A stretch of DNA of 64,000 nucleotides from Candidatus Gastranaerophilales bacterium (GTDB lineage: Bacteria > Cyanobacteriota > Vampirovibrionia > Gastranaerophilales > Gastranaerophilaceae): assembly GCA_944324315.1 (NCBI GenBank), contig CALUVW010000007.1:1-64000 (forward strand), given 5' to 3'. Below the pieces are notes generated by a model. The model was not told the origin of the DNA, did not search any database, and worked only from the letters and a program-made list of their open reading frames with translations. The number at the start of each line of letters is the position of its first letter. Within the stretch, counting starts at the first letter, position 1. Shown piece after piece: positions 1 through 64,000 of the stretch. A program made the translations under genes and the position numbers.

Positions 1-898
1 ATTTTTCAGGATCATTTGCAGCTTCTTTTACTCTGTCATCCTGCCAGTAATGAAGGTTTACAGCGTTAGTGATTGCACGTATTGGGCATCTTCCTTCAAC
101 CCATTCCCACATTTTGTTAGCAACAAGACCGTGAAGCTGTGATACTGCGTTTGCAATTCTAGACATTCTTAGAGCTGCAACCGTAAGCGAGAAGTTTTCA
201 CCGCCTAATTGAACTGCAGTTTCTCTTGAACATCCTGCAAAGAATCCGCCTTCCATCAATGTATCAACCCAGTGAACTTCGTTTCCTGCAGCTACAGGTG
301 TGTGTGTTGTAAATACTGTTTTCTTTTTGACTTCTTCAAGATTTCCGTTATATTGTCTTAAAAGTTCAAAAGCAGCAGGAAGAGCGTGGCCTTCATTCAT
401 GTGAACAACATCAAAATTATAACCTATTTGCTGAAGGATTCTAATACCTGCGATACCTAATACTGTTTCTTGTGCAATTCTGATTTTTTCGTTTCCGTCA
501 TAAAGTTTGTGAGAAATGCTCTTTGCCCAGTCACTGTTACCTTCAATGTCTGTTGTTAAAAGATAAACAGGGCAGGCACCGAATAATTCCGGTTCTACTA
601 AATAAGCTTTTACCTTAACTTTTTCTCCAAAAATGTCGACTTCAGTGTAAGCATTAATATCTTTAAGAAAATCATAATATTTTCTGATATAAGCAACTTC
701 AACCTGACCATCATGAGCTATACGCTGATCATAGTAACCATAAGACCATAACATTGTTACACCGACCATTGGCATTTGCAAATAACCTGCAGACAGCATA
801 TGCGACCCTGCAAGAAATCCTAAACCGCCTGAATAAGTTTTTAAAGACTGATCCATTGCGATTTCCATTGAGAAATATGCTACATTTGGTAATGACAT
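1..898 (-). CDS. glgP: alpha-glucan (glycogen/maltodextrin) phosphorylase, partial (C-terminus off window)
   Basis: This enzyme releases glucose-1-phosphate from alpha-1,4-glucans using a PLP cofactor. The reading frame is open from an ATG at 898 to the window edge, so about 299 N-terminal residues are visible and the C-terminal, PLP-binding half is missing. The N-terminus begins MSLPNVAYFSMEIAM, and the signature segments HMNEGHA (about residue 165) and FTTHTPVAAGN (about residue 198) are typical of the short alpha-glucan phosphorylase form of family GT35. A strong AGGAAGG ribosome binding site lies just upstream of the ATG. A -10-like TATAAT and a 20-bp perfect palindrome lie about 110 bp upstream. 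The family assignment is confident; which glucan is the substrate is not visible. Confidence 0.93.
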   Translation of the reverse strand, partial: MSLPNVAYFSMEIAMDQSLKTYSGGLGFLAGSHMLSAGYLQMPMVGVTMLWSYGYYDQRIAHDGQVEVAYIRKYYDFLKDINAYTEVDIFGEKVKVKAYLVEPELFGACPVYLLTTDIEGNSDWAKSISHKLYDGNEKIRIAQETVLGIAGIRILQQIGYNFDVVHMNEGHALPAAFELLRQYNGNLEEVKKKTVFTTHTPVAAGNEVHWVDTLMEGGFFAGCSRETAVQLGGENFSLTVAALRMSRIANAVSQLHGLVANKMWEWVEGRCPIRAITNAVNLHYWQDDRVKEAANDPEK

Positions 899-1005
899 AT
901 TGACCTTCCTCTTCTTATACTGTGTAAACTAAATCCCATTTTGGGGTACTTCAACAGCATAACACAAAAATCTAATAATCAATTGTCAGTATTAAAATTT
1001 TTGCG

Positions 1006-1025
1006 ACTAATTCTTAAGAATTAGT
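1006..1025 (-). promoter_or_regulatory. 20-bp perfect palindrome, possible operator of glgP
   Basis: Positions 1006-1025 form a perfect palindrome (half-site ACTAATTCTT). On the minus strand it directly follows a TATAAT (forward 1026-1031), so it would overlap the transcription start of the phosphorylase gene. A repressor site is inferred from this placement only. Confidence 0.4.
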
Positions 1026-1081
1026 ATTATAAGGTTATTTCACGCTTAAAAAAAGTTTACAAACCTGAATTATAACTCTGT

Positions 1082-2311
1082 TTATAATATTTTGTCCAAG
1101 AATTTTTTTAAGGCTATTTTTATATGTGAGTAATTTAATCCGCCTTGCATATAGGCCACATACGGTTCTCTCATAGGGCCGTCTGCCGATAATTCTATTG
1201 TAGAGCCTTCAATAAAAGTTCCGCCTGCCATAATAACTTTGTCCTCATATCCCGGAATATATTCAGGAATTGGTGTTACATAACCATTTACCGGTGAAAA
1301 AGATTGAATTGTTCTGCAAAATTCTTCTAAGTGATCGGGATTGTTAAAAATTATGTTTTGAATAATATCCGTACGTTTTTCATTATATTTTGGTGCAGTG
1401 TTGTATCCTAAATCTTCAAAGATTTTTGAGGCAAGAACAGCACCTTTTACAGCATCTGCAACAACTGATGGCGCCATAAAAAGCCCCTGAAAAATCAGTC
1501 TGTGCTGATTAAACATAGCACCTCCTTCACAGCCTATTCCGGGTGCTGTAAGTCTATTTGCACTTCTTTCAACGTATCTTCTCTTTCCGGCAATATAGCC
1601 GCCAGCTTCTACAATTCCACCGCCTGGATTTTTAATTAATGAACCTGCAATTAAGTCTGCACCAACTTCTATCGGCTCCTTGTTTTCAACAAATTCACCG
1701 TAACAGTTGTCTACAAAACAGATGCAGTTTGGATTTTTTGACTTCACTATTTTACAGATCTTTTCTATTTCACTGATCGTAAGAGATTTTCTTGTTGAAT
1801 ACCCTTTAGAACGTTGGATTAAAACCATTGTAACAGTTTCATCAATTGCTTTTTCAAGTGCTTCAAAATCAATTGAGTCATTTTTTAATGAAATTTCATC
1901 ATATAAAACACCGTGTGAAATCAATGAATCTTCTTTTGTTTCTTCATCTCCCGCTGTTCCGATTACCTCTTGCATTGTATCATAAGGTGTACCTGCAGCG
2001 GAAATCAATTTGTTTCCCGGTCTTAAGTTCCCGAAAAGACAGCAGGCAAGTGTATGAGTACCTGATGCAAAATGTATTCTTGCAATTGCTTTTTCAGCCT
2101 TAAAAATCTCTGCAAATACTTTATCGAGGACTTCTCTGCCAATATCGTCATGACCGTATCCTGAAACCGTATAAAAATGTTCCGGCGCAACTCTGTGTTC
2201 AATAAATGCGTTTAATACTTTTTCCTGATTAAAATCTCTAATTTCATCTATTATTTCAAATTCTTTTTGTAAGCTGTTTTCTGCCTGTTTTATAATTTCT
2301 TTGCTATTCAT
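1082..2311 (-). CDS. methionine gamma-lyase family protein (PLP-dependent, 'aluminium resistance' family)
   Basis: This 409-residue protein has the whole-length pattern of the Met_gamma_lyase family (Pfam PF06838), a branch of the Cys/Met-metabolism PLP enzymes often mislabelled aluminium resistance protein. Visible features are the SGTH phosphate-binding segment, a CFVDNCYGEF segment expected to hold the PLP-contacting Asp, and GSLIKNPGGG, which should supply the Schiff-base lysine. The length matches the family. The true substrate of this branch is not established, so C-S lyase activity on methionine or cysteine-like compounds is inference. It is separately transcribed: glgP starts about 180 bp downstream, and the VWA gene is divergent from it. 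Confidence 0.88.
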   Translation of the reverse strand: MNSKEIIKQAENSLQKEFEIIDEIRDFNQEKVLNAFIEHRVAPEHFYTVSGYGHDDIGREVLDKVFAEIFKAEKAIARIHFASGTHTLACCLFGNLRPGNKLISAAGTPYDTMQEVIGTAGDEETKEDSLISHGVLYDEISLKNDSIDFEALEKAIDETVTMVLIQRSKGYSTRKSLTISEIEKICKIVKSKNPNCICFVDNCYGEFVENKEPIEVGADLIAGSLIKNPGGGIVEAGGYIAGKRRYVERSANRLTAPGIGCEGGAMFNQHRLIFQGLFMAPSVVADAVKGAVLASKIFEDLGYNTAPKYNEKRTDIIQNIIFNNPDHLEEFCRTIQSFSPVNGYVTPIPEYIPGYEDKVIMAGGTFIEGSTIELSADGPMREPYVAYMQGGLNYSHIKIALKKFLDKIL

Positions 2312-2429
2312 TATTTCTCCGCCAATTTCTGATTACTTTTATAATATTGCAACAAAAAATAATCGTCAATAAAATATATACACCTGTTCAAGTAAAAATT
2401 ACATTATTTATTAATATTATTAATCTGTT

Positions 2430-3146
2430 ATGAATAAAATCTTATCGATGTTTTTACTGATAGTTTTAACAATTCCTGTTTTTGCTTCGGGTTATTCTGT
2501 TCACAGCGCCGGTCAATATTCTAGTGACGAAATTTCTGAAGATGAGCGTGTTTTATTTATACTTGATTTCTCAAACAGTATGTCTGAATATTTGGAGGGG
2601 CGTAGAAAGGTCGATTTGATGATAGACACAATGAAATCAATTTTACCTAATTTAGATCCGAATATATCTGTAGGACTCAGGGTATACGGGCACAGAATGG
2701 GGTTAACTCCGTTTGAAGCCTGTAGAGCTTCAGCATTAATAGAACCTGTTTCTCCTGCTAACGGTATCAATATCCGAAACTCTTTACTAGATATTAAACC
2801 AAGGGGAATGACACCTATAACTTATTCTCTAAAGCAGGCTATAAAAAATGATTTTAGGGGGTTCAGCGGCCAAAAACACATTATATTATTAACTGATGGC
2901 GGCGAAAACTGTGATGAAAGCCCTTGCAGTTATGTATTGGAACTTATTAAAATAAGAAAAGACGTAAAAATTGATGTAATAGCTTTTAATATAAATGACG
3001 AAGAGGATTTGTCACAACTTGAATGCACATCGCTTGTTACTAGCGGCAGATTTTATAATGCAAAAACTGCAGTTCAACTTGCAAAAAGTTTAAACAGCAG
3101 TGTAAACAGCGTTAAAAAGGTTGAAGCAAAAATTATTAAAAATTAA
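2430..3146 (+). CDS. secreted von Willebrand factor type A (VWA) domain protein
   Basis: This 238-residue protein has an N-terminal signal peptide (residues 1-20, ending VFAS) followed by a single VWA domain. The metal-ion-dependent adhesion site is complete: DFSNS at residues 46-50, a Thr in GMTPI at about 128, and LTDGGENCDESPC at about 155. The two cysteines in the last motif may pair outside the cytoplasm. Proteins of this type bind ligands through a divalent cation at the cell surface or in the periplasm. No partner chelatase or pilus gene is adjacent. No Shine-Dalgarno sequence precedes the ATG, and a TATTAAT lies only a few bases upstream, so a very short leader is possible. The ligand is unknown. 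Confidence 0.85.
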   Translation: MNKILSMFLLIVLTIPVFASGYSVHSAGQYSSDEISEDERVLFILDFSNSMSEYLEGRRKVDLMIDTMKSILPNLDPNISVGLRVYGHRMGLTPFEACRASALIEPVSPANGINIRNSLLDIKPRGMTPITYSLKQAIKNDFRGFSGQKHIILLTDGGENCDESPCSYVLELIKIRKDVKIDVIAFNINDEEDLSQLECTSLVTSGRFYNAKTAVQLAKSLNSSVNSVKKVEAKIIKN

Positions 3147-3166
3147 TTCTTATTTTCGTATAATTA

Positions 3167-3493
3167 TTAATCAATTAGCCCCAGATCTCTGAGGAATCGT
3201 GTGTTATCAGATAGTTCCAAAAGTTTTTCATCATCAGTCGGATCTGTTACACCTTTTGCGAAAAGCTCATCAACCAGTCTGTTGTGTGAATCATTATCAG
3301 GATCAGATAATGCAAGTTTAGTAAAATTTTTGATATCACATTTCCGTTCATACATGTTAACGGCAGTGCGTGTCAGTTTATCGAGAAATACGCTTTTTTT
3401 CCCTTCAAAATCTACTTCAAGCGGATTTGTTGCGGCGTTATTATGTTTTTGTTTTTCTGCATTCAATTTTTGTGCTAATTTTTTAAACATCAT
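3167..3493 (-). CDS. hypothetical protein, 108 aa
   Basis: I do not recognise this protein. It is a charged, mostly helical, soluble polypeptide starting MMFKKLAQKLNAEKQ, with a short segment DPDNDSHNRL and the end LRDLGLID. The frame can be extended upstream to a GTG, but that extension overlaps a TATAAT promoter-like sequence. The ATG at 3493, preceded by AAGGGG, is therefore the better start. It is convergent with the VWA gene, with 20 bp between the stops. No signal peptide or membrane segment is seen. Confidence 0.6.
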   Translation of the reverse strand: MMFKKLAQKLNAEKQKHNNAATNPLEVDFEGKKSVFLDKLTRTAVNMYERKCDIKNFTKLALSDPDNDSHNRLVDELFAKGVTDPTDDEKLLELSDNTRFLRDLGLID

Positions 3494-3653
3494 ATCCCGA
3501 TAACCCCTTTTAATTATATTATACACTACTTGTCAAGAAAATCCACAATTCTTAATATTTATTTAAGTATAATTTTATTCTTGATTATAACTTATATTTA
3601 CATTAGAATGTTTACATAAATAGGTTGAATATGACTGTAAAGGTGGTAAAAAG

Positions 3654-4919
3654 ATGCTTGATATTAAATTAATAAGAGAATGTCCTGATAAAATTAATGA
3701 ACTTTTGAAAAGAAGAAATCCGCAGCTCTCAATTGATGAAGTTCTCAGGATAGATGAAGAGAGAAGAAAAATTCAAACGCAGGCTGATGAACTGCGTGCT
3801 AAAAGAAAAGCTGATTCGCAAAAAATCGGTCTTATGAAGAAAAACGGAGAAAATACTGATGCAGTTCAGGAGGAAGTTCGTAAACTGGGAGATGATATCA
3901 AGGCATTGGAAGATAAACAAACCGAACTTGATAATAAACAGCGTGATATCTTGTTACATACGCCTAATATCCCTGATGAAACCACTCCTATTGGATTGTC
4001 AGAAGATGATAATGTTGAAGTTTATAAGTGGGGTGAACCAAGGAAATTTGACTTTGAATTTAAAGCTCACTGGGATTTATGTGAAGAAAAAGGGCTTGTT
4101 GACTTTGAACGCGGCGTAAAAATTTCTCAGAGCAGATTTATTTTATATAGAGGAAAAGGTGCGAAGTTAGAACGTGCAATTATAAATTTCTTCCTTGATT
4201 ACCATACTATGGAACAAGGATATGAAGAAGTCTTGCCTCCGTTTATGGCCAATGCTGCAACAATGACAGGGACAGGGCAGCTTCCAAAATTTAAAGAAGA
4301 TATGTATAAGTGTGTGGATGAGGACTTGTATTTAATTCCGACCGCAGAAGTGCCTGTTACAAATATTTATTCGGGAGAAATTTTATCTGAAGATGATTTG
4401 CCAAAATATATGACGGCCTACACTCCTTGTTTTAGAAGAGAATCAGGATCTGCAGGCAAAGATACAAGAGGACTAATAAGAGTTCACCAGTTTAATAAAG
4501 TTGAGCTTGTAAAACTCTGCACCCCAGAAACAAGCAAAGATGAACATGAAAAACTAACTGAAGATGCAGAAAAAATGCTTCAATTATTGGAATTGCCATA
4601 TAGACGTGAGGCTTTATCAACCGGTGATATAGGATTTTCTGCTAATAAGTGCTGGGATTTAGAAGTTTGGATGCCTTCTTACGGAACTTATAAAGAAATT
4701 TCAAGCTGTTCAAACTTTGGTGATTATCAGGCAAGACGTGCAAATATAAGATACCGTGAAAAAACAACCGGAAAAACGCGCTTTGTCCATACAATTAACG
4801 GTTCAGGGCTTGCAGTCGGACGTACATTTGCAGCAATTGTTGAAAATTACCAGCAGGCTGACGGTTCTATTATTATCCCTGAGATTCTCAGAAAATATAC
4901 AGGATTTGATAGAATATAA
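3654..4919 (+). CDS. serS: seryl-tRNA synthetase
   Basis: This enzyme charges tRNA-Ser (and tRNA-Sec where present) with serine. The 421-residue length is standard. An N-terminal antiparallel coiled coil (about residues 27-100, rich in E, K and Q) would contact the tRNA long arm. The class II catalytic core has motif 2 ([21 protein letters not shown], about residue 259 onward, split here as [12 protein letters not shown] plus RGLIRVHQF) and motif 3 ([13 protein letters not shown], about residue 381). A Shine-Dalgarno AAAGGTGG precedes the ATG. The helicase gene follows 62 bp downstream on the same strand. Confidence 0.98.
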
Positions 4920-4981
4920 ATTTAGGGCATAATATTAGAAGTAATATGTTATTCTGAATTTATTTCAGATTTGGAGTATGA

Positions 4982-7267
4982 ATGAACGAATTTCCTTTTG
5001 AACTAGACGATTTTCAAAAAGAGGCTTGTCAATTTATCGATGAAGGTAAAAGTGTTGTAGTATGCGCCCCGACCGGTGCCGGTAAAACTGTTATAGCTCA
5101 ACACGCAATTCATCGTGCATTAAAAGAAGGCACCAGAATTTTTTATACTACTCCATTAAAAGCTCTTTCTAACCAGAAATATTATGATTTCGGTGAAAAA
5201 TACGGTCAGGACAAAGTCGGTCTTTTAACAGGAGATACTTCAATTAATCGAAATGCGCAGATTGTTGTTATGACAACTGAAGTTTTCAGAAACATGCTTT
5301 ATGGTACTAATTTTGGTTCTGTAAAAGATAATTTAAAGGATGTCAGATATGTGGTTTTGGATGAAGTTCACTACATGAATGATGAACAGCGTGGAACTGT
5401 TTGGGAAGAAAGCATAATTTACTGTCCGACTAATGTCCAAATAATAGCACTTTCTGCAACTGTTGCAAATGCTCAAGAACTTACAGACTGGATTAATACT
5501 GTTCATTCAAAAACAGAGCTTGTAGATACTGATTTTAGACCTGTACCTTTAAGATTTTATTATTTTGACAGTTCGCAGCCGAACAAGCTTCTTCCGCTGT
5601 TAACGCCAAGCGGACAGCTAAACAAAAAAATTAAACCTGAAAAAAGAGTGTTTGGTAGAAAACTCCAAAACAAAAAATCTTATGTAAAAGAGGTTATAAG
5701 AAATTTGCAAGAAAATGATATGCTTCCGGCTATATATTTCACATTCTCAAGAAAAAAATGTGACGAACAGATGGAAAAATGTGCCTCTCTGGATTTAGTA
5801 AGCAAAGGAGAAAAAGCGGAAATTAGGCAGTTTGTTGATGATTATATAGCCGAAAATCCTCATTTATATAACAACAAGCATATTGAATATTTGCTTTGTG
5901 GTGTTGCGTCGCATCATGCAGGATTACTACCTGCCTGGAAAATTCTTGTTGAAAAGCTTTTTCAAAAAGGCTTAATAAAAGTTGTTTTTGCTACAGAAAC
6001 TCTTGCAGCTGGAATAAATATGCCGGCGCGTTCAACTGTTATAAGTTCTACGAGCAAACGGACTGACAGTGGGCATAGAATGCTTACAGCAAGCGAATTT
6101 TTACAAATGTCAGGCCGTGCAGGCAGGCGTGGTATGGATGAAGTCGGCTATGTGACAATTGTTGGCACACAATTCCAGTCTCCTGAAGAAGTTGCGGAAC
6201 TTGTTTTAAGTGATGCAAATCCGCTTGAAAGCCGTTTTTCCCCGAGTTATTCTATGGTATTAAATCTTTTACAAAGATTTTCTCTTGATGAAGCCAAAGA
6301 ACTTATTTTAAAAAGTTTCGGATATTTTTCATCAGGTTCAAGGCTTCAGCCGCTTCTTAAGGCTAAAGAGTTGATTAGAAACGAAATCAAATCGCGTGAA
6401 TTTGTGTGCCCTTATAAACTTTGTGATGAAAAACTTCATGAATATGACAAAATAAGGCATATTTATGTTCAAAACAGGCAGACTTATAAAAAAATCTGTA
6501 AGCAAGAGCGTGCAAAAAACAGACCGCTTTCGCCTGATGCTGTTAAATTCGGAAAAGAAACCAAATTAATGCTTGAAAAAATGCATTCTTTCAAGTGTGA
6601 TACCTGCAAACTTTACAAAAAGCATTCTAAAAATGTAGAAGTTTTAGCGCGTTTTGATGTAAGAATAAATAAGCTTGATAAAGAAATTGAAAAGCAGCGG
6701 GATATTTTTTGGAATAAATTTCTTGCTCACAGAAGTGTGTTAATTAATATGGATTATTTAAGAGATGATTATCCTACAGAATACGGTATTACCACTTCAC
6801 AAATTCGTTCTGAAAATGAATTGTTTATAGCAGAAATAATTTTTTCTCATATTCTTGAGAATCTTACACCTGCTCAGCTTGCAGCTGTTATTTGTGCGAT
6901 TACAACAGAAGATTTAAGAATTGATATTCCTTATCTTCCCGTATCAGAGCCTGTAAGAAAAACACTTAACCTTATAAGAAATATACGGCGTAAGCTTGAG
7001 AAAATTCAAAATAAATATTCTGTTGAAGCACCGATGTATATTAATCCTTATTTTAGCTCGCTTATTGAACTCTGGGTTGAAGGAGCTGAATGGGAAACTA
7101 TTACGGAGCAGATTGATATGGGGGAAGGTGATATTGTCAGATCATTTAAGCGTGTAGTTGATGTGCTGCGTCAATTTACTACTATTGATAATGTTCCTGA
7201 AAGCCTTGTTTTTACCGCTCGTGAAGCAATTGACAAAATTCAGAGAGAGCCTGTTAATATTGATTAA
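4982..7267 (+). CDS. Ski2/Mtr4-like DExH-box RNA helicase
   Basis: This 761-residue superfamily 2 helicase has Walker A APTGAGKT (residues 29-36), a DEVH box (about 125), a SAT motif, and motif VI QMSGRAGRRGMDEVG (about 377). Those features place it in the Ski2/Mtr4 branch, which is common in Cyanobacteria and some actinobacteria and otherwise typical of archaea and eukaryotes. The C-terminal part contains a Cys cluster (CPYKLCDE and later CDTCKLYKK) and the DSHCT-like helical end. A GGAG ribosome binding site lies 5 bp before the ATG. A role in RNA processing or turnover is expected from the family; the RNA target is unknown. Confidence 0.9.
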   Translation: MNEFPFELDDFQKEACQFIDEGKSVVVCAPTGAGKTVIAQHAIHRALKEGTRIFYTTPLKALSNQKYYDFGEKYGQDKVGLLTGDTSINRNAQIVVMTTEVFRNMLYGTNFGSVKDNLKDVRYVVLDEVHYMNDEQRGTVWEESIIYCPTNVQIIALSATVANAQELTDWINTVHSKTELVDTDFRPVPLRFYYFDSSQPNKLLPLLTPSGQLNKKIKPEKRVFGRKLQNKKSYVKEVIRNLQENDMLPAIYFTFSRKKCDEQMEKCASLDLVSKGEKAEIRQFVDDYIAENPHLYNNKHIEYLLCGVASHHAGLLPAWKILVEKLFQKGLIKVVFATETLAAGINMPARSTVISSTSKRTDSGHRMLTASEFLQMSGRAGRRGMDEVGYVTIVGTQFQSPEEVAELVLSDANPLESRFSPSYSMVLNLLQRFSLDEAKELILKSFGYFSSGSRLQPLLKAKELIRNEIKSREFVCPYKLCDEKLHEYDKIRHIYVQNRQTYKKICKQERAKNRPLSPDAVKFGKETKLMLEKMHSFKCDTCKLYKKHSKNVEVLARFDVRINKLDKEIEKQRDIFWNKFLAHRSVLINMDYLRDDYPTEYGITTSQIRSENELFIAEIIFSHILENLTPAQLAAVICAITTEDLRIDIPYLPVSEPVRKTLNLIRNIRRKLEKIQNKYSVEAPMYINPYFSSLIELWVEGAEWETITEQIDMGEGDIVRSFKRVVDVLRQFTTIDNVPESLVFTAREAIDKIQREPVNID

Positions 7268-7308
7268 TAAATTAGCAAAATTTGATATTTATAATATTTG
7301 ATTAAAGT

Positions 7309-8160
7309 ATGAAAATTTTACCGGTTTCTTTATTTTCTCCTAAAAAACTAATGCCTGTTATTACTGCAGCAGCGATAATGGCTCCTGTAAAGATAGCACA
7401 AGAATCATTTACGCATTTCCCTGAAATTGTAAAAAGTGTTGCACAGCTTAGCAGATTGGACAATAGTGTTTTACATGGCTTGAAAATTGTAAAATCTGTT
7501 AATTTTAAAGGCGGTATATCATATATGTTTGATTCAGCATCGGTTATAACATTGAAACATCGTATTTTGAGACCTGATTCAACTGTAAAATATACTCTTC
7601 CTATAAAAAATAATGAAAACGTTTATCTGGAACCATTCGGGATGTTTTTTGCAGATCGTCCCAACGGAAAACAGAAACGTCCTCATTTAGGATTGGATAT
7701 ATTTGTTACACCTCTAGCAAGAAAACCTAAAGAGCCTGTTACTATTTACGCACCTTTAGATGGTGTTGTAATATCACATAAAAGAGCAAGAGAAGAAGAT
7801 AATGTTATTGCAAATTGTATTACAATGCTTGGTGTTGACGGAAGAAAATATTCTTTTGATCATATGGCACGCTCTACAGATTATGCTGATTCGATCCCTT
7901 TGCCAACTGTTGGAACAATTTTGAAGGCAGGAGATAAAATAGGTTATGTGGGTTCAACAGGAGAAACTGTAATGTGGCATTTACACTTAATAGTAATGAC
8001 AGAAGAACAATTTCAGAAGCAGATTAAGAGCAAGTATTGGAATGAAATGTCGCAAAAAACCGGCTATTGTCCGATAAGAGGTCAGGTGAATCCACTTGAT
8101 GTAAAACAGGCTGGACCTATTGCAAAACTTCTTAATGAATACAGAATAAAAGAAAAATAA
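7309..8160 (+). CDS. M23 (LytM-type) metallopeptidase domain protein
   Basis: This 283-residue protein carries the two zinc motifs of family M23: HLGLD (about residue 126, HxxxD) and HLHL (about 224, HxH). The barrel core between them includes APLDGVV and GYVGSTGET. The N-terminus has a weakly hydrophobic stretch (about residues 14-27, PVITAAAIMAPVKIA) that could be a signal or anchor, though the cleavage site is unclear. The expected role is endopeptidase cleavage of peptidoglycan cross-links during wall growth. It follows the helicase by 41 bp on the same strand. The ATG has only a weak Shine-Dalgarno sequence. Confidence 0.85.
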   Translation: MKILPVSLFSPKKLMPVITAAAIMAPVKIAQESFTHFPEIVKSVAQLSRLDNSVLHGLKIVKSVNFKGGISYMFDSASVITLKHRILRPDSTVKYTLPIKNNENVYLEPFGMFFADRPNGKQKRPHLGLDIFVTPLARKPKEPVTIYAPLDGVVISHKRAREEDNVIANCITMLGVDGRKYSFDHMARSTDYADSIPLPTVGTILKAGDKIGYVGSTGETVMWHLHLIVMTEEQFQKQIKSKYWNEMSQKTGYCPIRGQVNPLDVKQAGPIAKLLNEYRIKEK

Positions 8161-8219
8161 ACAAATTTAGTGTTATTTTTACTATATTAAGTTTTGTAAA
8201 ACCCTTGCTATAAAAGGGA

Positions 8220-8248
8220 TTGAAGTATTTGTTAAAATATGTTACAAT
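8220..8248 (+). promoter_or_regulatory. sigma-70-type promoter for the NAGPA gene
   Basis: A -35 TTGAAG (8220-8225), a 17-bp spacer and a -10 TACAAT (8243-8248) are visible. Transcription starting near 8255 would give an unusually long leader of about 150 nt before the ATG at 8406. Confidence 0.65.
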
Positions 8249-8254
8249 AATAGT

Positions 8255-8405
8255 AGGAAGTTCCTGAAAATGGTTAACTCTTAGAGAAAATAGAATATTT
8301 TTAAATTTTCAATCAGGGTAAAATCAGGTTTCCGATGAGTGTTATTCCCCACCCCACTCTTAAATCAAAAAGGTATCCGGTTACTCCAAGTTAAGAGGTG
8401 ACATT
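8255..8405 (+). ncRNA. structured 5' leader, candidate cis-regulatory RNA (riboswitch-like)
   Basis: Four helices can be drawn by eye. Helix A pairs 8256-8267 with 8324-8333 (10 bp with a 2-nt bulge). Helix B pairs 8273-8283 with 8392-8402 (10 of 11 pairs) and covers the ribosome binding site GAGGTG; its 5' arm lies inside helix A, so A and B together make a pseudoknot. Helix C pairs 8357-8363 with 8391-8397 (7 bp, perfect), also covering the ribosome binding site. Helix D pairs 8337-8341 with 8355-8359 and competes with C. These mutually exclusive pairings resemble a translational switch. I do not match it to a known riboswitch class. Confidence 0.45.
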
Positions 8406-9695
8406 ATGGATACGTTGATTTATCATGCTGAAAATTATGAGCTGAAAAAATTAGCAGAAGTTATTGTAAATATTTCAATAATAGGGGTTATTGTTTTGTG
8501 TCAGGCGCTGCTGCCAATTCATGCATCAAATAATAGAATTGCACAGGTAACAGCACCTGACTTTGATACAGGACAATTAAAAGCGAAAATTTTAAATGAA
8601 ATTTCTCCTGAAGTTAGACGGAATAATTTTAATACAATGATCAGCGAAAAATACCCGAAGGCTGTAATAGTTGATGTTGCAGACGGTATAAAACACATAA
8701 AGCTTACAAAATATTATAACGGGAGACCTGTGAGGATTAATGTTGTAGAAGTTGATATGAAACTTGCCGAAAATTTTGAATTAACTCCTGCTCTTTCATC
8801 AGATTCTACTCTGAAAAGCAGAAGATCTATTTCAACTATTGCTAAAAATAATAATGCTATTGTTGCTTTAAACGGAACATATTTTAAACCTCAGACGGGA
8901 GTTCCTCTCGGTACATTAATGATTAATGAAAAAATGTATACAGGTCCTATTTATGACAGAGTCGCTATGGGAATTTTTGATGACGGATTTGCTCTTGCAA
9001 GAATTAGCCTTGATGCTGTTATTAAAGGGAGCGGTAAAACCATAAAAGTTAATAATATTAATCAGCCTAGAATGCTTTCTACGCATGTTATAATATACAC
9101 TCCGGATTGGGGAAAATTCTCGCCTTCCGCCCCAAAATACGGCGTTGGATTACAAGTGTCGGAAGGTAAAATTACAAAAGCATCTGCAAATGCAGTTGCT
9201 ATTCCTAAAAACGGTTATGTAATTTCAGGACCGAAGAGTGTTTTATATGCATTATTGGACAAAAAAGATGTAGAACTCGATATTAAAACCTCCCCTGAAT
9301 GGAAAGGCGTTAAGCATATAATTAGCGGCGGTCCGTATTTGGTTAAAGACGGAGAAGTTTATGTTGATATGACGGCGCAAAAACTTCAGTCAATAGGGGG
9401 CAGAAACCCCAGAAGTGCAATAGGTTATACATCTGATCGTAATATTATACTGGTTGCAGTTGACGGGCGCGAAGGAAGTTCAATCGGCATGACTCTGATG
9501 GAACTTGCAAATTTTATGAAATCAGCAGGCTGTATTGGCGCAATTAATCTTGATGGCGGCGGTTCGACTGTTATGTATGTTAAAGGTAAAGTAGTTAATA
9601 AACCGCAAATGACAGGCGGTATACCGTTATCCAATGCAATTATATTATCAGAAAAAACTAAATCCGCAAATTCAGGCAATATTTCCGAAATTTAG
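8406..9695 (+). CDS. phosphodiester glycosidase (NAGPA-domain) exopolysaccharide-type protein
   Basis: This 429-residue protein has one N-terminal membrane segment (about residues 22-40) and then a C-terminal NAGPA / DUF2233-type domain (Pfam PF09992). Evidence includes NGTYFKPQTGVPLG (about residue 157), ISGGPYLVKDG, RNPRSAIGY and the signature LDGGGSTVMYV (about residue 381). The family hydrolyses phosphodiester-linked sugars and is often found with surface polysaccharide genes, so an extracytoplasmic role on a sugar phosphodiester is likely. The specific substrate is unknown. It is preceded by a long structured leader that can hide its AGAGGTG ribosome binding site and is followed by a clear terminator. 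Confidence 0.88.
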   Translation: MDTLIYHAENYELKKLAEVIVNISIIGVIVLCQALLPIHASNNRIAQVTAPDFDTGQLKAKILNEISPEVRRNNFNTMISEKYPKAVIVDVADGIKHIKLTKYYNGRPVRINVVEVDMKLAENFELTPALSSDSTLKSRRSISTIAKNNNAIVALNGTYFKPQTGVPLGTLMINEKMYTGPIYDRVAMGIFDDGFALARISLDAVIKGSGKTIKVNNINQPRMLSTHVIIYTPDWGKFSPSAPKYGVGLQVSEGKITKASANAVAIPKNGYVISGPKSVLYALLDKKDVELDIKTSPEWKGVKHIISGGPYLVKDGEVYVDMTAQKLQSIGGRNPRSAIGYTSDRNIILVAVDGREGSSIGMTLMELANFMKSAGCIGAINLDGGGSTVMYVKGKVVNKPQMTGGIPLSNAIILSEKTKSANSGNISEI

Positions 9696-9733
9696 TATAC
9701 TCCATATTCATAATCTTTTCATAAATCACACTC

Positions 9734-9759
9734 AACCCGCATTTGCGGGTTTTTATTTT
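9734..9759 (+). terminator. intrinsic terminator after the NAGPA gene
   Basis: A perfect 7-bp stem AACCCGC/GCGGGTT with an ATTT loop is followed by a T-rich tail. It lies between convergent genes and could act in both directions. Confidence 0.85.
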
Positions 9760-9773
9760 ACAGATTATTAAAT

Positions 9774-10181
9774 TTATCTTGATATATTTTGGTCAATAAT
9801 ATCAGAAACCCAGGGAATATAACTGTATTTCCCCATTAAAGATGTTATAGCAAGATAAATCAAAAATACATAAATAACTGTTTGCAATAACGAGTAGTCA
9901 AATATAAGCGGCATATTAAGCAAAAAAGTTATTTGAGCAACTACTTTGTTTATAAAAGGTATAATGCTTAAAAGGTTTGAAACCCAGCCGATTAAAATTG
10001 ACAGTACTGCAAATGCGAGTGAAATAAAAATTGATTGAAATATATGATATTGCAGAAACGGTCTTAATCCGGCTTTAGTAAAAAGACCTATTATCAACCA
10101 GATAAAACCTGCCATTCCCATAGTCAAATAAGAAAATGCCGCAACGAGTTTTTCAATTGTATACGGGGTATCGTGACGCAT
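9774..10181 (-). CDS. Tic20-like integral membrane protein
   Basis: This 135-residue protein has about four hydrophobic segments. Its C-terminal half resembles the Tic20/Ycf60 family (PF16166) of Cyanobacteria and plastids: RPFLQYHIFQSIFISL aligns with the family's RFNxMQA-type helix, and the end GKYSYIPWVSDIIDQN resembles the conserved G-x-x-x-IP-x-x-SDA-x-x-x-Q tail. In plastids Tic20 forms an inner-envelope protein channel; its bacterial role is unknown. The start codon directly abuts the stop of the upstream TPR gene, so the two are almost certainly co-translated. A DUF4870-type membrane protein is the main alternative. Confidence 0.65.
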   Translation of the reverse strand: MRHDTPYTIEKLVAAFSYLTMGMAGFIWLIIGLFTKAGLRPFLQYHIFQSIFISLAFAVLSILIGWVSNLLSIIPFINKVVAQITFLLNMPLIFDYSLLQTVIYVFLIYLAITSLMGKYSYIPWVSDIIDQNISR

Positions 10182-11243
10182 TTACACAGGTTCTCCGTTT
10201 CTTTTTTTGTCAATATATTCATCCAGTATTTGTGTGTAAACAAGTCTGAACTCGTCATTTTCCGGAGCAATATTTATAGATGCTCTGTATGATGCTATTG
10301 ATTGTTCAATTTCACCTTTTAAATAATGAGCATTTCCAAGCAGCATGTATGTTTTTCCACTGTTTGGCTTAATTCTTAAAGCTTCTTTATACAAATCCAT
10401 TGCAAGATCAAGATGGTTGAAGTTTGTATAAAGATTTGCAAGAAGAATTTGTGCATTAATCTCTTTAGGCTGAATATTTATGGCTTTTTTATACATTTCA
10501 ACAGCCATATCATATTCCCCGAATTCTGATAGTGCTATAGCATAGCAAATATATGCTTTATAATTATCGCCTTCCATCTGGAGAGCTTTTTCAAAATAAT
10601 TATAAGCTTTTTCTCTTTCCTTCATTAATGTAAGAGTATTTCCGATACAAATTGCAACAATCTTGTTATCAGGGTTGAGCACAAAAACTTTTTTGTAAAG
10701 TTCAAGAGCTGTTTCATAGTCAAAAAGTTTAAAACAAACATTACCCATGTCGACAAGAGCTGTAATGTTTTCAGGATCTAATGATAGAGCCTTTTCATAA
10801 TAAGCTTTTGATTCTATATAATCTTCATTATCCTGATACAAAAGTGCAATTGCATTGTAAATTTCAGGATTTGTCGAATTTAAGTCAATAGCTCTGTTGT
10901 AGTAAAATAGAGCTTTGGGAAAATTTTTCCATTCTGCAAAAACATTTCCCATATTATAATAAATAAGGTAATTTTTCGGATTAACTTCAAGTGCTTTATT
11001 ATAATAAGAAAGTGACTTTCTGAAATCTTTTTCATAGAACCACATTGTGCCCATACCAACAAGAGCCTGAACGTCATCAGGTTTAATAGTCAGCAGGCTT
11101 TCCAATACAGACATTACTTTGTCATAATCTTCTATTTGAAGATAAAGTTCTGATAATCTGTGGTAATTTTCAATATTTTGAGGCTCTTTAGCCATTTTTA
11201 AAACTAAATCGTTAATTTGTGCGTTTAATTCATCTCTATTCAT
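10182..11243 (-). CDS. tetratricopeptide-repeat (TPR) protein
   Basis: This 353-residue protein is built of nine to ten consecutive 34-residue TPR units, for example ALVGMGTMWFYEKDFRKSLS and IYYNMGNVFAEWKNFPKALF, with the canonical A/G, Y and P positions. No signal peptide is visible, so it should be a cytoplasmic scaffold. Its stop codon directly touches the ATG of the Tic20-like membrane gene, which suggests that the two products work together, for example as a peripheral adaptor plus a membrane protein. That functional link is inference. Confidence 0.88.
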   Translation of the reverse strand: MNRDELNAQINDLVLKMAKEPQNIENYHRLSELYLQIEDYDKVMSVLESLLTIKPDDVQALVGMGTMWFYEKDFRKSLSYYNKALEVNPKNYLIYYNMGNVFAEWKNFPKALFYYNRAIDLNSTNPEIYNAIALLYQDNEDYIESKAYYEKALSLDPENITALVDMGNVCFKLFDYETALELYKKVFVLNPDNKIVAICIGNTLTLMKEREKAYNYFEKALQMEGDNYKAYICYAIALSEFGEYDMAVEMYKKAINIQPKEINAQILLANLYTNFNHLDLAMDLYKEALRIKPNSGKTYMLLGNAHYLKGEIEQSIASYRASINIAPENDEFRLVYTQILDEYIDKKRNGEPV

Positions 11244-11351
11244 AATATAATTTATTTTACACGTTTTTTAATATATTGCAATAGTATTTAGATTTGTAAC
11301 ATAGTTTAGACTTTATAAATATATTCAAAATCTGAGTGGCGAAGCGGCTGC

Positions 11352-11379
11352 AAGAAAAAGCCCCGTGTTTAAACGGAGC
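11352..11379 (-). terminator. intrinsic terminator after rsfS
   Basis: On the minus strand a 7-bp stem GCTCCGT/ACGGGGC (one G-U pair) with a 6-nt loop is followed by TTTTTCTT. It lies just downstream of the rsfS stop. Confidence 0.75.
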
Positions 11380-11387
11380 CGATTACG

Positions 11388-11783
11388 TTATTTAAAATTT
11401 TTGTATTCTCTGGACATTTCTTTCCACTCATCTTCTGATATACTAAAAGCATTACTCCAGAATTTTTCAATTGCGTATGTTTCGCGTTCTTCTTTATGCA
11501 GAATATGAACTACAACATCGCCATAATCAAGTAAATTCCAGCGATTTTTGGCATCATTTTCAACCCTTAAAGGAGAACGAGAAAACAGTTCTTTAATTCT
11601 ATCTTTAGTGTTATTCATTAAAGCTTTAACCTGAGGAGTAGAATCACCCGTCACAATTACAAAATAATCAGCAAGTGATGAAACATTGCTTATATTTAAG
11701 ATAGTTATGTCTTTGCCGAGTTTGTCATCCAGAGTTCTTGCTATAACGCAGGCAAGTTTTTTTGAATCCAGTTCTTGAGTCAT
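11388..11783 (-). CDS. rsfS: ribosomal silencing factor RsfS (YbeB/Iojap family)
   Basis: RsfS binds ribosomal protein L14 and blocks subunit joining during starvation. The protein matches the family over its full length: TLDDKLGKDITILNISNVSSLADYFVIVTG, then NRWNLLDYGDVVVHIL and the end region REYKNF. The ATG at 11783 (MTQELDSKK) is preferred over the one four codons upstream because GGTGA lies seven bases before it, giving 131 residues. rpiB lies just upstream on the same strand, about 70 bp away, so the two may be co-transcribed. Confidence 0.93.
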   Translation of the reverse strand: MTQELDSKKLACVIARTLDDKLGKDITILNISNVSSLADYFVIVTGDSTPQVKALMNNTKDRIKELFSRSPLRVENDAKNRWNLLDYGDVVVHILHKEERETYAIEKFWSNAFSISEDEWKEMSREYKNFK

Positions 11784-11850
11784 ATTAATCACCATGATGT
11801 TGTCTACAGTTTAAAAATAATAACATAAAAAAGATTGCATGCAAAACAGA

Positions 11851-12285
11851 TTATTCTATTTTATCAACTCGAATTTGATGTCTGCCGCCTTCAAATGCTG
11901 AATTGAGCCAGGTTTTAACGATATCAAGAGCAATGCATTCTCCGGTAATTCTTTGACCGAGGCAGAGAATATTTGAGTTGTTATGTGCTCTTGATGCTTT
12001 TGCACTGAATGTATCTGTACAGTGTGCAGCTCTTATACCTTTAATTTTATTTGCTGCGATAGACATTCCTATGCCTGTACCGCATATTAAAATCCCTTTA
12101 TCTGCTTCATTGTTTATAATTTTTTTTGCTGCTTTTTGTGCAATTTCTGGATAGTCACATGAATCCTTTGAATAAGTCCCGATATCTTCGTATGAAATAT
12201 TTTCAGATTTAAGATATTCAATAATTTTTTCTTTGTATTCAAAACCGCCGTGATCCGAGCCTATAACAATTTGTATATTTTTCAT
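11851..12285 (-). CDS. rpiB: ribose-5-phosphate isomerase B
   Basis: RpiB interconverts ribose-5-phosphate and ribulose-5-phosphate in the pentose phosphate pathway. The 144-residue length is normal. The N-terminal IGSDHGGFEYK and the catalytic-cysteine motif CGTGIGMSIAANK, with the following IRAAHC and RAHNNSN segments, are diagnostic of the RpiB/LacAB family. The C-terminal EGGRHQIRVDKIE is also typical. A Shine-Dalgarno AGAGG lies before the ATG. Confidence 0.96.
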   Translation of the reverse strand: MKNIQIVIGSDHGGFEYKEKIIEYLKSENISYEDIGTYSKDSCDYPEIAQKAAKKIINNEADKGILICGTGIGMSIAANKIKGIRAAHCTDTFSAKASRAHNNSNILCLGQRITGECIALDIVKTWLNSAFEGGRHQIRVDKIE

Positions 12286-12345
12286 TAATAACCTCTTTTA
12301 TGCACACTTTATTATACAATTTATTTTTGTTTTTTGCAATTTTTT

Positions 12346-12380
12346 AACTAAAAAACTCTCTATTTGAGAGTTTTTTAGTT
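12346..12380 (-). terminator. strong terminator at the end of the 12380-13681 gene
   Basis: A perfect 15-bp inverted repeat (12346-12360 and 12366-12380, loop TATTT) has A- and T-rich outer arms, so it can act on both strands. It overlaps the TAA stop codon of the upstream gene by one base. Confidence 0.85.
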
Positions 12381-13681
12381 TAGTCTATTTCATATTTCTT
12401 TAGAAGAAATTCTATGTTATGATCCATATTTTGGACTGCTTTAGGACTATTTAGCATTGCATTAAGATTATTTAGAAATTCTGTTCTTTTTGAGCTTGAC
12501 GTAATTTTGTTAGCTGCATTTCTAGCATAATTGATTTTTTGCTGCTGTTCCGGCGTAAATCCAGTTCTTGTGTTATTAGTACTTGCACGTCTAACCGGAG
12601 TTTGAACGTCAACCCGTGTTGAGCTGGCAGGAGCTATATTCTGATTTAATGATGCTAAATTTCTGCTTGCGTTATTCAATTGATCTCGTACAGTACTTTG
12701 ATATATAGTTGGACATTTTTGTTTAAAGGCATTTGCAGAAATTATATTGCCGTTCGGATCTTTATATTCCCATGAACCGTCGCTTTTTTTAGTTGCGGAA
12801 TAGCCATTTTGTCCTGTTATTGTATTAGTGTTATTGTCGTTATTTGCAGGTTTATGTTCCTGAACTGTTCTAGTCGGGGGGGGGGCACTTTGTCTGCCTG
12901 TTTTAGCTATTGTGCCTGATCCTGTTCCTGTTAAATCAAGATCTCTCGGTTGAACAAGTTCTCCATTAATAAGAATATATTGCTGTGATGTGATAGTTCT
13001 TGTTGCGCCTGTTGCGTTATTTTTTGCACCTATACATTCGTATAGAGGATATTCTGTACCGTTGTATGTTACAGTTTCGCCGGTTTTTTGATAAGTATAT
13101 GTGTTTTGTTTATCTTTAATACTTACTGTTCCGTCTGCATTATTTGTTACAGTTCCGCTGATGTCTGCTTGCGGCCCTAATTTTTCATCTCGCACTCTTA
13201 TTATGCTGCCGTCAGCCAAATCAGGTTTAGGAGCGGCTGGTTGCTGCGCTGCTCTTTTTGCTGCTTCCTGTTTAATTGCTGTGACTTCATCTGCTTCTTT
13301 TTGTGCTTTTTCGCTCGGTTTATTTTCAGGCGTTGTTACATCAACAGAATCATCTGTTTTTGTAGGTTCTTCTTTGCCGCCGGCGCCGTCAATATTATCA
13401 TTAGCCCTACTTCCTATTCCTAATAGTCCTCCTATTACTGTAAATACAGCACCAAGACCAAATAACCCCTTTCCTAAAGGAGATAATTTGGGCTCTTCAG
13501 GTTGCGGCAAACCCATCATAGGAGGCATCATAGGTGCTCCGTAAAAATTATTTTCAATTTTTGTTATATTTTTAGCTGTATATACATTACAGGATCTAAC
13601 ACCTATCTGCCCTGCTTGCATAGCACTGGTAAATTTAGGTCTATATCCGGATTGATATCCTATAATACTCATCTTACCCAT
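12380..13681 (-). CDS. lineage-type hypothetical protein with FYGAPMMPPMM motif and an in-frame C10 tract
   Basis: I do not recognise a known family. The 433-residue protein begins MGKMSIIGYQSGYRP. It carries the motif NNFYGAPMMPPMMG (about residues 45-58), a Gly-rich hydrophobic segment (about 70-92), then a long low-complexity region rich in N, T, Q and A and a helical C-terminus. A paralogue with the same N-terminal motif starts at 14967. The codons for three consecutive prolines (about residues 266-269) come from a run of ten C (forward 12876-12885), so a slip of one base would remove the C-terminal third. The gene has the shared GCAATT-N11-ATATACTT element upstream and a good GAGGA ribosome binding site. 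Confidence 0.75.
   Translation of the reverse strand: MGKMSIIGYQSGYRPKFTSAMQAGQIGVRSCNVYTAKNITKIENNFYGAPMMPPMMGLPQPEEPKLSPLGKGLFGLGAVFTVIGGLLGIGSRANDNIDGAGGKEEPTKTDDSVDVTTPENKPSEKAQKEADEVTAIKQEAAKRAAQQPAAPKPDLADGSIIRVRDEKLGPQADISGTVTNNADGTVSIKDKQNTYTYQKTGETVTYNGTEYPLYECIGAKNNATGATRTITSQQYILINGELVQPRDLDLTGTGSGTIAKTGRQSAPPPTRTVQEHKPANNDNNTNTITGQNGYSATKKSDGSWEYKDPNGNIISANAFKQKCPTIYQSTVRDQLNNASRNLASLNQNIAPASSTRVDVQTPVRRASTNNTRTGFTPEQQQKINYARNAANKITSSSKRTEFLNNLNAMLNSPKAVQNMDHNIEFLLKKYEID
12876..12885. repeat. homopolymer G10/C10 tract in the FYGAPMMPPMM protein gene
   Basis: Ten consecutive G on the plus strand encode part of Ala-Pro-Pro-Pro on the minus strand. Here the frame is intact. Confidence 0.8.
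13513..13560. repeat. near-identical DNA segment, copy 1 (encodes NNFYGAPMMPPMM)
   Basis: About 46 bp here match 14853-14900 with only a few differences, including a 23-bp identical core around GGAGGCATCATAGGTGC. It is coding in both genes and exceeds what protein conservation alone would require. Confidence 0.7.
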
Positions 13682-13708
13682 GATAGTTCCTCGTAGTTTA
13701 TATGTCCT

Positions 13709-13743
13709 TATATATATTAAGTATATATAAAATAAATAATTGC
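13709..13743 (-). promoter_or_regulatory. shared upstream element, copy 1 (GCAATT-N11-ATATACTTAATATAT)
   Basis: Read on the minus strand, GCAATT (13738-13743), exactly 11 bp, then ATATACTTAATATATATA. The same bipartite element with identical spacing precedes three other genes in this window. It ends about 27 bp before the ATG at 13681. Confidence 0.7.
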
Positions 13744-13881
13744 TTATATAATTTAATATATTAAGAAATTGTTACAATTATTCCGGCATATTATAAATAT
13801 GCCCTAAAATGGCTAATATATAACGAATACATACAGACTATACCCTGTTAATTTACATTTTTTGATATCCTTATTACAACA

Positions 13882-13909
13882 AAAATCGCGGGTTATATCC
13901 CGCGATTTT
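13882..13909 (-). terminator. intrinsic terminator after the 13933-14967 gene
   Basis: A perfect 11-bp stem AAAATCGCGGG/CCCGCGATTTT with a 6-nt loop, with a T-run on both strands. Confidence 0.85.
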
Positions 13910-13932
13910 ATTTTTTGAAATTTCTTTTTAAA

Positions 13933-14967
13933 TTAGTATTTTTCACTTATTACTTTGTTATATTCTGCTTCTGTCATGAGATTATTTTGCAGAACATAGG
14001 CTTTTGAAAGTTTATTTGTGCCGTCTTTAAAGGATTTAACTAAATCTGATATTCTTTTATTTGTTTTTGTTATTTCACCCTGAGAAGTTATTTGAGCTTC
14101 ACCGTCTTTGGCAAGAGCTTCTATGCCGAAATCAGACACTCCTTTTAAAGTAACTGTTGCTCCGGATAGCGGATTACTTACAATATGAGTTTCGGATTTT
14201 TGAGTATGAAGTTTTTTGTTTGTAAGTTCTATTTGTGGCGTTTCGCCATCTGTGTAAAATCTTTTTTGAATTGTTTCAATTGTATCTCCGTCATGGACAA
14301 TTGCTGTAATATCATATCTTTTGTTTCCGTCTTTGTCAGTATATGTATTTGAGATATGTGAATTTACGTATTCTTGATTTTTTTCAGTTATACTGTTGTC
14401 ATTTTTAGATGGTTGCAAGTCTGTTGTATTTGCTGCTTTTTCTTTATTTGTTTTATCCGTTGTATTGTTATTAGCCGTGTTGTCAGGGGCTGAAGTGTTG
14501 GCTGCTCCGTCACTTTCAGCTGTTTTATCGGGTTTTACAGTAGTTGAAGAATTGTCAGTAAGATCTACAACATCTGATTTATCTGTTTTATTTGTACTAT
14601 TCGCAGCTTCTGTGTCGTTTAATGCGTCATTAAGCTGTTCGACTTCTTTTTCAAGAGTTTTAATACGTGACTGCAAATCATTTATTGTTCCGGTGTATCC
14701 TCCCTGCGGTTGATATCCTGTATAGGCAGTCGGCATATAACTGTAATTATTTTGTAATTGTGAAGTATTATTGTTAAAAAGATTTGATAATAATGAAAAT
14801 CCGAAAAGCATGCCAAACCAATTATTGCCTCCTCCGAAGCAGTGTCTGTGCGGCATCATGGGAGGCATCATAGGTGCTCCGTAGAAATTATTTTTAATTA
14901 TTGTTGTATTTCTTCCGCTCCAAAATGTTCTCGGACCGCCAAGAAATCTGTAAAATGTTTCGACCAT
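13933..14967 (-). CDS. lineage-type hypothetical protein with FYGAPMMPPMM motif (paralogue of the 13681 gene)
   Basis: This 344-residue protein starts MVETFYRFLGGPRTF and shares KNNFYGAPMMPPMM (about residues 26-39) with the neighbouring 433-residue protein. A short hydrophobic stretch (NWFGMLFGFSLLSNLF, about 49-64) follows. Next come a coiled-coil-like segment (LQSRIKTLEKEVEQLNDAL), a long N/T/D/S-rich linker, and a C-terminal domain containing TDKDGNKRYDITAIVHDGDT. No signal peptide is visible. Upstream are a GGAGAAG ribosome binding site and the shared bipartite element. Function unknown. Confidence 0.75.
   Translation of the reverse strand: MVETFYRFLGGPRTFWSGRNTTIIKNNFYGAPMMPPMMPHRHCFGGGNNWFGMLFGFSLLSNLFNNNTSQLQNNYSYMPTAYTGYQPQGGYTGTINDLQSRIKTLEKEVEQLNDALNDTEAANSTNKTDKSDVVDLTDNSSTTVKPDKTAESDGAANTSAPDNTANNNTTDKTNKEKAANTTDLQPSKNDNSITEKNQEYVNSHISNTYTDKDGNKRYDITAIVHDGDTIETIQKRFYTDGETPQIELTNKKLHTQKSETHIVSNPLSGATVTLKGVSDFGIEALAKDGEAQITSQGEITKTNKRISDLVKSFKDGTNKLSKAYVLQNNLMTEAEYNKVISEKY
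14853..14900. repeat. near-identical DNA segment, copy 2
   Basis: This is the partner of 13513-13560, in the same orientation about 1.3 kb away, encoding the FYGAPMMPPMM motif of the second paralogue. Confidence 0.7.
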
Positions 14968-14993
14968 TATACTTCTCCGATTTTTAATATCTT

Positions 14994-15027
14994 AAATATA
15001 TAAAGTATATACTTTGTTAATAATTGC
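14994..15027 (-). promoter_or_regulatory. shared upstream element, copy 2 (GCAATT-N11-ATATACTTTATATAT)
   Basis: On the minus strand GCAATT (15022-15027), 11 bp, then ATATACTTTATATATTT. It ends about 25 bp before the ATG at 14967. Confidence 0.7.
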
Positions 15028-15062
15028 TAAAATTTTTATAATTATTAAGTTATGTTAAAAGT

Positions 15063-17441
15063 TTATATATCAAGTCCGGTAAACAGTTCAAGCGAGGTAA
15101 CTCTGTTTAAATACGGATAATCAGAAAGATTTTTTGTTTTTACAAAATCAATTGCTTCATTTCTTGCAATTTCAAGAATTTTGGCATCTCTTACAATATC
15201 TGAAATAATAAGATCCGGAAGACCGCTCTGGCGTGTTCCTAAAAATTCACCGGGTCCTCTTAGCTGCAAATCTTTTTCTGCTATCACAAAACCGTCATTA
15301 GTTTGTGTCATTATATTCAATCTTTCGCGTGTTTCTTGTGATTTGCTTGAAGTATGCAAAATACAGTAGGATTGTAAATCGCTTCTTCCTACACGTCCTC
15401 TTAGCTGATGAAGCTGCGACAGACCAAATCTTTCAGCATTTTCAATTAGCATAACTGTTGCATTCGGAACATCTACACCTACTTCAACAACTGTTGTTGA
15501 AACAAGAATATCGTATTTTTTTGACTTAAAATCTGACATGACCTGTTCTTTTTCATCATTTTTTAGTTTACCGTGCAGAAGTCCTATATTGAATTGCGGA
15601 AAAACTTCGTTCTGCAAGCGTTCAGCCTCTATTGTTGCTGCTTTTGCCGACAGAGTTTCACTTTCTTCAATGAGCGGATAAACAACATACGCCTGCCTGC
15701 CGTTTTCAATCTCTGTTTTTATAAACTCATAAACTCCTCTGTGAGAAGTTACAAGGCTTGTTTTTATAGGTTTGCGACCTTTAGGCAGTTCATCAATTAT
15801 TGTTAAATCTAAATCACCATGTACGGTAAGTGCAAGCGTCCTTGGGATGGGAGTTGCTGTCATTGTCAGCATTTGAGGATTTTGAGATTTTTTCTTTAAA
15901 ATGTTTCTTTGTTTTACACCGAATCTATGCTGCTCATCAACTACTATTGCACCGAGATTTTTAAAATCAACTCCTTCCTGGATTAACGCATGTGTCCCGA
16001 CCGCGATATTCATTTGTCCGTTTATTAAATCTGTTCGGAATTTTTCTCTTACTTTTTTTCCCTGACTGCCCAAAAATATTCCAATACTTATTCCTAAAGG
16101 TGTAAGCCATTGTTGCAGATTATTATAATGCTGCTGTGCAAGTATTTCAGTTGGAGCCATTAGTGCACCCTGATATCCGTTTTCTACAGCAGCAAGAAGC
16201 ATAATAGTTGCAACAACTGTTTTCCCGCTCCCGACATCTCCCTGAAGAAGTCTTGCCATTGGTATATCGGAATTTAAGTCATTTAATATTTCATTAACAG
16301 CTTTTTTTTGCCCGCCGGTCAGGTCAAACGGCAAACTGTCTATAAATTGTCTTACAATTCCATTTTCTTTTATTTTTAGGGCAAGTGCATTATGAGAGTG
16401 ATTATTTTCTTCCCTTATTCTTGCAAGTTTTAGTTGAATTAAAAATAATTCTTCAAAAATAAGCGAAAATCTTGCCTGCTCCAATAGCTCCATGCTTTCG
16501 GGGAAATGAATCTGTTCAACAGCATTTTTTTTATCAAGAATACCGTATTTTTCACGAATAAAATCCGGTAATACATTTTCTATTTCATTTTTATACGCCT
16601 GTATAGCATTATAAATTGCACGTCTTAAAACTTTTATACTTAAATCTTCGCAAACTGAATATACAGGAACAATTCTTGCAATATTCAGGTTAGAGTTTTT
16701 GCCTTCAAGAAATTCTCCGCTCATAATTGAATATGAAGGTTTGTCAAATGTTAATTTGCCGTCATAATTATTTCGTTTTACTGTTCCTGAGAGCATTATA
16801 CCTGCATTGTGGGGAAATTGAGACTTAATTCTTTCTAGCATAAAACGGTTAGATTTTGCCTGAAAAAAACTTAATTCAAGTTTTCCGCTTTCATCTGCAA
16901 CACAAACCTTTATTACAGATAGATTATTTTTTGTATTAAATGCAGACACAGATTTTATGTATCCGAAAACTGTTGTATTTACCCCTTCTTGTAAATCTCT
17001 GATTAGAGTTCTTGAAGAATAGTCAATGTGTTTTCTGGGAAAATACATTATCAAGTCATGTGCTGTATATATCCCGAGTTTGTTAAGTTTATAGGCAATT
17101 TTGGGGCCAACGCCTTTCATATACATGACATCTGCATCTTTAGCGGGTTTTAGTTTGCCTGAAGTTTTTTCTATTTCTGGTTTAGGTGATGTTTCGGATT
17201 TTAAGACTTTAATTAGCCTGTCGATGCTTTTTCGTCTTTCATTAATTCCCGCAAAAGGATAGTGTTCAAATGCTTCAATAAGTACTGCCCATTTCGGATT
17301 TTTTTTAGAAAGTTTATAATATCTTTTGGCTTCGCTTTTTATGTAATTTGAAAAAGTGCGGGTTTTACCATGAATATCAATATATTTGTATTGAATTTCT
17401 ATTTCAATTGCTTTTTTTAGCTGTTCTATATTATCAATCAC
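15063..17441 (-). CDS. recG: ATP-dependent DNA helicase RecG
   Basis: RecG remodels stalled replication forks and Holliday junctions. The 792-residue protein has an N-terminal extension of about 100 residues, as cyanobacterial RecG proteins have. The wedge/OB domain follows (MKGVGPKIAYKLNKLGIYTAHDL as its entry), then the helicase core with GDVGSGKT, DEQHRFGVKQR, TATPIPRT and QLRGRVGRSDLQSYC. The start is a GTG at 17441 that overlaps the stop of the upstream adenylate cyclase gene by 8 bp (GTGATTGA), so the two genes are translationally coupled. Confidence 0.96.
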   Translation of the reverse strand: MIDNIEQLKKAIEIEIQYKYIDIHGKTRTFSNYIKSEAKRYYKLSKKNPKWAVLIEAFEHYPFAGINERRKSIDRLIKVLKSETSPKPEIEKTSGKLKPAKDADVMYMKGVGPKIAYKLNKLGIYTAHDLIMYFPRKHIDYSSRTLIRDLQEGVNTTVFGYIKSVSAFNTKNNLSVIKVCVADESGKLELSFFQAKSNRFMLERIKSQFPHNAGIMLSGTVKRNNYDGKLTFDKPSYSIMSGEFLEGKNSNLNIARIVPVYSVCEDLSIKVLRRAIYNAIQAYKNEIENVLPDFIREKYGILDKKNAVEQIHFPESMELLEQARFSLIFEELFLIQLKLARIREENNHSHNALALKIKENGIVRQFIDSLPFDLTGGQKKAVNEILNDLNSDIPMARLLQGDVGSGKTVVATIMLLAAVENGYQGALMAPTEILAQQHYNNLQQWLTPLGISIGIFLGSQGKKVREKFRTDLINGQMNIAVGTHALIQEGVDFKNLGAIVVDEQHRFGVKQRNILKKKSQNPQMLTMTATPIPRTLALTVHGDLDLTIIDELPKGRKPIKTSLVTSHRGVYEFIKTEIENGRQAYVVYPLIEESETLSAKAATIEAERLQNEVFPQFNIGLLHGKLKNDEKEQVMSDFKSKKYDILVSTTVVEVGVDVPNATVMLIENAERFGLSQLHQLRGRVGRSDLQSYCILHTSSKSQETRERLNIMTQTNDGFVIAEKDLQLRGPGEFLGTRQSGLPDLIISDIVRDAKILEIARNEAIDFVKTKNLSDYPYLNRVTSLELFTGLDI

Positions 17442-19377
17442 TTAACCGTAAAACCTCATATATATCCATTTTTTTGGATTTACCGCGGATAGTTACGTCT
17501 GCAATTTTGATTACATCTGTAATATTACTTACATAAGAATATGTAGAACTGCTTATTAGCAAGTTTGTTTTATATACTTTATTATAGCTTTCTATTCTGC
17601 TTGCAAGATTAACAGTATCTCCAATTACGGTGTATTCTAGCCTTTTTTCCGAACCGATATTTCCTACAAAGGCATCACCCGTATTTATACCTATTCCTAT
17701 TTCAATTTTCGGCTTCCCTTCAAATAGCCATTTGCTCTGAAGCTGATCAACTTTTTTCAACATTTCACAGGCGCATTTTACTGCGTTTTGAGGGTGATTA
17801 ATATCCTGAATTGGTTCTCCGAATATTGCCATAACAGCATCTCCTATAAATTTATTTATAACACCGTTATATTTTGTAATAATCGGTTCAATTTCAGAAA
17901 AATATTCATTCAGAATAACTGAAACTTCTTCTGCTGTCATTTTTTCACTCATGCTTGTGAAGCCTCTGATGTCGGCAAATAAAACCGTTACATTTGCGCG
18001 TTTGCCGCCTAATTTAATATCATCAATATTTTGGACAACACTTTTCATAATATCCTGTGAAAGATATTTGCCCATTGCATTTTTAATTTTTTCTTTGTTT
18101 CTGCCTTCAATTATAAATTTGTATGAGTAGCCGAATATCATTGTTATCAGCTGTATTGCAAGCGGTGTTATGACATTCGGTGCTATGCCGTTTCTGTAGC
18201 AGAATACAGTTATTGCAAAATATAGTATTCCTATAAAAATTAACGCAAGTATTGACTTAAATATAGAGAGTCTGCTTATTAGTATAAAAGATATTAAGCT
18301 TATAAAAATTATTATTGCTAAATCTTGTATAAAAGATGTTGTTTTAAGAAATTCGTTGTTGATAAGGTTGTCGAGATAAGTTGCTTGAATATCTACACCC
18401 GGATGGCGCTGCAAAATTGGTGTTGGTAAAGCATCCTCCAATGCAAGACCTGCACCTTTCGCATTAGCCCCTACAAAAATTATTTTGTTTTTAAATTCTG
18501 CCGGATCAATTATAGGTTTCTTACCCTGTTTAAGATTATTTAAGGAGTCTAAAATATCAATGGCAGAATATTTTTTATGAGTATACTCAGAATTAGGATA
18601 TCTTTTATAATATCTTGTAAAGTTTTGCATGCCGACAGAAAGAGATGCTGAAGGTATCACAAGATTTGTATCATCAACAGTAACATTTGTGTTATTTAAG
18701 GTTATTCTATCAGCATTATTAAGAAGCAGGTACATTCTCAATGCAAGTGATGGATAATTGATATTTCCCACTCTTACAACAGAATCAGCACGTCTTAAAT
18801 AGCCGTCATAATCCTGATTTACATTAACAGAACCTGTGTATTTCACTGCATTAAAATATTCTTGCGGGAATTTAGAAATGCTATTATATATGGAAGGGTA
18901 AATAGTTGTTCTTTTATCATTAATTTTTATCTGGAATTTTTTCTGAAATTTGTCCATATAATTGTCAGAATTTTTATTTATTTCAGATAACGGACTAAAA
19001 CCTACAACAAGATTATCTATCAGCTTTAACCTGTTGAATAGTACTATGTCTGATTCGCTATTGTCGGATGAACTCAAAATAGCGTCATAACCAATAAGTT
19101 TTGGAGAAGCATATTGCAAATATTCAAAAATTTCTGCATATAGCTCCCTGCTCCATGGCCATCTGTGCCTTTCAATTGATTTATCATCAATAACTATTAC
19201 TGCTATATTTTCGTCTCCTGTTTTTATCGCAGAAAAATTCTGTACCATAAAGTTATATACTTTTGGCTCAAAAGCGTACCAAGATACTAAAATTAAAATG
19301 AATGATAAAAATATATGCAATAATACAGAATATATAAAAAATGTTTTTGATTTAATAAAATTTTTTAAATTAGCCAT
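17434..19377 (-). CDS. CHASE2-domain adenylate cyclase (class III)
   Basis: This 647-residue membrane sensor has an N-terminal membrane segment (about 13-33) and an extracytoplasmic CHASE2 domain (about 40-345, with IAVIVIDDKSIERHRWPWSR). Three membrane helices (about 350-425) and a C-terminal class III cyclase (about 455-640) follow. Metal-binding aspartates are in LFADIRGFT and FIGDAVMAIFG, the adenine-specific Lys is in INKFIGD, and the transition-state Asn/Arg are in NLASRIES, so it should make cAMP. The signal sensed by CHASE2 is unknown. A GGGAGAAG ribosome binding site precedes the ATG, and recG overlaps its end. Confidence 0.92.
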   Translation of the reverse strand: MANLKNFIKSKTFFIYSVLLHIFLSFILILVSWYAFEPKVYNFMVQNFSAIKTGDENIAVIVIDDKSIERHRWPWSRELYAEIFEYLQYASPKLIGYDAILSSSDNSESDIVLFNRLKLIDNLVVGFSPLSEINKNSDNYMDKFQKKFQIKINDKRTTIYPSIYNSISKFPQEYFNAVKYTGSVNVNQDYDGYLRRADSVVRVGNINYPSLALRMYLLLNNADRITLNNTNVTVDDTNLVIPSASLSVGMQNFTRYYKRYPNSEYTHKKYSAIDILDSLNNLKQGKKPIIDPAEFKNKIIFVGANAKGAGLALEDALPTPILQRHPGVDIQATYLDNLINNEFLKTTSFIQDLAIIIFISLISFILISRLSIFKSILALIFIGILYFAITVFCYRNGIAPNVITPLAIQLITMIFGYSYKFIIEGRNKEKIKNAMGKYLSQDIMKSVVQNIDDIKLGGKRANVTVLFADIRGFTSMSEKMTAEEVSVILNEYFSEIEPIITKYNGVINKFIGDAVMAIFGEPIQDINHPQNAVKCACEMLKKVDQLQSKWLFEGKPKIEIGIGINTGDAFVGNIGSEKRLEYTVIGDTVNLASRIESYNKVYKTNLLISSSTYSYVSNITDVIKIADVTIRGKSKKMDIYEVLRLSD

Positions 19378-19432
19378 ACTTCTCCCTAATCTTTATTTTA
19401 TGATATAATAAATTCCGAAAAAAAGGTAGACT

Positions 19433-20041
19433 ATGAATGAAAATTTAATTAATATTTTATCTGAAGAAAAAATATTACCGATTTTAAGAAATTCGGATCC
19501 GCAAAAAGTTGTTGATAGTGCCAAGGCTCTAATCGACGGTGGTATAAAAGTTGTCGAAATAAATGTGGTTAATCCTTCAATTTATAAAGCAATAGAAGAA
19601 GTATCTAAATTTGCACATGTCTGCGCAGGCGGCATTATTACATCTATACAGGCAAGTGCGGCAATTGAATCCGGCGCAAAAATTCTGTCTTCTCCTATTT
19701 TTTCTATGAATCTGGTAAAAATATCTAAAGATAAAGAGATTCCTTTTATTGCCGGTACTTCTACTGCTAATGAGGCATATAACGCCTGGAAGGCTCGTAT
19801 TCCTTTGATAAAAATATATCCTATAACTGCTATGGGCGGTGCTATGTACGTTGAAGATTTATTAAGACCTATGCCATTTTTAAATATCATGCCGCTTGGT
19901 AATGTAAAATTGGATGAAGTCACATCTTATATAAAGGCTGGAGCTTCTGTTGTAGGTATCGGACGGGATTTCTATGAAGGTTATTCTTTGGCTGAAATTA
20001 CTTCTCGCGCTAAAAAGGTAATTTCAGAATTGAAAGGTTAA
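19433..20041 (+). CDS. eda: KDPG/KHG aldolase
   Basis: This 202-residue protein belongs to the class I aldolase family that cleaves 2-keto-3-deoxy-6-phosphogluconate to pyruvate and glyceraldehyde-3-phosphate. It has the early catalytic Glu in VVEIN (E42), a CAGGI segment in place of the usual GAGT, and the Schiff-base lysine in IKIYP (about residue 126). The next gene, 2 bp away, is a PfkB kinase expected to phosphorylate 2-keto-3-deoxygluconate, so the two steps form a complete KDG-to-triose pathway. A Shine-Dalgarno AAAGG lies upstream. Confidence 0.9.
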   Translation: MNENLINILSEEKILPILRNSDPQKVVDSAKALIDGGIKVVEINVVNPSIYKAIEEVSKFAHVCAGGIITSIQASAAIESGAKILSSPIFSMNLVKISKDKEIPFIAGTSTANEAYNAWKARIPLIKIYPITAMGGAMYVEDLLRPMPFLNIMPLGNVKLDEVTSYIKAGASVVGIGRDFYEGYSLAEITSRAKKVISELKG

Positions 20042-20043
20042 AT

Positions 20044-20988
20044 ATGGACGAAAAATTAGATATAATTGCTATCGGAGAAAGTTTAGTCGAGTTATCAACC
20101 AACGCAAAATTATCTGAAACAGCATGTTTGTATAAATATTACGGAGGAGACGCTCTGACTACGGCTATTTCCGCTTTAAAAATGGGGTCTAAAGTAGGTT
20201 TCATAACAAGGATAGGAAATGATCCTTTTAAAGATTATCTTTTGGAAAGCTGGAGTAGTGAAGGGCTTGATATTTCGCAGGTTAAACTTACTCAGGAAAC
20301 TAACGGATTATACATCATTGCACGTCCTACATTAGATGAAAAGGAAATAGTTTACTACAGAAAAAAAATTGCTCCTTCAAAGTTGTCAATAGAAGATATT
20401 GACAGCTCTTATATTCAAAAATCCTCTGTAGTATATGCTTCTGGGGTTACACAATCTTTATCATCTTCTGCCGCAGAAGCTGTAGAATATGCTTTCAAAA
20501 CAGCAAAAGAAAACGGCGTGTTAACAGCTTACGATCCTAATTATTATTCCGCAATTACGACACAGGAAGAGGCGAAAGAAGCTTTTTCAAGAATTTATTC
20601 TTATATTGATATTATGTTTATGAATATTAAGCATGATGCTTCAAATATTTTGGAAATTGATTCTTATGAAAATATTATTAAAAAACTTTGGGACATGGGT
20701 ATTCAAGTTGTAGTCTTAAAATCAAGTGATAACAAAGGTTATTATACCGGTTATAACGGTAACATTATATTTACTGAATTTTATAAAATGGAATATTTAG
20801 ATACTACTTGTACAGGTGATGCCTTTAACGGAGGATTTTTACATGCTTATACCCATGGCTGTACCCCGATTGAAGCCTCAAAATTCGCATCAATACTTGC
20901 TGGATTGCAGGCACAAGGAATTGGTGCAATAAAATCTATTCCGAAAAAAGATGAAGTTTACTCAGCTTTCAGAGGTTATAATGCTTAA
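20044..20988 (+). CDS. kdgK: PfkB-family sugar kinase, probable 2-keto-3-deoxygluconate kinase
   Basis: This 314-residue ribokinase-fold enzyme has the C-terminal signature DTTCTGDAFNGGFL, with the catalytic base Asp at about residue 259, and an N-terminal substrate-binding region around YYGGDALTTAISALKMG. PfkB kinases are hard to separate by sequence alone. The position directly after eda, with a 2-bp gap, argues for 2-keto-3-deoxygluconate as substrate. It overlaps the next gene by 8 bp. Confidence 0.85.
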   Translation: MDEKLDIIAIGESLVELSTNAKLSETACLYKYYGGDALTTAISALKMGSKVGFITRIGNDPFKDYLLESWSSEGLDISQVKLTQETNGLYIIARPTLDEKEIVYYRKKIAPSKLSIEDIDSSYIQKSSVVYASGVTQSLSSSAAEAVEYAFKTAKENGVLTAYDPNYYSAITTQEEAKEAFSRIYSYIDIMFMNIKHDASNILEIDSYENIIKKLWDMGIQVVVLKSSDNKGYYTGYNGNIIFTEFYKMEYLDTTCTGDAFNGGFLHAYTHGCTPIEASKFASILAGLQAQGIGAIKSIPKKDEVYSAFRGYNA

Positions 20989-21991
20989 GGCTGCAATTTC
21001 CGGATATTATGGTTTTAAAAATTTTGGAGATGAAGCGATTCTTTCCGTTCTTGTTAAACATTTAAAAGATATGGATGTTGATATTACGGTTTTTTCAAGT
21101 GATCCTTCATATACCGCTTCTGTTTATAAGGTAAATTCTATTAACCGTTTTGATATAAAAAATGTTATTAATACCATTAAAAATATAGATATATTAATAT
21201 CTGGCGGCGGCAGTCTTTTACAGGATGTTACAAGTCTTAAAAGTATCATTTATTATTCTTTTATCATCGCTCTTGGAATTTTATTTAATAAAAAAGTTTT
21301 GATATTTGCTCAAGGTATAGGCCCTGTAAATAACAAATTTGCAAGGTTTATAGTAAAAAATTTATTGAAAAGCTGTGCTTTTGTATCGGTTAGGGATGAG
21401 AAAAGTTTTAAATTACTTGAAAGCTGGGGAATTGATGCAAAATTAGTGTGTGATCCTATATATTCTCTTGATATTTCAAAATCAGCTCTAGGCGGGGCGG
21501 TTGGTGTCCAATTAAGAGAATTTAAAACCGTAAACTATAATTTGCTGTATAAAATAGCCATGTTAATAGCTAACAAATTCAATGATAGAAAAATTGAAAT
21601 TTTTTCATTACAAGAATCACAGGATTTAGCATTATGCAAAAAATTTGACTCTCTTTTACATTCTTTGAATCCAGATATCAAAACAGAAATTGTTACTGAT
21701 GATATTATCTCACGAATATCCGGTCTTGAATATTTAATTGGAATGCGTTTTCATGCTATTCTTGTAGCTCTCAAAGCCGGAGTAAAAACCTGCGCAATTA
21801 ATTATGATATCAAGGTAGAAAAACTTGCAGCAGATGCTAATATTCCTATTATATCTATGGATGCAGGAGAAAATATGGAAAATATCTATTTTCAACTAAA
21901 AAACCTTAACAGGGATGATCTGTTAAGGTTTGCAAATTCAAAAACTTTTGATTGGGCTGACTTTGACTTATTCTTCGGTTTTTCCAAATAG
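20981..21991 (+). CDS. csaB: polysaccharide pyruvyl transferase (CsaB type)
   Basis: CsaB adds a ketal-linked pyruvate to cell-wall polysaccharide, which then anchors SLH-domain surface proteins. The protein starts MLKAAISGYYGFKNFGDEAIL, the family hallmark, and continues with LISGGGSLLQD, IFAQGIGPV and GMRFHAILVALKAGV. The ATG at 20981 lies inside the end of kdgK (8-bp overlap), giving 336 residues; a longer frame start is less likely. The gene ends with a 24-bp tail-to-tail overlap with the EF-hand gene. No SLH-domain protein is visible in this window. Confidence 0.9.
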   Translation: MLKAAISGYYGFKNFGDEAILSVLVKHLKDMDVDITVFSSDPSYTASVYKVNSINRFDIKNVINTIKNIDILISGGGSLLQDVTSLKSIIYYSFIIALGILFNKKVLIFAQGIGPVNNKFARFIVKNLLKSCAFVSVRDEKSFKLLESWGIDAKLVCDPIYSLDISKSALGGAVGVQLREFKTVNYNLLYKIAMLIANKFNDRKIEIFSLQESQDLALCKKFDSLLHSLNPDIKTEIVTDDIISRISGLEYLIGMRFHAILVALKAGVKTCAINYDIKVEKLAADANIPIISMDAGENMENIYFQLKNLNRDDLLRFANSKTFDWADFDLFFGFSK

Positions 21992-22831
21992 ATGTTTGTA
22001 ATTTTTCTGTACCATTTTATCAAATTCATTAGTCTGGCTGCTTGTCATCAACTCACTCCATTTTGAATAATCGTTAGTATCAAGTTTGCCATCTAATTGT
22101 TCTTTGCCGTCTATGCTTGTGTCAAATGTTGCAATACCTGCGGAAAGTTCTTTCCAGTCGACTACATTATCACCGTTTTGGTCAAGTTTGAAGAATGCAT
22201 TTTGTGCCATTTGTTTTGCCTGAGCTTTTTGAGATGCGCTAGCATCAGATGATAATGATTTCATTTCTTTGTTTGTAAATTCATCTAAAGAAATTTTTCC
22301 GTCATTATTGGAATCCATTAATGCGCCGTATGATTTGCCTAAATCGCTTATATCATTTACATAATCTTCTTTGCTTTTGTTATTTGAAATTTTTACATCT
22401 TTTCCATCTTGTGTTGCTTTGTCAAATTTTTCACCTTTTTCTGTGCTCTGATTTTTGTCAATATCTCCGGCATAGCCAGCATTAGTTTTAGAAATTTGAG
22501 TTTGCTGCTGTTGTGTTGCTCCTGTAAACGGATATGCAGACACAGGGCTGTTAGCCTGTGCTTGTGCCATTAATGATGCTCCCCATTGATACGCCATTGC
22601 ATTTCCATACTGATTATTAACTCCATAACCGAATTGTTGGTTAGGCATCCATGATATGCCCATAGGATCTGAGTACATAGCTGACATACCATTAAAACAA
22701 CAGCCGCGCATGCCAAAAATGCTCTGGTTATTTGCAGCTTTTAAAGCAATACTTGTCACGCCAAGCTGCATAAACCCCTGCCCGAGTTTAGATGACATAT
22801 TACCGATTTTTTGCCAGTTAATACTTACCAT
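21968..22831 (-). CDS. EF-hand calcium-binding protein, lineage-type
   Basis: This 287-residue protein has two clear EF-hand loops, DSNNDGKISLDEF (about residue 171) and DQNGDNVVDWKEL (about 213), and a weaker third region near SIDGKEQLDGKL. The N-terminal 110 residues are rich in M, G, Q, N and Y (for example FGYGVNNQYGNAMAYQWG) and match nothing I know. The ATG at 22831 is chosen over an upstream one because GGAGAG precedes it at good spacing. Upstream is the third copy of the shared bipartite element. The 3' end overlaps csaB by 24 bp tail to tail. A calcium-responsive structural or surface role is only inference. Confidence 0.8.
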   Translation of the reverse strand: MVSINWQKIGNMSSKLGQGFMQLGVTSIALKAANNQSIFGMRGCCFNGMSAMYSDPMGISWMPNQQFGYGVNNQYGNAMAYQWGASLMAQAQANSPVSAYPFTGATQQQQTQISKTNAGYAGDIDKNQSTEKGEKFDKATQDGKDVKISNNKSKEDYVNDISDLGKSYGALMDSNNDGKISLDEFTNKEMKSLSSDASASQKAQAKQMAQNAFFKLDQNGDNVVDWKELSAGIATFDTSIDGKEQLDGKLDTNDYSKWSELMTSSQTNEFDKMVQKNYKHLFGKTEE

Positions 22832-22851
22832 TATACTCTCCGTATTATACT

Positions 22852-22887
22852 TTATATATATAAAGTATATATGCAAATAAAAATTGC
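22852..22887 (-). promoter_or_regulatory. shared upstream element, copy 3 (GCAATT-N11-ATATACTTTATATAT)
   Basis: On the minus strand GCAATT (22882-22887), 11 bp, then ATATACTTTATATATATA. The AT part is also an 18-bp palindrome. It ends about 21 bp before the ATG at 22831. Confidence 0.7.
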
Positions 22888-22975
22888 CATTAATTTATCC
22901 CTAATCTCTTATATTCCCTTTATTGATAAGGGACTTGCATACTTTTAATATTTCTTAATAATTAAAAAATTAATA

Positions 22976-23004
22976 AAAAAGGAACTCAAAATGAGTTCCT
23001 TTTT
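22976..23004 (-). terminator. intrinsic terminator of tRNA-Leu
   Basis: A perfect 12-bp stem AAAAAGGAACTC/GAGTTCCTTTTT lies four bases after the tRNA 3' end on the minus strand. Confidence 0.85.
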
Positions 23005-23007
23005 ATT

Positions 23008-23093
23008 TGCCCTGGGCCAGACTTGAACTGGCACTGGATTTAACTCCAACCGGATTTTAAGTCCGACGCGTCTACCGATTCCGCCACCAGGGC
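23008..23093 (-). tRNA. tRNA-Leu (anticodon UAA)
   Basis: An 86-nt class II tRNA on the minus strand. The acceptor stem GCCCTGG/CCAGGGC (discriminator A), the D-arm with CGGTAGAC, the anticodon loop CTTAAAA giving UAA, a long variable arm and the T-loop GTTCAAGTC are all visible. CCA is not encoded. Confidence 0.97.
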
Positions 23094-23205
23094 TTATTAT
23101 ATTTTCAATTTATTCCCGGCGAATTCGGTAGACGGCGTCTACTCTCCCCTCCTTCTTTTTTGACAGTCCGTCAAAAAACCGGAGTCCTTGCCGCCAGGGC
23201 TTATT
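23087..23205. repeat. direct repeat of the tRNA-Leu 5' end flanking a hairpin-rich tRNA-derived segment
   Basis: CCAGGGCTTATT occurs at 23087-23098 (acceptor stem of tRNA-Leu) and again at 23194-23205. Between them are GGCGAATTCGGTAGACG (resembling the tRNA-Leu D-arm region but on the opposite strand), the palindrome GTAGACGGCGTCTAC, and a hairpin TTTTTTGAC/GTCAAAAAA. This looks like a decayed or tRNA-derived repeat rather than a functional second tRNA. Confidence 0.55.
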
Positions 23206-23249
23206 TCAAGCATATAAATATTATCGCAAAGATAGTTTATTGTCAATAA

Positions 23250-23325
23250 GATGACAAAAATTTTGGTTCGCTTTGTCAAACTAGTTCAGAATGACGTTTT
23301 TACCATAATTAGTGTAAACTGCAAT
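23250..23325. repeat. dispersed repeat fragment (AGTTCAGAATGACG type)
   Basis: The segment around 23281-23296 (CTAGTTCAGAATGACG) resembles 30085-30100 (CAAGTTCGGAATGACA), and the reverse complement is similar to short stretches near 4950 and 33925. It is a non-coding dispersed repeat. The rest of the 22.9-23.3 kb intergenic region holds only the tRNA and this material. Confidence 0.45.
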
Positions 23326-23335
23326 ATAACTGCCT

Positions 23336-24541
23336 TTATTTGATAGGATACTGTTTTAGATAAGATTCAAGTTCAAGAATTTTTTCACTGATTTTATTTA
23401 TCAGTTGAGCTAGCTCTGCTTTTATCAGCTGCTCATTATTTATATACATTCTGCCAAAAAGCGGCGGATAACTTATATTCTTGAATAGCAAATCTTTAAA
23501 ATTTTTAATGAATATATAATCAGCAGAATCAATTGTTTTATTGAGTTCACACATGTCAGTAAACAATTCTCCTAACTGAATTTTGGCTTTAAGAATTTTC
23601 TTTGCTGAAATAAATTTTTGAATTTTTTCAAGATGAGAAAATATAATCTCATAATCATCTTTCAGAGCTTGTTTTTTTATGGGTAGCGTATTTTTGAAAT
23701 AATCCATTGTTTGATTATATCCGGCAAGAATTAAATCATTTCTTTTAGTTTCATTAATATTGAAATCTACTACTACTATATCTCCAGTATTGAGAACTAT
23801 GTAGTCAAATTTATCTTTTTTAGTATAGAGATTTTTTATAAATGAAGTTGACATGGCTGTCATGCAGCTGTAAACGGCATTTGCATAATCTATACCTGAA
23901 ATATTGTTATCATTTTCATAATAACCTTCTAATCTGAATTCTAAAATTCTTTCGTCATCTAATAGAAGATTTTTAGATAGTTGCCACATTGGCCAGCTTT
24001 TTTGCAAATCTCCGTCGACAAGAAGCATTTTGTTGTATTCAATTGGTTTCATAAGTCCCGGCATACAACAAGAAATTCTTATAGCAGACGCAATTTCATA
24101 ATCTGGCGTCTCAAATTTTGAAAATTCTTTGCATTCAAAATTTGACAAATCTGTCGTAATGACCACAAGATTTTTATCTATATCTTTGAATGTTACTGCT
24201 CTGTTTGCACCTTTTTTATATTTTTCGCCATAAAATTTCTTTTCAATAAGTTCTCTAACCCACTCAAGAAATACTTCCCCTTTACTCAAGGCAAATATAG
24301 GTCCAATACCTATTGAAATATCCTTAAATAATTCAAAATTAACTTTTAGAAATACCTGTTTAAGCTCTTCTGCTGTATAACCAACGGCAAGCAGAGCAGC
24401 AAAAATTGAACCGACAGAGGAGCCAGCAAGTGTATTAGGTATAATCCCGAGTTCTTCAAAGGCTTTTATTACACCTATGTAAGAAACCCCACGAATTGCT
24501 CCGCCGCCAAATAAACAAGTATATTTTAAATTTTTATCCAT
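23336..24541 (-). CDS. patatin-like phospholipase
   Basis: This 401-residue protein has an N-terminal patatin domain with the oxyanion-hole motif GGGAIRG (residues 12-18), the nucleophile elbow GSSVG (Ser42) and the catalytic Asp in DGD (about residue 175), so it should be an active serine lipid acyl hydrolase. The C-terminal 130 residues are helical and charged and not recognised. It follows the membrane glycosyltransferase-like gene by 19 bp and probably shares its transcript. No Shine-Dalgarno sequence precedes its ATG. The lipid substrate is unknown. Confidence 0.88.
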   Translation of the reverse strand: MDKNLKYTCLFGGGAIRGVSYIGVIKAFEELGIIPNTLAGSSVGSIFAALLAVGYTAEELKQVFLKVNFELFKDISIGIGPIFALSKGEVFLEWVRELIEKKFYGEKYKKGANRAVTFKDIDKNLVVITTDLSNFECKEFSKFETPDYEIASAIRISCCMPGLMKPIEYNKMLLVDGDLQKSWPMWQLSKNLLLDDERILEFRLEGYYENDNNISGIDYANAVYSCMTAMSTSFIKNLYTKKDKFDYIVLNTGDIVVVDFNINETKRNDLILAGYNQTMDYFKNTLPIKKQALKDDYEIIFSHLEKIQKFISAKKILKAKIQLGELFTDMCELNKTIDSADYIFIKNFKDLLFKNISYPPLFGRMYINNEQLIKAELAQLINKISEKILELESYLKQYPIK

Positions 24542-24560
24542 ATTTTATATTATATTTTAT

Positions 24561-26066
24561 TTAAAATTTAATGCCTGTATTAAATAGAGTATTTTTATAA
24601 TAATTAATGTCATTACTCGGTTGTTTAAATTTTTTGTCAGCTTTATCCGCAGGCAAAAATACTCCGAAGTTCCTACCTTCGTAAGCTATTTTCCAGTTAT
24701 CCGAATTTTTTAATTTATTATATACAGGGTAAACTTTTTCAATAATCATAACATCAGGTGGAAAATACGTAAATATCTGTTCCCAGTTTGGGTATGCAAG
24801 AAAAAATTCTTTTAATACCGGTACTGCGTAATCGTAATAAACTTCTTCATATCTTCCATCCATATAAATTAAATTTTGCGGATAGAGCTTGTATGCGGCA
24901 AAACTGCCGTAGCCGAAATTTGTTAACAATTTCCCTTTAATATTATTGATTTTAATAAATTCAACCTCTTTAACAGGATATGTATCAATTCCGACAGGAA
25001 TAGAAAATTCTTTTGCTGTTAAAGTAAATATTGAAATGAATAAAAGAAGTATGTATACAGCTTTGTTTTTCCAGGTTGGTAATTTAATATTTTGAATCAG
25101 TTTGTAAAAATCTTCGTACGTATAACACAGCACAGCAATTGCGAAAAACGGTAAAAGTTTAACATGTTCTATTGCAAGATAGAAAGTCATGGCCAGAACT
25201 GTGTATTTAACCTTATCGGCTTTGTTGTACCACTCTTTTATTGAGTTTGATTTTATATTTTTAAATATGGACATACTTTCAAATATAACAACAAAGAACA
25301 TGAAGATTTTGAACTTTATTTGTTTAAACAGATAAAATTTTGAGAATAATCCCCACCACTCAACAATATAAGGGCGTTTCATAAGATTTGCCTTGAAGAG
25401 AAATTTTATATATTCAATTCCCCATGGGTTTATTATTAATGCAATAAGTGAAAATAAAAGGGTTATCAAGTATTTTTTAAAAGGTTTTTTGTTTAAAAAT
25501 TCGCCAAAGGTATACATGGCTAAAAGTCCAAGCCCTGATGTTACTCCTCCGTGAATATTATTCCAAAGGATTATAATAAACGGAACAGTATAGAGTAATT
25601 TATTGTTTCCATGTCGTACTTTTTCCAGAATGTAAATAAATAAAGTAAAAAACAGGAAGCTGAACATGTGACATCTTATTGGATTGTTTAGATTGTCCAT
25701 AACAGCCATTAGTGCGAAGAAATAAAATAAAATATTATATGGCTGTATTTTTGTTCTGAGTTTAATAATTTGAGACGCAATAAAAAATATTGCAAAAAGC
25801 ATACATGCCTGTAGAATAATAAGACTATAAGGACCTAAAAATTTTAGGAAAAGGTAAAAAATTACGCCTGCACCCCATTCATGATCCCACCATGTGTGAA
25901 CCGGAGTGTATGAAAGGAAATCTGTCTTTAAGACATGACCGCCGTCAACTACTCCCATTCCTGCAATAAGTCTTGCCCACAGATCAAAATCAAAATAATT
26001 TGCGGTTGTTGAAAACGCAAGAATAAGCAAAAATAACGTTAAATAAAATAATATCCCCTTTTTCAT
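24561..26066 (-). CDS. multi-pass membrane protein, GT-C glycosyltransferase-like
   Basis: This 501-residue protein has ten or more predicted membrane helices and a C-terminal soluble part. The first periplasmic loop contains FDFDLWARLIAG and WWDHEWG, acidic motifs in the position where GT-C (PMT/ArnT-like) enzymes keep their catalytic Asp. The C-terminal domain includes NFGYGSFAAYKLYPQ and YMDGRYEEVY. The fold class is inferred from topology and motif placement. Sugar donor and acceptor are unknown. It probably heads an operon with the patatin gene. Confidence 0.6.
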   Translation of the reverse strand: MKKGILFYLTLFLLILAFSTTANYFDFDLWARLIAGMGVVDGGHVLKTDFLSYTPVHTWWDHEWGAGVIFYLFLKFLGPYSLIILQACMLFAIFFIASQIIKLRTKIQPYNILFYFFALMAVMDNLNNPIRCHMFSFLFFTLFIYILEKVRHGNNKLLYTVPFIIILWNNIHGGVTSGLGLLAMYTFGEFLNKKPFKKYLITLLFSLIALIINPWGIEYIKFLFKANLMKRPYIVEWWGLFSKFYLFKQIKFKIFMFFVVIFESMSIFKNIKSNSIKEWYNKADKVKYTVLAMTFYLAIEHVKLLPFFAIAVLCYTYEDFYKLIQNIKLPTWKNKAVYILLLFISIFTLTAKEFSIPVGIDTYPVKEVEFIKINNIKGKLLTNFGYGSFAAYKLYPQNLIYMDGRYEEVYYDYAVPVLKEFFLAYPNWEQIFTYFPPDVMIIEKVYPVYNKLKNSDNWKIAYEGRNFGVFLPADKADKKFKQPSNDINYYKNTLFNTGIKF

Positions 26067-26088
26067 AGTTATAATTTTATCATAAAAA

Positions 26089-26126
26089 CTAAAAACACCG
26101 CTGAATACTTTCTACGGTGTTTTTAG
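26089..26126 (-). terminator. intrinsic terminator after the HEAT-like gene
   Basis: A perfect 12-bp inverted repeat CTAAAAACACCG/CGGTGTTTTTAG with a 14-nt loop; a T-run follows on the minus strand. Confidence 0.8.
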
Positions 26127-26147
26127 TTAATTTATAAATTTCACTTA

Positions 26148-26432
26148 TTAAGCTGCAATAGAACCTTTGATTTCTCTGATAAGATATTCTGCAACCCATT
26201 CAAAATCTTTATTGCATTCAGCAGCTTGTTTTAAATATTTAACGGAAGCGTCTCCTATTCTAATCAAAGTCATAGCTACAACACCTCTTTTTATCCCTCT
26301 TACAACCTGCAATTCATTAACTAACTGCGGAAGAGCAGATTTTCCGATACTTACCAATTCATTTTCCAATTCATTTTTTGTAGTGTTGTCTGCATTTTCT
26401 AATTTTGAAAGAATTTCATTAACTGTTTCCAT
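26148..26432 (-). CDS. small HEAT-repeat-like protein
   Basis: This 94-residue all-helical protein (METVNEILSKLENAD start) resembles one to two HEAT repeats, with the pattern ELVSIGKSALPQLVNEL and TLIRIGDASVKYLKQA. The ATG at 26432 is chosen because the GGAG that would be its ribosome binding site lies at good spacing; an upstream ATG overlaps that site. It is a stand-alone unit with its own terminator. A protein-interaction role is the most that can be said. Confidence 0.65.
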   Translation of the reverse strand: METVNEILSKLENADNTTKNELENELVSIGKSALPQLVNELQVVRGIKRGVVAMTLIRIGDASVKYLKQAAECNKDFEWVAEYLIREIKGSIAA

Positions 26433-26540
26433 TATAATTATCTCCATTTATCTAATCTATATTATGATTATAAACTAAAAAATAGATGACTTTTGATTTC
26501 CTTACATAATCTTTATATCGTATAAAGATTAAAATAATAT

Positions 26541-26569
26541 AAAATAAAAAAGCAGGTAAAAACCTGCTT
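26541..26569 (-). terminator. intrinsic terminator after the 758-residue protein gene
   Basis: An 8-bp stem AAGCAGGT/ACCTGCTT with a 4-nt loop, followed on the minus strand by a T-run. Confidence 0.85.
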
Positions 26570-26602
26570 GAAAAACAAATTGTGTAGGGGAAAAAATAAG
26601 TG

Positions 26603-28879
26603 TTAGCTGTATATTTTAAAAGTCCTTTCAATATTTTTATCAATAGCTGATTTTATTGAATCATATTCAGTCTGTAGTGAATTGTGTTCAGTATCTATAT
26701 TTTTCAATTCAAGATCATATTTTTTATCTTTATTTTCGATTTTTTTCATTGCAGCATTGTATTCAGCCTCCGCAATTGTAACTGCAGCGTTGTTTGTCTG
26801 TTCAGTAATATCACTGCAATTTGAGTACATTAATGTATTCCATGTTGAATTAGAATCAACCTGTTCCATAGTGACTAAGCCGCTTTCAAGGGCAAATTGC
26901 ATCCATTCTGAGCTTGACGCAAGACCGTCTTGAATAACTTGATAATTATGTTTAGTACCTCCGCCCATTCTTTCAAAGAGGTTGGCGTACCATTGATATT
27001 TGGCTTCTCCGTTTTCATTTCCGTTATTAGTATCAATCCATGTGTATTTGGGTTCGCCGTATGTGTTGAATACTCTATCTAATATTTCGACATCATAAAT
27101 TGCCTGGAAATTTTCTTGTAGGCCTGCTTCACCCATTTTAATCCATATTTGATCTAAATCTATGAGATTAGAGATTTCTTCATACTTCAAAGTATAGTTG
27201 CCATTACTATCTTTCCAGCCATTACCATCAAAACCGCCGCTTATATCAAATCCATAAACTTGTAACAACTCTTCTGCAGCAGATACATAGTTTTGATATG
27301 CTGCTGTATCTGGATCAGGTTTAAAAACCTTTTCATTTACATTCCAGTTTAAGTAAACTCCGCTTTCAAGTCTTTTAAGTATACTTTCAAGACAATCTCT
27401 TACATATTGTTGTGTATCTAAGCGAGCCAAATTAGATTCTTTAGTTACATTTAGATATCCCTCTTGGCTCATGTTCGAGATAATTGCGTTATAGAGTTCC
27501 TCGCCATCAATAGTGCTATCATTATCAGTATCTACAGAAGTCGGATCTAGGCTTTTCGTATAATGTCCGTCTTCCCCCCCTGTATATGATGCAAATATAT
27601 ATGAATCCACTACCCCGGAAGCGTCCTTTACATTAATTATTATTGCATTACTATTTGTATCTTTTCCTGTAACTACCTGACCAGTTGTAATTTCTGCGGT
27701 ATATTCAGTGCTTACGCTAGGGGTTCCATTTTCGTCTGTTTCATATATTTCTACAGTACCATCTTCGTATATTCTGAATTCAATATCAGAGTCATTATCA
27801 GCTCTATTATCCGTTAATTGAATATAGGCTCGTTCTGTACCGTCTGCTTGTGTTTCAGTTCCTGTCACAAACGGAGAATTGCCATCGCCGTATCCTTTTC
27901 TTATTAGGGAGTTGGCTTCTTGGCTCAAATTTTTAAAAAATTGTTCTTCTTCAGTAGGATTTGTATCAGGATTTCCATTTGTAGGAGCATATTTTAGACA
28001 TGCATTCACTAAACCATTAACAGCATGTATCAGCGCATCGGTATCTTCAGCACTTGCGGCTGTTGCACTTTCATTATCTGAAGCTGGTAATATGGTATTA
28101 ATATAGTCTTTAAGTGTTGTTATATTGACGCTGCCTATTTTATCAGTTGTTCCAGGTTTATTTGCGTTACAACTTGAATATATATAGTCGCCAGTAGTAA
28201 TCAATGGATTGTTGTCATTATTAAATATTTCTGTCATTTTTTGCGTAACTGCTTCTGCATACGCAGTATATGCAGTGTCAAAATGTTGCAATGCATTCTG
28301 ATAATTATAATACTGTTCACTGGCAATTGTTGTCATGTAGCCTGGATGAAGTGTACTTCCGCTTATTCCTTCATAATATGACTTTAATTGTTCTGGTGTC
28401 ATACCTGTTGAATTGTAAATAGCTTCCCCAGTCTCTTCATCCACCCCGCTCATGTACAGAACATGACCATTTTCATCTAAATCAAGATTCTCTGAGCTAA
28501 AATATGTAGTATCATTTGTCAGACCGTAAAATCCGACAAATTTTTCAAGGCTTCCGTCTGCATTTTGATAATTTAGTGCATCTTTTTCTGAAACTAAAAT
28601 TTGCCCTGATGCATTTGAAATTCCGTATTGGTTATTATACGGATTGTATGCTGTCAAAGAATTAAAAGTTAGTTGCTGATAACTTGTATTGTTATCTGCA
28701 TCATAATTTGTAAACATTAATTGAGCTTGATTTAGGGCGTTAACATACGCTTCACTTACCTGTGAACTTTCAGTAGCAAGACGCATCTTGTTATTGTTGA
28801 TAATCTGAGCTCTTAACTCGTTATCAGACATACGAGATGTGATTGATAATAATCTAGCTTGTCCTGCCGCCATTCCCAT
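26603..28879 (-). CDS. large lineage-type hypothetical protein, 758 aa
   Basis: I do not recognise a characterised family. The N-terminus MGMAAGQARLLSITSRMSDNE is helical and amphipathic, resembling the N-termini of flagellar/type III-type rod and hook proteins and of large Gastranaerophilales proteins of unknown role. The centre is acidic and rich in N, D, T, G and Y, with several DxDxDG-like loops (for example DTDNDSTIDGEE, calcium-loop-like). The C-terminus is a coiled coil (about residues 690-755). No signal peptide is visible. An AAAGGT lies 12 bp before the ATG. A secreted or surface structural protein exported by a non-Sec route is a guess from composition. Confidence 0.7.
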   Translation of the reverse strand: MGMAAGQARLLSITSRMSDNELRAQIINNNKMRLATESSQVSEAYVNALNQAQLMFTNYDADNNTSYQQLTFNSLTAYNPYNNQYGISNASGQILVSEKDALNYQNADGSLEKFVGFYGLTNDTTYFSSENLDLDENGHVLYMSGVDEETGEAIYNSTGMTPEQLKSYYEGISGSTLHPGYMTTIASEQYYNYQNALQHFDTAYTAYAEAVTQKMTEIFNNDNNPLITTGDYIYSSCNANKPGTTDKIGSVNITTLKDYINTILPASDNESATAASAEDTDALIHAVNGLVNACLKYAPTNGNPDTNPTEEEQFFKNLSQEANSLIRKGYGDGNSPFVTGTETQADGTERAYIQLTDNRADNDSDIEFRIYEDGTVEIYETDENGTPSVSTEYTAEITTGQVVTGKDTNSNAIIINVKDASGVVDSYIFASYTGGEDGHYTKSLDPTSVDTDNDSTIDGEELYNAIISNMSQEGYLNVTKESNLARLDTQQYVRDCLESILKRLESGVYLNWNVNEKVFKPDPDTAAYQNYVSAAEELLQVYGFDISGGFDGNGWKDSNGNYTLKYEEISNLIDLDQIWIKMGEAGLQENFQAIYDVEILDRVFNTYGEPKYTWIDTNNGNENGEAKYQWYANLFERMGGGTKHNYQVIQDGLASSSEWMQFALESGLVTMEQVDSNSTWNTLMYSNCSDITEQTNNAAVTIAEAEYNAAMKKIENKDKKYDLELKNIDTEHNSLQTEYDSIKSAIDKNIERTFKIYS

Positions 28880-28972
28880 AGTCGACGTTTACCTTTCAAT
28901 TTTCCTTAGTAACTTTCACTATGGTATGTCGGATATTTTACGTAAAAACTTTAATAATTTGATGTTATTTTG

Positions 28973-30016
28973 TTACAAATTGTAATCTTTTTCTATTTTT
29001 CGTAATGCTCTGAACAATCGTTCTAATTTCTTTATATCCGTACCAATTCCGCAAAGAAGCATAGTTGAAATATCGTTTGTTTTTTCATCCTCAATATCAA
29101 AATCTTCATAGAGCTTTTCTGATAGTTCATAACCAGTCATGCCATCTTTTTTTATTAGAATTTTTGTTATGTCATCACCGCCAAAGTCAACGTTAACAAC
29201 TGAATTTTTTAGAGTTTTAATACATTCAATAAGATTATCAAGTTTTTTTCGGCATCTTTTGGAGTTCAAAAAATTTATGTTTGCCTCAATGCTTGCAAGA
29301 AGCGGATATGAAGGCGATGTAGTATTAATCATCGAAAGAGCTTTATCTGCATTTAAGCCGCAATTTACATGTAAAAGTGCTGTGGGATTGAGTCCGCCAG
29401 CAGTTTTATGAAGCGACTGGATTGTAAAATCAGCAATTTTAACGGCACTTTCAGGAAGCTTATCTGAAAATGGATAAAGCGCGCCGTGGGCTTCATCAAC
29501 AATTAAATAAGCCTGATTTTTCTCACAAACTTTTTTTAATGCTTTTATATCAGAAACAATTCCCTCATAAGTAGGTGATGTAACAATAACAGCCTTAACC
29601 CCTTTTATATCAATTAAATCAGGTGTAGTTTTATCCGGCACTCCCCACTCTTTAATTATAGGCAGTTCATAATAAACAGGCTCACATCCCGCAAGTTGTA
29701 CTGCGTTAAAATGTGAAGGATGTGCGTTATTCCATATTAAAACTTTATCGCCTTTTTGAGTACATGCAAGCACAGAGGCAATTATACCGCTTGTTGAGCC
29801 GTTTATTAGAAAGCAGGTCTGTTTTGTCCCGTAAATTTTTCTGGCATTATTCTGTGCTATCTCAAGTGCTGACTGCGGATCATAAGCGTCAGTTTCTGAT
29901 ATATCATACTTATAAAACTGTTTGAATTTATGAAAAATAAAAAACTTTTGAGCATGTGATGGCGTTGTAAACAAAAGCTTTCTATTTTTTCTTCTTAATA
30001 AATTTACAAAGCTCAT
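28973..30016 (-). CDS. short Orn/Lys/Arg decarboxylase-family PLP protein
   Basis: This 347-residue protein corresponds to the PLP-binding major domain of the fold-type I Orn/Lys/Arg decarboxylases (PF01276). It has FLINGSTSGI, NAHPSHFNA, VTSPTYEGIVSD, the cofactor Asp in IVDEAHGAL and the Schiff-base lysine in SLHKTAGGL. It is about 130 residues shorter than typical family members and seems to keep only a small C-terminal domain. Decarboxylase activity, leading to polyamines, is plausible but not assured. AAGG precedes the ATG by about 7 bp. The repeat-rich region 30017-30176 lies upstream. Confidence 0.8.
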   Translation of the reverse strand: MSFVNLLRRKNRKLLFTTPSHAQKFFIFHKFKQFYKYDISETDAYDPQSALEIAQNNARKIYGTKQTCFLINGSTSGIIASVLACTQKGDKVLIWNNAHPSHFNAVQLAGCEPVYYELPIIKEWGVPDKTTPDLIDIKGVKAVIVTSPTYEGIVSDIKALKKVCEKNQAYLIVDEAHGALYPFSDKLPESAVKIADFTIQSLHKTAGGLNPTALLHVNCGLNADKALSMINTTSPSYPLLASIEANINFLNSKRCRKKLDNLIECIKTLKNSVVNVDFGGDDITKILIKKDGMTGYELSEKLYEDFDIEDEKTNDISTMLLCGIGTDIKKLERLFRALRKIEKDYNL

Positions 30017-30021
30017 TAATA

Positions 30022-30176
30022 CCTTTTTACCCTCTCCCTAACCCTCCCCCGAGGGAGGGGAATAATATTTGTAAGAGATTCCGAAACAAGTTCGGAATGA
30101 CATTTATTAGAGCGGCTACACACTTCTTTAGTTAAGGCTGTATAAATAACCCGAGTGGCGGCTTGAGCGGCTACGC
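30022..30176. repeat. non-coding patch of dispersed repeats
   Basis: It contains CCCTCTCCCTAACCC followed by the inverted pair CCCTCCC/GGGAGGG, then GATTCCGAAACAAGTTCGG with AATGACATT, and two copies of GAGCGGCTAC (30112 and 30167). The second type recurs near 23285, and the third resembles short stretches at 11341 and 33186. No coding potential. Confidence 0.6.
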
Positions 30177-30767
30177 TCATTTGTTGCTGATTTCTATACT
30201 TCTTTTTGTGCAGTATTGTATTAATGTCATTTTATCTTTACTTGTGTTATATTCAAATCGTCCTGAAACAGTAAAATTTCCGTTTTCAGTCTTTTCGATT
30301 CTTATAGGAGAAAATGCGCATTCTACGGATTGCTCTTCTGACAAAGGTAATATTATTTTGTAATCACCTTCAATATTAATATTTTCGCAAGTTTTGAATT
30401 TCATACCGCCAGCAGAAATATCAAGTGTTGTTATCTTGTGAGCACCATAGTCATATACCAGTTCCAATTCATGCACATATTTTATACGAGTGTATTGGCG
30501 TCTTTGCAAAAATCTGTGTTTTGCAGGATTTGCAATCTTAACTCTTTTTCCCTCTATTGTTTCGGGGTACGAATCAAAATACAGGGTGCCATGATTTGTC
30601 TGTGTATAAAATTCACAGAAGTTGTGTCGCATCATTCCTGTGGGTTCGTATTCAAGTTCTATTGTAAAATATTTTGGTTCAACTTCAACTATCGTTCCTT
30701 TATTAGCACATTTAAAATCAGAAGGAACAACAGTAATTTTTCTATCTTTTTCAATTAATTCTCTCAT
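30177..30767 (-). CDS. PilZ-domain protein (c-di-GMP receptor type)
   Basis: This 196-residue protein has an N-terminal YcgR-like beta domain and a C-terminal PilZ domain. The c-di-GMP-binding signature is complete: RRQYTR (RxxxR, about residue 93) and DISAGG (DxSxxG, about residue 117). The ATG at 30767 is chosen over one seven codons upstream because AGAGGA lies just before it. PilZ receptors typically control motility, adhesion or polysaccharide synthesis. No diguanylate cyclase is in the window. Confidence 0.88.
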   Translation of the reverse strand: MRELIEKDRKITVVPSDFKCANKGTIVEVEPKYFTIELEYEPTGMMRHNFCEFYTQTNHGTLYFDSYPETIEGKRVKIANPAKHRFLQRRQYTRIKYVHELELVYDYGAHKITTLDISAGGMKFKTCENINIEGDYKIILPLSEEQSVECAFSPIRIEKTENGNFTVSGRFEYNTSKDKMTLIQYCTKRSIEISNK

Positions 30768-30836
30768 AATAATCCTCTTTCTTAACATTAATTCTACACT
30801 ATTTTTTTTAGTTTGTCGATATGTTAAGAAAGAAAA

Positions 30837-30859
30837 GCCCTGATCATATGAGTCAGGGC
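30837..30859 (-). terminator. hairpin with minus-strand T-run, possible terminator
   Basis: A 7-bp stem GCCCTGA/TCAGGGC with a 9-nt loop, followed on the minus strand by TTTTCTTTC. It lies about 70 bp before the PilZ start, so it could end read-through from the secY operon or attenuate PilZ expression. Confidence 0.5.
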
Positions 30860-30962
30860 GAAAATACTGAGCAATCAGAAGAGTTGAGGATTTACATTTA
30901 TATAATACTTATTTTTCAGCTCATTATCATTCAACTAAATAGCTATTGTTTGCAATAAAAAA

Positions 30963-30987
30963 ATAGCCCCTAAGTATTAGAGGCTAT
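30963..30987 (-). terminator. terminator of the rpsE-secY operon
   Basis: An 11-bp stem (one mismatch) ATAGCC...GGCTAT with a 3-nt loop and T-runs on both strands, 25 bp after the secY stop. Confidence 0.75.
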
Positions 30988-31011
30988 CTTTTTTATTGTT
31001 TTTTACTATGA

Positions 31012-32349
31012 TTATTCTTTTAAGAATGATTCATAATTTCTTGCCAGAAGGTGTGTTCTTACCTGATTTATTAAATCAAGCGCTACACCTACCATGATTA
31101 TCAGCGATGTTGCACCGATACCTTGAATTGTTTTGATGTTGGTTACATAACTTGCAAGTGACGGAACAAGTGCAATAATACCGAGTCCCATAGCTCCTAT
31201 GAATGTTGTTTTTGTCAATATTCTGTCAAGAGCTTCTGCGGTCGGTCTGCCCGGTTTAATTCCCGGAATTGATGATCCGTATTTTTTCAGGTTATCCGCA
31301 ATATCTTTTGGCTGCATATTCGGCATGATTGACGCATAGAAAAATGTCAATGCAACAATCAGCAAGAAATATAAAACGTAATAAGTTATACCGTCAGGGC
31401 TTAAAAACTGGTTTAACTGTATAACCACATTTTTAACAGCCTCGCTTTTGAAATTAGCCTGCCCGACAAGACTTAAAATTGTTGACGGGAAAAGCAAAAT
31501 CGCAATAGCAAAGATAATCGGCATTACACCGCCAGGATTAAGTTTAAACGGAATAAAAGAATTCATACCGCCGTAAACTTTATTGCCTACCTGCCTTTTT
31601 GGATTGACAATAATTACTTTTCTTACTGCTTCCTGCATAATTACAATGAATACCATTGCTGCAAAGAAGATTAAAAGTAAAACTGCCAACCCTAGCTGCA
31701 TCATTGAATTGTTTGCAACAATTTGTGCAGTTCTAGACGCGTAAATCGGAATACCTGACAGGATACCGATAAAGATGATTAGAGAACCGCCGTTTCCTAT
31801 ACCTTTTTCGGTAATAAGCTCAGATATCCACATTACAAGAACCGAACCTGCTGTTAACACTACAATTGAACTTATAAAGAACATTACAGGATTAACGTTC
31901 GGCAATACAGCACCCGGCAGATGGTGCAGATATAACATAAAAATTAATGACTGGAACACAGCTAATACAACAGTAAATACTCTTGTATATTGTGACAGTT
32001 TACGTCTGCCTGCTTCTCCTTCTTCTTTCTGAAGTTTTTCCAACGATGGAATAACAACAGAAACAAGTTGGATAATAATTGATGATGTGATGTAAGGGCC
32101 GATACCTAAGGCAAATATTGAAACTTTTCCTAAAGCACCGCCTGAAAACAAATCTAAAAAGCCGATTATATTGTTTCCTTGAGCTATGTTTTGGAAAATC
32201 TGGTTATTAATACCAAACAACGGCATCTGAACCCCGAATCTGAATGCGGCAATCATCAGGAAAGTAAACAATATTTTTTGTTTCAATCCTGATGCGTTCC
32301 ACATTGATAACAAATCATCAGTTGTAGGCATTTTCATTTGTGGTGCCAT
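31012..32349 (-). CDS. secY: preprotein translocase subunit SecY
   Basis: SecY forms the channel of the Sec translocon. The 445-residue protein has ten hydrophobic helices. Recognisable segments include the N-terminal GLKQKILFTFLMIAAFRFGVQ (the first helix; quoted as GLKQKILFTFL and AAFRFGVQ), the plug-region SGGALGKVSIFALGIGPYI and the conserved cytoplasmic loops. The start codon overlaps the rplO stop by one base (TAATG), so the two are coupled. The usual downstream adk/map/infA genes are absent. Confidence 0.97.
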   Translation of the reverse strand: MAPQMKMPTTDDLLSMWNASGLKQKILFTFLMIAAFRFGVQMPLFGINNQIFQNIAQGNNIIGFLDLFSGGALGKVSIFALGIGPYITSSIIIQLVSVVIPSLEKLQKEEGEAGRRKLSQYTRVFTVVLAVFQSLIFMLYLHHLPGAVLPNVNPVMFFISSIVVLTAGSVLVMWISELITEKGIGNGGSLIIFIGILSGIPIYASRTAQIVANNSMMQLGLAVLLLIFFAAMVFIVIMQEAVRKVIIVNPKRQVGNKVYGGMNSFIPFKLNPGGVMPIIFAIAILLFPSTILSLVGQANFKSEAVKNVVIQLNQFLSPDGITYYVLYFLLIVALTFFYASIMPNMQPKDIADNLKKYGSSIPGIKPGRPTAEALDRILTKTTFIGAMGLGIIALVPSLASYVTNIKTIQGIGATSLIIMVGVALDLINQVRTHLLARNYESFLKE

Positions 32350-32795
32350 TATACTAACTCAACCTTTCCGCCTGCTTTTTCGATTTTTTCTTTTGCTGAT
32401 GGTGTTACATAACAAGCTTTTACAGTAACAGCACCTTTTAATTCGCCGTTACCTAAAACTCTTAAACCAACACATGAAGGATGTACTCTGCCTGCTTCTT
32501 TCAAAATTTCAAGAGAAACTTCTTTCAAACCATACTGAGCAATTCTGCCGACATTGATTTCAGCATATTGAAGCTGGTTGATAAGTTTAAAGCCTTTTAA
32601 TTTCGGCATTTGTCTGTAACCCGGCATCTGTCCGCCTTCAAAACCTCTTTTTGCAGAGCTTCCTGAACGCTGGCCTTCACCGTTGTGACCGCGGCAAGAT
32701 GTTTTACCTCTGCCTGATGAACGGCCTCTGCCTACTCTTTTAGTTTTATGTGTTGAACCTTCTGCAGGTCTTAAATCTTCTAATGTAATTGTCAT
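32349..32795 (-). CDS. rplO: 50S ribosomal protein L15
   Basis: L15, 148 residues, in the large subunit. The N-terminal LEDLRPAEGSTHKTKRVGRG, the Gly/Arg-rich segment RGKTSCRGHNGEGQRSGS and the FEGGQMPGYRQMPKLKGF motif are diagnostic. A Shine-Dalgarno AAAGGAA precedes the ATG. A 139-bp gap separates it from rpmD upstream, unusually long for this operon. Confidence 0.97.
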   Translation of the reverse strand: MTITLEDLRPAEGSTHKTKRVGRGRSSGRGKTSCRGHNGEGQRSGSSAKRGFEGGQMPGYRQMPKLKGFKLINQLQYAEINVGRIAQYGLKEVSLEILKEAGRVHPSCVGLRVLGNGELKGAVTVKACYVTPSAKEKIEKAGGKVELV

Positions 32796-32934
32796 TTTTA
32801 AATTTCCTTTCTTTTACTGCGCCTCGCATAAAACGACACTGCTCTAATCTAAATTAATTGTTTTTGTGCAGCTCTGCTCGGCTTGCTCGCTTTCACTATC
32901 GCCTTAAAAAAAGGCTATACGCAATTATGCAGAT
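32796..32934. other. 139-bp non-coding spacer inside the ribosomal protein operon
   Basis: It contains a small hairpin (GCCTT/AAGGC around a T-run on the minus strand, near 32901-32917) and GC-richer stretches such as GCAGCTCTGCTCGGCTTGC. This resembles inserted repeat material. Nothing coding is seen. Confidence 0.5.
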
Positions 32935-33126
32935 TTACTCAACGATTTGAACTAAATGAGGCACTTTGTTTACCATGCCTAAAATAGTTGCACTGTTGTA
33001 GTGTTCTACAATTTGATTTTGTTTTTTCAAACCTAAACCTGCAACAACTCTGCGCTGCTTTTCAGAAGCACCGATAAGGCTGCCTGTAAGTTTGATTTTG
33101 ATTTGTTTTAATTCTGTTTTTGCCAT
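32935..33126 (-). CDS. rpmD: 50S ribosomal protein L30
   Basis: L30, 63 residues from the ATG at 33126 (MAKTELKQIKIKLTGSLIG). It has the typical core GASEKQRRVVAGLGLKK and the end VNKVPHLVQIVE. A longer frame start ten codons upstream has no ribosome binding site, while AAAGGAAA lies before the chosen one. It is positioned between rpsE and rplO as in the standard spc operon. Confidence 0.95.
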   Translation of the reverse strand: MAKTELKQIKIKLTGSLIGASEKQRRVVAGLGLKKQNQIVEHYNSATILGMVNKVPHLVQIVE

Positions 33127-33204
33127 TTTATTATTTCCTTTTATTTTATAATACAAAGTTTGATTAATTTAATAAATAACCTGATGCGGCTACGTGCGCA
33201 GCAC

Positions 33205-33891
33205 CTAGTTAAGTAATTCAGCCATTGTCAAACCGCGTTTAGCTGCAACTTCACTGAACGGAGTCAAAGCTTTTAATGCTTCTAAAGTTGCATTAGCTGC
33301 ATTCAGCGGAGCTTTTGAACCTAAAGATTTTGCCAATATGTTTTCAATACCTGCAAGTTCAAGAACTAAACGAACAGCACCGCCAGCAATAATACCTGTA
33401 CCTTGAGAAGCCGGTTTAAGCATTACAGCACCTGCTCCTGAACGTCCTGTAATCGGGTGAGGAATAGTAGTTTTGAAAATAGGAACTGTAATAAGATTTT
33501 TTCTGCCGTCTGCAATTGCCTTTTGAATAGCAATAATAACTTCAGCAGCTTTAGCACAGCCAACGCCTACCTGTCCTTTTTTGTTACCAACGATAACAAT
33601 TGCACGGAAGCTTAATTTTTTACCGCCTTTAACAACTTTTGTAACACGGCTGATTTGTACAACACGTTCAATCCATTCAGATTGAGGTTTTTCTTCTGTT
33701 GTTTCTATTCTCTGTTTTTTACCGCCTCTTGATCTTCTTTTAGAAGGTCTTTCTTCTTCAGCCGGTAATTCTTCTGCTTTTACTTCTTCAACAGTTTCAA
33801 CTGTTTCTTCAACAGGAGTATTTTCAGTCGTTTCAACTGTATTTTCAACAGCTGCTTCAACGTTCATTTCTTCTTTGTTTTCTAAATCCAT
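33205..33891 (-). CDS. rpsE: 30S ribosomal protein S5 with acidic N-terminal extension
   Basis: The C-terminal 155 residues are a normal S5: [20 protein letters not shown], the double-stranded-RNA-binding-like fold, then [17 protein letters not shown]. The N-terminal about 70 residues are an extra low-complexity region rich in E, V and T ([19 protein letters not shown]), ending in a basic stretch [14 protein letters not shown]. The ATG at 33891, with AAAGG upstream, is favoured. As the first gene of this operon piece it lacks the usual rplR directly upstream. Confidence 0.95.
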
Positions 33892-34041
33892 TGATTTTTT
33901 ACCTTTCATTTAACTTGTTATTCTGAACTGTTTTCAGAATTTAATTTCTATTAAATTAACGAATACATCAAAATAAAGCTATTTTATAGCTATTGATAAA
34001 ATATTCGTGAGTAACTTTTCTGACAAAATTTATTATAACAA

Positions 34042-34077
34042 AAAAAAATTACATTTCAAGCGAAATGTAATTTTTTT
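34042..34077 (-). terminator. strong terminator after the phosphohexomutase gene
   Basis: A perfect 16-bp stem with an AAGC loop and A7/T7 flanks. It isolates the rpsE operon from the upstream gene. Confidence 0.88.
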
Positions 34078-34095
34078 ACAAATATTTTAATTGTA

Positions 34096-35550
34096 TTATT
34101 TCAAAATTTCTTCTAATGCATTTATCATGCAATGTTTAAATTTTTCGCATTCTTCTTTATTCTTTGCTTCAAACCTTAAAGTAAATACAGGTTCTGTGTT
34201 GCTTTGCCTGATAAGTGCAAAGCCTCCGTCAAATACTATTCTCATACCGTCAAGAGTAATAATATCTTTTATATCAGAGCCGAACAAATTTTTGTTAGCG
34301 TCTACGCACTTTTTAAATTTTTCAAGAACTTCTTTTTTTCTTTCATTCGGACATGGAAAGCGCACTTCTTCTGAAGAACACACATTATCAAAAGCTTTTA
34401 GCATATCTGAAATCTTAAAATCCGGATTATTTTTTCTATGATTTGCAATAATTTCGATAATTCTGCATCCTGCGTAGATTGCGTCATCAAAGCCGTAGTA
34501 ACGGTCTTTAAAGAATGTGTGTCCGCTCATTTCTCCTGCAAGGATAGCCCCGGTTTCTTTCATTTTATCTTTTATGTATCCGTGGCCTGTTTTACACATA
34601 ACAGCATTTCCGCCAAGTTTGTTTATGCCGTCATATAAGACCTGTGAACATTTTACTTCGCTTACAATAGTAGGGCAGATGCCTTTTGGCTTGCATTCAT
34701 CAATCAAATCTTGTGCATAGATAAAAAGCAGCTTGTCACCGGTAAGGAACTTGCCTTTTTCATCCACAACACCTATTCTGTCGCTGTCACCATCATATGC
34801 TATACCAATATCAGCATTGTTTTCTACGACAACTTCTTTTAAGGTATCAAGAGTCTTTTCGACACTCGGGTTAGGATGGTGGTTAGGAAAATTTCCGTCA
34901 GGCTGTGAAAATAATTCTATAACATCACATCCAAGTTTTCTGTATAATTCCGGACCTACAACTCCTCCGGTTGCATTCGCACTGTCTACAACGATTTTAA
35001 CGCCTTTGCCTATATTCCCGAAACGGTTTTCCATATCTTTTATGTAATCTGGAATTATATTATAATCTTCTATAATAGAGTGATTAGAGATGTTGGAAAT
35101 TGGAGGATTATTTATCCAATTTTTGAATGTTATATCCTTGACTTCAGCAATTTGTGCTTCTGTTAAAGTTCTTTTGTTATAAGTCATTTTAAGACCGTTA
35201 TATTCTTTAGGGTTATGACTTGCCGTAATAATTGCTGCTGCAATAATATTATGTCCAGGGATGCCGACAACTTCTGAATAATAACCAATTGGCGTAGGTG
35301 CAAGTCCTAGATGAATAACATTAGCACCGGTAGATGCAATTCCTGCTGTTAATGCTTTTTCTAGTGCAGGCGAATGGAGTCTTGCATCACGTGTTATTGT
35401 AATCCACATGTCTAATTCTTTTTTGCCGGATTGTTTTTTTAACCATTCAACAAAACCTCTGCCTGTATTATAATAAAGTTCTTCAGTTATATCATCGCCG
35501 TAAATTCCTCTTATATCATTTTTACCGAAGGCGTGTTCATATTTTTTCAT
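34096..35550 (-). CDS. phosphomannomutase/phosphoglucomutase
   Basis: This 484-residue alpha-D-phosphohexomutase interconverts hexose-6-phosphate and hexose-1-phosphate, feeding glycogen and surface sugar synthesis. All family motifs are present: the phosphoserine loop TASHNPKEYNG (about residue 110), the metal loop DGDSDR (about 253), the sugar loop GEMSGHTFF and the phosphate-binding RQSNTEP (about 450). A GGGGAG ribosome binding site precedes the ATG. It is divergent from the ABC permease, with only about 40 bp between start codons. Manno- versus gluco-specificity cannot be read from the sequence. Confidence 0.94.
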   Translation of the reverse strand: MKKYEHAFGKNDIRGIYGDDITEELYYNTGRGFVEWLKKQSGKKELDMWITITRDARLHSPALEKALTAGIASTGANVIHLGLAPTPIGYYSEVVGIPGHNIIAAAIITASHNPKEYNGLKMTYNKRTLTEAQIAEVKDITFKNWINNPPISNISNHSIIEDYNIIPDYIKDMENRFGNIGKGVKIVVDSANATGGVVGPELYRKLGCDVIELFSQPDGNFPNHHPNPSVEKTLDTLKEVVVENNADIGIAYDGDSDRIGVVDEKGKFLTGDKLLFIYAQDLIDECKPKGICPTIVSEVKCSQVLYDGINKLGGNAVMCKTGHGYIKDKMKETGAILAGEMSGHTFFKDRYYGFDDAIYAGCRIIEIIANHRKNNPDFKISDMLKAFDNVCSSEEVRFPCPNERKKEVLEKFKKCVDANKNLFGSDIKDIITLDGMRIVFDGGFALIRQSNTEPVFTLRFEAKNKEECEKFKHCMINALEEILK

Positions 35551-35575
35551 ATAAAATTCTCCCCTTATTTATTAT

Positions 35576-35592
35576 TGTATAATTATATCATG
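35576..35592 (+). promoter_or_regulatory. extended -10 box abutting a start codon (leaderless mRNA candidate)
   Basis: TGTATAAT ends at 35583 and the ATG of the permease begins at 35590, so transcription should start at or beside the A of the ATG. No Shine-Dalgarno sequence is present. Confidence 0.5.
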
Positions 35593-36471
35593 AAAAATTT
35601 TCTTAATGAATTAGCGAACAGTGAAAAATTTGCAGGATGGGTATTTATTTTCCCTGCACTACTTGGAACAATAATATTTATAATTATTCCTGTTTTTTGT
35701 TCTTTTGGATTAAGTTTTACAAAATGGGATTTGCTTAACCCTATTAAGTTTGTCGGGTTTGAAAATTATAGACTTTTGTTTCAAGAGCCATTATTTTTTA
35801 AAATACTCTTAAACACAATAGTTTTTGCCATCTCTACATCTCTGTTCGGAGTAATATTTCCTTTAATTTTGGCTTGTATTTTAAATTCAAAAATCAGAGG
35901 CAGTGAATTTTATAAAACAGCATATTTTTTGCCGTTTATTACTCCTATGATAGTTATAGGCATTGTATGGCAGTGGATATTTGACCCTAATATCGGTATA
36001 TTAAATCAGGTTTTACAACTCCACATTAACTGGCTTTATGACACTCATTTTGCTATGCCTGCGCTGATTATCGTATCTGTTTGGAAACTTATTGGTTACA
36101 ATATGATAATATTTTTAAGTTCATTGAGTTCAATTTCTCAAAGTATGTTCGAAGCTGCAAAAATTGACGGCGCTAATTCTGTACAGACATTTTTTAATGT
36201 TACAGTACCTCTATTGTCCCCGAGTATTTTCTTTGTCGTTATAATAACTGCAATAAGTTCTTTTCAAATATTTGATTTAATATATTTAATGACTCAGGGT
36301 GGGCCTTTAGACAGTACAAATGTTCTTGTTTATGCAATTTATAAAAATGCATTTGAATATTTTAACGTAGGCAAAGCATCAGCTATTGCCTACGTATTAT
36401 TTGTAATAATTTTGGTATTAACGCTTATTCAATGGAATTTGCGCAAAAAACTTGTTTACAATGAAAATTAA
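35590..36471 (+). CDS. sugar ABC transporter permease (MalF/UgpA type)
   Basis: This 293-residue permease has six predicted membrane helices and the binding-protein-dependent signature loop EAAKIDGANSVQTFFNVTVP (about residue 187) that docks the ATPase. It belongs to the carbohydrate uptake family 1 permeases. The start MKNFLNELA at 35590 fits the family; a longer in-frame extension upstream lies in the promoter. No partner permease, ATPase or solute-binding protein is nearby, so it must pair with distant genes or be an orphan. Its stop shares TTAA with the convergent next gene. Confidence 0.9.
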   Translation: MKNFLNELANSEKFAGWVFIFPALLGTIIFIIIPVFCSFGLSFTKWDLLNPIKFVGFENYRLLFQEPLFFKILLNTIVFAISTSLFGVIFPLILACILNSKIRGSEFYKTAYFLPFITPMIVIGIVWQWIFDPNIGILNQVLQLHINWLYDTHFAMPALIIVSVWKLIGYNMIIFLSSLSSISQSMFEAAKIDGANSVQTFFNVTVPLLSPSIFFVVIITAISSFQIFDLIYLMTQGGPLDSTNVLVYAIYKNAFEYFNVGKASAIAYVLFVIILVLTLIQWNLRKKLVYNEN

Positions 36472-36842
36472 ACAGTATATTTTTTGAATATATCATTAAC
36501 GTTTATGTTTTCAACAACATCACCGCCAACGAGTTTTTTAAACATTTTTCCAAGCTGAGCTAAATCAAGAATTCCGTTAAAAGATGCTTTTTCAGGAGTT
36601 TCTGCGCCTAGATTTTGTACAGCTCTTTTGTTCATATTGAAATTTGAATATACACCAGCAGGTGTTCTGCCATGAATAATTAGAATATCGCCTTTATTTG
36701 CATTATTAATTCTGTTTAATGCGTTATCAAGAGCCTGCAATTGATTTGTTTCCTTTGCGTATTTTACTACATCTTTGAAAGCTTGATTGTTAATAAATTT
36801 GCCGCTAAATGACGGATGATTACAAGTTTTTGAAATAGTCAT
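36468..36842 (-). CDS. hypothetical protein, 124 aa
   Basis: I do not recognise this protein. It begins MTISKTCNHPSFSGKFIN, is soluble and mixed alpha/beta, and includes GDILIIHGRTPAGVYSNF and a C-terminal helical part. The N-terminal xxxPSFSGKF form is seen in many small proteins I associate with this bacterial group, but I cannot name a function. A Shine-Dalgarno AGGAGGC lies 5-6 bp before the ATG. The stop codon overlaps the ABC permease stop in a shared TTAA. Confidence 0.65.
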   Translation of the reverse strand: MTISKTCNHPSFSGKFINNQAFKDVVKYAKETNQLQALDNALNRINNANKGDILIIHGRTPAGVYSNFNMNKRAVQNLGAETPEKASFNGILDLAQLGKMFKKLVGGDVVENINVNDIFKKYTV

Positions 36843-37005
36843 AATTTGCCTCCTTTTTAAGCTTTAAAACAAATAAAAAATATTTTTGCTATTTAAGAAA
36901 ATTAAAGTAAACTATTGTTACAATAATCTCAATTTTTCTAAAGATTTATCAAGAAAAGCCGTTATACAAAATACTGGTTAGATACAAATTTTGGGAGTGT
37001 ATTTT

Positions 37006-37146
37006 ATGTACGAAAAATTAAAGGATGAAAAACTTATAGTTGAAATTACTAATTTAATTGAAAAAGCAGAAAAACTTGAGTCAGATGTCGATGCATACTG
37101 CGAATTTATGAAAGGTGTAATATTAAATACTTCCGGATTAAACTAG
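37006..37146 (+). CDS. small helical protein, 46 aa
   Basis: A short frame with a GGGAG ribosome binding site encodes MYEKLKDEKLIVEITN and continues as an amphipathic helix to the end NTSGLN. It is acidic and has no signal peptide. It stands 43 bp before the flavin disulfide reductase gene on the same strand. The codon pattern and ribosome binding site support a real gene; the function is unknown. Confidence 0.55.
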   Translation: MYEKLKDEKLIVEITNLIEKAEKLESDVDAYCEFMKGVILNTSGLN

Positions 37147-37188
37147 CAGGCTAATGAAAAATTTTTACTATAATTTTATATTAGAGCT

Positions 37189-38550
37189 ATGAAAATAGTA
37201 ATATTAGGCGGAGTTGCTGCTGGTGCTAAAGCAGCTGCAAAGGCAAGGCGTGAACTCCATGATGCCGAAATCGATTTGTATACAGATGATACACATATTT
37301 CTTATTCTGCCTGCGGGTTACCGTATTATATTGAAGGAAATTTTGAAGATTACAGATTACTTCTTGTGCGTTCTCCTGAAGAGTTTGAAAAAAAGAACGT
37401 ACACGTTCATCTTAAAAATCGTGCCGTTAAGATTTTACCTGAAGCAAAGCAGGTTTTAATACTGGATTTGGAGCTGCAAAAAGCTTCACTTGTAGACTAC
37501 GACAAACTTATTATTGCAATTGGTGCACGACCTGTTATGCCAGAAATAAGAAATATTAATCTGCCGGATATTTTTACGCTGCGTAAAATTGAGGATGGAA
37601 TTGCAATCAAAGAAAAAGCCTTAAAATCAAAAAATGCAGTCATTATAGGCGCCGGATATATTGGTATGGAGCTTCTGGAAGCACTAGTAAGGCAGAATTT
37701 GAAAGTCAATATAATAGAATATGCTCCTTATATAATGCCTATTTTTGATGAAGATATGTCAAAACTTATCGAAAATCAGCTGGAATCAGTTAACAACGGA
37801 AGATTTAATATTTATACATCTGAGGTTGCAACGGAATTTTCAGGTGACAATGACGGTTTATGTTGTGTTAGAACTGCATCAGGAAGTGAATTACCGGCTG
37901 ATTTTGCTGTGCTTTGTACTGGAGTGACACCGAATGTTGAAATAGCAAAAGATGCAGGAATAGAAATAGGAGTGACAGGTGCAATTAAAGTGAATGATAA
38001 AATGGAAACCAATATTCCTGATATATATGCATGCGGTGACTGCGTAGAAGAAAATTTGCTTGTAAGCAATACAAAAATTTGGCTGCCGCTGGGTTCAAAT
38101 GCGAATAAAGAGGGAAGAACTGCTGCAATAAATGCATGTGGCGGTGAGGACAGATTTCCAGGAGTTTTAGGCTCTTCTGTAACAAGATGCCTTAATTTAA
38201 CCATGTCAATGACCGGTTTAACAGAAAAAAAAGCAGCAGCTTTAGGCTACAGTCCGGTATCAGTTACGGTAACAAAAAATGACAAAGTTGGTTATATGCC
38301 GGATGTAAATAACATAACTTTAAAACTGACTGCGGATTATGAAACTGGTCTAATTCTCGGTGCTCAGGCAATAGGGGCAGGAGATGCAGATAAAAGAATA
38401 AATGCACTTACTGCTGCACTTTTAGGGAAAATGACTGTAGAGGAATTTTATAAAAACGATTTAACCTATGCACCGCCATATTCGCCTACAATTGATCCTC
38501 TTCTTAATGCTGCACAGCTTCTCACAGAAAAAGTTAAACGCGCTGACTAG
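37189..38550 (+). CDS. CoA-disulfide reductase / NADH oxidase-family flavoprotein
   Basis: This 453-residue protein of the pyridine nucleotide-disulfide oxidoreductase family has an N-terminal FAD Rossmann motif (VILGGVAAGAKAAA), the single redox cysteine in SYSACGLPYY (Cys42), an NAD-binding motif GAGYIGMEL and the second FAD motif YACGDCVE. The single-cysteine arrangement indicates CoA-disulfide reductase, NADH oxidase or a polysulfide-type reductase rather than a two-cysteine enzyme. The C-terminal dimer domain contains YAPPYSPTIDPL. It overlaps the convergent FAD enzyme by 17 bp. Confidence 0.9.
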   Translation: MKIVILGGVAAGAKAAAKARRELHDAEIDLYTDDTHISYSACGLPYYIEGNFEDYRLLLVRSPEEFEKKNVHVHLKNRAVKILPEAKQVLILDLELQKASLVDYDKLIIAIGARPVMPEIRNINLPDIFTLRKIEDGIAIKEKALKSKNAVIIGAGYIGMELLEALVRQNLKVNIIEYAPYIMPIFDEDMSKLIENQLESVNNGRFNIYTSEVATEFSGDNDGLCCVRTASGSELPADFAVLCTGVTPNVEIAKDAGIEIGVTGAIKVNDKMETNIPDIYACGDCVEENLLVSNTKIWLPLGSNANKEGRTAAINACGGEDRFPGVLGSSVTRCLNLTMSMTGLTEKKAAALGYSPVSVTVTKNDKVGYMPDVNNITLKLTADYETGLILGAQAIGAGDADKRINALTAALLGKMTVEEFYKNDLTYAPPYSPTIDPLLNAAQLLTEKVKRAD

Positions 38551-39832
38551 CGATATATTTTGCGACCCCTTCTCCCATAGAAAAGCAACTCCCTTGTACA
38601 CGCAGTGCACCTTGTGACAAAAAATCCGCAGAAAGACATCTGCCTGCAACAAATAAATTTTCTATGTCTGCAGACATGAGACTTTCTAAAGGTAGCTGGT
38701 AGTCCTGAACTTTTTGCAAACCTTCTTTTTTCCGTTTGTTAGAGTGAATATCAACAGGATAATCGGATATAACAACTGGATGCTCAAATTTTTTCCCTGA
38801 TTTAAGATCGTCAATAGTATAAATATATTTTCCTTTAATTCGCCTTGAAACCCTTATACCAAGCATATCGGCCATATTGGAAATGTAAGCATTTTCAAAT
38901 CCGGGAAAATACTTTTTACAAAATGAAAGATACCTGTATATATTCTGTCTTGCAAGCAAAAGAGCCTTTGAAATACTCTTAATATCAAGAGAATTATTGT
39001 AATCAATGATTCTAGGACAGTTAAATGCAACGGTATCAGGCATTCCCGGAACTGTAAAAATTTGAAAATAGTTTGTATCATGCTTATTAAGTATCCCATT
39101 TTTTACTGCATCCTTAAACAATGGCTCTAATGCCCATTTTTTGTCTTTATCCCATGTATAGGCCGTAGAAAGGTGTATATATCCATCGATTTCCTGCACC
39201 ACCGTAACATGTCTATCTTTATCGTAATCCTTTAGCCAATCTGAGAATCTTTTTAAATCAATTCCTCCCATCATAAATCTCAACGTTACCGGTTGAAATT
39301 CTTTGTCTTTTTCTAAAAAATTACAATTACAAATTTTTCCGACAACACAATCACCGGTTGCATCAATTACATATCTCGTCTCGATAGATACTGATAATTT
39401 TTTTTCTTTATATTCTATCTCTTCGTTATATGCCGATAATATTTCTTTAGTTATCCTAATACGCTTGATCATGTCGTTTTCAATTTTTATCCCAAGAATG
39501 TTAGTATCAAATAATATCGCGACATTAGCCCTTTTCATCAAGTTATCAAGTGCAATCTTTGTAATTTCAGGGTTAAGCCAGGCGGGATTATCTTCGAATG
39601 TCGTTTGGCCGCCTAATTTTCTGCATTCATCAATTAAGGCATCGCGAAATTGTGTATTAATCTGATTATTTCCAGATTTCATAACAGGAATAACAAGACC
39701 TGACGTAATAGTTCCGCCAAGATGAATATTTTTCTCAATAATTAAAGTTTTTAGCCCGAGCATTCCTGCTGTGTAAGCAGCTGCACAACCGGCAGTTCCC
39801 CCGCCGACAATTACAACATCATATTTACTCAT
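38534..39832 (-). CDS. FAD-dependent oxidoreductase (PF12831 type)
   Basis: This 432-residue flavoprotein has the N-terminal dinucleotide motif VVIVGGGTAGCAAAYTAG and a GGTITSG segment, then YVIDATGDCVVGK and the C-terminal LFVAGRCLSADFLSQGALRVQGSC. The pattern fits the FAD_oxidored family, whose substrates are mostly unknown. No Shine-Dalgarno sequence precedes the ATG; TATAAT lies nine bases upstream, so the leader may be absent or very short. The 3' end overlaps the convergent flavin disulfide reductase gene by 17 bp. Confidence 0.85.
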   Translation of the reverse strand: MSKYDVVIVGGGTAGCAAAYTAGMLGLKTLIIEKNIHLGGTITSGLVIPVMKSGNNQINTQFRDALIDECRKLGGQTTFEDNPAWLNPEITKIALDNLMKRANVAILFDTNILGIKIENDMIKRIRITKEILSAYNEEIEYKEKKLSVSIETRYVIDATGDCVVGKICNCNFLEKDKEFQPVTLRFMMGGIDLKRFSDWLKDYDKDRHVTVVQEIDGYIHLSTAYTWDKDKKWALEPLFKDAVKNGILNKHDTNYFQIFTVPGMPDTVAFNCPRIIDYNNSLDIKSISKALLLARQNIYRYLSFCKKYFPGFENAYISNMADMLGIRVSRRIKGKYIYTIDDLKSGKKFEHPVVISDYPVDIHSNKRKKEGLQKVQDYQLPLESLMSADIENLFVAGRCLSADFLSQGALRVQGSCFSMGEGVAKYIASQRV

Positions 39833-39886
39833 AATATGCTAATTATATAGGTATTCTTTATGAAAAAGCAAATAATTTATATAATA

Positions 39887-40668
39887 TTACAATCTGACCG
39901 GGTAATCGTCTTTAATTTGCCATCCGTCATACATAATAAGGAGTGCACAGGTATTATTGCTGGAACCTGCATTCATATCTTTAGATTGGCAATTTTCGAT
40001 CATTTTATCTCGGTCATTATATACATATCCTTCCGTAGTGCTTCCGTCTTCATTTGCTGTTCTGAAGTATCCTGCAGGATAAAAATTTGCCATTCCCTGA
40101 CCTCTCATAGCTGATGTCGAGGTATCATAATCCAAAAAGAAATAGAAAATATCATTACCGGTTTTGTTTGGCCCTTTTATTCCGTTAATATCGCAGTATA
40201 CATGAATTTGTCTCCAAGGATGTAAGAAGCATAAAGTTCCGTCATTCAACACCATTTTTTTATAAAGAGTATTTAAACTGTTATTAGGATGAGTAAAATC
40301 TGCCGGAAATTCAACACCGTTTAAATACGGAATAAGTGCGCTATTAAGCCATGTTACCATTGCATCTTGGTTATTTAAAGCATCATTTGATGGTTCTGTC
40401 CAGGTATCATGGGCTTTAGAAAGCAAAACCGCCTGATTCATAACAGTATAAAGTTTTTTCAATCTGGCTTCAATTTGTGATTTTTTGTAATTAGTTATTA
40501 CAGTAGGAATAGTCAAAGCAGCAACCACGCCAATAATCCCTAAAGTAATTAAAACCTCTGCAAGAGTAAATCCTTTAATCTTTCTAGAAAAACTTACCCC
40601 CTTACTTTCCCTTGCTATACGGTAGTTTCGCGGGGGGGGGGCAGTCTCAAAGCGTCTCTGTTAAACAT
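39887..40668 (-). pseudogene. type IV prepilin-like protein, frame-disrupted at a C10 tract (probably phase-variable, OFF as read)
   Basis: The minus-strand frame ending at 39887 encodes a prepilin with KGFTLAEVLITLGIIG and VVAALTIPT, a pilin-like globular part with DINGIKGPNKTGND, and the C-terminal CALLIMYDGW typical of this family. That frame has no usable start upstream: it is open only to a TAA, with no ATG, GTG or TTG before the prepilin motif. The only good start is the ATG at 40668, preceded by GGAGG. It begins MFNRDALRL and then runs into ten C (forward 40632-40641) and stops. With 11 (or 8) C the two frames join into one prepilin of about 260 residues with a leader of about 33. Either slipped-strand phase variation or a homopolymer sequencing error explains this. 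Confidence 0.75.
40632..40641. repeat. homopolymer G10/C10 tract inside the prepilin leader
   Basis: Ten consecutive G on the plus strand in an otherwise AT-rich region, positioned 27 bp into the reading frame that starts at 40668. This is the length and position typical of contingency loci. Confidence 0.8.
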
Positions 40669-40765
40669 ATTTCAACCTCCATGTTTTTTTACATTATTTA
40701 CGATTTTACATGATTTGTCAAGTCTGACAATAGCTATATCGTAAAGGTATATACAAATAATGTTA

Positions 40766-42028
40766 TTACTTATCTTTAAACATCTTTATATATTTTGAAC
40801 TTGAAATCAAATTTGAATTATCAACATCTTTTTTATGCGCATTTAAAATAGTCTCATTATCAAGCGTTAAATTTTCGTCACGATAAAATATACCTGCTTT
40901 TGTTTTCATAAGCCCTAAATCGTATTCTGAGAGTTCATATTTATTTATAATATTTGAATTTATTGAATCTGAGTATGTAATTAATGATTTATTTTTTACA
41001 GCAATAGTCCCAATAAATTTATTTGCACTGTTTAAGTATATTTTACCTACGTTAAATCCTGCATTTAAAAAAGTATTTCTAACGAGTGCCGAGGTTGAGT
41101 AAGTTAAAATCATGCCGTTATCATCAAGAAGGTTATATAGAAGCTTAAAAAAATCTATTGTCCACAAACAAGGGCATTTATTAGGCGTAAATGCATCTAA
41201 AAATATAAAATTATAGACGTTATTATCACTTTTTAAAATTTTTCTTGCATCATCTATTGATAGTTTAAAGTTAAAATCTAGTGATTTAAGGTATTTTAAT
41301 GCATTTTTATTACAAAAAGATATATACTTATAATATATATTATGTAAGAAGGCAAGTTTATTTTTATATCCTTGATTTCTATCATCTAAATATTTTAAAT
41401 AGCCATAAAAGTCAATTACGCCGTTGTCAAAAAATCTTTTATATTGTTTTGATTTTAAAATTTCCAAAATGCTTTTATCAATTTTTTTATAAATTTTTTC
41501 AAGCAATAATATATTAACTTCTTTTTTTAAGGAAAAATTCGCAGCAGCTTTTTCTTTTAACAAGTGTTTAATTTTTTCATTATGGTTTAAAAATTCACTT
41601 TTTGAATTTTCTTTAGAAATATTTTTAGAAAAAGATTTAAAAAAGGGAGATAATAATGCTAAATTTTTATCTTTGTCAATAGCGTGTACAAAAATTTTAT
41701 ACTTTTTGTTATTTGTATCTATCTTATAGTTATATTTAATATTATTAGTATATATCGTATCGTTATTTATAATTTCTATAAAATTATTTAGAAAACTTTT
41801 TGTGTTATAACCTATTCCAAAACAAATATCTAAAATTTTTATTTCAGAATTAGTTTCTATAAATTTTTTTAAATTTAATGGCAAAACAAATTTTTGATAA
41901 GCTTCAGTTAAAGCTCCATAGGTTGAATGATATATGTCATCCGCTTCAGGAGAAAATAGTCCGACAGAACCGTCATTTGTATAATATGGATAAAATTCGT
42001 ACATACAGCTATTATTGCACTTATACAA
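40766..42028 (-). CDS. MnmC-type SAM-dependent methyltransferase (Methyltransf_30) with a large insertion
   Basis: The 420-residue protein has the SAM-binding motif ILDICFGIGYNTK near residue 66 and the diagnostic C-terminal segment FIFLDAFTPNKCPCLW followed by TYSTSALVRNTFLNAGF. This is the methyltransferase half of MnmC, which completes mnm5(s2)U at the tRNA wobble position. The family core is about 230 residues; here a Lys/Asn-rich helical stretch of about 150 residues lies between the two motifs. No MnmC oxidase half is attached. The start is uncertain: the TTG at 42028 or the ATG at 42004, neither with a Shine-Dalgarno sequence. Confidence 0.78.
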   Translation of the reverse strand: MYKCNNSCMYEFYPYYTNDGSVGLFSPEADDIYHSTYGALTEAYQKFVLPLNLKKFIETNSEIKILDICFGIGYNTKSFLNNFIEIINNDTIYTNNIKYNYKIDTNNKKYKIFVHAIDKDKNLALLSPFFKSFSKNISKENSKSEFLNHNEKIKHLLKEKAAANFSLKKEVNILLLEKIYKKIDKSILEILKSKQYKRFFDNGVIDFYGYLKYLDDRNQGYKNKLAFLHNIYYKYISFCNKNALKYLKSLDFNFKLSIDDARKILKSDNNVYNFIFLDAFTPNKCPCLWTIDFFKLLYNLLDDNGMILTYSTSALVRNTFLNAGFNVGKIYLNSANKFIGTIAVKNKSLITYSDSINSNIINKYELSEYDLGLMKTKAGIFYRDENLTLDNETILNAHKKDVDNSNLISSSKYIKMFKDK

Positions 42029-42111
42029 ATCATTATCAATTTCTTTAAAAATCTTATTATTAGCATTTTAAATTGTTTTTGTTATAATGTTAACAGTAAA
42101 ATGAGGGAATT

Positions 42112-43056
42112 ATGAAAATAAGTGTAAAAGTGCCGGCGACAACGGCGAATTTAGGTCCCGGATTTGACTGTCTGGGTATGGCTTTACCAATCTATAATAC
42201 AATTACTATAGAGGAAACAGTTTTGCCCGGAACAGGCGTAGAAATTAATGTCCTGAATGATGATTCAACTAATGATGATTTATTAATGGAACATATACCG
42301 ATGGACGAAAACAGCATTATTTATAAGGCTGTCGAATTATTATATAATTCTATAGGTCAAACTCCTAGTGAATTAAAAATTACTGTACAATCTCAAATAC
42401 CTATTGCCAAAGGACTCGGCAGCAGTGCATCAGTTATTGTCGGCGGCCTTATTGCGGCAAATGAACTTTTAGGTCATCCTGCGGATGAAGTAGCTCTATT
42501 ATCAATAGCTACAGAGGTTGAGGGGCATCCTGATAATGTTACCCCGGCAATTGTAGGAGGGCTTGTTTTGACATCTCTCGAGGATGACGGAAGAGTTGTT
42601 TATAGAAAACTTGAATGGCCCGAAGAATGGAGTATAACTGTGTGCGTCCCGGACTATGAACTTTTAACAGATATATCGCGTTCAGTCTTGCCAAAGGAAG
42701 TTGCAAGAGAAGATGCCGTTTTTAATGCTAAACGTCTCGCAATGTTTGTTCAGGCTGTTAACACAAAAGATGATGAGTTGATGAGGCTTGCTCTGCAAGA
42801 CAGATTGCATCAACCGTACAGAATGAAACTTGTTCCCGGATTAGACAGCATTATTGAAAATTTAAAGCATGAAGAAAATGTTCTGGGCTGTGTTTTGAGT
42901 GGAGCAGGGCCTTCTATCGTTATTATTTCAAAGAAAAATGATATTGAAAAAATTAAAACAATTGTAAAAAATACGTGGGAAGCTCAAAATGTAAAGGTCA
43001 ATATTATGACTCTGCCTATTGAGAAAAACGGAGCGCAAATAATTAATCATGAATAA
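42112..43056 (+). CDS. thrB: homoserine kinase
   Basis: This GHMP-family kinase phosphorylates L-homoserine in threonine biosynthesis. The 314-residue length is normal. The N-terminal VKVPATTANLGPGFDCLGMA, the ATP loop IPIAKGLGSSASV (about residue 101), EGHPDNVTPAI and the C-terminal GCVLSGAGPS motif are all present. GAGGG precedes the ATG. No thrA or thrC is adjacent, so the pathway is dispersed. A bidirectional terminator follows. Confidence 0.96.
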   Translation: MKISVKVPATTANLGPGFDCLGMALPIYNTITIEETVLPGTGVEINVLNDDSTNDDLLMEHIPMDENSIIYKAVELLYNSIGQTPSELKITVQSQIPIAKGLGSSASVIVGGLIAANELLGHPADEVALLSIATEVEGHPDNVTPAIVGGLVLTSLEDDGRVVYRKLEWPEEWSITVCVPDYELLTDISRSVLPKEVAREDAVFNAKRLAMFVQAVNTKDDELMRLALQDRLHQPYRMKLVPGLDSIIENLKHEENVLGCVLSGAGPSIVIISKKNDIEKIKTIVKNTWEAQNVKVNIMTLPIEKNGAQIINHE

Positions 43057-43090
43057 ATAAGAGGCTCACCAATTTTGGAGAGCCTCTTAT
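43057..43090. terminator. bidirectional terminator between thrB and the coiled-coil gene
   Basis: A perfect 11-bp stem ATAAGAGGCTC/GAGCCTCTTAT with a 12-nt loop between two convergent stop codons. Confidence 0.75.
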
Positions 43091-43095
43091 ATTTA

Positions 43096-43623
43096 TTAAG
43101 CCTGGCTTGTGTATTCCGGAGTAAATGATTTTGCTCCAGCCTGTTCTTCTTTCTTCTTCGCTTCGTATTCGGATTCTGCGAGTTTTAATCGAGATTCAAG
43201 ATTATCTTTTTGAGTTTGCAAGTCATCTTCAACGTCTTTCAAAGCCTGTAGCTGTGATTCTTTCATCATGTCAAAAGTATTCTGCCAGATATTCTGAGCC
43301 ATAGCAAATTGTTGTTGAACATACTGTTGAACTCCGCAATATTTAGAATATGCGTCTGTATTCAGTCCACTCATTGAGCCTAAAACATTATTCGGATCAA
43401 ACTGGATACCAGCCTGCGCCATTGCACCAAAAGTTGCAGCCTGCATTTGAGCTTGCATCTGCATTTTTATATTGCGTTCCTGGGCACTAAACATCCTTTC
43501 CATGTTAGCGACTTCTCGCGTAACACGGCGCAAGCGGCTCTGGACACTTGTCATTTGATACTGGAGATCTCTGACAAGTTTTCCGGCCATTAATTTACCA
43601 TATGCGCCTGATAGAAAACCCAT
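43096..43623 (-). CDS. coiled-coil lineage-type hypothetical protein, 175 aa
   Basis: I do not recognise a known family. It starts MGFLSGAYGKLMAGKLVRDL, with helical segments rich in R, Q and M (MTSVQSRLRRVTREV, AQMQAATFGAMAQAG) and a strong C-terminal coiled coil (about residues 115-165). No signal peptide is seen. The ATG at 43623, with GAGGA upstream, is preferred over a frame extension that runs through the shared promoter element. Together with the genes starting at 13681, 14967 and 22831 it carries the GCAATT-N11-ATATACTT element, suggesting a common regulon. Function unknown; the composition suggests an assembling structural protein. Confidence 0.72.
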   Translation of the reverse strand: MGFLSGAYGKLMAGKLVRDLQYQMTSVQSRLRRVTREVANMERMFSAQERNIKMQMQAQMQAATFGAMAQAGIQFDPNNVLGSMSGLNTDAYSKYCGVQQYVQQQFAMAQNIWQNTFDMMKESQLQALKDVEDDLQTQKDNLESRLKLAESEYEAKKKEEQAGAKSFTPEYTSQA

Positions 43624-43651
43624 GTTAGTATCCTCTGTTTTTAGTCCTCGT

Positions 43652-43685
43652 AAATATATAAAGTATATATTCCCTTGCAAATTGC
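43652..43685 (-). promoter_or_regulatory. shared upstream element, copy 4 (GCAATT-N11-ATATACTTTATATAT)
   Basis: On the minus strand GCAATT (43680-43685), 11 bp, then ATATACTTTATATATTT. It ends about 27 bp before the ATG at 43623. Confidence 0.7.
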
Positions 43686-43789
43686 TATTTTTATAATAAT
43701 TGTTAACATTTCTTTACACAAAAATAACCGAATTATGTAAATTGCAAAATTAGTTTGTTCTTGCTAAAATTCACAAAAAAGGAGATTTT

Positions 43790-44830
43790 ATGCTCAATAA
43801 AAGATTTTTAACAAGTAAAAATATAATTTTTGCTGTTTTAGTAGTTGCCTTGCTTTTAATATTGCCTAAGATAATAGGGATATTAATGTTGTTTTTCGGG
43901 GCATACGTAATTGCATGTGCTCTGAATCCTTATGTGACAAAACTTATGCATAAAATGAACAGAACAGCTGCTTCTTCGCTTGTAATCTTAGGAAGTATAC
44001 TCGGAATAATTGCATTGTTTATTCCGATAGCATTTGTAGCATACAAAGAAATTAAAACCTTTTTATTAACTTTACCTGAAAAAATTACAGAAGTAACAAA
44101 TTTTCTTCTTCATGTAGAGTTTTATGGGCATAAAATACCTGAGATGCTTGATCCGTCTACAATATTCGGACAATCATCTTCATTTGCTCAGGGGCTTGTA
44201 AATCAGTCCTGGAGTCTGACAGTAAGCATATTCCAGCTTGTTATGGTGTCAATAGCTTTAACAATGATTGTCTACTATATCCTTGTTGACAAAACTTATC
44301 TCAAAGAAAAATTTTTGGAATTTTTCCCGCCGGATTTGAAACTCAAGGCGGAAGAAATATTGTCAACAATAAGCAACAAAGTCGGCGGGTATGTCAGGGC
44401 ACAAATACTTTCTATGGCTGCTGTCGGAATTATGATGGCAATAATTCTTGTCATACTTAGGGTTGAATATTCAACATTACTTGGCCTTATAACAGGTATT
44501 TTAGATATTGTTCCGCTGCTTGGACCTACAATAGCTCTTGGGGTAATTTTGCTTGTAGCATATCCTATGGGGATTGGAAAAATTATACTTATTATTATCG
44601 GATTTCTTCTAGTGCAGCAAATTTCAAATTATGTTGTAAGACCGGTTTTATTCGGGAAATTAATGGAACTTCACCCGTTAATGATATTTCTGGCTTTGTT
44701 TTTAGCAGAACAGTTTTTAGGTTTCTGGGGAGTAATTCTTTCTCCGGCAATTGCAGCAACTGTTTGTGTGCTTATAGATGAACTTTACATCGCACCGATT
44801 AATCTGAAAGCAAAAGAAATTGATGAATAA
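43790..44830 (+). CDS. AI-2E family transporter (PerM/TqsA-like permease)
   Basis: This 346-residue membrane protein has about eight helices. The family's conserved C-terminal pattern is visible: GYVRAQILSMAAVG, LLGLITGILDIVPLLGPTIA, and VRPVLFGKLMELHPLMIFLA. Members have been linked to autoinducer-2 export or Na+/H+ antiport, and for most the substrate is unknown. An AAAAAAGGAG ribosome binding site precedes the ATG. The stop overlaps the next gene start by 8 bp. Confidence 0.92.
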   Translation: MLNKRFLTSKNIIFAVLVVALLLILPKIIGILMLFFGAYVIACALNPYVTKLMHKMNRTAASSLVILGSILGIIALFIPIAFVAYKEIKTFLLTLPEKITEVTNFLLHVEFYGHKIPEMLDPSTIFGQSSSFAQGLVNQSWSLTVSIFQLVMVSIALTMIVYYILVDKTYLKEKFLEFFPPDLKLKAEEILSTISNKVGGYVRAQILSMAAVGIMMAIILVILRVEYSTLLGLITGILDIVPLLGPTIALGVILLVAYPMGIGKIILIIIGFLLVQQISNYVVRPVLFGKLMELHPLMIFLALFLAEQFLGFWGVILSPAIAATVCVLIDELYIAPINLKAKEIDE

Positions 44831-46352
44831 AAAAGAAGTATACTTATATAATAAAAACGTTAATAAAAATTCCGATTTCATTATGTGGATGGCATTTCCC
44901 GGAATTTACTCATTTTCAATGTCGTCGCTTGGTTATTTGTGGATGTATAAAATTATTGATGAAGCTGATAATGTCAATATAGAAAGAATTTGTTCTGACA
45001 CCTCAAATACTAAATATAAAATTTCAGATGTAAATTTATTCGGATTTTCTTTTTCGTTTGATATGGATTTTCTGACAATTTTTTCAATGCTTGAAAAATA
45101 CAACATTCCTCTGGAATCAAAAGACAGGGATGATTTTCCTCTAATATTTGCTGGAGGACCTGTTGTGAGTGCGAATCCGGAACCTTACAAAGATTTTTTT
45201 GACTTTTTTATAATCGGTGACGGAGAGGATATAAATCTTGAAGTCGTAAAAATATGCAAGGCTTCACAAAATAAACAAGAAGCGCTAAAAAAATTGTCTG
45301 AAATAAACGGAGTTTATGTACCAAAATACGCTCAAAAAGTAAAAAAACTTACCAAGAAGCTTACTGAATGTATATATACACCTGTTTTAAGCGAAAATGC
45401 ATTTTTTAAAAATACTTTTATTCTGGAAATGGCAAGAGGCTGCGCAAACAGATGCGGATTTTGTCTTGCCTCATATCTTAATTTGCCGTTAAGAACTGTT
45501 CCTTATGAAGAACTAATAAAAACAATTGAATTAGGTCTTTCTCATACAAACAAAATAGCACTTTTAGGAGCACAAATAAGTGCACACCCGCATTTCCATG
45601 ATGTATGCAAATATATTTATGAAAAAATTAATAATGGGCAAAATGTTGAGATGAGCGTATCTTCTTTAAGGGTTGATGCAATCACTCCTGAAGTTATAAA
45701 AACGCTTGTTGCAGCCGGACAAAAAAATACTACGCTTGCTATTGAAGCCGGAAGTGAAAGATTAAGACGTGTAATAAACAAAAATTTAACAGAGTCACAA
45801 ATATTTAACGCAGTTAAAATTGCAAAAGAAAACGGTTTAAAAGGGTTAAAATTTTACGGAATGATAGGTCTGCCGTCAGAAACCGATGATGATATCAATG
45901 CCCTGATTGAATTAGGCAAGAAATTAAAATCACTATATAAAGGTTTTGACATCGCATTTGGATTTTCAAGTTTTGTACCAAAGCCAAATACGCCTTTTCA
46001 GTGGTGCGGCAGGGAAAAAACAAAACAACTTGAAGCAAAAGCTGAGTTTTTAAAAAAAGAATTTCATAAGCTTGGAATTACTGTTCATATTTCAAGCATA
46101 AAATGGGATTACTGGCAAGCTGTTTTATCAAGAGGGGATGGTTCACTAGGAAAATTTATTCTTGAAGTCTATAAGCAGGGAGGAAAACTAGGGGCATTCA
46201 AGTCTGCTGCTAAAAAATTTAATATTGATACAGATTATTTTGCCTGCACTGATTATGAATTTGCGCAAAAACTTCCCTGGGATTTTATTGAGATAAAACC
46301 GGGTAAAGAGTTTTTAATAAAGGAAAATCAAAGGCTTTTAAATCAAGTTTAA
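44823..46352 (+). CDS. B12-binding-domain radical SAM protein
   Basis: This 509-residue enzyme has an N-terminal cobalamin-binding-like Rossmann region (with FAGGPVVSANPEPYKDFFD) and a radical SAM core with the iron-sulfur motif CANRCGFC (CxxxCxxC, about residue 206). Elp3/MiaB-like strands (SVSSLRVDAITPEV, IEAGSERLRRVINK) and a C-terminal extension follow. The ATG at 44823 overlaps the transporter stop by 8 bp, so the two are coupled. The substrate is unknown; related proteins in anaerobes are widespread and mostly uncharacterised. Confidence 0.88.
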   Translation: MNKKEVYLYNKNVNKNSDFIMWMAFPGIYSFSMSSLGYLWMYKIIDEADNVNIERICSDTSNTKYKISDVNLFGFSFSFDMDFLTIFSMLEKYNIPLESKDRDDFPLIFAGGPVVSANPEPYKDFFDFFIIGDGEDINLEVVKICKASQNKQEALKKLSEINGVYVPKYAQKVKKLTKKLTECIYTPVLSENAFFKNTFILEMARGCANRCGFCLASYLNLPLRTVPYEELIKTIELGLSHTNKIALLGAQISAHPHFHDVCKYIYEKINNGQNVEMSVSSLRVDAITPEVIKTLVAAGQKNTTLAIEAGSERLRRVINKNLTESQIFNAVKIAKENGLKGLKFYGMIGLPSETDDDINALIELGKKLKSLYKGFDIAFGFSSFVPKPNTPFQWCGREKTKQLEAKAEFLKKEFHKLGITVHISSIKWDYWQAVLSRGDGSLGKFILEVYKQGGKLGAFKSAAKKFNIDTDYFACTDYEFAQKLPWDFIEIKPGKEFLIKENQRLLNQV

Positions 46353-46972
46353 AGCGGTTTAAAGTCACAATACATAAGGCTTGACCACTTCTCGTAATAA
46401 CTTATTTGTGTTGCACTTCCTGATTTTATATAAATTTTGTGCAGTGAACTGTGAGGAATATTTAGAGCACAGCATATTGCAGCTTTTATAACATCTTTAT
46501 GCGTTACTATAATAATTCTGTTACCCAAATTTTTCTCTATTATGTTATTAATAGAATTATTAACCCTGTTAATAAAATTTGTAATACTTTCAGCATCTTC
46601 GGGTACTGCAATTTCAGGAGAATTAATAAATTTATCCAAATCTTCCGGATATTTTTCATCTACCTGTTCAAAAGTCAAACCGTTAAAACGTCCGCATTTT
46701 CTTGGATGCAAATCTTCAATTATCTCAAAATCCTGTTTAAATGATTTAGCTATAGTTGCAGCAGATTGAACTGAACGAAGGGCCGGTGAAGTGTAAATTT
46801 TATCATTTTTGACACCTCTTTCTCGTAAATATTCACAAATTTTTTCGATTTCTTCCTGTCCTGCATCATTTAATGGAGGATACGACTCCGCATCGGTAAA
46901 TCTGTCGTCTTCGCTGTATACTGTTGATCCGTTACAAATAAAAGTTATTTTACATTTTCTGCTAAAATACAT
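46349..46972 (-). CDS. histidine-phosphatase-superfamily protein lacking the catalytic RHG motif
   Basis: The 207-residue protein follows the histidine phosphatase (phosphoglycerate-mutase-like) fold: IYTSPALRSVQSAATIA, the segment RKCGRFNGLTFEQVDEKYP and the second catalytic His in IIVTHKDVIKAA. The N-terminal active-site motif, normally RHG(E)T, reads ICNGST, so the phospho-accepting His is Asn and the Arg is Cys. Each change needs only one base. It is therefore probably catalytically dead, perhaps a phospho-ligand-binding pseudoenzyme. A strong AGAGGTG ribosome binding site argues that it is still expressed. The stop shares TTAA with the convergent radical SAM gene. Confidence 0.82.
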   Translation of the reverse strand: MYFSRKCKITFICNGSTVYSEDDRFTDAESYPPLNDAGQEEIEKICEYLRERGVKNDKIYTSPALRSVQSAATIAKSFKQDFEIIEDLHPRKCGRFNGLTFEQVDEKYPEDLDKFINSPEIAVPEDAESITNFINRVNNSINNIIEKNLGNRIIIVTHKDVIKAAICCALNIPHSSLHKIYIKSGSATQISYYEKWSSLMYCDFKPL

Positions 46973-47038
46973 ATTTCACCTCTTTTTAATTAATTATAAC
47001 ATTATTTTGTGCTATAATCAAGAAAAAAGGAGATTTAT

Positions 47039-47536
47039 ATGAAAGGTAAAGCATTTAAGTTCGGAGATAATATATCAACAGACCATATAGCTCCAGGAAG
47101 GCTGTTTCATTTGCGTTCAAATCTTCCAGAGTTTGCAAAACACGTTTTGGAAGACGCTGATCCGAATTTTGCATCATCTATGCATAAAGGGGATTTTATT
47201 GTTGCAGGATCTAATTTTGGTTTAGGTTCGTCGCGCGAGCATGCTCCGCAGATAATAAAAATTGCAGGTGTAGGAGCAGTTATTGCAAAATCGTTTGCCA
47301 GAATATTTTACCGAAATGCAATTAATATAGGACTTCTTGCTATTGAATGCGATACTGATTCAATTGATGCTGGAGATGAACTTGAGCTTGACATTGAAAA
47401 CGGAGTAATTAAAAATTTGACTAATGGGACAATTGTACAAACTGAGCCATTACCGCCTGTTATGATTAAATTACTGCAAGACGGAGGTCTTGTTGAACAT
47501 ATAAAGAAATATGGAGATTTCAAGCTTACTGATTAG
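47039..47536 (+). CDS. leuD: 3-isopropylmalate dehydratase small subunit
   Basis: This 165-residue protein is the swivelling domain of isopropylmalate isomerase (leucine biosynthesis) or the related homoaconitase/citraconate enzymes of the archaeal-type small-subunit family. [27 protein letters not shown] and [19 protein letters not shown] are diagnostic. An AAGGAG ribosome binding site and a TGCTATAAT promoter box precede the ATG. The large subunit leuC is not adjacent. Confidence 0.92.
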
Positions 47537-47538
47537 AT

Positions 47539-48216
47539 TTACCAGCCTTTAAGACTTTGAAGCATAGATGTTGCGTCTTGACTATTTTTGGTTCTTAATC
47601 TTATATATTCACGTTTGTCATTATTTATAACACACATTGTCTGGCCGCATCGCTTCAAAAATTCAGATAACAATGAATAGTCAGAAGCTTTTTGTCTAAC
47701 AGCATTACATTCTTCAAAACTGTTACATATTTTTGAAGGTCCGGGAGTACCTAATGCTGCATTACTAAAAGATTTTTCGGTATAAGCCTGTAAAATATAT
47801 TCATCTACCATTTCTCTTGATGTTAAATATTCAAAAACTGTATCATTAAATTTTATGTCATTTTCAGAATTTGAATATGTATAAAAAACAACTTTTGTGC
47901 TTGAAGCAAATATATTCGTCCAGATATTTGATGCCTTATATCCCCTGATTACTGCTTCCGGAATTATATTTGGCTGATACCCGCCATATTTTTGAACAGC
48001 TTTTTTATCTCTGTTTGTTTCAAATAAGTTTATTTTATCCTTTGAAGAATTTGCTTTTGAATCAAGATTTGCAGTTAATTTGCGATATGCATTATAAAAA
48101 TCAGATGGAGCAAATCCTTCTAAAAAACCCGTAAAATAACCAATACACAATAATACTATTAAGCAAATAATAAAACTTATAACTTCTTTTGATTTTTCTT
48201 TCTTTTTATCACTCAT
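47539..48216 (-). CDS. membrane-anchored hypothetical protein, thioredoxin-fold-like
   Basis: This 225-residue protein has one N-terminal membrane helix (about residues 13-31, ISFIICLIVLLCIGYFTG) and an extracytoplasmic domain. The segment STKVVFYTYSNSENDIKF and the late CGQTMCVINN recall a thioredoxin-like beta-strand and a Cys pair, but the CxxC motif is not in the usual position, so the assignment is tentative. The ATG at 48216, with GGAGAG upstream, is preferred to one five codons earlier. Its stop is 2 bp from the convergent leuD stop. Confidence 0.6.
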   Translation of the reverse strand: MSDKKKEKSKEVISFIICLIVLLCIGYFTGFLEGFAPSDFYNAYRKLTANLDSKANSSKDKINLFETNRDKKAVQKYGGYQPNIIPEAVIRGYKASNIWTNIFASSTKVVFYTYSNSENDIKFNDTVFEYLTSREMVDEYILQAYTEKSFSNAALGTPGPSKICNSFEECNAVRQKASDYSLLSEFLKRCGQTMCVINNDKREYIRLRTKNSQDATSMLQSLKGW

Positions 48217-48276
48217 AAAACTCTCCAACACTTTTATGATAATTATATAGCAATATTAATATATTTGCAATGTTTG

Positions 48277-48305
48277 TTGACAATAAATTATCAGCATAGT
48301 TTAAT
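48277..48305 (+). promoter_or_regulatory. promoter of rpsL-rpsG
   Basis: A consensus -35 TTGACA (48277-48282), a 17-bp spacer and a -10 TTTAAT (48300-48305). The expected leader is about 80 nt. Confidence 0.75.
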
Positions 48306-48394
48306 ATAAGTACACGCTTAGCCGAAATTTTCGTGCTGGATTTGACGGTTAAGACAAAAGTGTAGTTAACAAAGACAGCAAAAGGAGAAATTAA

Positions 48395-48781
48395 ATGCCT
48401 ACAATTAACCAGCTTGTACGTTCAGAACGTAAAAAGCTTAAAGACAAAACAAAATCTCCCGCATTGATGGATTGTCCTCAAAGACGCGGAGTATGCACAA
48501 GGGTTTACACTACAACCCCTAAAAAACCTAATTCTGCTTTGAGAAAAGTAGCAAGGGTTAGATTAACAAACGGATTTGAAGTTACTTCATATATTCCGGG
48601 TATCGGACACAATCTGCAGGAACACAGTGTTGTTCTAATCAGAGGCGGAAGGGTAAAAGACCTTCCAGGTGTAAGATATCACATTGTTAGAGGTACTTTA
48701 GATACTGCAGGCGTTGCAAACCGTGCACAGAGCAGATCTAAATACGGTGCCAAGAAAAATGCTAAAGGAGGTAAGAAGTAA
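48395..48781 (+). CDS. rpsL: 30S ribosomal protein S12
   Basis: S12, 128 residues, in the decoding centre. [38 protein letters not shown], and [21 protein letters not shown] with its RGTLD end are conserved. The streptomycin-relevant Lys in TTPKKPN and the Lys in GRVKDLP are wild type. A Shine-Dalgarno AAAGGAG precedes the ATG. The stop overlaps rpsG by one base (TAATG). Confidence 0.98.
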
Positions 48782-49251
48782 TGTCAAGACGTTCAAAACC
48801 AGCTAAAAGAATTCCGTTAGCAGATCCTGTATACAACAGCGTTGATATTTCAAAATTTATCAATAGAATTATGAGACGCGGTAAAAAATCACTTGCTGAA
48901 AAAATCTTCTATGCTACATTAACGAAAATAGAAGAAAGAACCGGTGAAAAACCCCTTGATATTTTCCAGAAAGCAATGACAAATGCAACACCGCTTTTGG
49001 AAGTTAAAGCAAGACGTATCGGTGGTTCTACATATCAAGTTCCTATAGAAGTTAAAGCTGACAGAGGTTTTGCTCTTGCTTCTTCTTGGTTGATTGAATC
49101 AGCTAAAAAACGCGGCGGCAAATCTTTCATTGACAAATTAACAAATGAAATTATTGATGCTTCAAACGGCTCAGGTGCTGCTTGCAAGAAACGTGAAGAT
49201 ACTCATAAAATGGCTGAAGCTAACAAAGCTTTTGCTCACTACAGATATTAA
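48781..49251 (+). CDS. rpsG: 30S ribosomal protein S7
   Basis: S7, 156 residues, the 16S 3'-domain assembly protein. It starts [49 protein letters not shown] and the KREDTHKMAEANKAFAHYR tail are diagnostic. It is coupled to rpsL through TAATG. A terminator follows directly; the usual fusA and tuf genes are absent. Confidence 0.98.
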   Translation: MSRRSKPAKRIPLADPVYNSVDISKFINRIMRRGKKSLAEKIFYATLTKIEERTGEKPLDIFQKAMTNATPLLEVKARRIGGSTYQVPIEVKADRGFALASSWLIESAKKRGGKSFIDKLTNEIIDASNGSGAACKKREDTHKMAEANKAFAHYRY

Positions 49252-49269
49252 TATTGATTAAATATATCA

Positions 49270-49304
49270 AAAAAAGAGTTCCGAAATTTTCGGAACTCTT
49301 TTTT
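49270..49304. terminator. strong bidirectional terminator after rpsG
   Basis: A perfect 16-bp stem AAAAAAGAGTTCCGAA/TTCGGAACTCTTTTTT with a 3-nt loop between convergent genes. Confidence 0.88.
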
Positions 49305-49623
49305 ATATTAAGCTTTTTACAACTAAATCAACAGTTTGAAGTTTTGAATAATTATTTTTTATTAAATCCAAATTTTTAAGAATAGAAGAATGCAATTTTT
49401 CGTTATCATTTTTATCTTGTGTTTCAAACAGCTCAGATGCTGTAACATTTAACACAGAAGCTAATTTCTCTAGAGTTTTAGCTGATACAAAACCTTTTCC
49501 TGTCTCAACAAGACTTAGCGATTTAATTTCTAAACCAATAAGCTCAGCGAGAGCATCTTGCTTTAAAATAGATAAAAAAATAGGATTTACACTTGCTGAA
49601 GTGTTATTAACATTGGGCGTCAT
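49303..49623 (-). CDS. XRE-family helix-turn-helix protein, apparently N-terminally truncated
   Basis: The protein has an XRE/Cro HTH core: KQDALAELIGLEIKSLSLVE (helices 2 and 3) and KTLEKLASVLNVTASELFE. The first helix, normally about 20 residues of the form IKxLRxxKGLxQ, is missing. Its place is taken by a non-HTH sequence (MTPNVNNTSASVNPIF) that is simply the antisense of the prepilin start. This suggests a deletion junction near 49560-49580. A C-terminal helical tail of about 45 residues follows. Whether it is still made is unclear; no convincing ribosome binding site is seen. Confidence 0.6.
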   Translation of the reverse strand: MTPNVNNTSASVNPIFLSILKQDALAELIGLEIKSLSLVETGKGFVSAKTLEKLASVLNVTASELFETQDKNDNEKLHSSILKNLDLIKNNYSKLQTVDLVVKSLI

Positions 49624-50191
49624 AGGAGTAGTTGCAGCAATAACAATTCCAACACTAATTTCTAATTATCAAAAAAAAGTTATATCAGTAAGTTTAAAAA
49701 AGGCTTATGCCACGATATCAAACGGATTTCGATTATCAGAAGTTAATAACGGACCATATTCCGAATGGCCGCAAGGATCGTTGCTTGATTATGATACATT
49801 TTGGAATGTATATATAAATCCATATTTTACGGGAAGTAAAATATGCAGCACTATGACAAAGGGATGTGGTTATAATTCTGAATCACCAGAATTTAGGAAA
49901 CAGTGGAGCGGAGCGCTCTGGAATTGTGCAACGGGAGCATCTGAATTATTATTTCAGCTTGCTGACGGCACAGTTATTCTTTATCCGAAATTTACAAATG
50001 GCCCTAACGGAGAAATTTGGTATTCATATATATTATTTGTTGATGTTAACGGGCCTAAAGGACCTAATACATATTGTAAAGATGTTTTTCCTTTTAATAG
50101 AGGTAATGGCAAACTAGAACCTATTGAATGCACTTTAACAATAGTAGAAAATGGCTGGGAATTTCCTTATGACTATCCATATCGCATTTAA
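49579..50191 (+). CDS. type IV prepilin-like protein with missing 5' end
   Basis: The frame contains KIGFTLAEVLLTLGVIGVV (processing site and hydrophobic helix), LISNYQKKVISVSLKKAYATI, DVNGPKGPNTYCKD and the C-terminal LTIVENGWEFPYDYP, all of which match the other two prepilins in this window. No ATG with a ribosome binding site precedes the KIGFTLAEV segment: upstream, the frame runs open into the antisense of the HTH gene. The first standard start is a GTG at 49601, which would remove the processing motif. I give the coordinates from the KIGF segment. It is probably a 5'-truncated pilin gene. Its stop shares TTAA with the convergent downstream gene. Confidence 0.65.
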
Positions 50192-51774
50192 TATATATCA
50201 AGATTTTTTAGATCATCTTTGGGAGTTGTAATTTCTCTAATACCGTATAATTTATTAAAACCTTTTAAAACTGCCGGATTTATAATTAATGGCGGACAGT
50301 CTGATAAAAATAGATTTTTAGCACCACTGTTTTTTAAATAAATTATATTTGAAAGTGAATTAACATCACATTTTGTAAGGAAAAAGACTAATTTATCAGA
50401 TGTAATTGAAAATTTTTGTATTATCTTTTGCATTATGTTATACAATTGCGGATAATCATTTCCGATATTTATAGCAAGAACGTTATCTTTATCCGGATTA
50501 TAAGAAAATGTGATTGCAAATGTATCTTGCGGCATTAATTCAAAAAATTTTTCAAAATAGTCCTTTTGTTTTAATGATAAATTTGAAAAGCCAATTATAA
50601 AGACTTTCTTATAGTCGCCAGAAAATATGTCATCAAGTTTTTCATTGAGAACATCAGGATTATAACCAACAATTTCCGAATTTCGCTCCTGTCCTTTTGC
50701 AAAACCTTTTGCCTGTATTGCAGAATCAATAAGCGGTTGAAAATTATCATTTTCAATTTTCACGACGCCTTGAGGAGAAATTTCGTCAGTTGTAAATAAT
50801 CTGCCGCGATATAAATATTCAATATTTTGTGCTTCGTTTTTTGTCAAAAGAATTGCACCTGGAAAAGTTGCAAAATCAAGAATTGTTGTTAAAACGCCGC
50901 TCCCGTATTGACCTTTTAGATTTTTATATTTAGAAAAATATTCAAAAGCATGCGCAATTAGTAAATAACCGTTTGTATAGACGTCAATATCTTTTCCTTC
51001 AAGAAAATTTAGTAATTTATCAAGATCATTAAGATTTGAACCTGAGACAAGTATTGCTTTGTGAGGTCGTGTTGAAAATGAAACTTCCGTTTCTTTTATA
51101 TTTCCAAAATGTTGGTTTTGTAAATAGTATAACTGTTTTAAAAGTTCAACGTCACATTCAGCTAAAATGCCTATTTGTTCTTTTAATTCCTGAGAATTTA
51201 TCCTTTTTGAATTAAAAATATCAAGTGCAGTGAATAACGTATTAGTTATTTTCTCATTGTCAACTCCATAATCATAAAGATTAATCAGACTCACACAAAC
51301 ACTTTTAGCAACTGATGAAAGAATTTCCAAAAGAAACTTTTCATTTTTATTTACTTTATTATATTTTGAAAGAAATTCTTTATTCCCTCTTTTAAGGATA
51401 GAAGAGAGATTAGTTCTGGGAGAAAATTTGATTATATTTTTTAGAAACCTGCATGATAAATTATTATCTTTGCAGTATTTATGGTACTCATTTTTGACCT
51501 TTATTAAATTATTATATTCCTTTGAAAACGCATTTAAAACCTGTGCTTCCGATAAATCTTTTGCAGCATCAATAAGAGCAATCTCTGATATAATCTGATG
51601 CTCTATTTCTTCAAATCTTATATCAGCATCTCTAAGCCTAACAATATAAAAAATAATTTGTCTGAGCAGTGTAAACATAACTTCACGCATAGATGACACG
51701 CTAGGAGAAACAGAACATGCCCCGCGTGAAATACAATCATTATATTCAAAGTTTATCGAAGAATTATAAAACAT
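50188..51774 (-). CDS. degenerate hybrid-cluster-protein (HCP/prismane) homologue lacking cluster ligands
   Basis: The 528-residue protein aligns end to end with hybrid cluster proteins. The N-terminus MFYNSSINFEYNDCISRGAC corresponds to the MFC-x2-C...C...GxCGK motif but keeps only the last two of four cysteines. The core ILVSGSNLNDLDKLL, IDVYTNGYLLIAHAF, GQYGSGV, FPGAILLTKNE, LFTTDEISPQGVV is unmistakable. By my alignment with the Desulfovibrio enzyme, every hybrid-cluster ligand is changed: His244 to Asn, Glu268 to Asp, Cys312 to Glu, Cys406 to Ser, Cys434 to Tyr, Cys459 to Asp, Glu494 to Asp. It should therefore not hold the 4Fe-2O-2S cluster. It lies 2 bp after a glutaredoxin gene. Confidence 0.75.
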   Translation of the reverse strand: MFYNSSINFEYNDCISRGACSVSPSVSSMREVMFTLLRQIIFYIVRLRDADIRFEEIEHQIISEIALIDAAKDLSEAQVLNAFSKEYNNLIKVKNEYHKYCKDNNLSCRFLKNIIKFSPRTNLSSILKRGNKEFLSKYNKVNKNEKFLLEILSSVAKSVCVSLINLYDYGVDNEKITNTLFTALDIFNSKRINSQELKEQIGILAECDVELLKQLYYLQNQHFGNIKETEVSFSTRPHKAILVSGSNLNDLDKLLNFLEGKDIDVYTNGYLLIAHAFEYFSKYKNLKGQYGSGVLTTILDFATFPGAILLTKNEAQNIEYLYRGRLFTTDEISPQGVVKIENDNFQPLIDSAIQAKGFAKGQERNSEIVGYNPDVLNEKLDDIFSGDYKKVFIIGFSNLSLKQKDYFEKFFELMPQDTFAITFSYNPDKDNVLAINIGNDYPQLYNIMQKIIQKFSITSDKLVFFLTKCDVNSLSNIIYLKNSGAKNLFLSDCPPLIINPAVLKGFNKLYGIREITTPKDDLKNLDIY

Positions 51775-51776
51775 GG

Positions 51777-52007
51777 CTACACCTTACTTTTTAAATAGTT
51801 AATAATGTCATCAGATTCATACATTTTTGTGTTATTATCATTGTCAACTAAAAATGGTACCTGAATTTTACCACCGAGACTTTCCAGTTCATCTCTATTT
51901 TCGGGATTACTAACATCTTTTTTATTAAATTTAATATCATAATTTTTGCAAAAATCTAACACTTTACGACAATAAGGACAAGTCTCCGATATATATAAAT
52001 CAATCAT
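51777..52007 (-). CDS. glutaredoxin-like protein (CPYC)
   Basis: A 76-residue single-domain glutaredoxin/NrdH-type protein with the dithiol active site TCPYCRKVLDF (residues 9-19), the cis-proline loop KIQVPFLVD and the C-terminal YESDDIINYLKSK. It should reduce disulfides or glutathionylated/nitrosylated thiols in the cytoplasm. AGGAG precedes the ATG. It is the first gene of a two-gene unit with the degenerate HCP homologue (2-bp gap), so the two products probably act together. Confidence 0.9.
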   Translation of the reverse strand: MIDLYISETCPYCRKVLDFCKNYDIKFNKKDVSNPENRDELESLGGKIQVPFLVDNDNNTKMYESDDIINYLKSKV

Positions 52008-52128
52008 AAATAATCTTTCTCCTTTCGTTTATATTTTATAAAGCTTCATAATAAATATAAATCGCCATACTATACAATAAAAAATTGCACAATTGCATAA
52101 CAATTGTTTTTATAATAAACTTTGAAAT

Positions 52129-53238
52129 ATGAAAAATATATTATTTATATTCGGTACGAGACCAGAAGTTATAAAATTAGCACCTGTAATATTAGAATTA
52201 AAAAAATATCCTGATAAATATAATGTTATAGTATGTAATACAGAACAACAAAAAGAACTTTCGAATCAGACTCTTGAGTATTTCGGCTTAAAAGCTGATA
52301 TAAACCTTGATTGTATGCGCCCTAACCAGTCTTTATTAGAGGTTCAGACAAGAATTTTATCTGCATTAGATAAAGTTTTCAATGAACACGCGATTGACGC
52401 TTCAATTGTTCAGGGAGATACGATGACTGTACTTTGCGGAGCATTAGCAAGTTTTTACAAAAAAATACCTGTATATCATGTTGAAGCTGGTTTACGCTCT
52501 TATGATATTTACGAACCATTTCCGGAAGAAATTATGCGTCAAATGACATCTAGAGTTGCACAGTTAAACTTCGCTCCCACAGAAAAAAACAGACAGGCGC
52601 TTTTAAAAGAAAATATCTCAGACGACAAAATTTTTGTTGTAGGTAATACTGTTATTGATGCGTTATTCTGTTTATCCCGCGAAACTTTAGAAAATGCAGC
52701 ACAATATTTTAAAGAAAATAATATTGATATCAATGAAAAATTAGTGTTGATAACCGCACATAGACGCGAAAACCATGGTGAAAGAATTAATAAAATTCTT
52801 GACGCTATAGAATATCTGGTAAAAAAATACAATGATCACACGTTTGTAATTCCTGTTCACCCTAACCCTAATGTTAAAAACAAAATATATGACAGATTAG
52901 AAAAATACTTAAATGTTAAGCTTCTTAAACCGTTAGATTATCCATATCTTGTTTATCTGATGAAGAATGCGAAATTAATTCTGACTGATTCAGGCGGCAT
53001 TCAAGAAGAAGCTCCGTCTTTTGGCTGCCCGACACTTGTTATGCGTTATGAAACCGAACGACAGGAAGGAATTGATGCGGGAGTTTCGGTACTTGTCGGC
53101 GCTGACACTGAAAAAATAATTTCACAAAGTGAAAGCATTCTTTCAAAAACAAGAGAAGAAACAAGATTGAAAGCTCAAAATCCCTATGGGGACGGCACTT
53201 CTGCAAAAAAAATAGAAGAAATAATTAGGCAATCATAA
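52129..53238 (+). CDS. wecB: UDP-N-acetylglucosamine 2-epimerase (non-hydrolysing)
   Basis: WecB converts UDP-GlcNAc to UDP-ManNAc for surface polysaccharide synthesis. The 369-residue protein has IFGTRPEVIKLAPVILEL, VQGDTMTVLCGALASFY, HVEAGLRSYDIYEPFPEE, ITAHRRENHGERI and LTDSGGIQEEAPSFG, all diagnostic. TATAAT lies 12 bp before the ATG and there is no Shine-Dalgarno sequence, so the leader is very short. A bidirectional terminator follows. Confidence 0.96.
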   Translation: MKNILFIFGTRPEVIKLAPVILELKKYPDKYNVIVCNTEQQKELSNQTLEYFGLKADINLDCMRPNQSLLEVQTRILSALDKVFNEHAIDASIVQGDTMTVLCGALASFYKKIPVYHVEAGLRSYDIYEPFPEEIMRQMTSRVAQLNFAPTEKNRQALLKENISDDKIFVVGNTVIDALFCLSRETLENAAQYFKENNIDINEKLVLITAHRRENHGERINKILDAIEYLVKKYNDHTFVIPVHPNPNVKNKIYDRLEKYLNVKLLKPLDYPYLVYLMKNAKLILTDSGGIQEEAPSFGCPTLVMRYETERQEGIDAGVSVLVGADTEKIISQSESILSKTREETRLKAQNPYGDGTSAKKIEEIIRQS

Positions 53239-53263
53239 AAAAACGACTTAACGTCGTTTTTTT
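53237..53263. terminator. bidirectional terminator after wecB
   Basis: An 11-bp stem AAAAAAACGAC/GTCGTTTTTTT with a 5-nt loop, overlapping both convergent stop codons. Confidence 0.85.
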
Positions 53264-53903
53264 ATATTTTAGATGACATTCTGTTTTCGTAGCTTCTAAT
53301 TGTTTCACCTTTTAGAACATGCTTTGAATAAGCTTTTAGTCTGTAATTAATGCTGGGGAGAGTTTTTACTTCTTTTTGAAAAGTTTTGTACATAGCCTTT
53401 TCTCGTTCTTTAATCAATTCATTTTTATCTGGCAGTTTTAATACTGACTGAGAATTTCTTGCTGAACGCATAGCTATAAGAAGTAAGACTATTGATATAA
53501 TACTCCAGACAGCTCTTTTTTCGCTTATTCCAGTTTTTAATACAAGAGGGGCAGAATTAGGGGTGTCAAAAATGATATTTGCTTTTGCGATATCCGGAGC
53601 ATCAATATATATTTTTAAGCCGTTTTTACCCTCGTTTTGTATAGTTAGAGCTTCTACTTTAGAAGTATTTTTATAGAGTGTACTAATATCAGGAGATTGC
53701 ATTATCCCTTTTAAATTTAATATGATTTTATCAGGAGATTCAATTTCTTTTTTTATTTTTGCAACATCATCTGAGCGCAATACAATTGATACAGCATCAT
53801 CACTATTCTCTATAATAACAGAATTAAGGTAATTATCAGCTGCAAAAACCTTAACACCTCCCAATAATATTAATGTAAAAATTAATATAAATTTTTTCAA
53901 CAT
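53262..53903 (-). CDS. exported AMIN-like domain protein with membrane anchor
   Basis: This 213-residue protein has a signal peptide (residues 1-21, ending VFAAD) and a beta-rich domain resembling AMIN (VSIVLRSDDVAKIKKEI, PDKIILNLKGI). A membrane helix (about residues 132-150) and a basic cytoplasmic tail follow. AMIN domains target proteins to peptidoglycan or secretin complexes, so a role in envelope or pilus assembly is plausible. It is a weak match and alone in its transcription unit. GAGGA precedes the ATG. Confidence 0.6.
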   Translation of the reverse strand: MLKKFILIFTLILLGGVKVFAADNYLNSVIIENSDDAVSIVLRSDDVAKIKKEIESPDKIILNLKGIMQSPDISTLYKNTSKVEALTIQNEGKNGLKIYIDAPDIAKANIIFDTPNSAPLVLKTGISEKRAVWSIISIVLLLIAMRSARNSQSVLKLPDKNELIKEREKAMYKTFQKEVKTLPSINYRLKAYSKHVLKGETIRSYENRMSSKI

Positions 53904-54090
53904 ATCCTAAGTCCTCTACATTTATACATTACTTTATTGTTTGTAAATATGCATCAATCAAGCGGTTTAAAGTAATAAGCCAAAAGATTGATAAATATAT
54001 TAACAAATGTAACAAAAGAAACACATGCTGAAATAACATAATAACAGAATTTTTTATATATATGTAAGCACGAGCACAAGGAGTTTGAGA

Positions 54091-54462
54091 ATGAATAGTA
54101 TTTTAGCTAAATCATCTGAAACAAGAGCAAATAACATACAAAATACAAAACCGGCTGAAACAATAGAAACAGCAGGCTCGCTGGCAAGCAATCAATTTCA
54201 TAGTCTTTTCGAAACAAATGTCTATGATGTGTTTACTACTAATAATCCCTTTTCCGTAGATTATTCTCAATATTCAGATTCCGGGGAATCAGTTGCATAT
54301 ACTGGAGGCTTTTTAAGCAGTTTTTCAAATGCAGTATCGACACTTTCAACAAGTTCGGGATTTTCATCAGGGGCATCATTTGCAGGAGGCTCTTGCGGAG
54401 GTTTTGCCGGCAGCAGCAGCTGCAGCACATCTTCAGGCGGCGGATTTTCTTCGGTATGTTAA
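54091..54462 (+). CDS. small protein with Gly/Ser/Cys-rich C-terminal tail
   Basis: This 123-residue protein begins MNSILAKSSETRANN. Its last 35 residues consist almost only of G, S, A, F, T and C, including GGSCGGFAGSSSC and the C-terminal VC. No signal peptide or membrane helix is seen. The ATG at 54091, with AAGGAG upstream, is preferred to a TTG two codons earlier. The tail is reminiscent in composition of azole-modified microcin precursors, but no modification enzyme lies nearby. An intrinsic terminator follows. Function unknown. Confidence 0.65.
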   Translation: MNSILAKSSETRANNIQNTKPAETIETAGSLASNQFHSLFETNVYDVFTTNNPFSVDYSQYSDSGESVAYTGGFLSSFSNAVSTLSTSSGFSSGASFAGGSCGGFAGSSSCSTSSGGGFSSVC

Positions 54463-54501
54463 AATATGTTTGAAAATAAAGATAAAAGAAATACATTAAT
54501 T

Positions 54502-54526
54502 GACGGTTTTTAAAACCGTCTTTTTT
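54502..54526 (+). terminator. intrinsic terminator after the Gly/Ser/Cys-tail gene
   Basis: An 8-bp stem GACGGTTT/AAACCGTC followed by T6. Confidence 0.85.
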
Positions 54527-54541
54527 ATTTATTAATTGTAT

Positions 54542-54799
54542 ATGTGTGATAATAAAAAATATTATGTATACATGCTTTTAACTGAAAAAAATACCTATTA
54601 TTGCGGGTATACTGATGATGTTGAAAAAAGATTTAAAACGCATCTTGATGGGAAAGGCGCTAAGTACACGAAAGCAAATAAGCCTGTTAAAATTGTTTAC
54701 ACTATGCAATTTTCAAATAAATCAGATGCGATGAAGTATGAAAACAAATTAAAAAAAATGACTCATTTAGACAAAGCAAAACTTGCCTGCATAAATTAA
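54542..54799 (+). CDS. GIY-YIG nuclease-superfamily protein (YhbQ/UPF0213 type)
   Basis: An 85-residue single-domain protein with YVYMLLTEKNTYYCGYT (the GIY-YIG motif in its YVY...YCG form), RFKTHLDGKGAKYTKANKP and the YENKLKKM Glu. Stand-alone members of this family have weak or unknown nuclease activity on DNA. The ATG at 54542 is favoured over a TTG two codons upstream; the leader after the preceding terminator is very short. Confidence 0.88.
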   Translation: MCDNKKYYVYMLLTEKNTYYCGYTDDVEKRFKTHLDGKGAKYTKANKPVKIVYTMQFSNKSDAMKYENKLKKMTHLDKAKLACIN

Positions 54800-54810
54800 A
54801 GTTTATATTG

Positions 54811-54829
54811 TGCTATAATTCCTTATATG
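54811..54829 (+). promoter_or_regulatory. extended -10 box abutting tatD start (leaderless mRNA candidate)
   Basis: TGCTATAAT ends at 54819 and the ATG begins at 54827; no ribosome binding site fits between them. Confidence 0.5.
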
Positions 54830-55585
54830 ATAGATACGCATACTCACATAAATATGATAGAAGTCACACCTGCTGATGATATTATTAAAAATGCAGGGAA
54901 TTACGGCGTTGATAAATTAATTATACCTGCAGCCTCCACATCAGACTTTGATACAATAATTGAACTTACAAATAAACATGAAAATGTATACGGCATGCTC
55001 GGTATTCACCCGTCAGAAGCTAAAGAATGGACAGATGATATTATTACGCGAATTAAAAAACTTGCTAATAAGAATAAAAAAATTGTAGCAATCGGAGAAA
55101 TTGGACTTGATTATTACTGGGACAAAAGTTTCAATGATCTGCAAAAAGAAATTTTTATTAAACAAATCAAATTAGCTAATGAACTACGCCTGCCGATAGA
55201 TGTCCACGACAGAGATGCGCATAAAGATACTTTTGATATTTTAAAAGAATATAATCGCGGTTCTATTGTAATTATGCACTGTTTTTCAGGCAGTGTAGAA
55301 TTTGCAAAAGAATGCATTAAAGAAGGCTGGTACCTTGGTATAGGAGGTGTAGTTACTTTTAAAAATGCAATTAAAATGAAAGAAGTTGCACGGGCAGTTC
55401 CACTAGAACAGATACTTCTTGAAACAGATGCACCTTACCTTACTCCTGTTCCATACAGAGGCAAAGAAAATCAGCCTGCTTACGTCAAATTTGTTGCGGA
55501 AGAAATTGCCCGAATACGCAATACTACATTTGAGGAAATTGATGAAATTACAACACAAAATGCAAAAAGAGTATTTAATATATGA
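54827..55585 (+). CDS. tatD: TatD-family metal-dependent hydrolase (DNase)
   Basis: This 252-residue TIM-barrel hydrolase has the family metal ligands: the N-terminal DTHTHIN, the Glu in IGEIGLDYYWD, HDRDAHKDT, MHCFSG and LLETDAPYLTPVPYRG. TatD proteins act as 3'-5' exonucleases in DNA repair and turnover, with possible D-aminoacyl-tRNA deacylase activity in some. The last base pairs overlap the next gene (ATGA), so the two form an operon. Confidence 0.94.
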   Translation: MIDTHTHINMIEVTPADDIIKNAGNYGVDKLIIPAASTSDFDTIIELTNKHENVYGMLGIHPSEAKEWTDDIITRIKKLANKNKKIVAIGEIGLDYYWDKSFNDLQKEIFIKQIKLANELRLPIDVHDRDAHKDTFDILKEYNRGSIVIMHCFSGSVEFAKECIKEGWYLGIGGVVTFKNAIKMKEVARAVPLEQILLETDAPYLTPVPYRGKENQPAYVKFVAEEIARIRNTTFEEIDEITTQNAKRVFNI

Positions 55586-56394
55586 AAGAACGTCTTGATA
55601 AATATTTAACTGATTTAGGTTATTTTGAAACAAAGAGCAAGGCCGCAGCAGCCGTTTTGGCAGGGCATGTTAAAATTAACGATGAATATATTACAAAAGC
55701 AGGATATCAAATTAATCCGGAAAAAGAATACGATATTGTTGTTAAAACCATGCCTTATGTTTCCAGAGGAGGTTTTAAATTAAAAAAAGCCCTTGATACA
55801 TTTAATTTTTCGGTAAAAGATAGGATTTGTTTGGATGCAGGGGCATCAACAGGAGGTTTTACTGATTGTCTTTTACAAAACGGAGCGAAATTTGTATATG
55901 CTGCTGATGTAGGCTATGGACAACTTGATTGGAAGATACGTTCTGATAAACGTGTTAAAACAATAGAAAAAACAAATCTGAAAATATGTGCATATTCAGA
56001 TATTTATTCTGAAAATGATACTGTTGCAAATTTGCTAGTAAGTGACTTATCATTTATTTCATTGACAAAAGTTTTGGGAAATCTTAAAACACTGCTTGAT
56101 CCTGATTTTCACGAAATGATTTGTCTTATTAAACCGCAGTTTGAAGCAGGGAAAGATAAAGTAGAAAAAGGCGGAGTAGTCAGAGATAAAAAAGTACATG
56201 CTGAAGTTATCTCTAACGTTATACAGTGCGCAAAAAGTTTAAACTATTCCATTAACGGGCTTACATATTCCTCAGTTAAAGGACCTTCCGGAAATATTGA
56301 ATACCTTGTTTGGCTTTCAACAGTGCAAAGCATATCGGAAAACTTTGATATTTATACAATAGTGAACGAAGCCAATAAAGTACTAAATAATTAA
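55582..56394 (+). CDS. tlyA: TlyA-family rRNA methyltransferase
   Basis: This 270-residue protein has an N-terminal S4 RNA-binding domain (ERLDKYLTDLGYFETKSKAA) and a FtsJ/RrmJ-type SAM methyltransferase domain (CLDAGASTGGFTDCLLQNG, VSDLSFISLT, LIKPQFEAGKDKVEKGGVV). TlyA 2'-O-methylates 16S and/or 23S rRNA cytidines; some relatives were described as haemolysins. It is coupled to tatD through an ATGA overlap, and its stop shares TTAA with the convergent small gene. Confidence 0.94.
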   Translation: MKERLDKYLTDLGYFETKSKAAAAVLAGHVKINDEYITKAGYQINPEKEYDIVVKTMPYVSRGGFKLKKALDTFNFSVKDRICLDAGASTGGFTDCLLQNGAKFVYAADVGYGQLDWKIRSDKRVKTIEKTNLKICAYSDIYSENDTVANLLVSDLSFISLTKVLGNLKTLLDPDFHEMICLIKPQFEAGKDKVEKGGVVRDKKVHAEVISNVIQCAKSLNYSINGLTYSSVKGPSGNIEYLVWLSTVQSISENFDIYTIVNEANKVLNN

Positions 56395-56813
56395 GCTTTA
56401 GGCAAAGAAACAAGCGGTGTAGAACCGTACAGATCAATATACCTGAAAAAGTTTAAAACAACTCCGGGGGGGAAAAAATAATTGTTGTTAGTCGGAGTAA
56501 TTTTTAATTCAGACGTTTTAGAATTAATTTTTACAACAGATGCAAGATATTGCCTCCCGACAGCAGAAAATAATATATAGCCTGTTTTAGATTGAATTTC
56601 CTCTACAGTAAAGTTGTTTGCATTAGCACTTGCAATAGCCATATAAAATAATTTTTCAGGTGTTAATATATAGCTTCTTGTGCATATATTAAAATCGACA
56701 TTTTGCGGCGTAACAAGAGTGCTCAAAGGCAGTTCTGTATCAGCAAAGCAGATTGAAGAATTAAATAATATCAATACAAAAGCAATAAATAAAAATTTTA
56801 CAGTTCTTTCCAT
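56391..56813 (-). CDS. exported hypothetical protein, 140 aa
   Basis: I do not recognise this protein. It has a clear signal peptide (residues 1-24, ICFADTE at the end) and a compact mixed domain with FNICTRSYILTPEKLFYMAI and YILFSAVGRQYLASVVKI. The segment FFPPGVV is encoded across a run of seven C. Its start lies 16 bp inside the end of polA with a GGTG just upstream, so it is translated from the polA transcript. A periplasmic or surface location is expected. Confidence 0.65.
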   Translation of the reverse strand: MERTVKFLFIAFVLILFNSSICFADTELPLSTLVTPQNVDFNICTRSYILTPEKLFYMAIASANANNFTVEEIQSKTGYILFSAVGRQYLASVVKINSKTSELKITPTNNNYFFPPGVVLNFFRYIDLYGSTPLVSLPKA

Positions 56814-59653
56814 GAATCACCTACACTAATATCAACAACAAGAGGCACCGATAAAGGCTGGTTTAATTCCATAGCCTCTGTTACAAGCATTTTAACTTCT
56901 TCAAGTTCAGGTTTAAACACCTCAACTACAAGTTCATCATGAACTTGTAAAATCATTTTTGATTTTAAATTATTTTCTTTTAATTTTTTTGAAAAATTAA
57001 TCATAGCAATTTTCATAAGGTCAGCAGCAGTGCCTTGCATAGGCTGATTTATTGCGGCTCTTTTGGCAAATTCTCTAATCATGCCGTTTGAACTTGATAA
57101 TTCGGTACTTAAATATCTTTTACGGCCGTAAATTGTTTCGACATAGCCTTTCTCCTCAGCCATTTTAACAATTCCCTCCATATAAGCAAGGACACCAGGG
57201 AAAGTTTCAAAATATTTTTTTATAAACAGCTCAGCATCTGCATTTGAAATTCCTAAAGATTTGGCAAGACCATATTTACTTTGTCCGTATATTATACCGA
57301 AATTAACAGCTTTTGAACGGTATCTCATTTCTTTGGTTACTTCACTTACCGGAACATCAAATACTTTTGAAGCAGTCAAAGTATGAATATCAATACCGCT
57401 GTTAAATGCGTCTGTAAGATGTTTATCTCCGCTTATATGTGCAAGAAGGCGAAGTTCAATTTGAGAGTAATCAGCAGACATAATTAAGCCGTTTTCTCTA
57501 TTTGCAGCTACAAATGCATTTCGAATTTTATTACCTTCATCTGTACGTACCGGAATATTTTGTAAATTTGGATTAGAAGATGATAATCGTCCGGTTGCAG
57601 TAACAGTTTGATTAAATGTAGTATGTATACGTCCGTCTTTTTTATCAATTAGTGCAGGTAAAGCCTCTGTATACGTAGATTTAAGTTTTGCATATTTTCT
57701 ATAATCCAATATTAAACGTGCAATTTCATAATCTTCTGCCAGTTCTTCCAAAACTGCAGCATTTGTTGAATAAGTCGTTTTTCCACGTTTTTTCTTTGCT
57801 TTTAGCCCCAGTTTGTCAAATAAAACTTCTCCGACCTGTCTTGGTGAATTTATATTAAAATTACAGTTCGCAAGCTTATAAATTTTTTCTTCAATTTTTG
57901 CTAACTCATTGTTCATAGAGTGAGTCAGTGACACAAGATAAAGTTCATCAACTGCAACACCCGTATATTCCATATCAGCAAGCACAAAAGTCAAAGGTAC
58001 TTCTATATTATAAGTAATATTAAGTTCGTTAGCATCAAGCTCTCTTATCCAGTACTTTGTAAGTTCTACAATACTAACAATTTCATCTGCTGCATAATCT
58101 AAAATATTATCCTCTTGTGCATCTATAAAATGAATTTGTTTTTTCTTATTTTTTTCGTAAGGAGCAAACTGTATAATTGCGTGATTTAGATGCTCCATTG
58201 TCTGAATTGATAGTTCATGGTTTCTTTGAGGATCTTTAACATAGCTTGCAAGCATTATATCAAAGATTAAGCCTTTTAATTCTATTCCTAGATTTTTTAA
58301 TATATGCAATTCACTTTTGGTGTTATATGATATTTTTTTTATTTTTTCATTTTCAAACAATTGTTTTATTTTAGGAAGAATATCAGCAAGTTTGAGTTGA
58401 ATTTTGCATCCTGTATGCCCAACAGGAATGTAAAAAGTATGAGTAACAGAATCTTGTGCAGATAATTCGATTCTTTCATTTGCAGAAATATCCGAATTAT
58501 AAGCAAAGGAAAATCCTACTATATCAGACTCAAAAATACTTTTTACTTCAGCATATATATTGAATGCTATAAGAGACTGACATTCAAGACTTTTCAACAT
58601 ATCTTCAAATTCAGTTAAATTATTTATTAATTTCTTTTCAAATTTAAAATCACAATTCTTATTTATTTCTTGATTAACAGCATCTGCAAAAAATCCAAGT
58701 TGCACAGTTCCATCAATATTTTGCATAGAATGGACAAGTTCAGCACGTTCAACCTTATCAAAAGAATACATGATTTCATTAATATTTTTAATGAATGTAT
58801 AAAATTGCATTTTTTTCAAAAAATCAGTAACAACTGAAACATCCGGCAAATTTACTTTCGCTTTTTCTATATCAAAATCAATATCTATATTACGAATAAT
58901 CGTTGCAAGATACTGACTCATTTTAGCCTGCTCTCTGCCTGCACAAATTTTTTCTCTTACTGACTTTTCCGGTATATTTTCACACTCCGCAAGAACATTA
59001 TCTAACGTTTTATATTTTGCAAGTAATTTTTGAGCTGTCTTTTCACCAATGCCTTTAATTCCAGGTATACAGTCTGAAGTATCACCCCTTAGACCTTTAT
59101 AATCAATAACTTGATCAGGATATACACCTAATTTTTCATAAATTTTATCCCAGTTGTACTCAACAAGTTCTCCTTTTGAGGGAAGAATAACTTTTACGCA
59201 GCCTTCCTTATCGACAAGTTGAAAAGCATCTTGATCTCCAGTAAGAATTAAAACCTTATTTCCTTGTTCACATGCTTCTTTTGATATAGTTCCTATTACA
59301 TCGTCTGCTTCATACCCTTCTTTTGTGTAAACAGGAATATTAAAAGCCTTTAGCCCTTCATAAATAAGCTTCATTTGAGTTTGCATATTGTCCGGCATGG
59401 CCTCGCGGTTACTTTTATATTCAGAATAGGTTTCCGTTCTAAAAGTATGATGGCTGACATCAAAAGCAACAGCTATAGAATCGGCTTTTAAATTTTCATT
59501 TTTCAAAAGGTCAAATATTGCCTTGAAAAAGCCATAAACAGCCCAAGTTGGTGTTCCGTCAGATGTTCTCATATTAGAACGCTCAAGAGCATAATACTGT
59601 CTAAACGCAAGAGCATGTCCATCAATTAAAATAAGAGTCTTATTATGTGTCAT
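56798..59653 (-). CDS. polA: DNA polymerase I
   Basis: This 951-residue enzyme has a full 5'-3' exonuclease domain (residues 1-300, with LIDGHALAFRQYYAL and RGDTSDCIPGIKGIGEKTA). The polymerase domain has motif A SADYSQIELRLLAHISGD, motif B RYRSKAVNFGIIYGQ and motif C QVHDELVVEV. The middle 3'-5' exonuclease domain is degenerate: the first DxE motif reads IAFNIYAEV, so proofreading is probably lost, as in Taq-like enzymes. It lacks a clear Shine-Dalgarno sequence. It fills gaps in repair and Okazaki fragment processing. A small exported-protein gene overlaps its 3' end. Confidence 0.96.
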   Translation of the reverse strand: MTHNKTLILIDGHALAFRQYYALERSNMRTSDGTPTWAVYGFFKAIFDLLKNENLKADSIAVAFDVSHHTFRTETYSEYKSNREAMPDNMQTQMKLIYEGLKAFNIPVYTKEGYEADDVIGTISKEACEQGNKVLILTGDQDAFQLVDKEGCVKVILPSKGELVEYNWDKIYEKLGVYPDQVIDYKGLRGDTSDCIPGIKGIGEKTAQKLLAKYKTLDNVLAECENIPEKSVREKICAGREQAKMSQYLATIIRNIDIDFDIEKAKVNLPDVSVVTDFLKKMQFYTFIKNINEIMYSFDKVERAELVHSMQNIDGTVQLGFFADAVNQEINKNCDFKFEKKLINNLTEFEDMLKSLECQSLIAFNIYAEVKSIFESDIVGFSFAYNSDISANERIELSAQDSVTHTFYIPVGHTGCKIQLKLADILPKIKQLFENEKIKKISYNTKSELHILKNLGIELKGLIFDIMLASYVKDPQRNHELSIQTMEHLNHAIIQFAPYEKNKKKQIHFIDAQEDNILDYAADEIVSIVELTKYWIRELDANELNITYNIEVPLTFVLADMEYTGVAVDELYLVSLTHSMNNELAKIEEKIYKLANCNFNINSPRQVGEVLFDKLGLKAKKKRGKTTYSTNAAVLEELAEDYEIARLILDYRKYAKLKSTYTEALPALIDKKDGRIHTTFNQTVTATGRLSSSNPNLQNIPVRTDEGNKIRNAFVAANRENGLIMSADYSQIELRLLAHISGDKHLTDAFNSGIDIHTLTASKVFDVPVSEVTKEMRYRSKAVNFGIIYGQSKYGLAKSLGISNADAELFIKKYFETFPGVLAYMEGIVKMAEEKGYVETIYGRKRYLSTELSSSNGMIREFAKRAAINQPMQGTAADLMKIAMINFSKKLKENNLKSKMILQVHDELVVEVFKPELEEVKMLVTEAMELNQPLSVPLVVDISVGDSWKEL

Positions 59654-59710
59654 ATATATATTTTTTCATAAAACCGGACATTTTACAAATATGTTAAGAA
59701 AATAGCATAA

Positions 59711-59730
59711 AAAAAACCGCTGAAAGCGGT
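59711..59730 (-). terminator. terminator after clpX
   Basis: A 6-bp stem ACCGCT/AGCGGT with a GAA loop and a long T-run on the minus strand. Confidence 0.8.
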
Positions 59731-59734
59731 ATTT

Positions 59735-61036
59735 TTATGCTGTAATTTCTTTATCATGATTTTGAGTCGGAAGTTTGACTACCTCTGCATTTTTCCTGTT
59801 TTTTACCATATCAGCGGTAACAACAAATTTTGTTACATCACCTTTTGTCGGGACATCATACATTACATCAAGCATAATTTCTTCGACAATTGACCGTAAT
59901 GCACGGGCTCCTGTTTTACGTTTAATAGCTTCTTGTGCAATTAATTCAATTGCTTCGGGCTCAAATTCCAAATCAACACCGTCCATTTTTAACAAAGCCT
60001 GATACTGTTTTAACACAGCATTTTTCGGTTCAGTTAAAATCATTTTTAAAGTTTTTTCATTAAGTTGATCTAATACGGCATAAATAGGAATACGACCTAT
60101 AAATTCAGGAATCATACCGAACTTAAGTAAATCTTCCGGTTGCAATTTTTTAAGCATTTTTGCTGCCGCAGCCTCTTTTTCAATTTGAGTCATAGGAGCT
60201 TTTGCGCCAAATCCTACAGATACGCCGTCACCTGCACGATGTTCAACTATTTTATCCAGTCCTACAAAAGCACCGCCGACTATAAATAAAATATTTTTAG
60301 TATCAATTTCAATAAATTCTTGATGCGGATGCTTTCTTCCTCCCTGAGGCGGAACATGGGCAACAGTCCCTTCAATCATTTTTAACAGAGCCTGCTGAAC
60401 CCCCTCACCTGAAACATCTCTTGTAATTGATGTATTTTCTGATTTTCTTGAAATTTTATCAATTTCATCAATATAAATAATCCCGCGTTCAGCTTTAGCA
60501 GAGTCAAAATCAGCATTTTGATAAAGACGAAGCAAAATATTTTCAACATCATCACCGACGTATCCGGCTTCGGTCAAAGTCGTAGCATCTGCAACAGCAA
60601 ACGGAACATCAAGCATTTTTGCAAGTGTCTGAGCAAGTAAAGTTTTACCGGAACCTGTCGGACCGACGAGAAGAATATTTGATTTTTGAATTTCAACAGA
60701 ATCTTCGTTGTTATCTTTATTGTGTTTTAACCTTTTATAATGGTTATAAACGGCAACAGATAAAACTTTTTTAGCATCATCCTGACCAACTATGTATTCA
60801 TCAAGATAAGCTTTGATTTCATGAGGTTTAGGTATCGGTTTTTCATCTTTATCAGATGCCCCATCTACACCATCTTTATCTTTATTTTCAAAAAATTCTT
60901 CATCTAAAATTTGATTACACAGGTCGACACATTCATCACAAATATACACCTCAGGACCGGCGATTAATTTTTTTACCTGATCTTGAGATTTACCGCAAAA
61001 TGAACATTTTAATCTGCTGTCATCATGTTTAACCAT
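59735..61036 (-). CDS. clpX: ATP-dependent Clp protease ATP-binding subunit ClpX
   Basis: This 433-residue AAA+ unfoldase has an N-terminal zinc-binding domain (CSFCGKS and CDECVDLC), Walker A GPTGSGKT (about residue 125), Walker [11 protein letters not shown], the pore loop within GYVGDDVE and the ClpP-docking IGF-type region (EFIGRIPI). It recognises tagged substrates and feeds them to ClpP. Gene order tig-clpP-clpX on one strand is conserved across bacteria. Confidence 0.98.
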
Positions 61037-61135
61037 CTTTTTTATACCATTACTTACAATTGCTTTTGAGGTGCTTTATATTTAGAAACTATTGTCTTTT
61101 ACACCTTTTTTGCTTTATAAGTTTTCCTTTCTTTG

Positions 61136-61726
61136 TTACTTAATAGCGTCTCGCGAAACAACTTTATCAATCATGCCATATTCCAAAGCTTCTGCCGGAG
61201 TCATGATATAGTCACGATCTGTATCCTTTTCAATCTTTTTAATAGATTGACCTGTGTTTGAAGCTAAAATTTCATTTAAAGATTTTTTAATTCTTATAAT
61301 TTCAGCTGCTTGAATTTCAATATCCGTAGCCTGACCTTGTGCCCCGCCTAAAGGCTGGTGAATTAACACTCTTGAATGAGGGAGCGCCATACGTTTTCCT
61401 TTAGCACCTGAAGACAAGAGGAAAGCACCCATTGAAGCAGCTTGCCCTAAACAAATTGTGGAAACATCAGCTCTTATATGCTGCATTGTATCATAGATTG
61501 CAAAGCCTGCAGTCACAGAGCCTCCGGGGCTATTGATATAAAGCATAATATCTTTTTCAGGATTTTCACTATCCAGCAACAATAATTGAGCTACAACCAA
61601 GTTAGCCACCATATCATCAATAGGAGTACCCAAGAAAATAATTCTTTCTCTCAGCAATCTTGAAAAAATATCAAAAGAGCGTTCTCCTCTGCTTGATTGT
61701 TCTATTACTACAGGTACAAAACTCAT
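61136..61726 (-). CDS. clpP: ATP-dependent Clp protease proteolytic subunit
   Basis: A 196-residue serine protease that forms the double heptamer ring. The catalytic triad is visible: Ser in [11 protein letters not shown] (about residue 98), His in [12 protein letters not shown] and Asp in [10 protein letters not shown]. An AAAGGG ribosome binding site lies before the ATG. It sits between tig and clpX. Confidence 0.98.
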
Positions 61727-61820
61727 GATTTATTTCCCTTTCTTTTAACCTGTCAGCGGATATTAACTATTTTGACCGCTGAAATTTTAATTTCATTATA
61801 TTACATTTAACAATATTAAT

Positions 61821-61850
61821 CAAAAATGCGCCGTAGTAAATACGGCACAT
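61821..61850 (-). terminator. terminator after tig
   Basis: A 10-bp stem with one mismatch (core GCCGTA/TACGGC) with a minus-strand T5 tail, between tig and clpP. Partial read-through into clpP is possible. Confidence 0.65.
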
Positions 61851-61865
61851 ATATTATTTTATTGA

Positions 61866-63158
61866 TTACTTAATTTCTACTTTGTTGTTTTCCATTAAGA
61901 AATCACGTACTTTATCATTAAGTGCCTGTTGTGAAATTGAAGCAAGTACTTCAGGATTTTGCCCTAACTGTTTTAATAAATCTTGCGGTTTTAAACCATA
62001 AATTGCACTTAATTGAGTGAATTTCTTTTCAACATCTTTTTGTTCAAGCTTAATATTTTCTTCTTTTGCAATTTTGTCAATAACAAGAGAATTTTTAATT
62101 CTTATGCGAGCATCTTCATTAAGATTTTTCAAAAGTTCATCTTGTCCCTGAGATTTAACAAGCGCATCCCAGTTAATACCTTGAGCAGCCAGTCTTTGTT
62201 TGTACTCTTCTCTCAAAGAATTTGCTTCGCGATCAATCATAGATTGCGGAATATCAACTTTTGCTGCATCTATAACTGTTTTAAATACTTCATTTTCAGC
62301 ATTTTGCTTATTAGTTCTTTCTCTGTTTGAATCCAAATACTTTTGAATGTCAGCTTTCAAATCATCAACAGTTTTGAATGGACCTACTTTTTGAGCAAAC
62401 TCATCATTTAATTCCGGAAGCTTTCTTTCCTTAATTTCATTTATTTTAATTTTAAAAGTAGCAGGTTGTCCTTTCAGTTTTTCGTCATGATAATCCTTAG
62501 GGAAAGTCACTTTAATATCAAATTCATCGTTTAGATTTTTTCCTACAATCTGTTCAGCAAATCCGGGAATAAAGTTTGAATGTGCTAAATCAAGGGGATA
62601 ATTTTTTGCATCACCGCCTTGAATTTTTTCACCGTTTGCAACGCCTTCAAAATCAATAACAGCAATATCTGTTTCTTTGGTCGGTCTGTCAATAACAATT
62701 TCCTGAGTACTATGCTGATTTAAAAGGTTATCAATAGATTTTTGCATAGCATCTTCTTCAATCGGAGTATCTTTTACTTCTAAATTCAAACCTTTATACT
62801 GCCCTAATGTTACTTCCGGTCTTAATTCTGCGTTTGCAGTAACAGTCAAATCCTCACCAATATTAAAATTATAACTTGTAATGTAAGGCTGGGCAATAAG
62901 ATCAAGTTTATTATCAACAACAGCCTGATTAATTGCTTTTGGCATCAAAGTTTCAATAGCTTCCTGCTTAATTCTTTCTGTTCCGACATGTCTTTCAACA
63001 ACAGCGCGTGGAGCTTTGCCTTTTCTAAAACCGTCAATATTAACATATTGCGAAATTTTTCTGACAGCATTGTTATAAGCGTCTACAGCGTCTTTTGCAG
63101 GAATTGTAATATTCAATTTTACAACATTTTCTTTTTCTTTTTCTAAAGTTACTTTCAT
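61866..63158 (-). CDS. tig: trigger factor (ribosome-associated chaperone, peptidyl-prolyl isomerase)
   Basis: This 430-residue protein has the ribosome-binding signature GFRKGKAPRAVVE (about residues 43-55), a central FKBP-type domain (DIAVIDFEGVANGEKIQGG, FIPGFAEQIVGKNLND) and a long helical C-terminal chaperone domain. It acts on nascent chains at the ribosome exit. It heads the tig-clpP-clpX set. Its leader has only a weak Shine-Dalgarno sequence. Confidence 0.97.
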   Translation of the reverse strand: MKVTLEKEKENVVKLNITIPAKDAVDAYNNAVRKISQYVNIDGFRKGKAPRAVVERHVGTERIKQEAIETLMPKAINQAVVDNKLDLIAQPYITSYNFNIGEDLTVTANAELRPEVTLGQYKGLNLEVKDTPIEEDAMQKSIDNLLNQHSTQEIVIDRPTKETDIAVIDFEGVANGEKIQGGDAKNYPLDLAHSNFIPGFAEQIVGKNLNDEFDIKVTFPKDYHDEKLKGQPATFKIKINEIKERKLPELNDEFAQKVGPFKTVDDLKADIQKYLDSNRERTNKQNAENEVFKTVIDAAKVDIPQSMIDREANSLREEYKQRLAAQGINWDALVKSQGQDELLKNLNEDARIRIKNSLVIDKIAKEENIKLEQKDVEKKFTQLSAIYGLKPQDLLKQLGQNPEVLASISQQALNDKVRDFLMENNKVEIK

Positions 63159-63229
63159 CTTTTTATCCTTATACTAATTAATACTTATATATAAAATCAT
63201 AATAAAAAAAAAGAATTTGTGCAAGCTGA

Positions 63230-63261
63230 CAGGAATGAAGGAGTTTATTTCTTCATTCCTG
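63230..63261. repeat. perfect inverted repeat between the prepilin gene and tig
   Basis: An 11-bp perfect stem CAGGAATGAAG/CTTCATTCCTG with a 10-nt loop. A T-run follows on the minus strand only after about 17 nt, so it is a hairpin of uncertain role, possibly the prepilin mRNA end. Confidence 0.55.
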
Positions 63262-63281
63262 ATTCTGATATTATAATTTAT

Positions 63282-64000
63282 CTAATAATTCATCTCCCAG
63301 CCGTCATTGATAATTAAATTAAGACAAACAGGCTCTCCATTTTTACAGGCCTCAAGATAGCGCTCTCTATCTATAGATATATGATCATTATCTCCCAATT
63401 CTCGATTATGCGCCTGACTAAATGGCGGAACTACAAGCCCGCTTTTTAATAGTATAACTGCTTGTATATCTCTACCTATAACATTGGGCTTTTGGGGACC
63501 ATTTACATCAAACATGAATAAAAGATCATAAGTAGTATCACCATTACCAGCAGTATAGGATATTCTGTAGCCAAATAAAACTGTACCATCAGGAAAAGTT
63601 CCTATAAATGCGAACTTATTATCAGGGTTTGTCAAAATAGTGCTAAAAGAAGACCATTTCATACCTGACACAGTAAAGGTCATATAATCATACTTACTAT
63701 TATCATTGTTAGAAGTTGGAGTTTCGACATTAAATAATTTAAATGTATTGATTATCTTATTTCGATTACTTTCATTAAAAATTGGATGCCTTACATCTTC
63801 CATAAAACCGGCACAAACCATATCGGTACAACCCTCATTTACCATTATCTGACGAATTCCTTCATTCAAAGTTGCATAAGTTTTCTTTATCTTATTTACT
63901 AAAACTTTTTTCTGGTAATGAGCTATTAATGACGGAATTGTCATAGCAGCAACCACACCGATGACTCCAAGGGTGATGAGAACCTCTGCTAAAGTAAATG
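63282..64000 (-). CDS. type IV prepilin-like protein, partial (5' end off window)
   Basis: The frame is open to the window edge and covers the prepilin motif FTLAEVLITLGVIGVVAAM, LIAHYQKKVLVNKIKKTYATL, the shared DVNGPQKPNVIGRD segment and the C-terminal CLNLIINDGWEM. It resembles the other two prepilins here in all of these, so they are paralogues. The processing site should be just upstream of Phe in a leader that lies beyond position 64000. Surface filament, pseudopilus or DNA-uptake function cannot be distinguished. Confidence 0.85.
   Translation of the reverse strand, partial: FTLAEVLITLGVIGVVAAMTIPSLIAHYQKKVLVNKIKKTYATLNEGIRQIMVNEGCTDMVCAGFMEDVRHPIFNESNRNKIINTFKLFNVETPTSNNDNSKYDYMTFTVSGMKWSSFSTILTNPDNKFAFIGTFPDGTVLFGYRISYTAGNGDTTYDLLFMFDVNGPQKPNVIGRDIQAVILLKSGLVVPPFSQAHNRELGDNDHISIDRERYLEACKNGEPVCLNLIINDGWEMNY

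Follow-up and report, generated by a model that had tools for sequence, protein, structure and literature searches.

Riboswitch classes usually regulate several related genes. The described systems closest to the leader analyzed here are the preQ1-I riboswitches, the smallest riboswitches known. In the type II representative of Thermoanaerobacter tengcongensis, which we used only as a lead, a stem and a C at the specificity position are accompanied by an A-rich linker of about 12 nt and a GG; its loop differs from that of our leader, and its GG belongs to the Shine-Dalgarno (SD) sequence. The specificity C of preQ1-I is preceded by A in types II and III and by U in type I. For type III, a UU after the P1 5' strand, an AC before the P1 3' strand, a poly(A) stretch, an AAGG and CC-GG pairs have been described (PMC11625349, PMC10622847).

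The window examined in this study, by which we mean the whole stretch of 64,000 nucleotides, is contig C7 in the assembly of a 1.88 Mb genome whose closest named relatives are metagenome genomes of gut Gastranaerophilales (Melainabacteria). A first-pass annotation of its letters had described a riboswitch-like leader of no known class before a NAGPA glycosidase gene. Comparison with relatives makes it virtually certain that a conserved, structured leader is present here and is unlisted in Rfam. At the sequence level, the arrangement of promoter, leader and gene, the stem S1, the start-codon helix and the conservation across most genera of one family are all well supported. The features of the locus are as follows.

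8220-8248, + strand: sigma-70-type promoter TTGAAG-N17-TACAAT, conserved in relatives
8256-8267/8324-8333, + strand: helix A, a 5' hairpin with a variable tip, adjoining the predicted transcription start (minimum-energy fold, relatives)
8336-8341, + strand: 5' strand of stem S1, GAGUG (8337-8341, hairpin D of the first-pass annotation), with an optional outer pair 8336/8360
8342-8354, + strand: C-rich loop UUAUUCCCCACCC; U8342 and C8354 invariant, CCCC at 8347-8350 nearly so
8355-8360, + strand: 3' strand of S1, CACUC, with the outer partner (comparison of relatives)
8360-8371, + strand: A-rich linker (L3) of 12 nt ending in AAAAA (linker lengths in relatives)
8372-8373, + strand: GG, conserved in all; proposed pseudoknot partner of loop CC (8349-8350)
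8373-8378, + strand: 5' strand of the start-codon helix P3, GUAUCC, pairing with GGAUAC, with compensated variants
8380-8384, + strand: 5' strand of the inner P3 helix, GUUAC, pairing with GUGAC
8395-8402, + strand: SD sequence GAGG with the 3' strand of the inner P3 helix, GUGAC (8398-8402) (sequence, comparison)
8406-9695, + strand: gene for the NAGPA-domain (PF09992) protein of 429 aa, directly after the leader (Pfam E 1.9e-38)
8408-8413, + strand: 3' strand of P3, GGAUAC, comprising the last base of AUG, codon 2 and two bases of codon 3

Comparison with preQ1-I and other RNA families

The core surrounding hairpin D is nearly invariant and reads GAGUGUUA-N-CCCC-N-CCACUC-(11-12 nt, ending AAAAA)-GGU. 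It resembles preQ1-I type III, as found in the Escherichia coli yhhQ leader (PMC10622847), in its short stem, its pyrimidine-rich loop starting with UU, the C immediately preceding the stem's 3' strand, a variable linker, four to five A, an AAGG and possible CC-GG pairs. Two features of preQ1-I are present in the core: a U that directly follows the P1 5' strand, and an A-rich L3 whose 4-5 A precede the P2 3' strand. On the other hand, the leader has a longer loop (usually 13 nt) than type III, lacks a U that could pair with the A preceding GG, carries an AAGG that is not the SD sequence, and possesses an additional conserved start-codon helix. It also precedes a glycosidase gene instead of a gene for queuosine synthesis or transport: all 138 downstream ORFs tested encode NAGPA relatives (46-100% identical).

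The Rfam covariance search, run at the gathering score and at lax E-values, yielded no significant match to the motif, preQ1-I included, which agrees with the first-pass view that no known class fits. RF00522 (preQ1-I) was not listed for the 43-nt core slice at E<=10, and none of 117 family genomes contained a match over its gathering cut-off of 39 bits. Among Rfam families, the 43-nt core scored best with TMV_UPD-PK3 (RF01072), at 12.4 bits against a cut-off of 34; the two have a similar layout and share an AGUG stem, CACU, UAAAUC, the A-rich linker and a G run. TMV_UPD-PK3 is an H-type pseudoknot of plant-virus (eukaryotic) 3' UTRs, and a functional relation is not expected; as an independent though weak sign, the sub-threshold match points to an H-type fold.

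A true preQ1-I riboswitch of divergent type, responding to preQ1 itself, would account for the U, C, poly(A) and AAGG that the leader has in common with this class (PMC11625349, PMC10622847). Moreover, genes for tRNA-guanine transglycosylase and QueA occur in the genome. Such an identity nevertheless seems quite improbable in view of the RF00522 results, the AAGG lying outside the SD sequence, and a target gene without a known queuosine tie; we know of no link between NAGPA glycosidase genes and queuosine. QueA was likewise found in all eight motif-less genomes tested, and the presence of the pathway therefore does not track the motif, while the queuosine-precursor transporter (PF02592) occurs in only one of 20 genomes. 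Filing the leader as a preQ1 riboswitch is unwarranted; its working mode may be preQ1-like.

Conservation and covariation of the leader

Taken alone, the window leader has an unexceptional folding energy relative to shuffled sequences (z -0.87), and the case for structure therefore rests on comparison. For the anatomy of the core, 124 unique cores were counted. The extraction pattern demanded some core letters, so that the invariance is partly by construction; gene-anchored leaders, which are free of this condition, show the same invariant core. S1 is GAGUG/CACUC, with AAGUG/CACUU in three sequences. The U directly after its 5' strand is found in 124/124 cores and UU in 120/124, and CCCC is present in the loop of 122, both exceptions retaining CC. 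The C directly before the 3' strand of S1 is likewise universal (124/124); it was part of the extraction pattern and is also found in all gene-anchored leaders. Its preceding base is A in 73 cores, C in 49 and G in two. The linker measures 12 nt in 116 cores and 11 nt in eight, ends in AAAAA in 122 of the 124, and is followed by GGU.

Hairpin D, which had been proposed from the window alone (8337-8341/8355-8359), proved to be the most conserved stem of the leader. Its optional outer pair is a U-U mismatch in the window. Across 126 leaders it is A-U, U-A, G-C, C-G or G-U in 59, against a shuffled mean of 45.6, and none of 2000 shuffles scored as high; these shuffles ignore relatedness, and the eight changes between paired types on the gene tree are the better guide. 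A compensatory change from G-C to A-U was observed at the first pair of S1; this and the compensatory change at the fifth pair of P3 stem from one clade. The loop CC and the GG are always present and neither side varies, giving no covariation for a pairing that comprises only two pairs.

The core loop accepts inserts of up to about 90 nt, and the flanking U and C stay invariant. In L164 and L170 it has grown to about 90-100 nt, and CCCC is retained together with the invariant bases on either side. In genus g32 (L163, L166, L168 and L169), an extra hairpin-capable stretch separates CCCCA from the C that precedes the stem. In genus g42 (L161 and L165) the core deviates: its loop contains CUCC or AACC, and AAAAC takes the place of AAAAA ahead of GG. 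These two natural variants might be informative about ligand specificity. Two other loop pairings were considered and discarded: that of a loop UAU with GUA (8373-8375), as the loop spacing varies, and a kissing contact of loop CCCC with the SD sequence, judged by eye, in which CACC/GGUG fits the clade of the window and fails in L106-L108.

Directly downstream of the core, P3 (GUAUCC/GGAUAC) is intact in every gene-anchored motif leader whose start was read, with the variants GUAUUC/GAAUAC in L168 and L169, GUAUUC/GGAUAC in L166 and GUAUUC/GAAUAU in L163. The fifth pair thus appears as C-G, U-G or U-A across relatives, and the protein start shifts from MDT to MNT. This constraint on the first codons explains why the motif-bearing genes encode proteins starting with MDT (136/138) or MNT (2/138); most motif-less relatives begin otherwise, e.g., with MSI, MLN, MIN or MYA. 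In the inner helix GUUAC/GUGAC, 90% of cells are paired and two pairs changed on both sides; it is missing in L101 and weak or absent in L106-L108. L112 and L113 (genomes G045 and G039) carry insertions of tens of bases or more in the loop of the start-codon hairpin, with the core intact; these insertions resemble small repeated elements.

The claimed helix A was recovered in the minimum-energy fold, and its hairpin is retained in relatives: the stem sequence differs between clades, yet the hairpin persists. A hairpin closing near both ends was found in 85/111 relatives compared with 29/111 shuffled sequences, and the mean minimum free energy of the region is -13.5 kcal/mol in relatives versus -8.5 kcal/mol when shuffled. 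Helix A is missing in L101 and L110. The first-pass annotation had further proposed that helices B and C serve as alternative arms hiding the ribosome binding site, forming a translational switch, and had named lack of conservation as the point on which its helices would fail. This lack was found for B and C, and A and D escape it. Helix B reaches a duplex energy with the SD zone of -6.39 in relatives and -6.48 in shuffles (n=103), its 5' arm falling in the variable tip of helix A, and 58.5% of cells are paired in helix C versus 59.1% in shuffled controls; neither arm pairs better than its controls. The B/C switch is consequently not upheld, whereas the riboswitch-like leader survives as a structured, conserved leader with compensatory changes. 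The invariant C-rich loop, the A-rich linker, the GG and the helix 8373-8378/8408-8413 were absent from that model, and the H-type core (8337-8373) together with the start-codon helix provides better candidates for a switch than B and C. Conserved structure between promoter and start codon, with compensatory changes, is what characterizes a cis-regulatory structured leader, and both are found here.

A passive element, namely an mRNA stabilizer or RNA thermometer with a hairpin over the start codon that tunes translation ligand-free, would typically also contain a 5' hairpin near the transcription start and a start-codon helix. We regard this explanation as improbable: such roles require helices and not an invariant loop and linker, and the predicted SD occlusion is weak. 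By predicted folding, SD accessibility is 0.455 against 0.419 in the upstream-shuffled control, i.e., no lower, and that of the AUG is lower (0.337 versus 0.444). It is extremely improbable that the leader is a leader-peptide attenuator. The small ORF MSVIPHPTLKSKRYPVTPS (8335-8394, with its ATG at 8335), which overlaps the core, is uninterrupted in the window and some relatives, but the ATG occurs in only 57/126 leaders, and merely 27 of those stay open for at least 15 codons.

Distribution, promoter and target gene

All 23 orthologues of the genus carry the core GAGUGUUAUUCCCC... or near variants in their oriented upstream regions, and 21 further orthologues with about 49-74% protein identity have it upstream of the gene as well. 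Alignment A2, which comprises 51 sequences, contains 38 invariant columns. At a threshold of E<=0.01, covariance model R1, searched against 286 genomes of the order, matched 168; these all belong to one family, and nearly always there is one copy per genome. At least one of these matches is false (G214, whose NAGPA gene lies elsewhere without the motif). No further copy was found in the genome of the window. Model R2, restricted to the 38-nt core (aptamer only), was searched against 386 genomes of the phylum, and its strong matches were confined to the same family. Out-of-family matches reached only E 1e-3 to 1e-2, which is chance level over 386 genomes; the six weak ones inspected all lack the start-codon helix, and L305, the best of them, falls within an ORF. 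Three pattern matches in viral contigs were also rejected, all lacking the A-rich linker and GG.

Five genera (g26, g29, g30, g31 and g33) possess the gene with a related promoter and a short leader without the motif, which can thus be regarded as a module of its own. In six genomes (four of g15, G068 and G102) the motif is missing, as is any close copy of the gene (E<=1e-60). At least three changes on a quick gene tree are needed to account for where the motif is present.

The promoter proposed in the first-pass annotation is present, the -10 region TGTTACAATAGTAGTAG is kept in relatives, and transcription is predicted to start at approximately 8255. The first-pass annotation had also named a transcription start after 8333 as a point that would refute it; the conservation of the promoter argues against such a start. 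Upstream of the promoter, at 8168-8200 and in relatives, there is a second conserved element, roughly AGTGT-N6-AC..TATT(T/A)AGTTTTGTAAA. This element and the -10 box are often separated by 48-50 or 57-61 nt; the two ranges differ by about one DNA turn, as would suit a transcription-factor site. In the motif-less genus g26, a related stretch, AGTGT...TACC, is also present.

The NAGPA (phosphodiester glycosidase) domain forms the C-terminal part of the encoded protein, for which Slr0280 (5h3k) was the nearest solved chain found. That the motif stands before one gene only counts against a riboswitch. A structured leader bound by a protein or a trans-acting RNA (e.g., via the C-rich loop), with the partner setting glycosidase translation, would suit this single-gene association and the near-invariant loop and linker equally well. 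We consider such a partner rather unlikely: no candidate is known, and loop inserts of up to about 90 nt between an invariant U and C fit a compact pocket better.

Proposed mechanism and significance

An H-type pseudoknot is suggested by the stem of 5-6 bp, the C-rich loop, the near-constant A-rich linker and the GG that follows. In our judgment, the case for a cis-regulatory leader that acts on glycosidase translation and contains a preQ1-I-like H-type pseudoknot is evenly balanced, and the same even balance applies to its sensing of a metabolite; the pseudoknot pair, the ligand and the direction of switching are what we infer. Transcription would begin near 8255, and helix A would form first, as a spacer or stabilizer. 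The core would then fold into a small H-type pseudoknot in which loop CC pairs with GG 8372-8373 and the 12-nt A-rich linker lies along S1. By analogy with preQ1-I type III, U8342, C8354 and the poly(A) stretch may form a pocket, in which C8354 would recognize a guanine-like ligand by its Watson-Crick face. The GUAUCC-GGAUAC pairing directly downstream would enclose the SD sequence and the AUG in a hairpin. G8373 would be common to the pseudoknot and this hairpin, and the state of the core could therefore alter hairpin opening.

A new riboswitch class is possible, although we hold it only tentatively and somewhat short of an even balance; in it, an H-type pseudoknot would form a preQ1-I-like pocket, sense a guanine-like or other metabolite and control a cell-envelope or exopolysaccharide phosphodiester glycosidase of gut Gastranaerophilales, and the first codons of the gene would then belong to the expression platform. 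Our literature search found no paper joining Gastranaerophilales and riboswitches. Rfam has no family for the motif. It is a well-defined orphan that has a single target gene and a minimal pseudoknot core, and its conservation extends over most genera of a family of non-photosynthetic, host-associated bacteria related to cyanobacteria. If a small molecule is bound, the leader would exemplify a new specificity of the preQ1-I scaffold, or else its layout would have evolved independently, and in either case it would offer a clue to the metabolite that governs a putative cell-surface glycosidase in these bacteria.

Follow-up and report, generated by a model that had tools for sequence, protein, structure and literature searches.

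The analysed window, a stretch of 64,000 nucleotides from a Candidatus Gastranaerophilales genome, carries on its minus strand a gene pair made up of a 76-residue glutaredoxin with a CPYC active site (51777..52007, assigned from its open reading frame and PF00462) and a 528-residue homologue of the hybrid cluster protein (HCP) in which all seven hybrid-cluster ligands are missing (50188..51774, assigned from profile searches, alignment and a structural model). The reading frame of the HCP homologue begins 2 nt after that of the glutaredoxin ends. We refer to the homologue as HCPL, a label given here to a clade of ligand-less HCP homologues comprising 155 distinct sequences, whilst f1, f2, f3, g21 and similar terms are group codes for families and genera, not taxon names. 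A divergent intergenic region (52008..52128) separates the pair from a wecB-like UDP-GlcNAc 2-epimerase gene on the plus strand (52129-53238) and is the likely location of the promoter of the glutaredoxin-HCPL pair. Matches to promoter consensus sequences within 52008..52128 were no more frequent than expected by chance, and a terminator scan likewise performed no better than chance. At the other end of the pair, a pilin-like ORF (49601-50191, plus strand) is convergent with HCPL and overlaps its 3′ end by 4 bases, and the start of this ORF is itself overlapped by a small HTH-type ORF on the minus strand (49303-49623).

Profile searches placed the 528-residue protein within the HCP family, with a match to PF03063 (Prismane) at an E-value of 3.9e-31 and 108.7 bits, above the gathering cut-off of 27, and a score of 184.1 bits against TIGR01703 (hydroxylamine reductase), below the equivalog cut-off of 360.8. 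An AlphaFold model of HCPL based on an alignment of 29 relatives (mean pLDDT 85) found its best structural match in D. vulgaris HCP (1e1d; Z 32.1, 503 residues, rmsd 3.2), followed by class III HCPs (Z about 29) and then CODHs (Z about 16). The N-terminal 19-20 or so residues were predicted to be disordered, even with canonical HCPs added to the alignment. Since the best structural matches are HCPs, HCPL has the HCP fold over its whole length apart from residues 1-20, and the claim of the initial annotation that the HCP backbone is kept was borne out by both the PF03063 search and the superposition on 1e1d.

In comparison with class I HCPs (D. vulgaris 1e1d and M. thermolithotrophicus 8cnr), HCPL shares the overall fold and length, the core motifs SG..L..L, D/NVYT.G and FPG.ILLT, and the cubane cysteines C15 and C21 with class I spacing. 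Unlike class I HCPs, it lacks the hybrid-cluster ligands, the segment containing C459 and two of the cubane cysteines, carries three cysteines that are new relative to class I (C101, C469 and C493) and scores below the TIGR01703 equivalog cut-off. E. coli Hcp (class II), a NO reductase and protein S-nitrosylase, belongs to the same superfamily and is similarly encoded with a redox partner gene, although its partner is the NADH reductase Hcr rather than a glutaredoxin, and HCPL has neither the class II insertion nor the ligands for the cluster chemistry of E. coli Hcp. Class III HCPs and Ni,Fe-CODHs are also fold relatives of HCPL, but their metal clusters are kept, and HCPs and CODHs do not share one ligand set at the corresponding site (PMC10502027).

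The extent of ligand loss was determined by aligning the window protein with E. coli Hcp and with the canonical HCP of the same genome, with positions given in D. vulgaris numbering. None of the seven hybrid-cluster ligands (His, two Glu and four Cys) is present in the window HCPL: six are replaced (H244 by S, E268 by Y, C312 by E, C406 by S, C434 by Y and E494 by D) and C459 is deleted together with its segment. The cubane four-cysteine motif retains only C14 and C20, the first two cysteines being missing. The reading of the initial annotation, in which all seven ligands and two of the four N-terminal cysteines were described as substituted, therefore stands, with one of the seven lost by deletion. 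As the seven ligands are conserved in all HCP classes (PMC10502027), the HCPL lineage departs from every described class. Across the 155 distinct HCPL sequences, no ligand is kept in 114, one in 32 and two in 9, the segment holding C459 is missing from every family f1 sequence checked (133/133), and the E494 position is Asp in 101 of 133. Repeated alignments and the end-to-end structural match to HCP rule out a misalignment that hides intact ligands at shifted positions. A basal form from family f2 (L222 and L223, genomes G376 and G374, respectively) keeps counterparts of C406 and C434 only, with no cubane cysteine and no other hybrid-cluster ligand, and may be an intermediate stage or the outcome of ligands having been lost by a separate route. 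Shorter HCPL sequences of about 475-500 residues were also observed (L160-L165, L179 and L194-L199, from g21, g26, g36 and g3), in which the region around the former C406-C434 is reduced.

Alongside HCPL, the genome from which the window derives (G000, 1.88 Mb) encodes a second, canonical HCP on contig 1 with all eleven ligands, so that the two forms coexist, a point that the initial annotation had proposed to check. HCP-type matches were found in 182 of 191 family f1 genomes (157 of the 160 good genomes), with 72 of the 191 containing a match above the canonical cut-off. Ligand-less HCPL accounts for most of these matches by a wide margin, and a few f1 genomes contain the canonical form only (e.g. 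G055) or a fragment. HCPL is present in nearly all sampled family f1 genomes and is more widely kept than canonical HCP. In the small sister family f2, the basal HCPL keeping two of the seven ligands was detected in two genomes and canonical HCP in another, and a search with the A1 profile of five genomes from family f3, which belongs to the same class, was empty. Among the matches listed, the named relatives of HCPL are Gastranaerophilales or Melainabacteria MAGs, one of them deposited as Fusobacterium sp. CAG:439; none of the 80 matches listed fell beyond Gastranaerophilales, although the search patterns were narrow and HCPL may occur in other phyla.

Maximum-likelihood phylogenetic analysis recovered HCPL as one clade with a support of 100, apart from the canonical HCPs included, and the branching inside HCPL is less certain because the branches are long. 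Omega (dN/dS) ranged from 0.04 to 0.27 between pairs of close relatives; HCPL is therefore under purifying selection. Tandem, nearly contiguous copies of HCPL occur in g15 (two copies, L144 and L145) and g11 (three copies, L146), and cysteine patterns differ between the copies. HCPL is highly unlikely to be a pseudogene in decay, a product of sequencing or assembly error, or a canonical HCP whose intact ligands were misaligned. Nothing speaks for these readings beyond the unusual ligand loss, and against them stand more than 150 distinct intact frames from dozens of genera, omega values far below 1, the single clade and the end-to-end structural match to HCP. The pseudogene reading in particular is ruled out by selection and conservation, in agreement with the initial annotation, which had argued against decay from the intact frame and had looked to relatives for broken copies; the gene is intact in these relatives.

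Five cysteines of the window HCPL, all encoded on the minus strand, are invariant in its close relatives. C14 (51733..51735) and C20 (51715..51717) are the cubane-motif remnants and change together, C101 (51472..51474) is nearly invariant in HCPL, C469 (50368..50370) is new and adjoins the former ligand position E494, and C493 (50296..50298), also new, follows the next strand; C101, C469 and C493, which the initial annotation did not mention, are absent from canonical HCPs. Joint loss of C469 and C493 was detected in 9 of 154 HCPL sequences and single loss in none, the sole apparent exception (L053) lying at a contig end. The two residues changed jointly in all six independent tree pairs (sign test, p 0.031). 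Among 820 pairs of columns of similar conservation, C469/C493 ranked first for co-change, which was perfect, and C14/C20 ranked second, in a ranking that ignores the relatedness for which the tree-based sign test accounts. C14 and C20 were lost together in a clade retaining C101, C469 and C493, whilst C469/C493 were lost in lineages retaining C14/C20. Because these losses are separate, the cysteines behave as two pairs and not as a four-ligand site, which disfavours one rebuilt four-cysteine cluster site.

AlphaFold models of HCPL contain a strand at residues 462-466, a helix at 471-482 and a second strand at 487-490, placing C469 and C493 each three residues past a strand end within one beta-alpha-beta unit. 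On this geometry the two cysteines would be close enough for a disulfide. Their co-change and the strand order together suggest that they may form a reversible disulfide, although two residues that jointly bind a metal would be expected to co-change in the same way. C469/C493 were kept in 93 of the 96 loci with an adjacent glutaredoxin versus 52 of the 59 without, with no clear correlation between the cysteine pair and glutaredoxin adjacency across the 155 loci.

The glutaredoxin carries its CPYC active site at residues 10-13 (51969..51980, minus strand), in addition to a QVP cis-proline motif and an ES-type glutathione motif. It matched PF00462 with 36.3 bits (cut-off 22.9) and was the only PF00462 match in the genome. 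The CPYC, VP cis-proline and ES motifs liken it to PF00462 and PF13417 (GST_N-like) glutaredoxins, but it falls below every NCBIfam equivalog cut-off and, unlike known glutaredoxins, its type stands ahead of an HCP homologue in many genomes. Within 88 paired copies, the cis-proline VP at residues 50-51 is nearly invariant and the active site is mostly CPYC, with CPYS in 17.

In 96 of 155 loci, a glutaredoxin gene directly precedes HCPL on the same strand; 82 of these loci contained the type found in the window (type I), and 14 loci from a separate clade contained a Grx3-like type. About 40% of HCPL loci (59/155), spanning many genera, had no adjacent glutaredoxin, a class in which a few loci may be truncated by the end of a contig. 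Type I pairings are likely to reflect few events, because the gene order wecB-grx-HCPL-rpsG-rpsL is mostly shared among them. In members of the Grx3-like set, HCPL lies behind yebC, a TPR gene and the glutaredoxin, and in g21, g26 and g36 a glutaredoxin of this kind occupies the equivalent place with no HCPL at that site. The pairing of glutaredoxin with HCPL thus arose on no fewer than two occasions.

All six of the HCPL-less genomes examined retained the glutaredoxin, ruling out its strict dependence on HCPL. The glutaredoxin therefore has a role of its own, and it is HCPL that would depend on the glutaredoxin, if the two interact at all. Searches of these six genomes for HCPL with the A1 profile, the window protein and A2 (which lacked a dedicated positive control) were all empty. 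G288 (L245), G160 (L247) and G367 (L250) have wecB-grx-rpsG-rpsL at this locus: HCPL is cleanly absent, and nothing between the glutaredoxin and rpsG could be recognised as a convincing remnant of it. The coupling of an HCP-like protein to a CPYC glutaredoxin described in the initial annotation thus recurs in relatives, but it is looser than was implied, given the many unpaired genera and the persistence of the glutaredoxin where HCPL is lost. Genes for glutathione synthesis were found throughout the 33 Gastranaerophilales genomes, including that of the window, with a GCS2 glutamate-cysteine ligase (GshA-type) in 33 and GshB in 32; glutathione is therefore very likely made.

We consider it quite possible, if a little short of probable, that HCPL is a repurposed HCP scaffold, a dithiol protein that is a client of the glutathione/glutaredoxin system. 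More tentatively, the emptied hybrid-cluster pocket may have turned into a dithiol active site run on glutathione and glutaredoxin, serving as a thiol oxidoreductase or as a redox or nitrosative sensor. In this lineage, the HCP fold has been kept, the hybrid-cluster ligands have been lost, one of them by deletion of the short stretch that held it, and C14/C20 and C469/C493 are each maintained as a unit. C469 and C493 are predicted to lie at the C-terminal ends of consecutive parallel strands of a Rossmann-like domain, in the emptied cluster pocket, where they could form a reversible disulfide or dithiol, and C14/C20 may form a second disulfide or dithiol in the flexible N-terminus. The thiols of HCPL could then sense, bind or transfer oxidised thiols (disulfide, glutathionylated or possibly nitrosated) and would be returned to the reduced state by glutathione, with the co-encoded glutaredoxin as intermediary. 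HCPL would accordingly work in the manner of a redox switch or of a thiol oxidoreductase that glutaredoxin reduces, rather than as a hydroxylamine or NO reductase. The presence of the glutathione genes makes the handling of nitrosated or glutathionylated thiols, as put forward in the initial annotation, plausible.

The main rival to a thiol-redox role is that HCPL binds a different metal site, either an Fe-S cluster or a mononuclear metal, through remaining or new cysteines (C14, C20, C101, C469 and C493) and acidic residues such as D470, and that the glutaredoxin either carries Fe-S clusters or acts as a reductant. In favour of such a site are the retention of two cubane cysteines in most HCPL sequences, the new cysteines near the old cluster site and the predominance of Asp at the E494 position (101/133), and glutaredoxins with CPYC or CPYS can, as a family, carry [2Fe-2S] clusters. 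We nevertheless regard this explanation as somewhat unlikely, as C14/C20 are lost where C101, C469 and C493 stay and C469/C493 are lost where C14/C20 stay; the predicted disorder of the N-terminal 19 residues also speaks against it, albeit weakly, since AlphaFold does not model metals. The second rival holds that HCPL is a pseudoenzyme scaffold with a protein-protein interaction or regulatory role, its cysteines forming only structural disulfides and its closeness to the glutaredoxin being in part inherited gene order. Such a purely scaffolding role agrees with the inherited wecB-grx-HCPL-rpsG-rpsL order of most type I pairings, with the lack of pairing in many genera and with the absence of HCPL where the glutaredoxin is kept. 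It appears unlikely, however, given that, in another clade, HCPL has come to adjoin a second type of glutaredoxin at a site that is HCPL-free in g21, g26 and g36, and that structural disulfides are uncommon in the reducing cytoplasm.

To our knowledge, what HCPs do has been under dispute for decades, with the cluster always taken as the seat of their function. The conservation of an HCP lineage that lacks cluster ligands suggests a selectable role for the scaffold independent of the cluster, and HCPL offers a natural control for telling thiol-based from cluster-based chemistry, including S-nitrosylation. Within the full text of 5.39 million open articles, we found none naming both the hybrid cluster protein and Gastranaerophilales. 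Annotation by PF03063 in Gastranaerophilales genomes can report a hydroxylamine reductase that is absent. The family f1 Gastranaerophilales are common gut bacteria that have been the subject of few functional studies, and HCPL is almost universal amongst those sampled.
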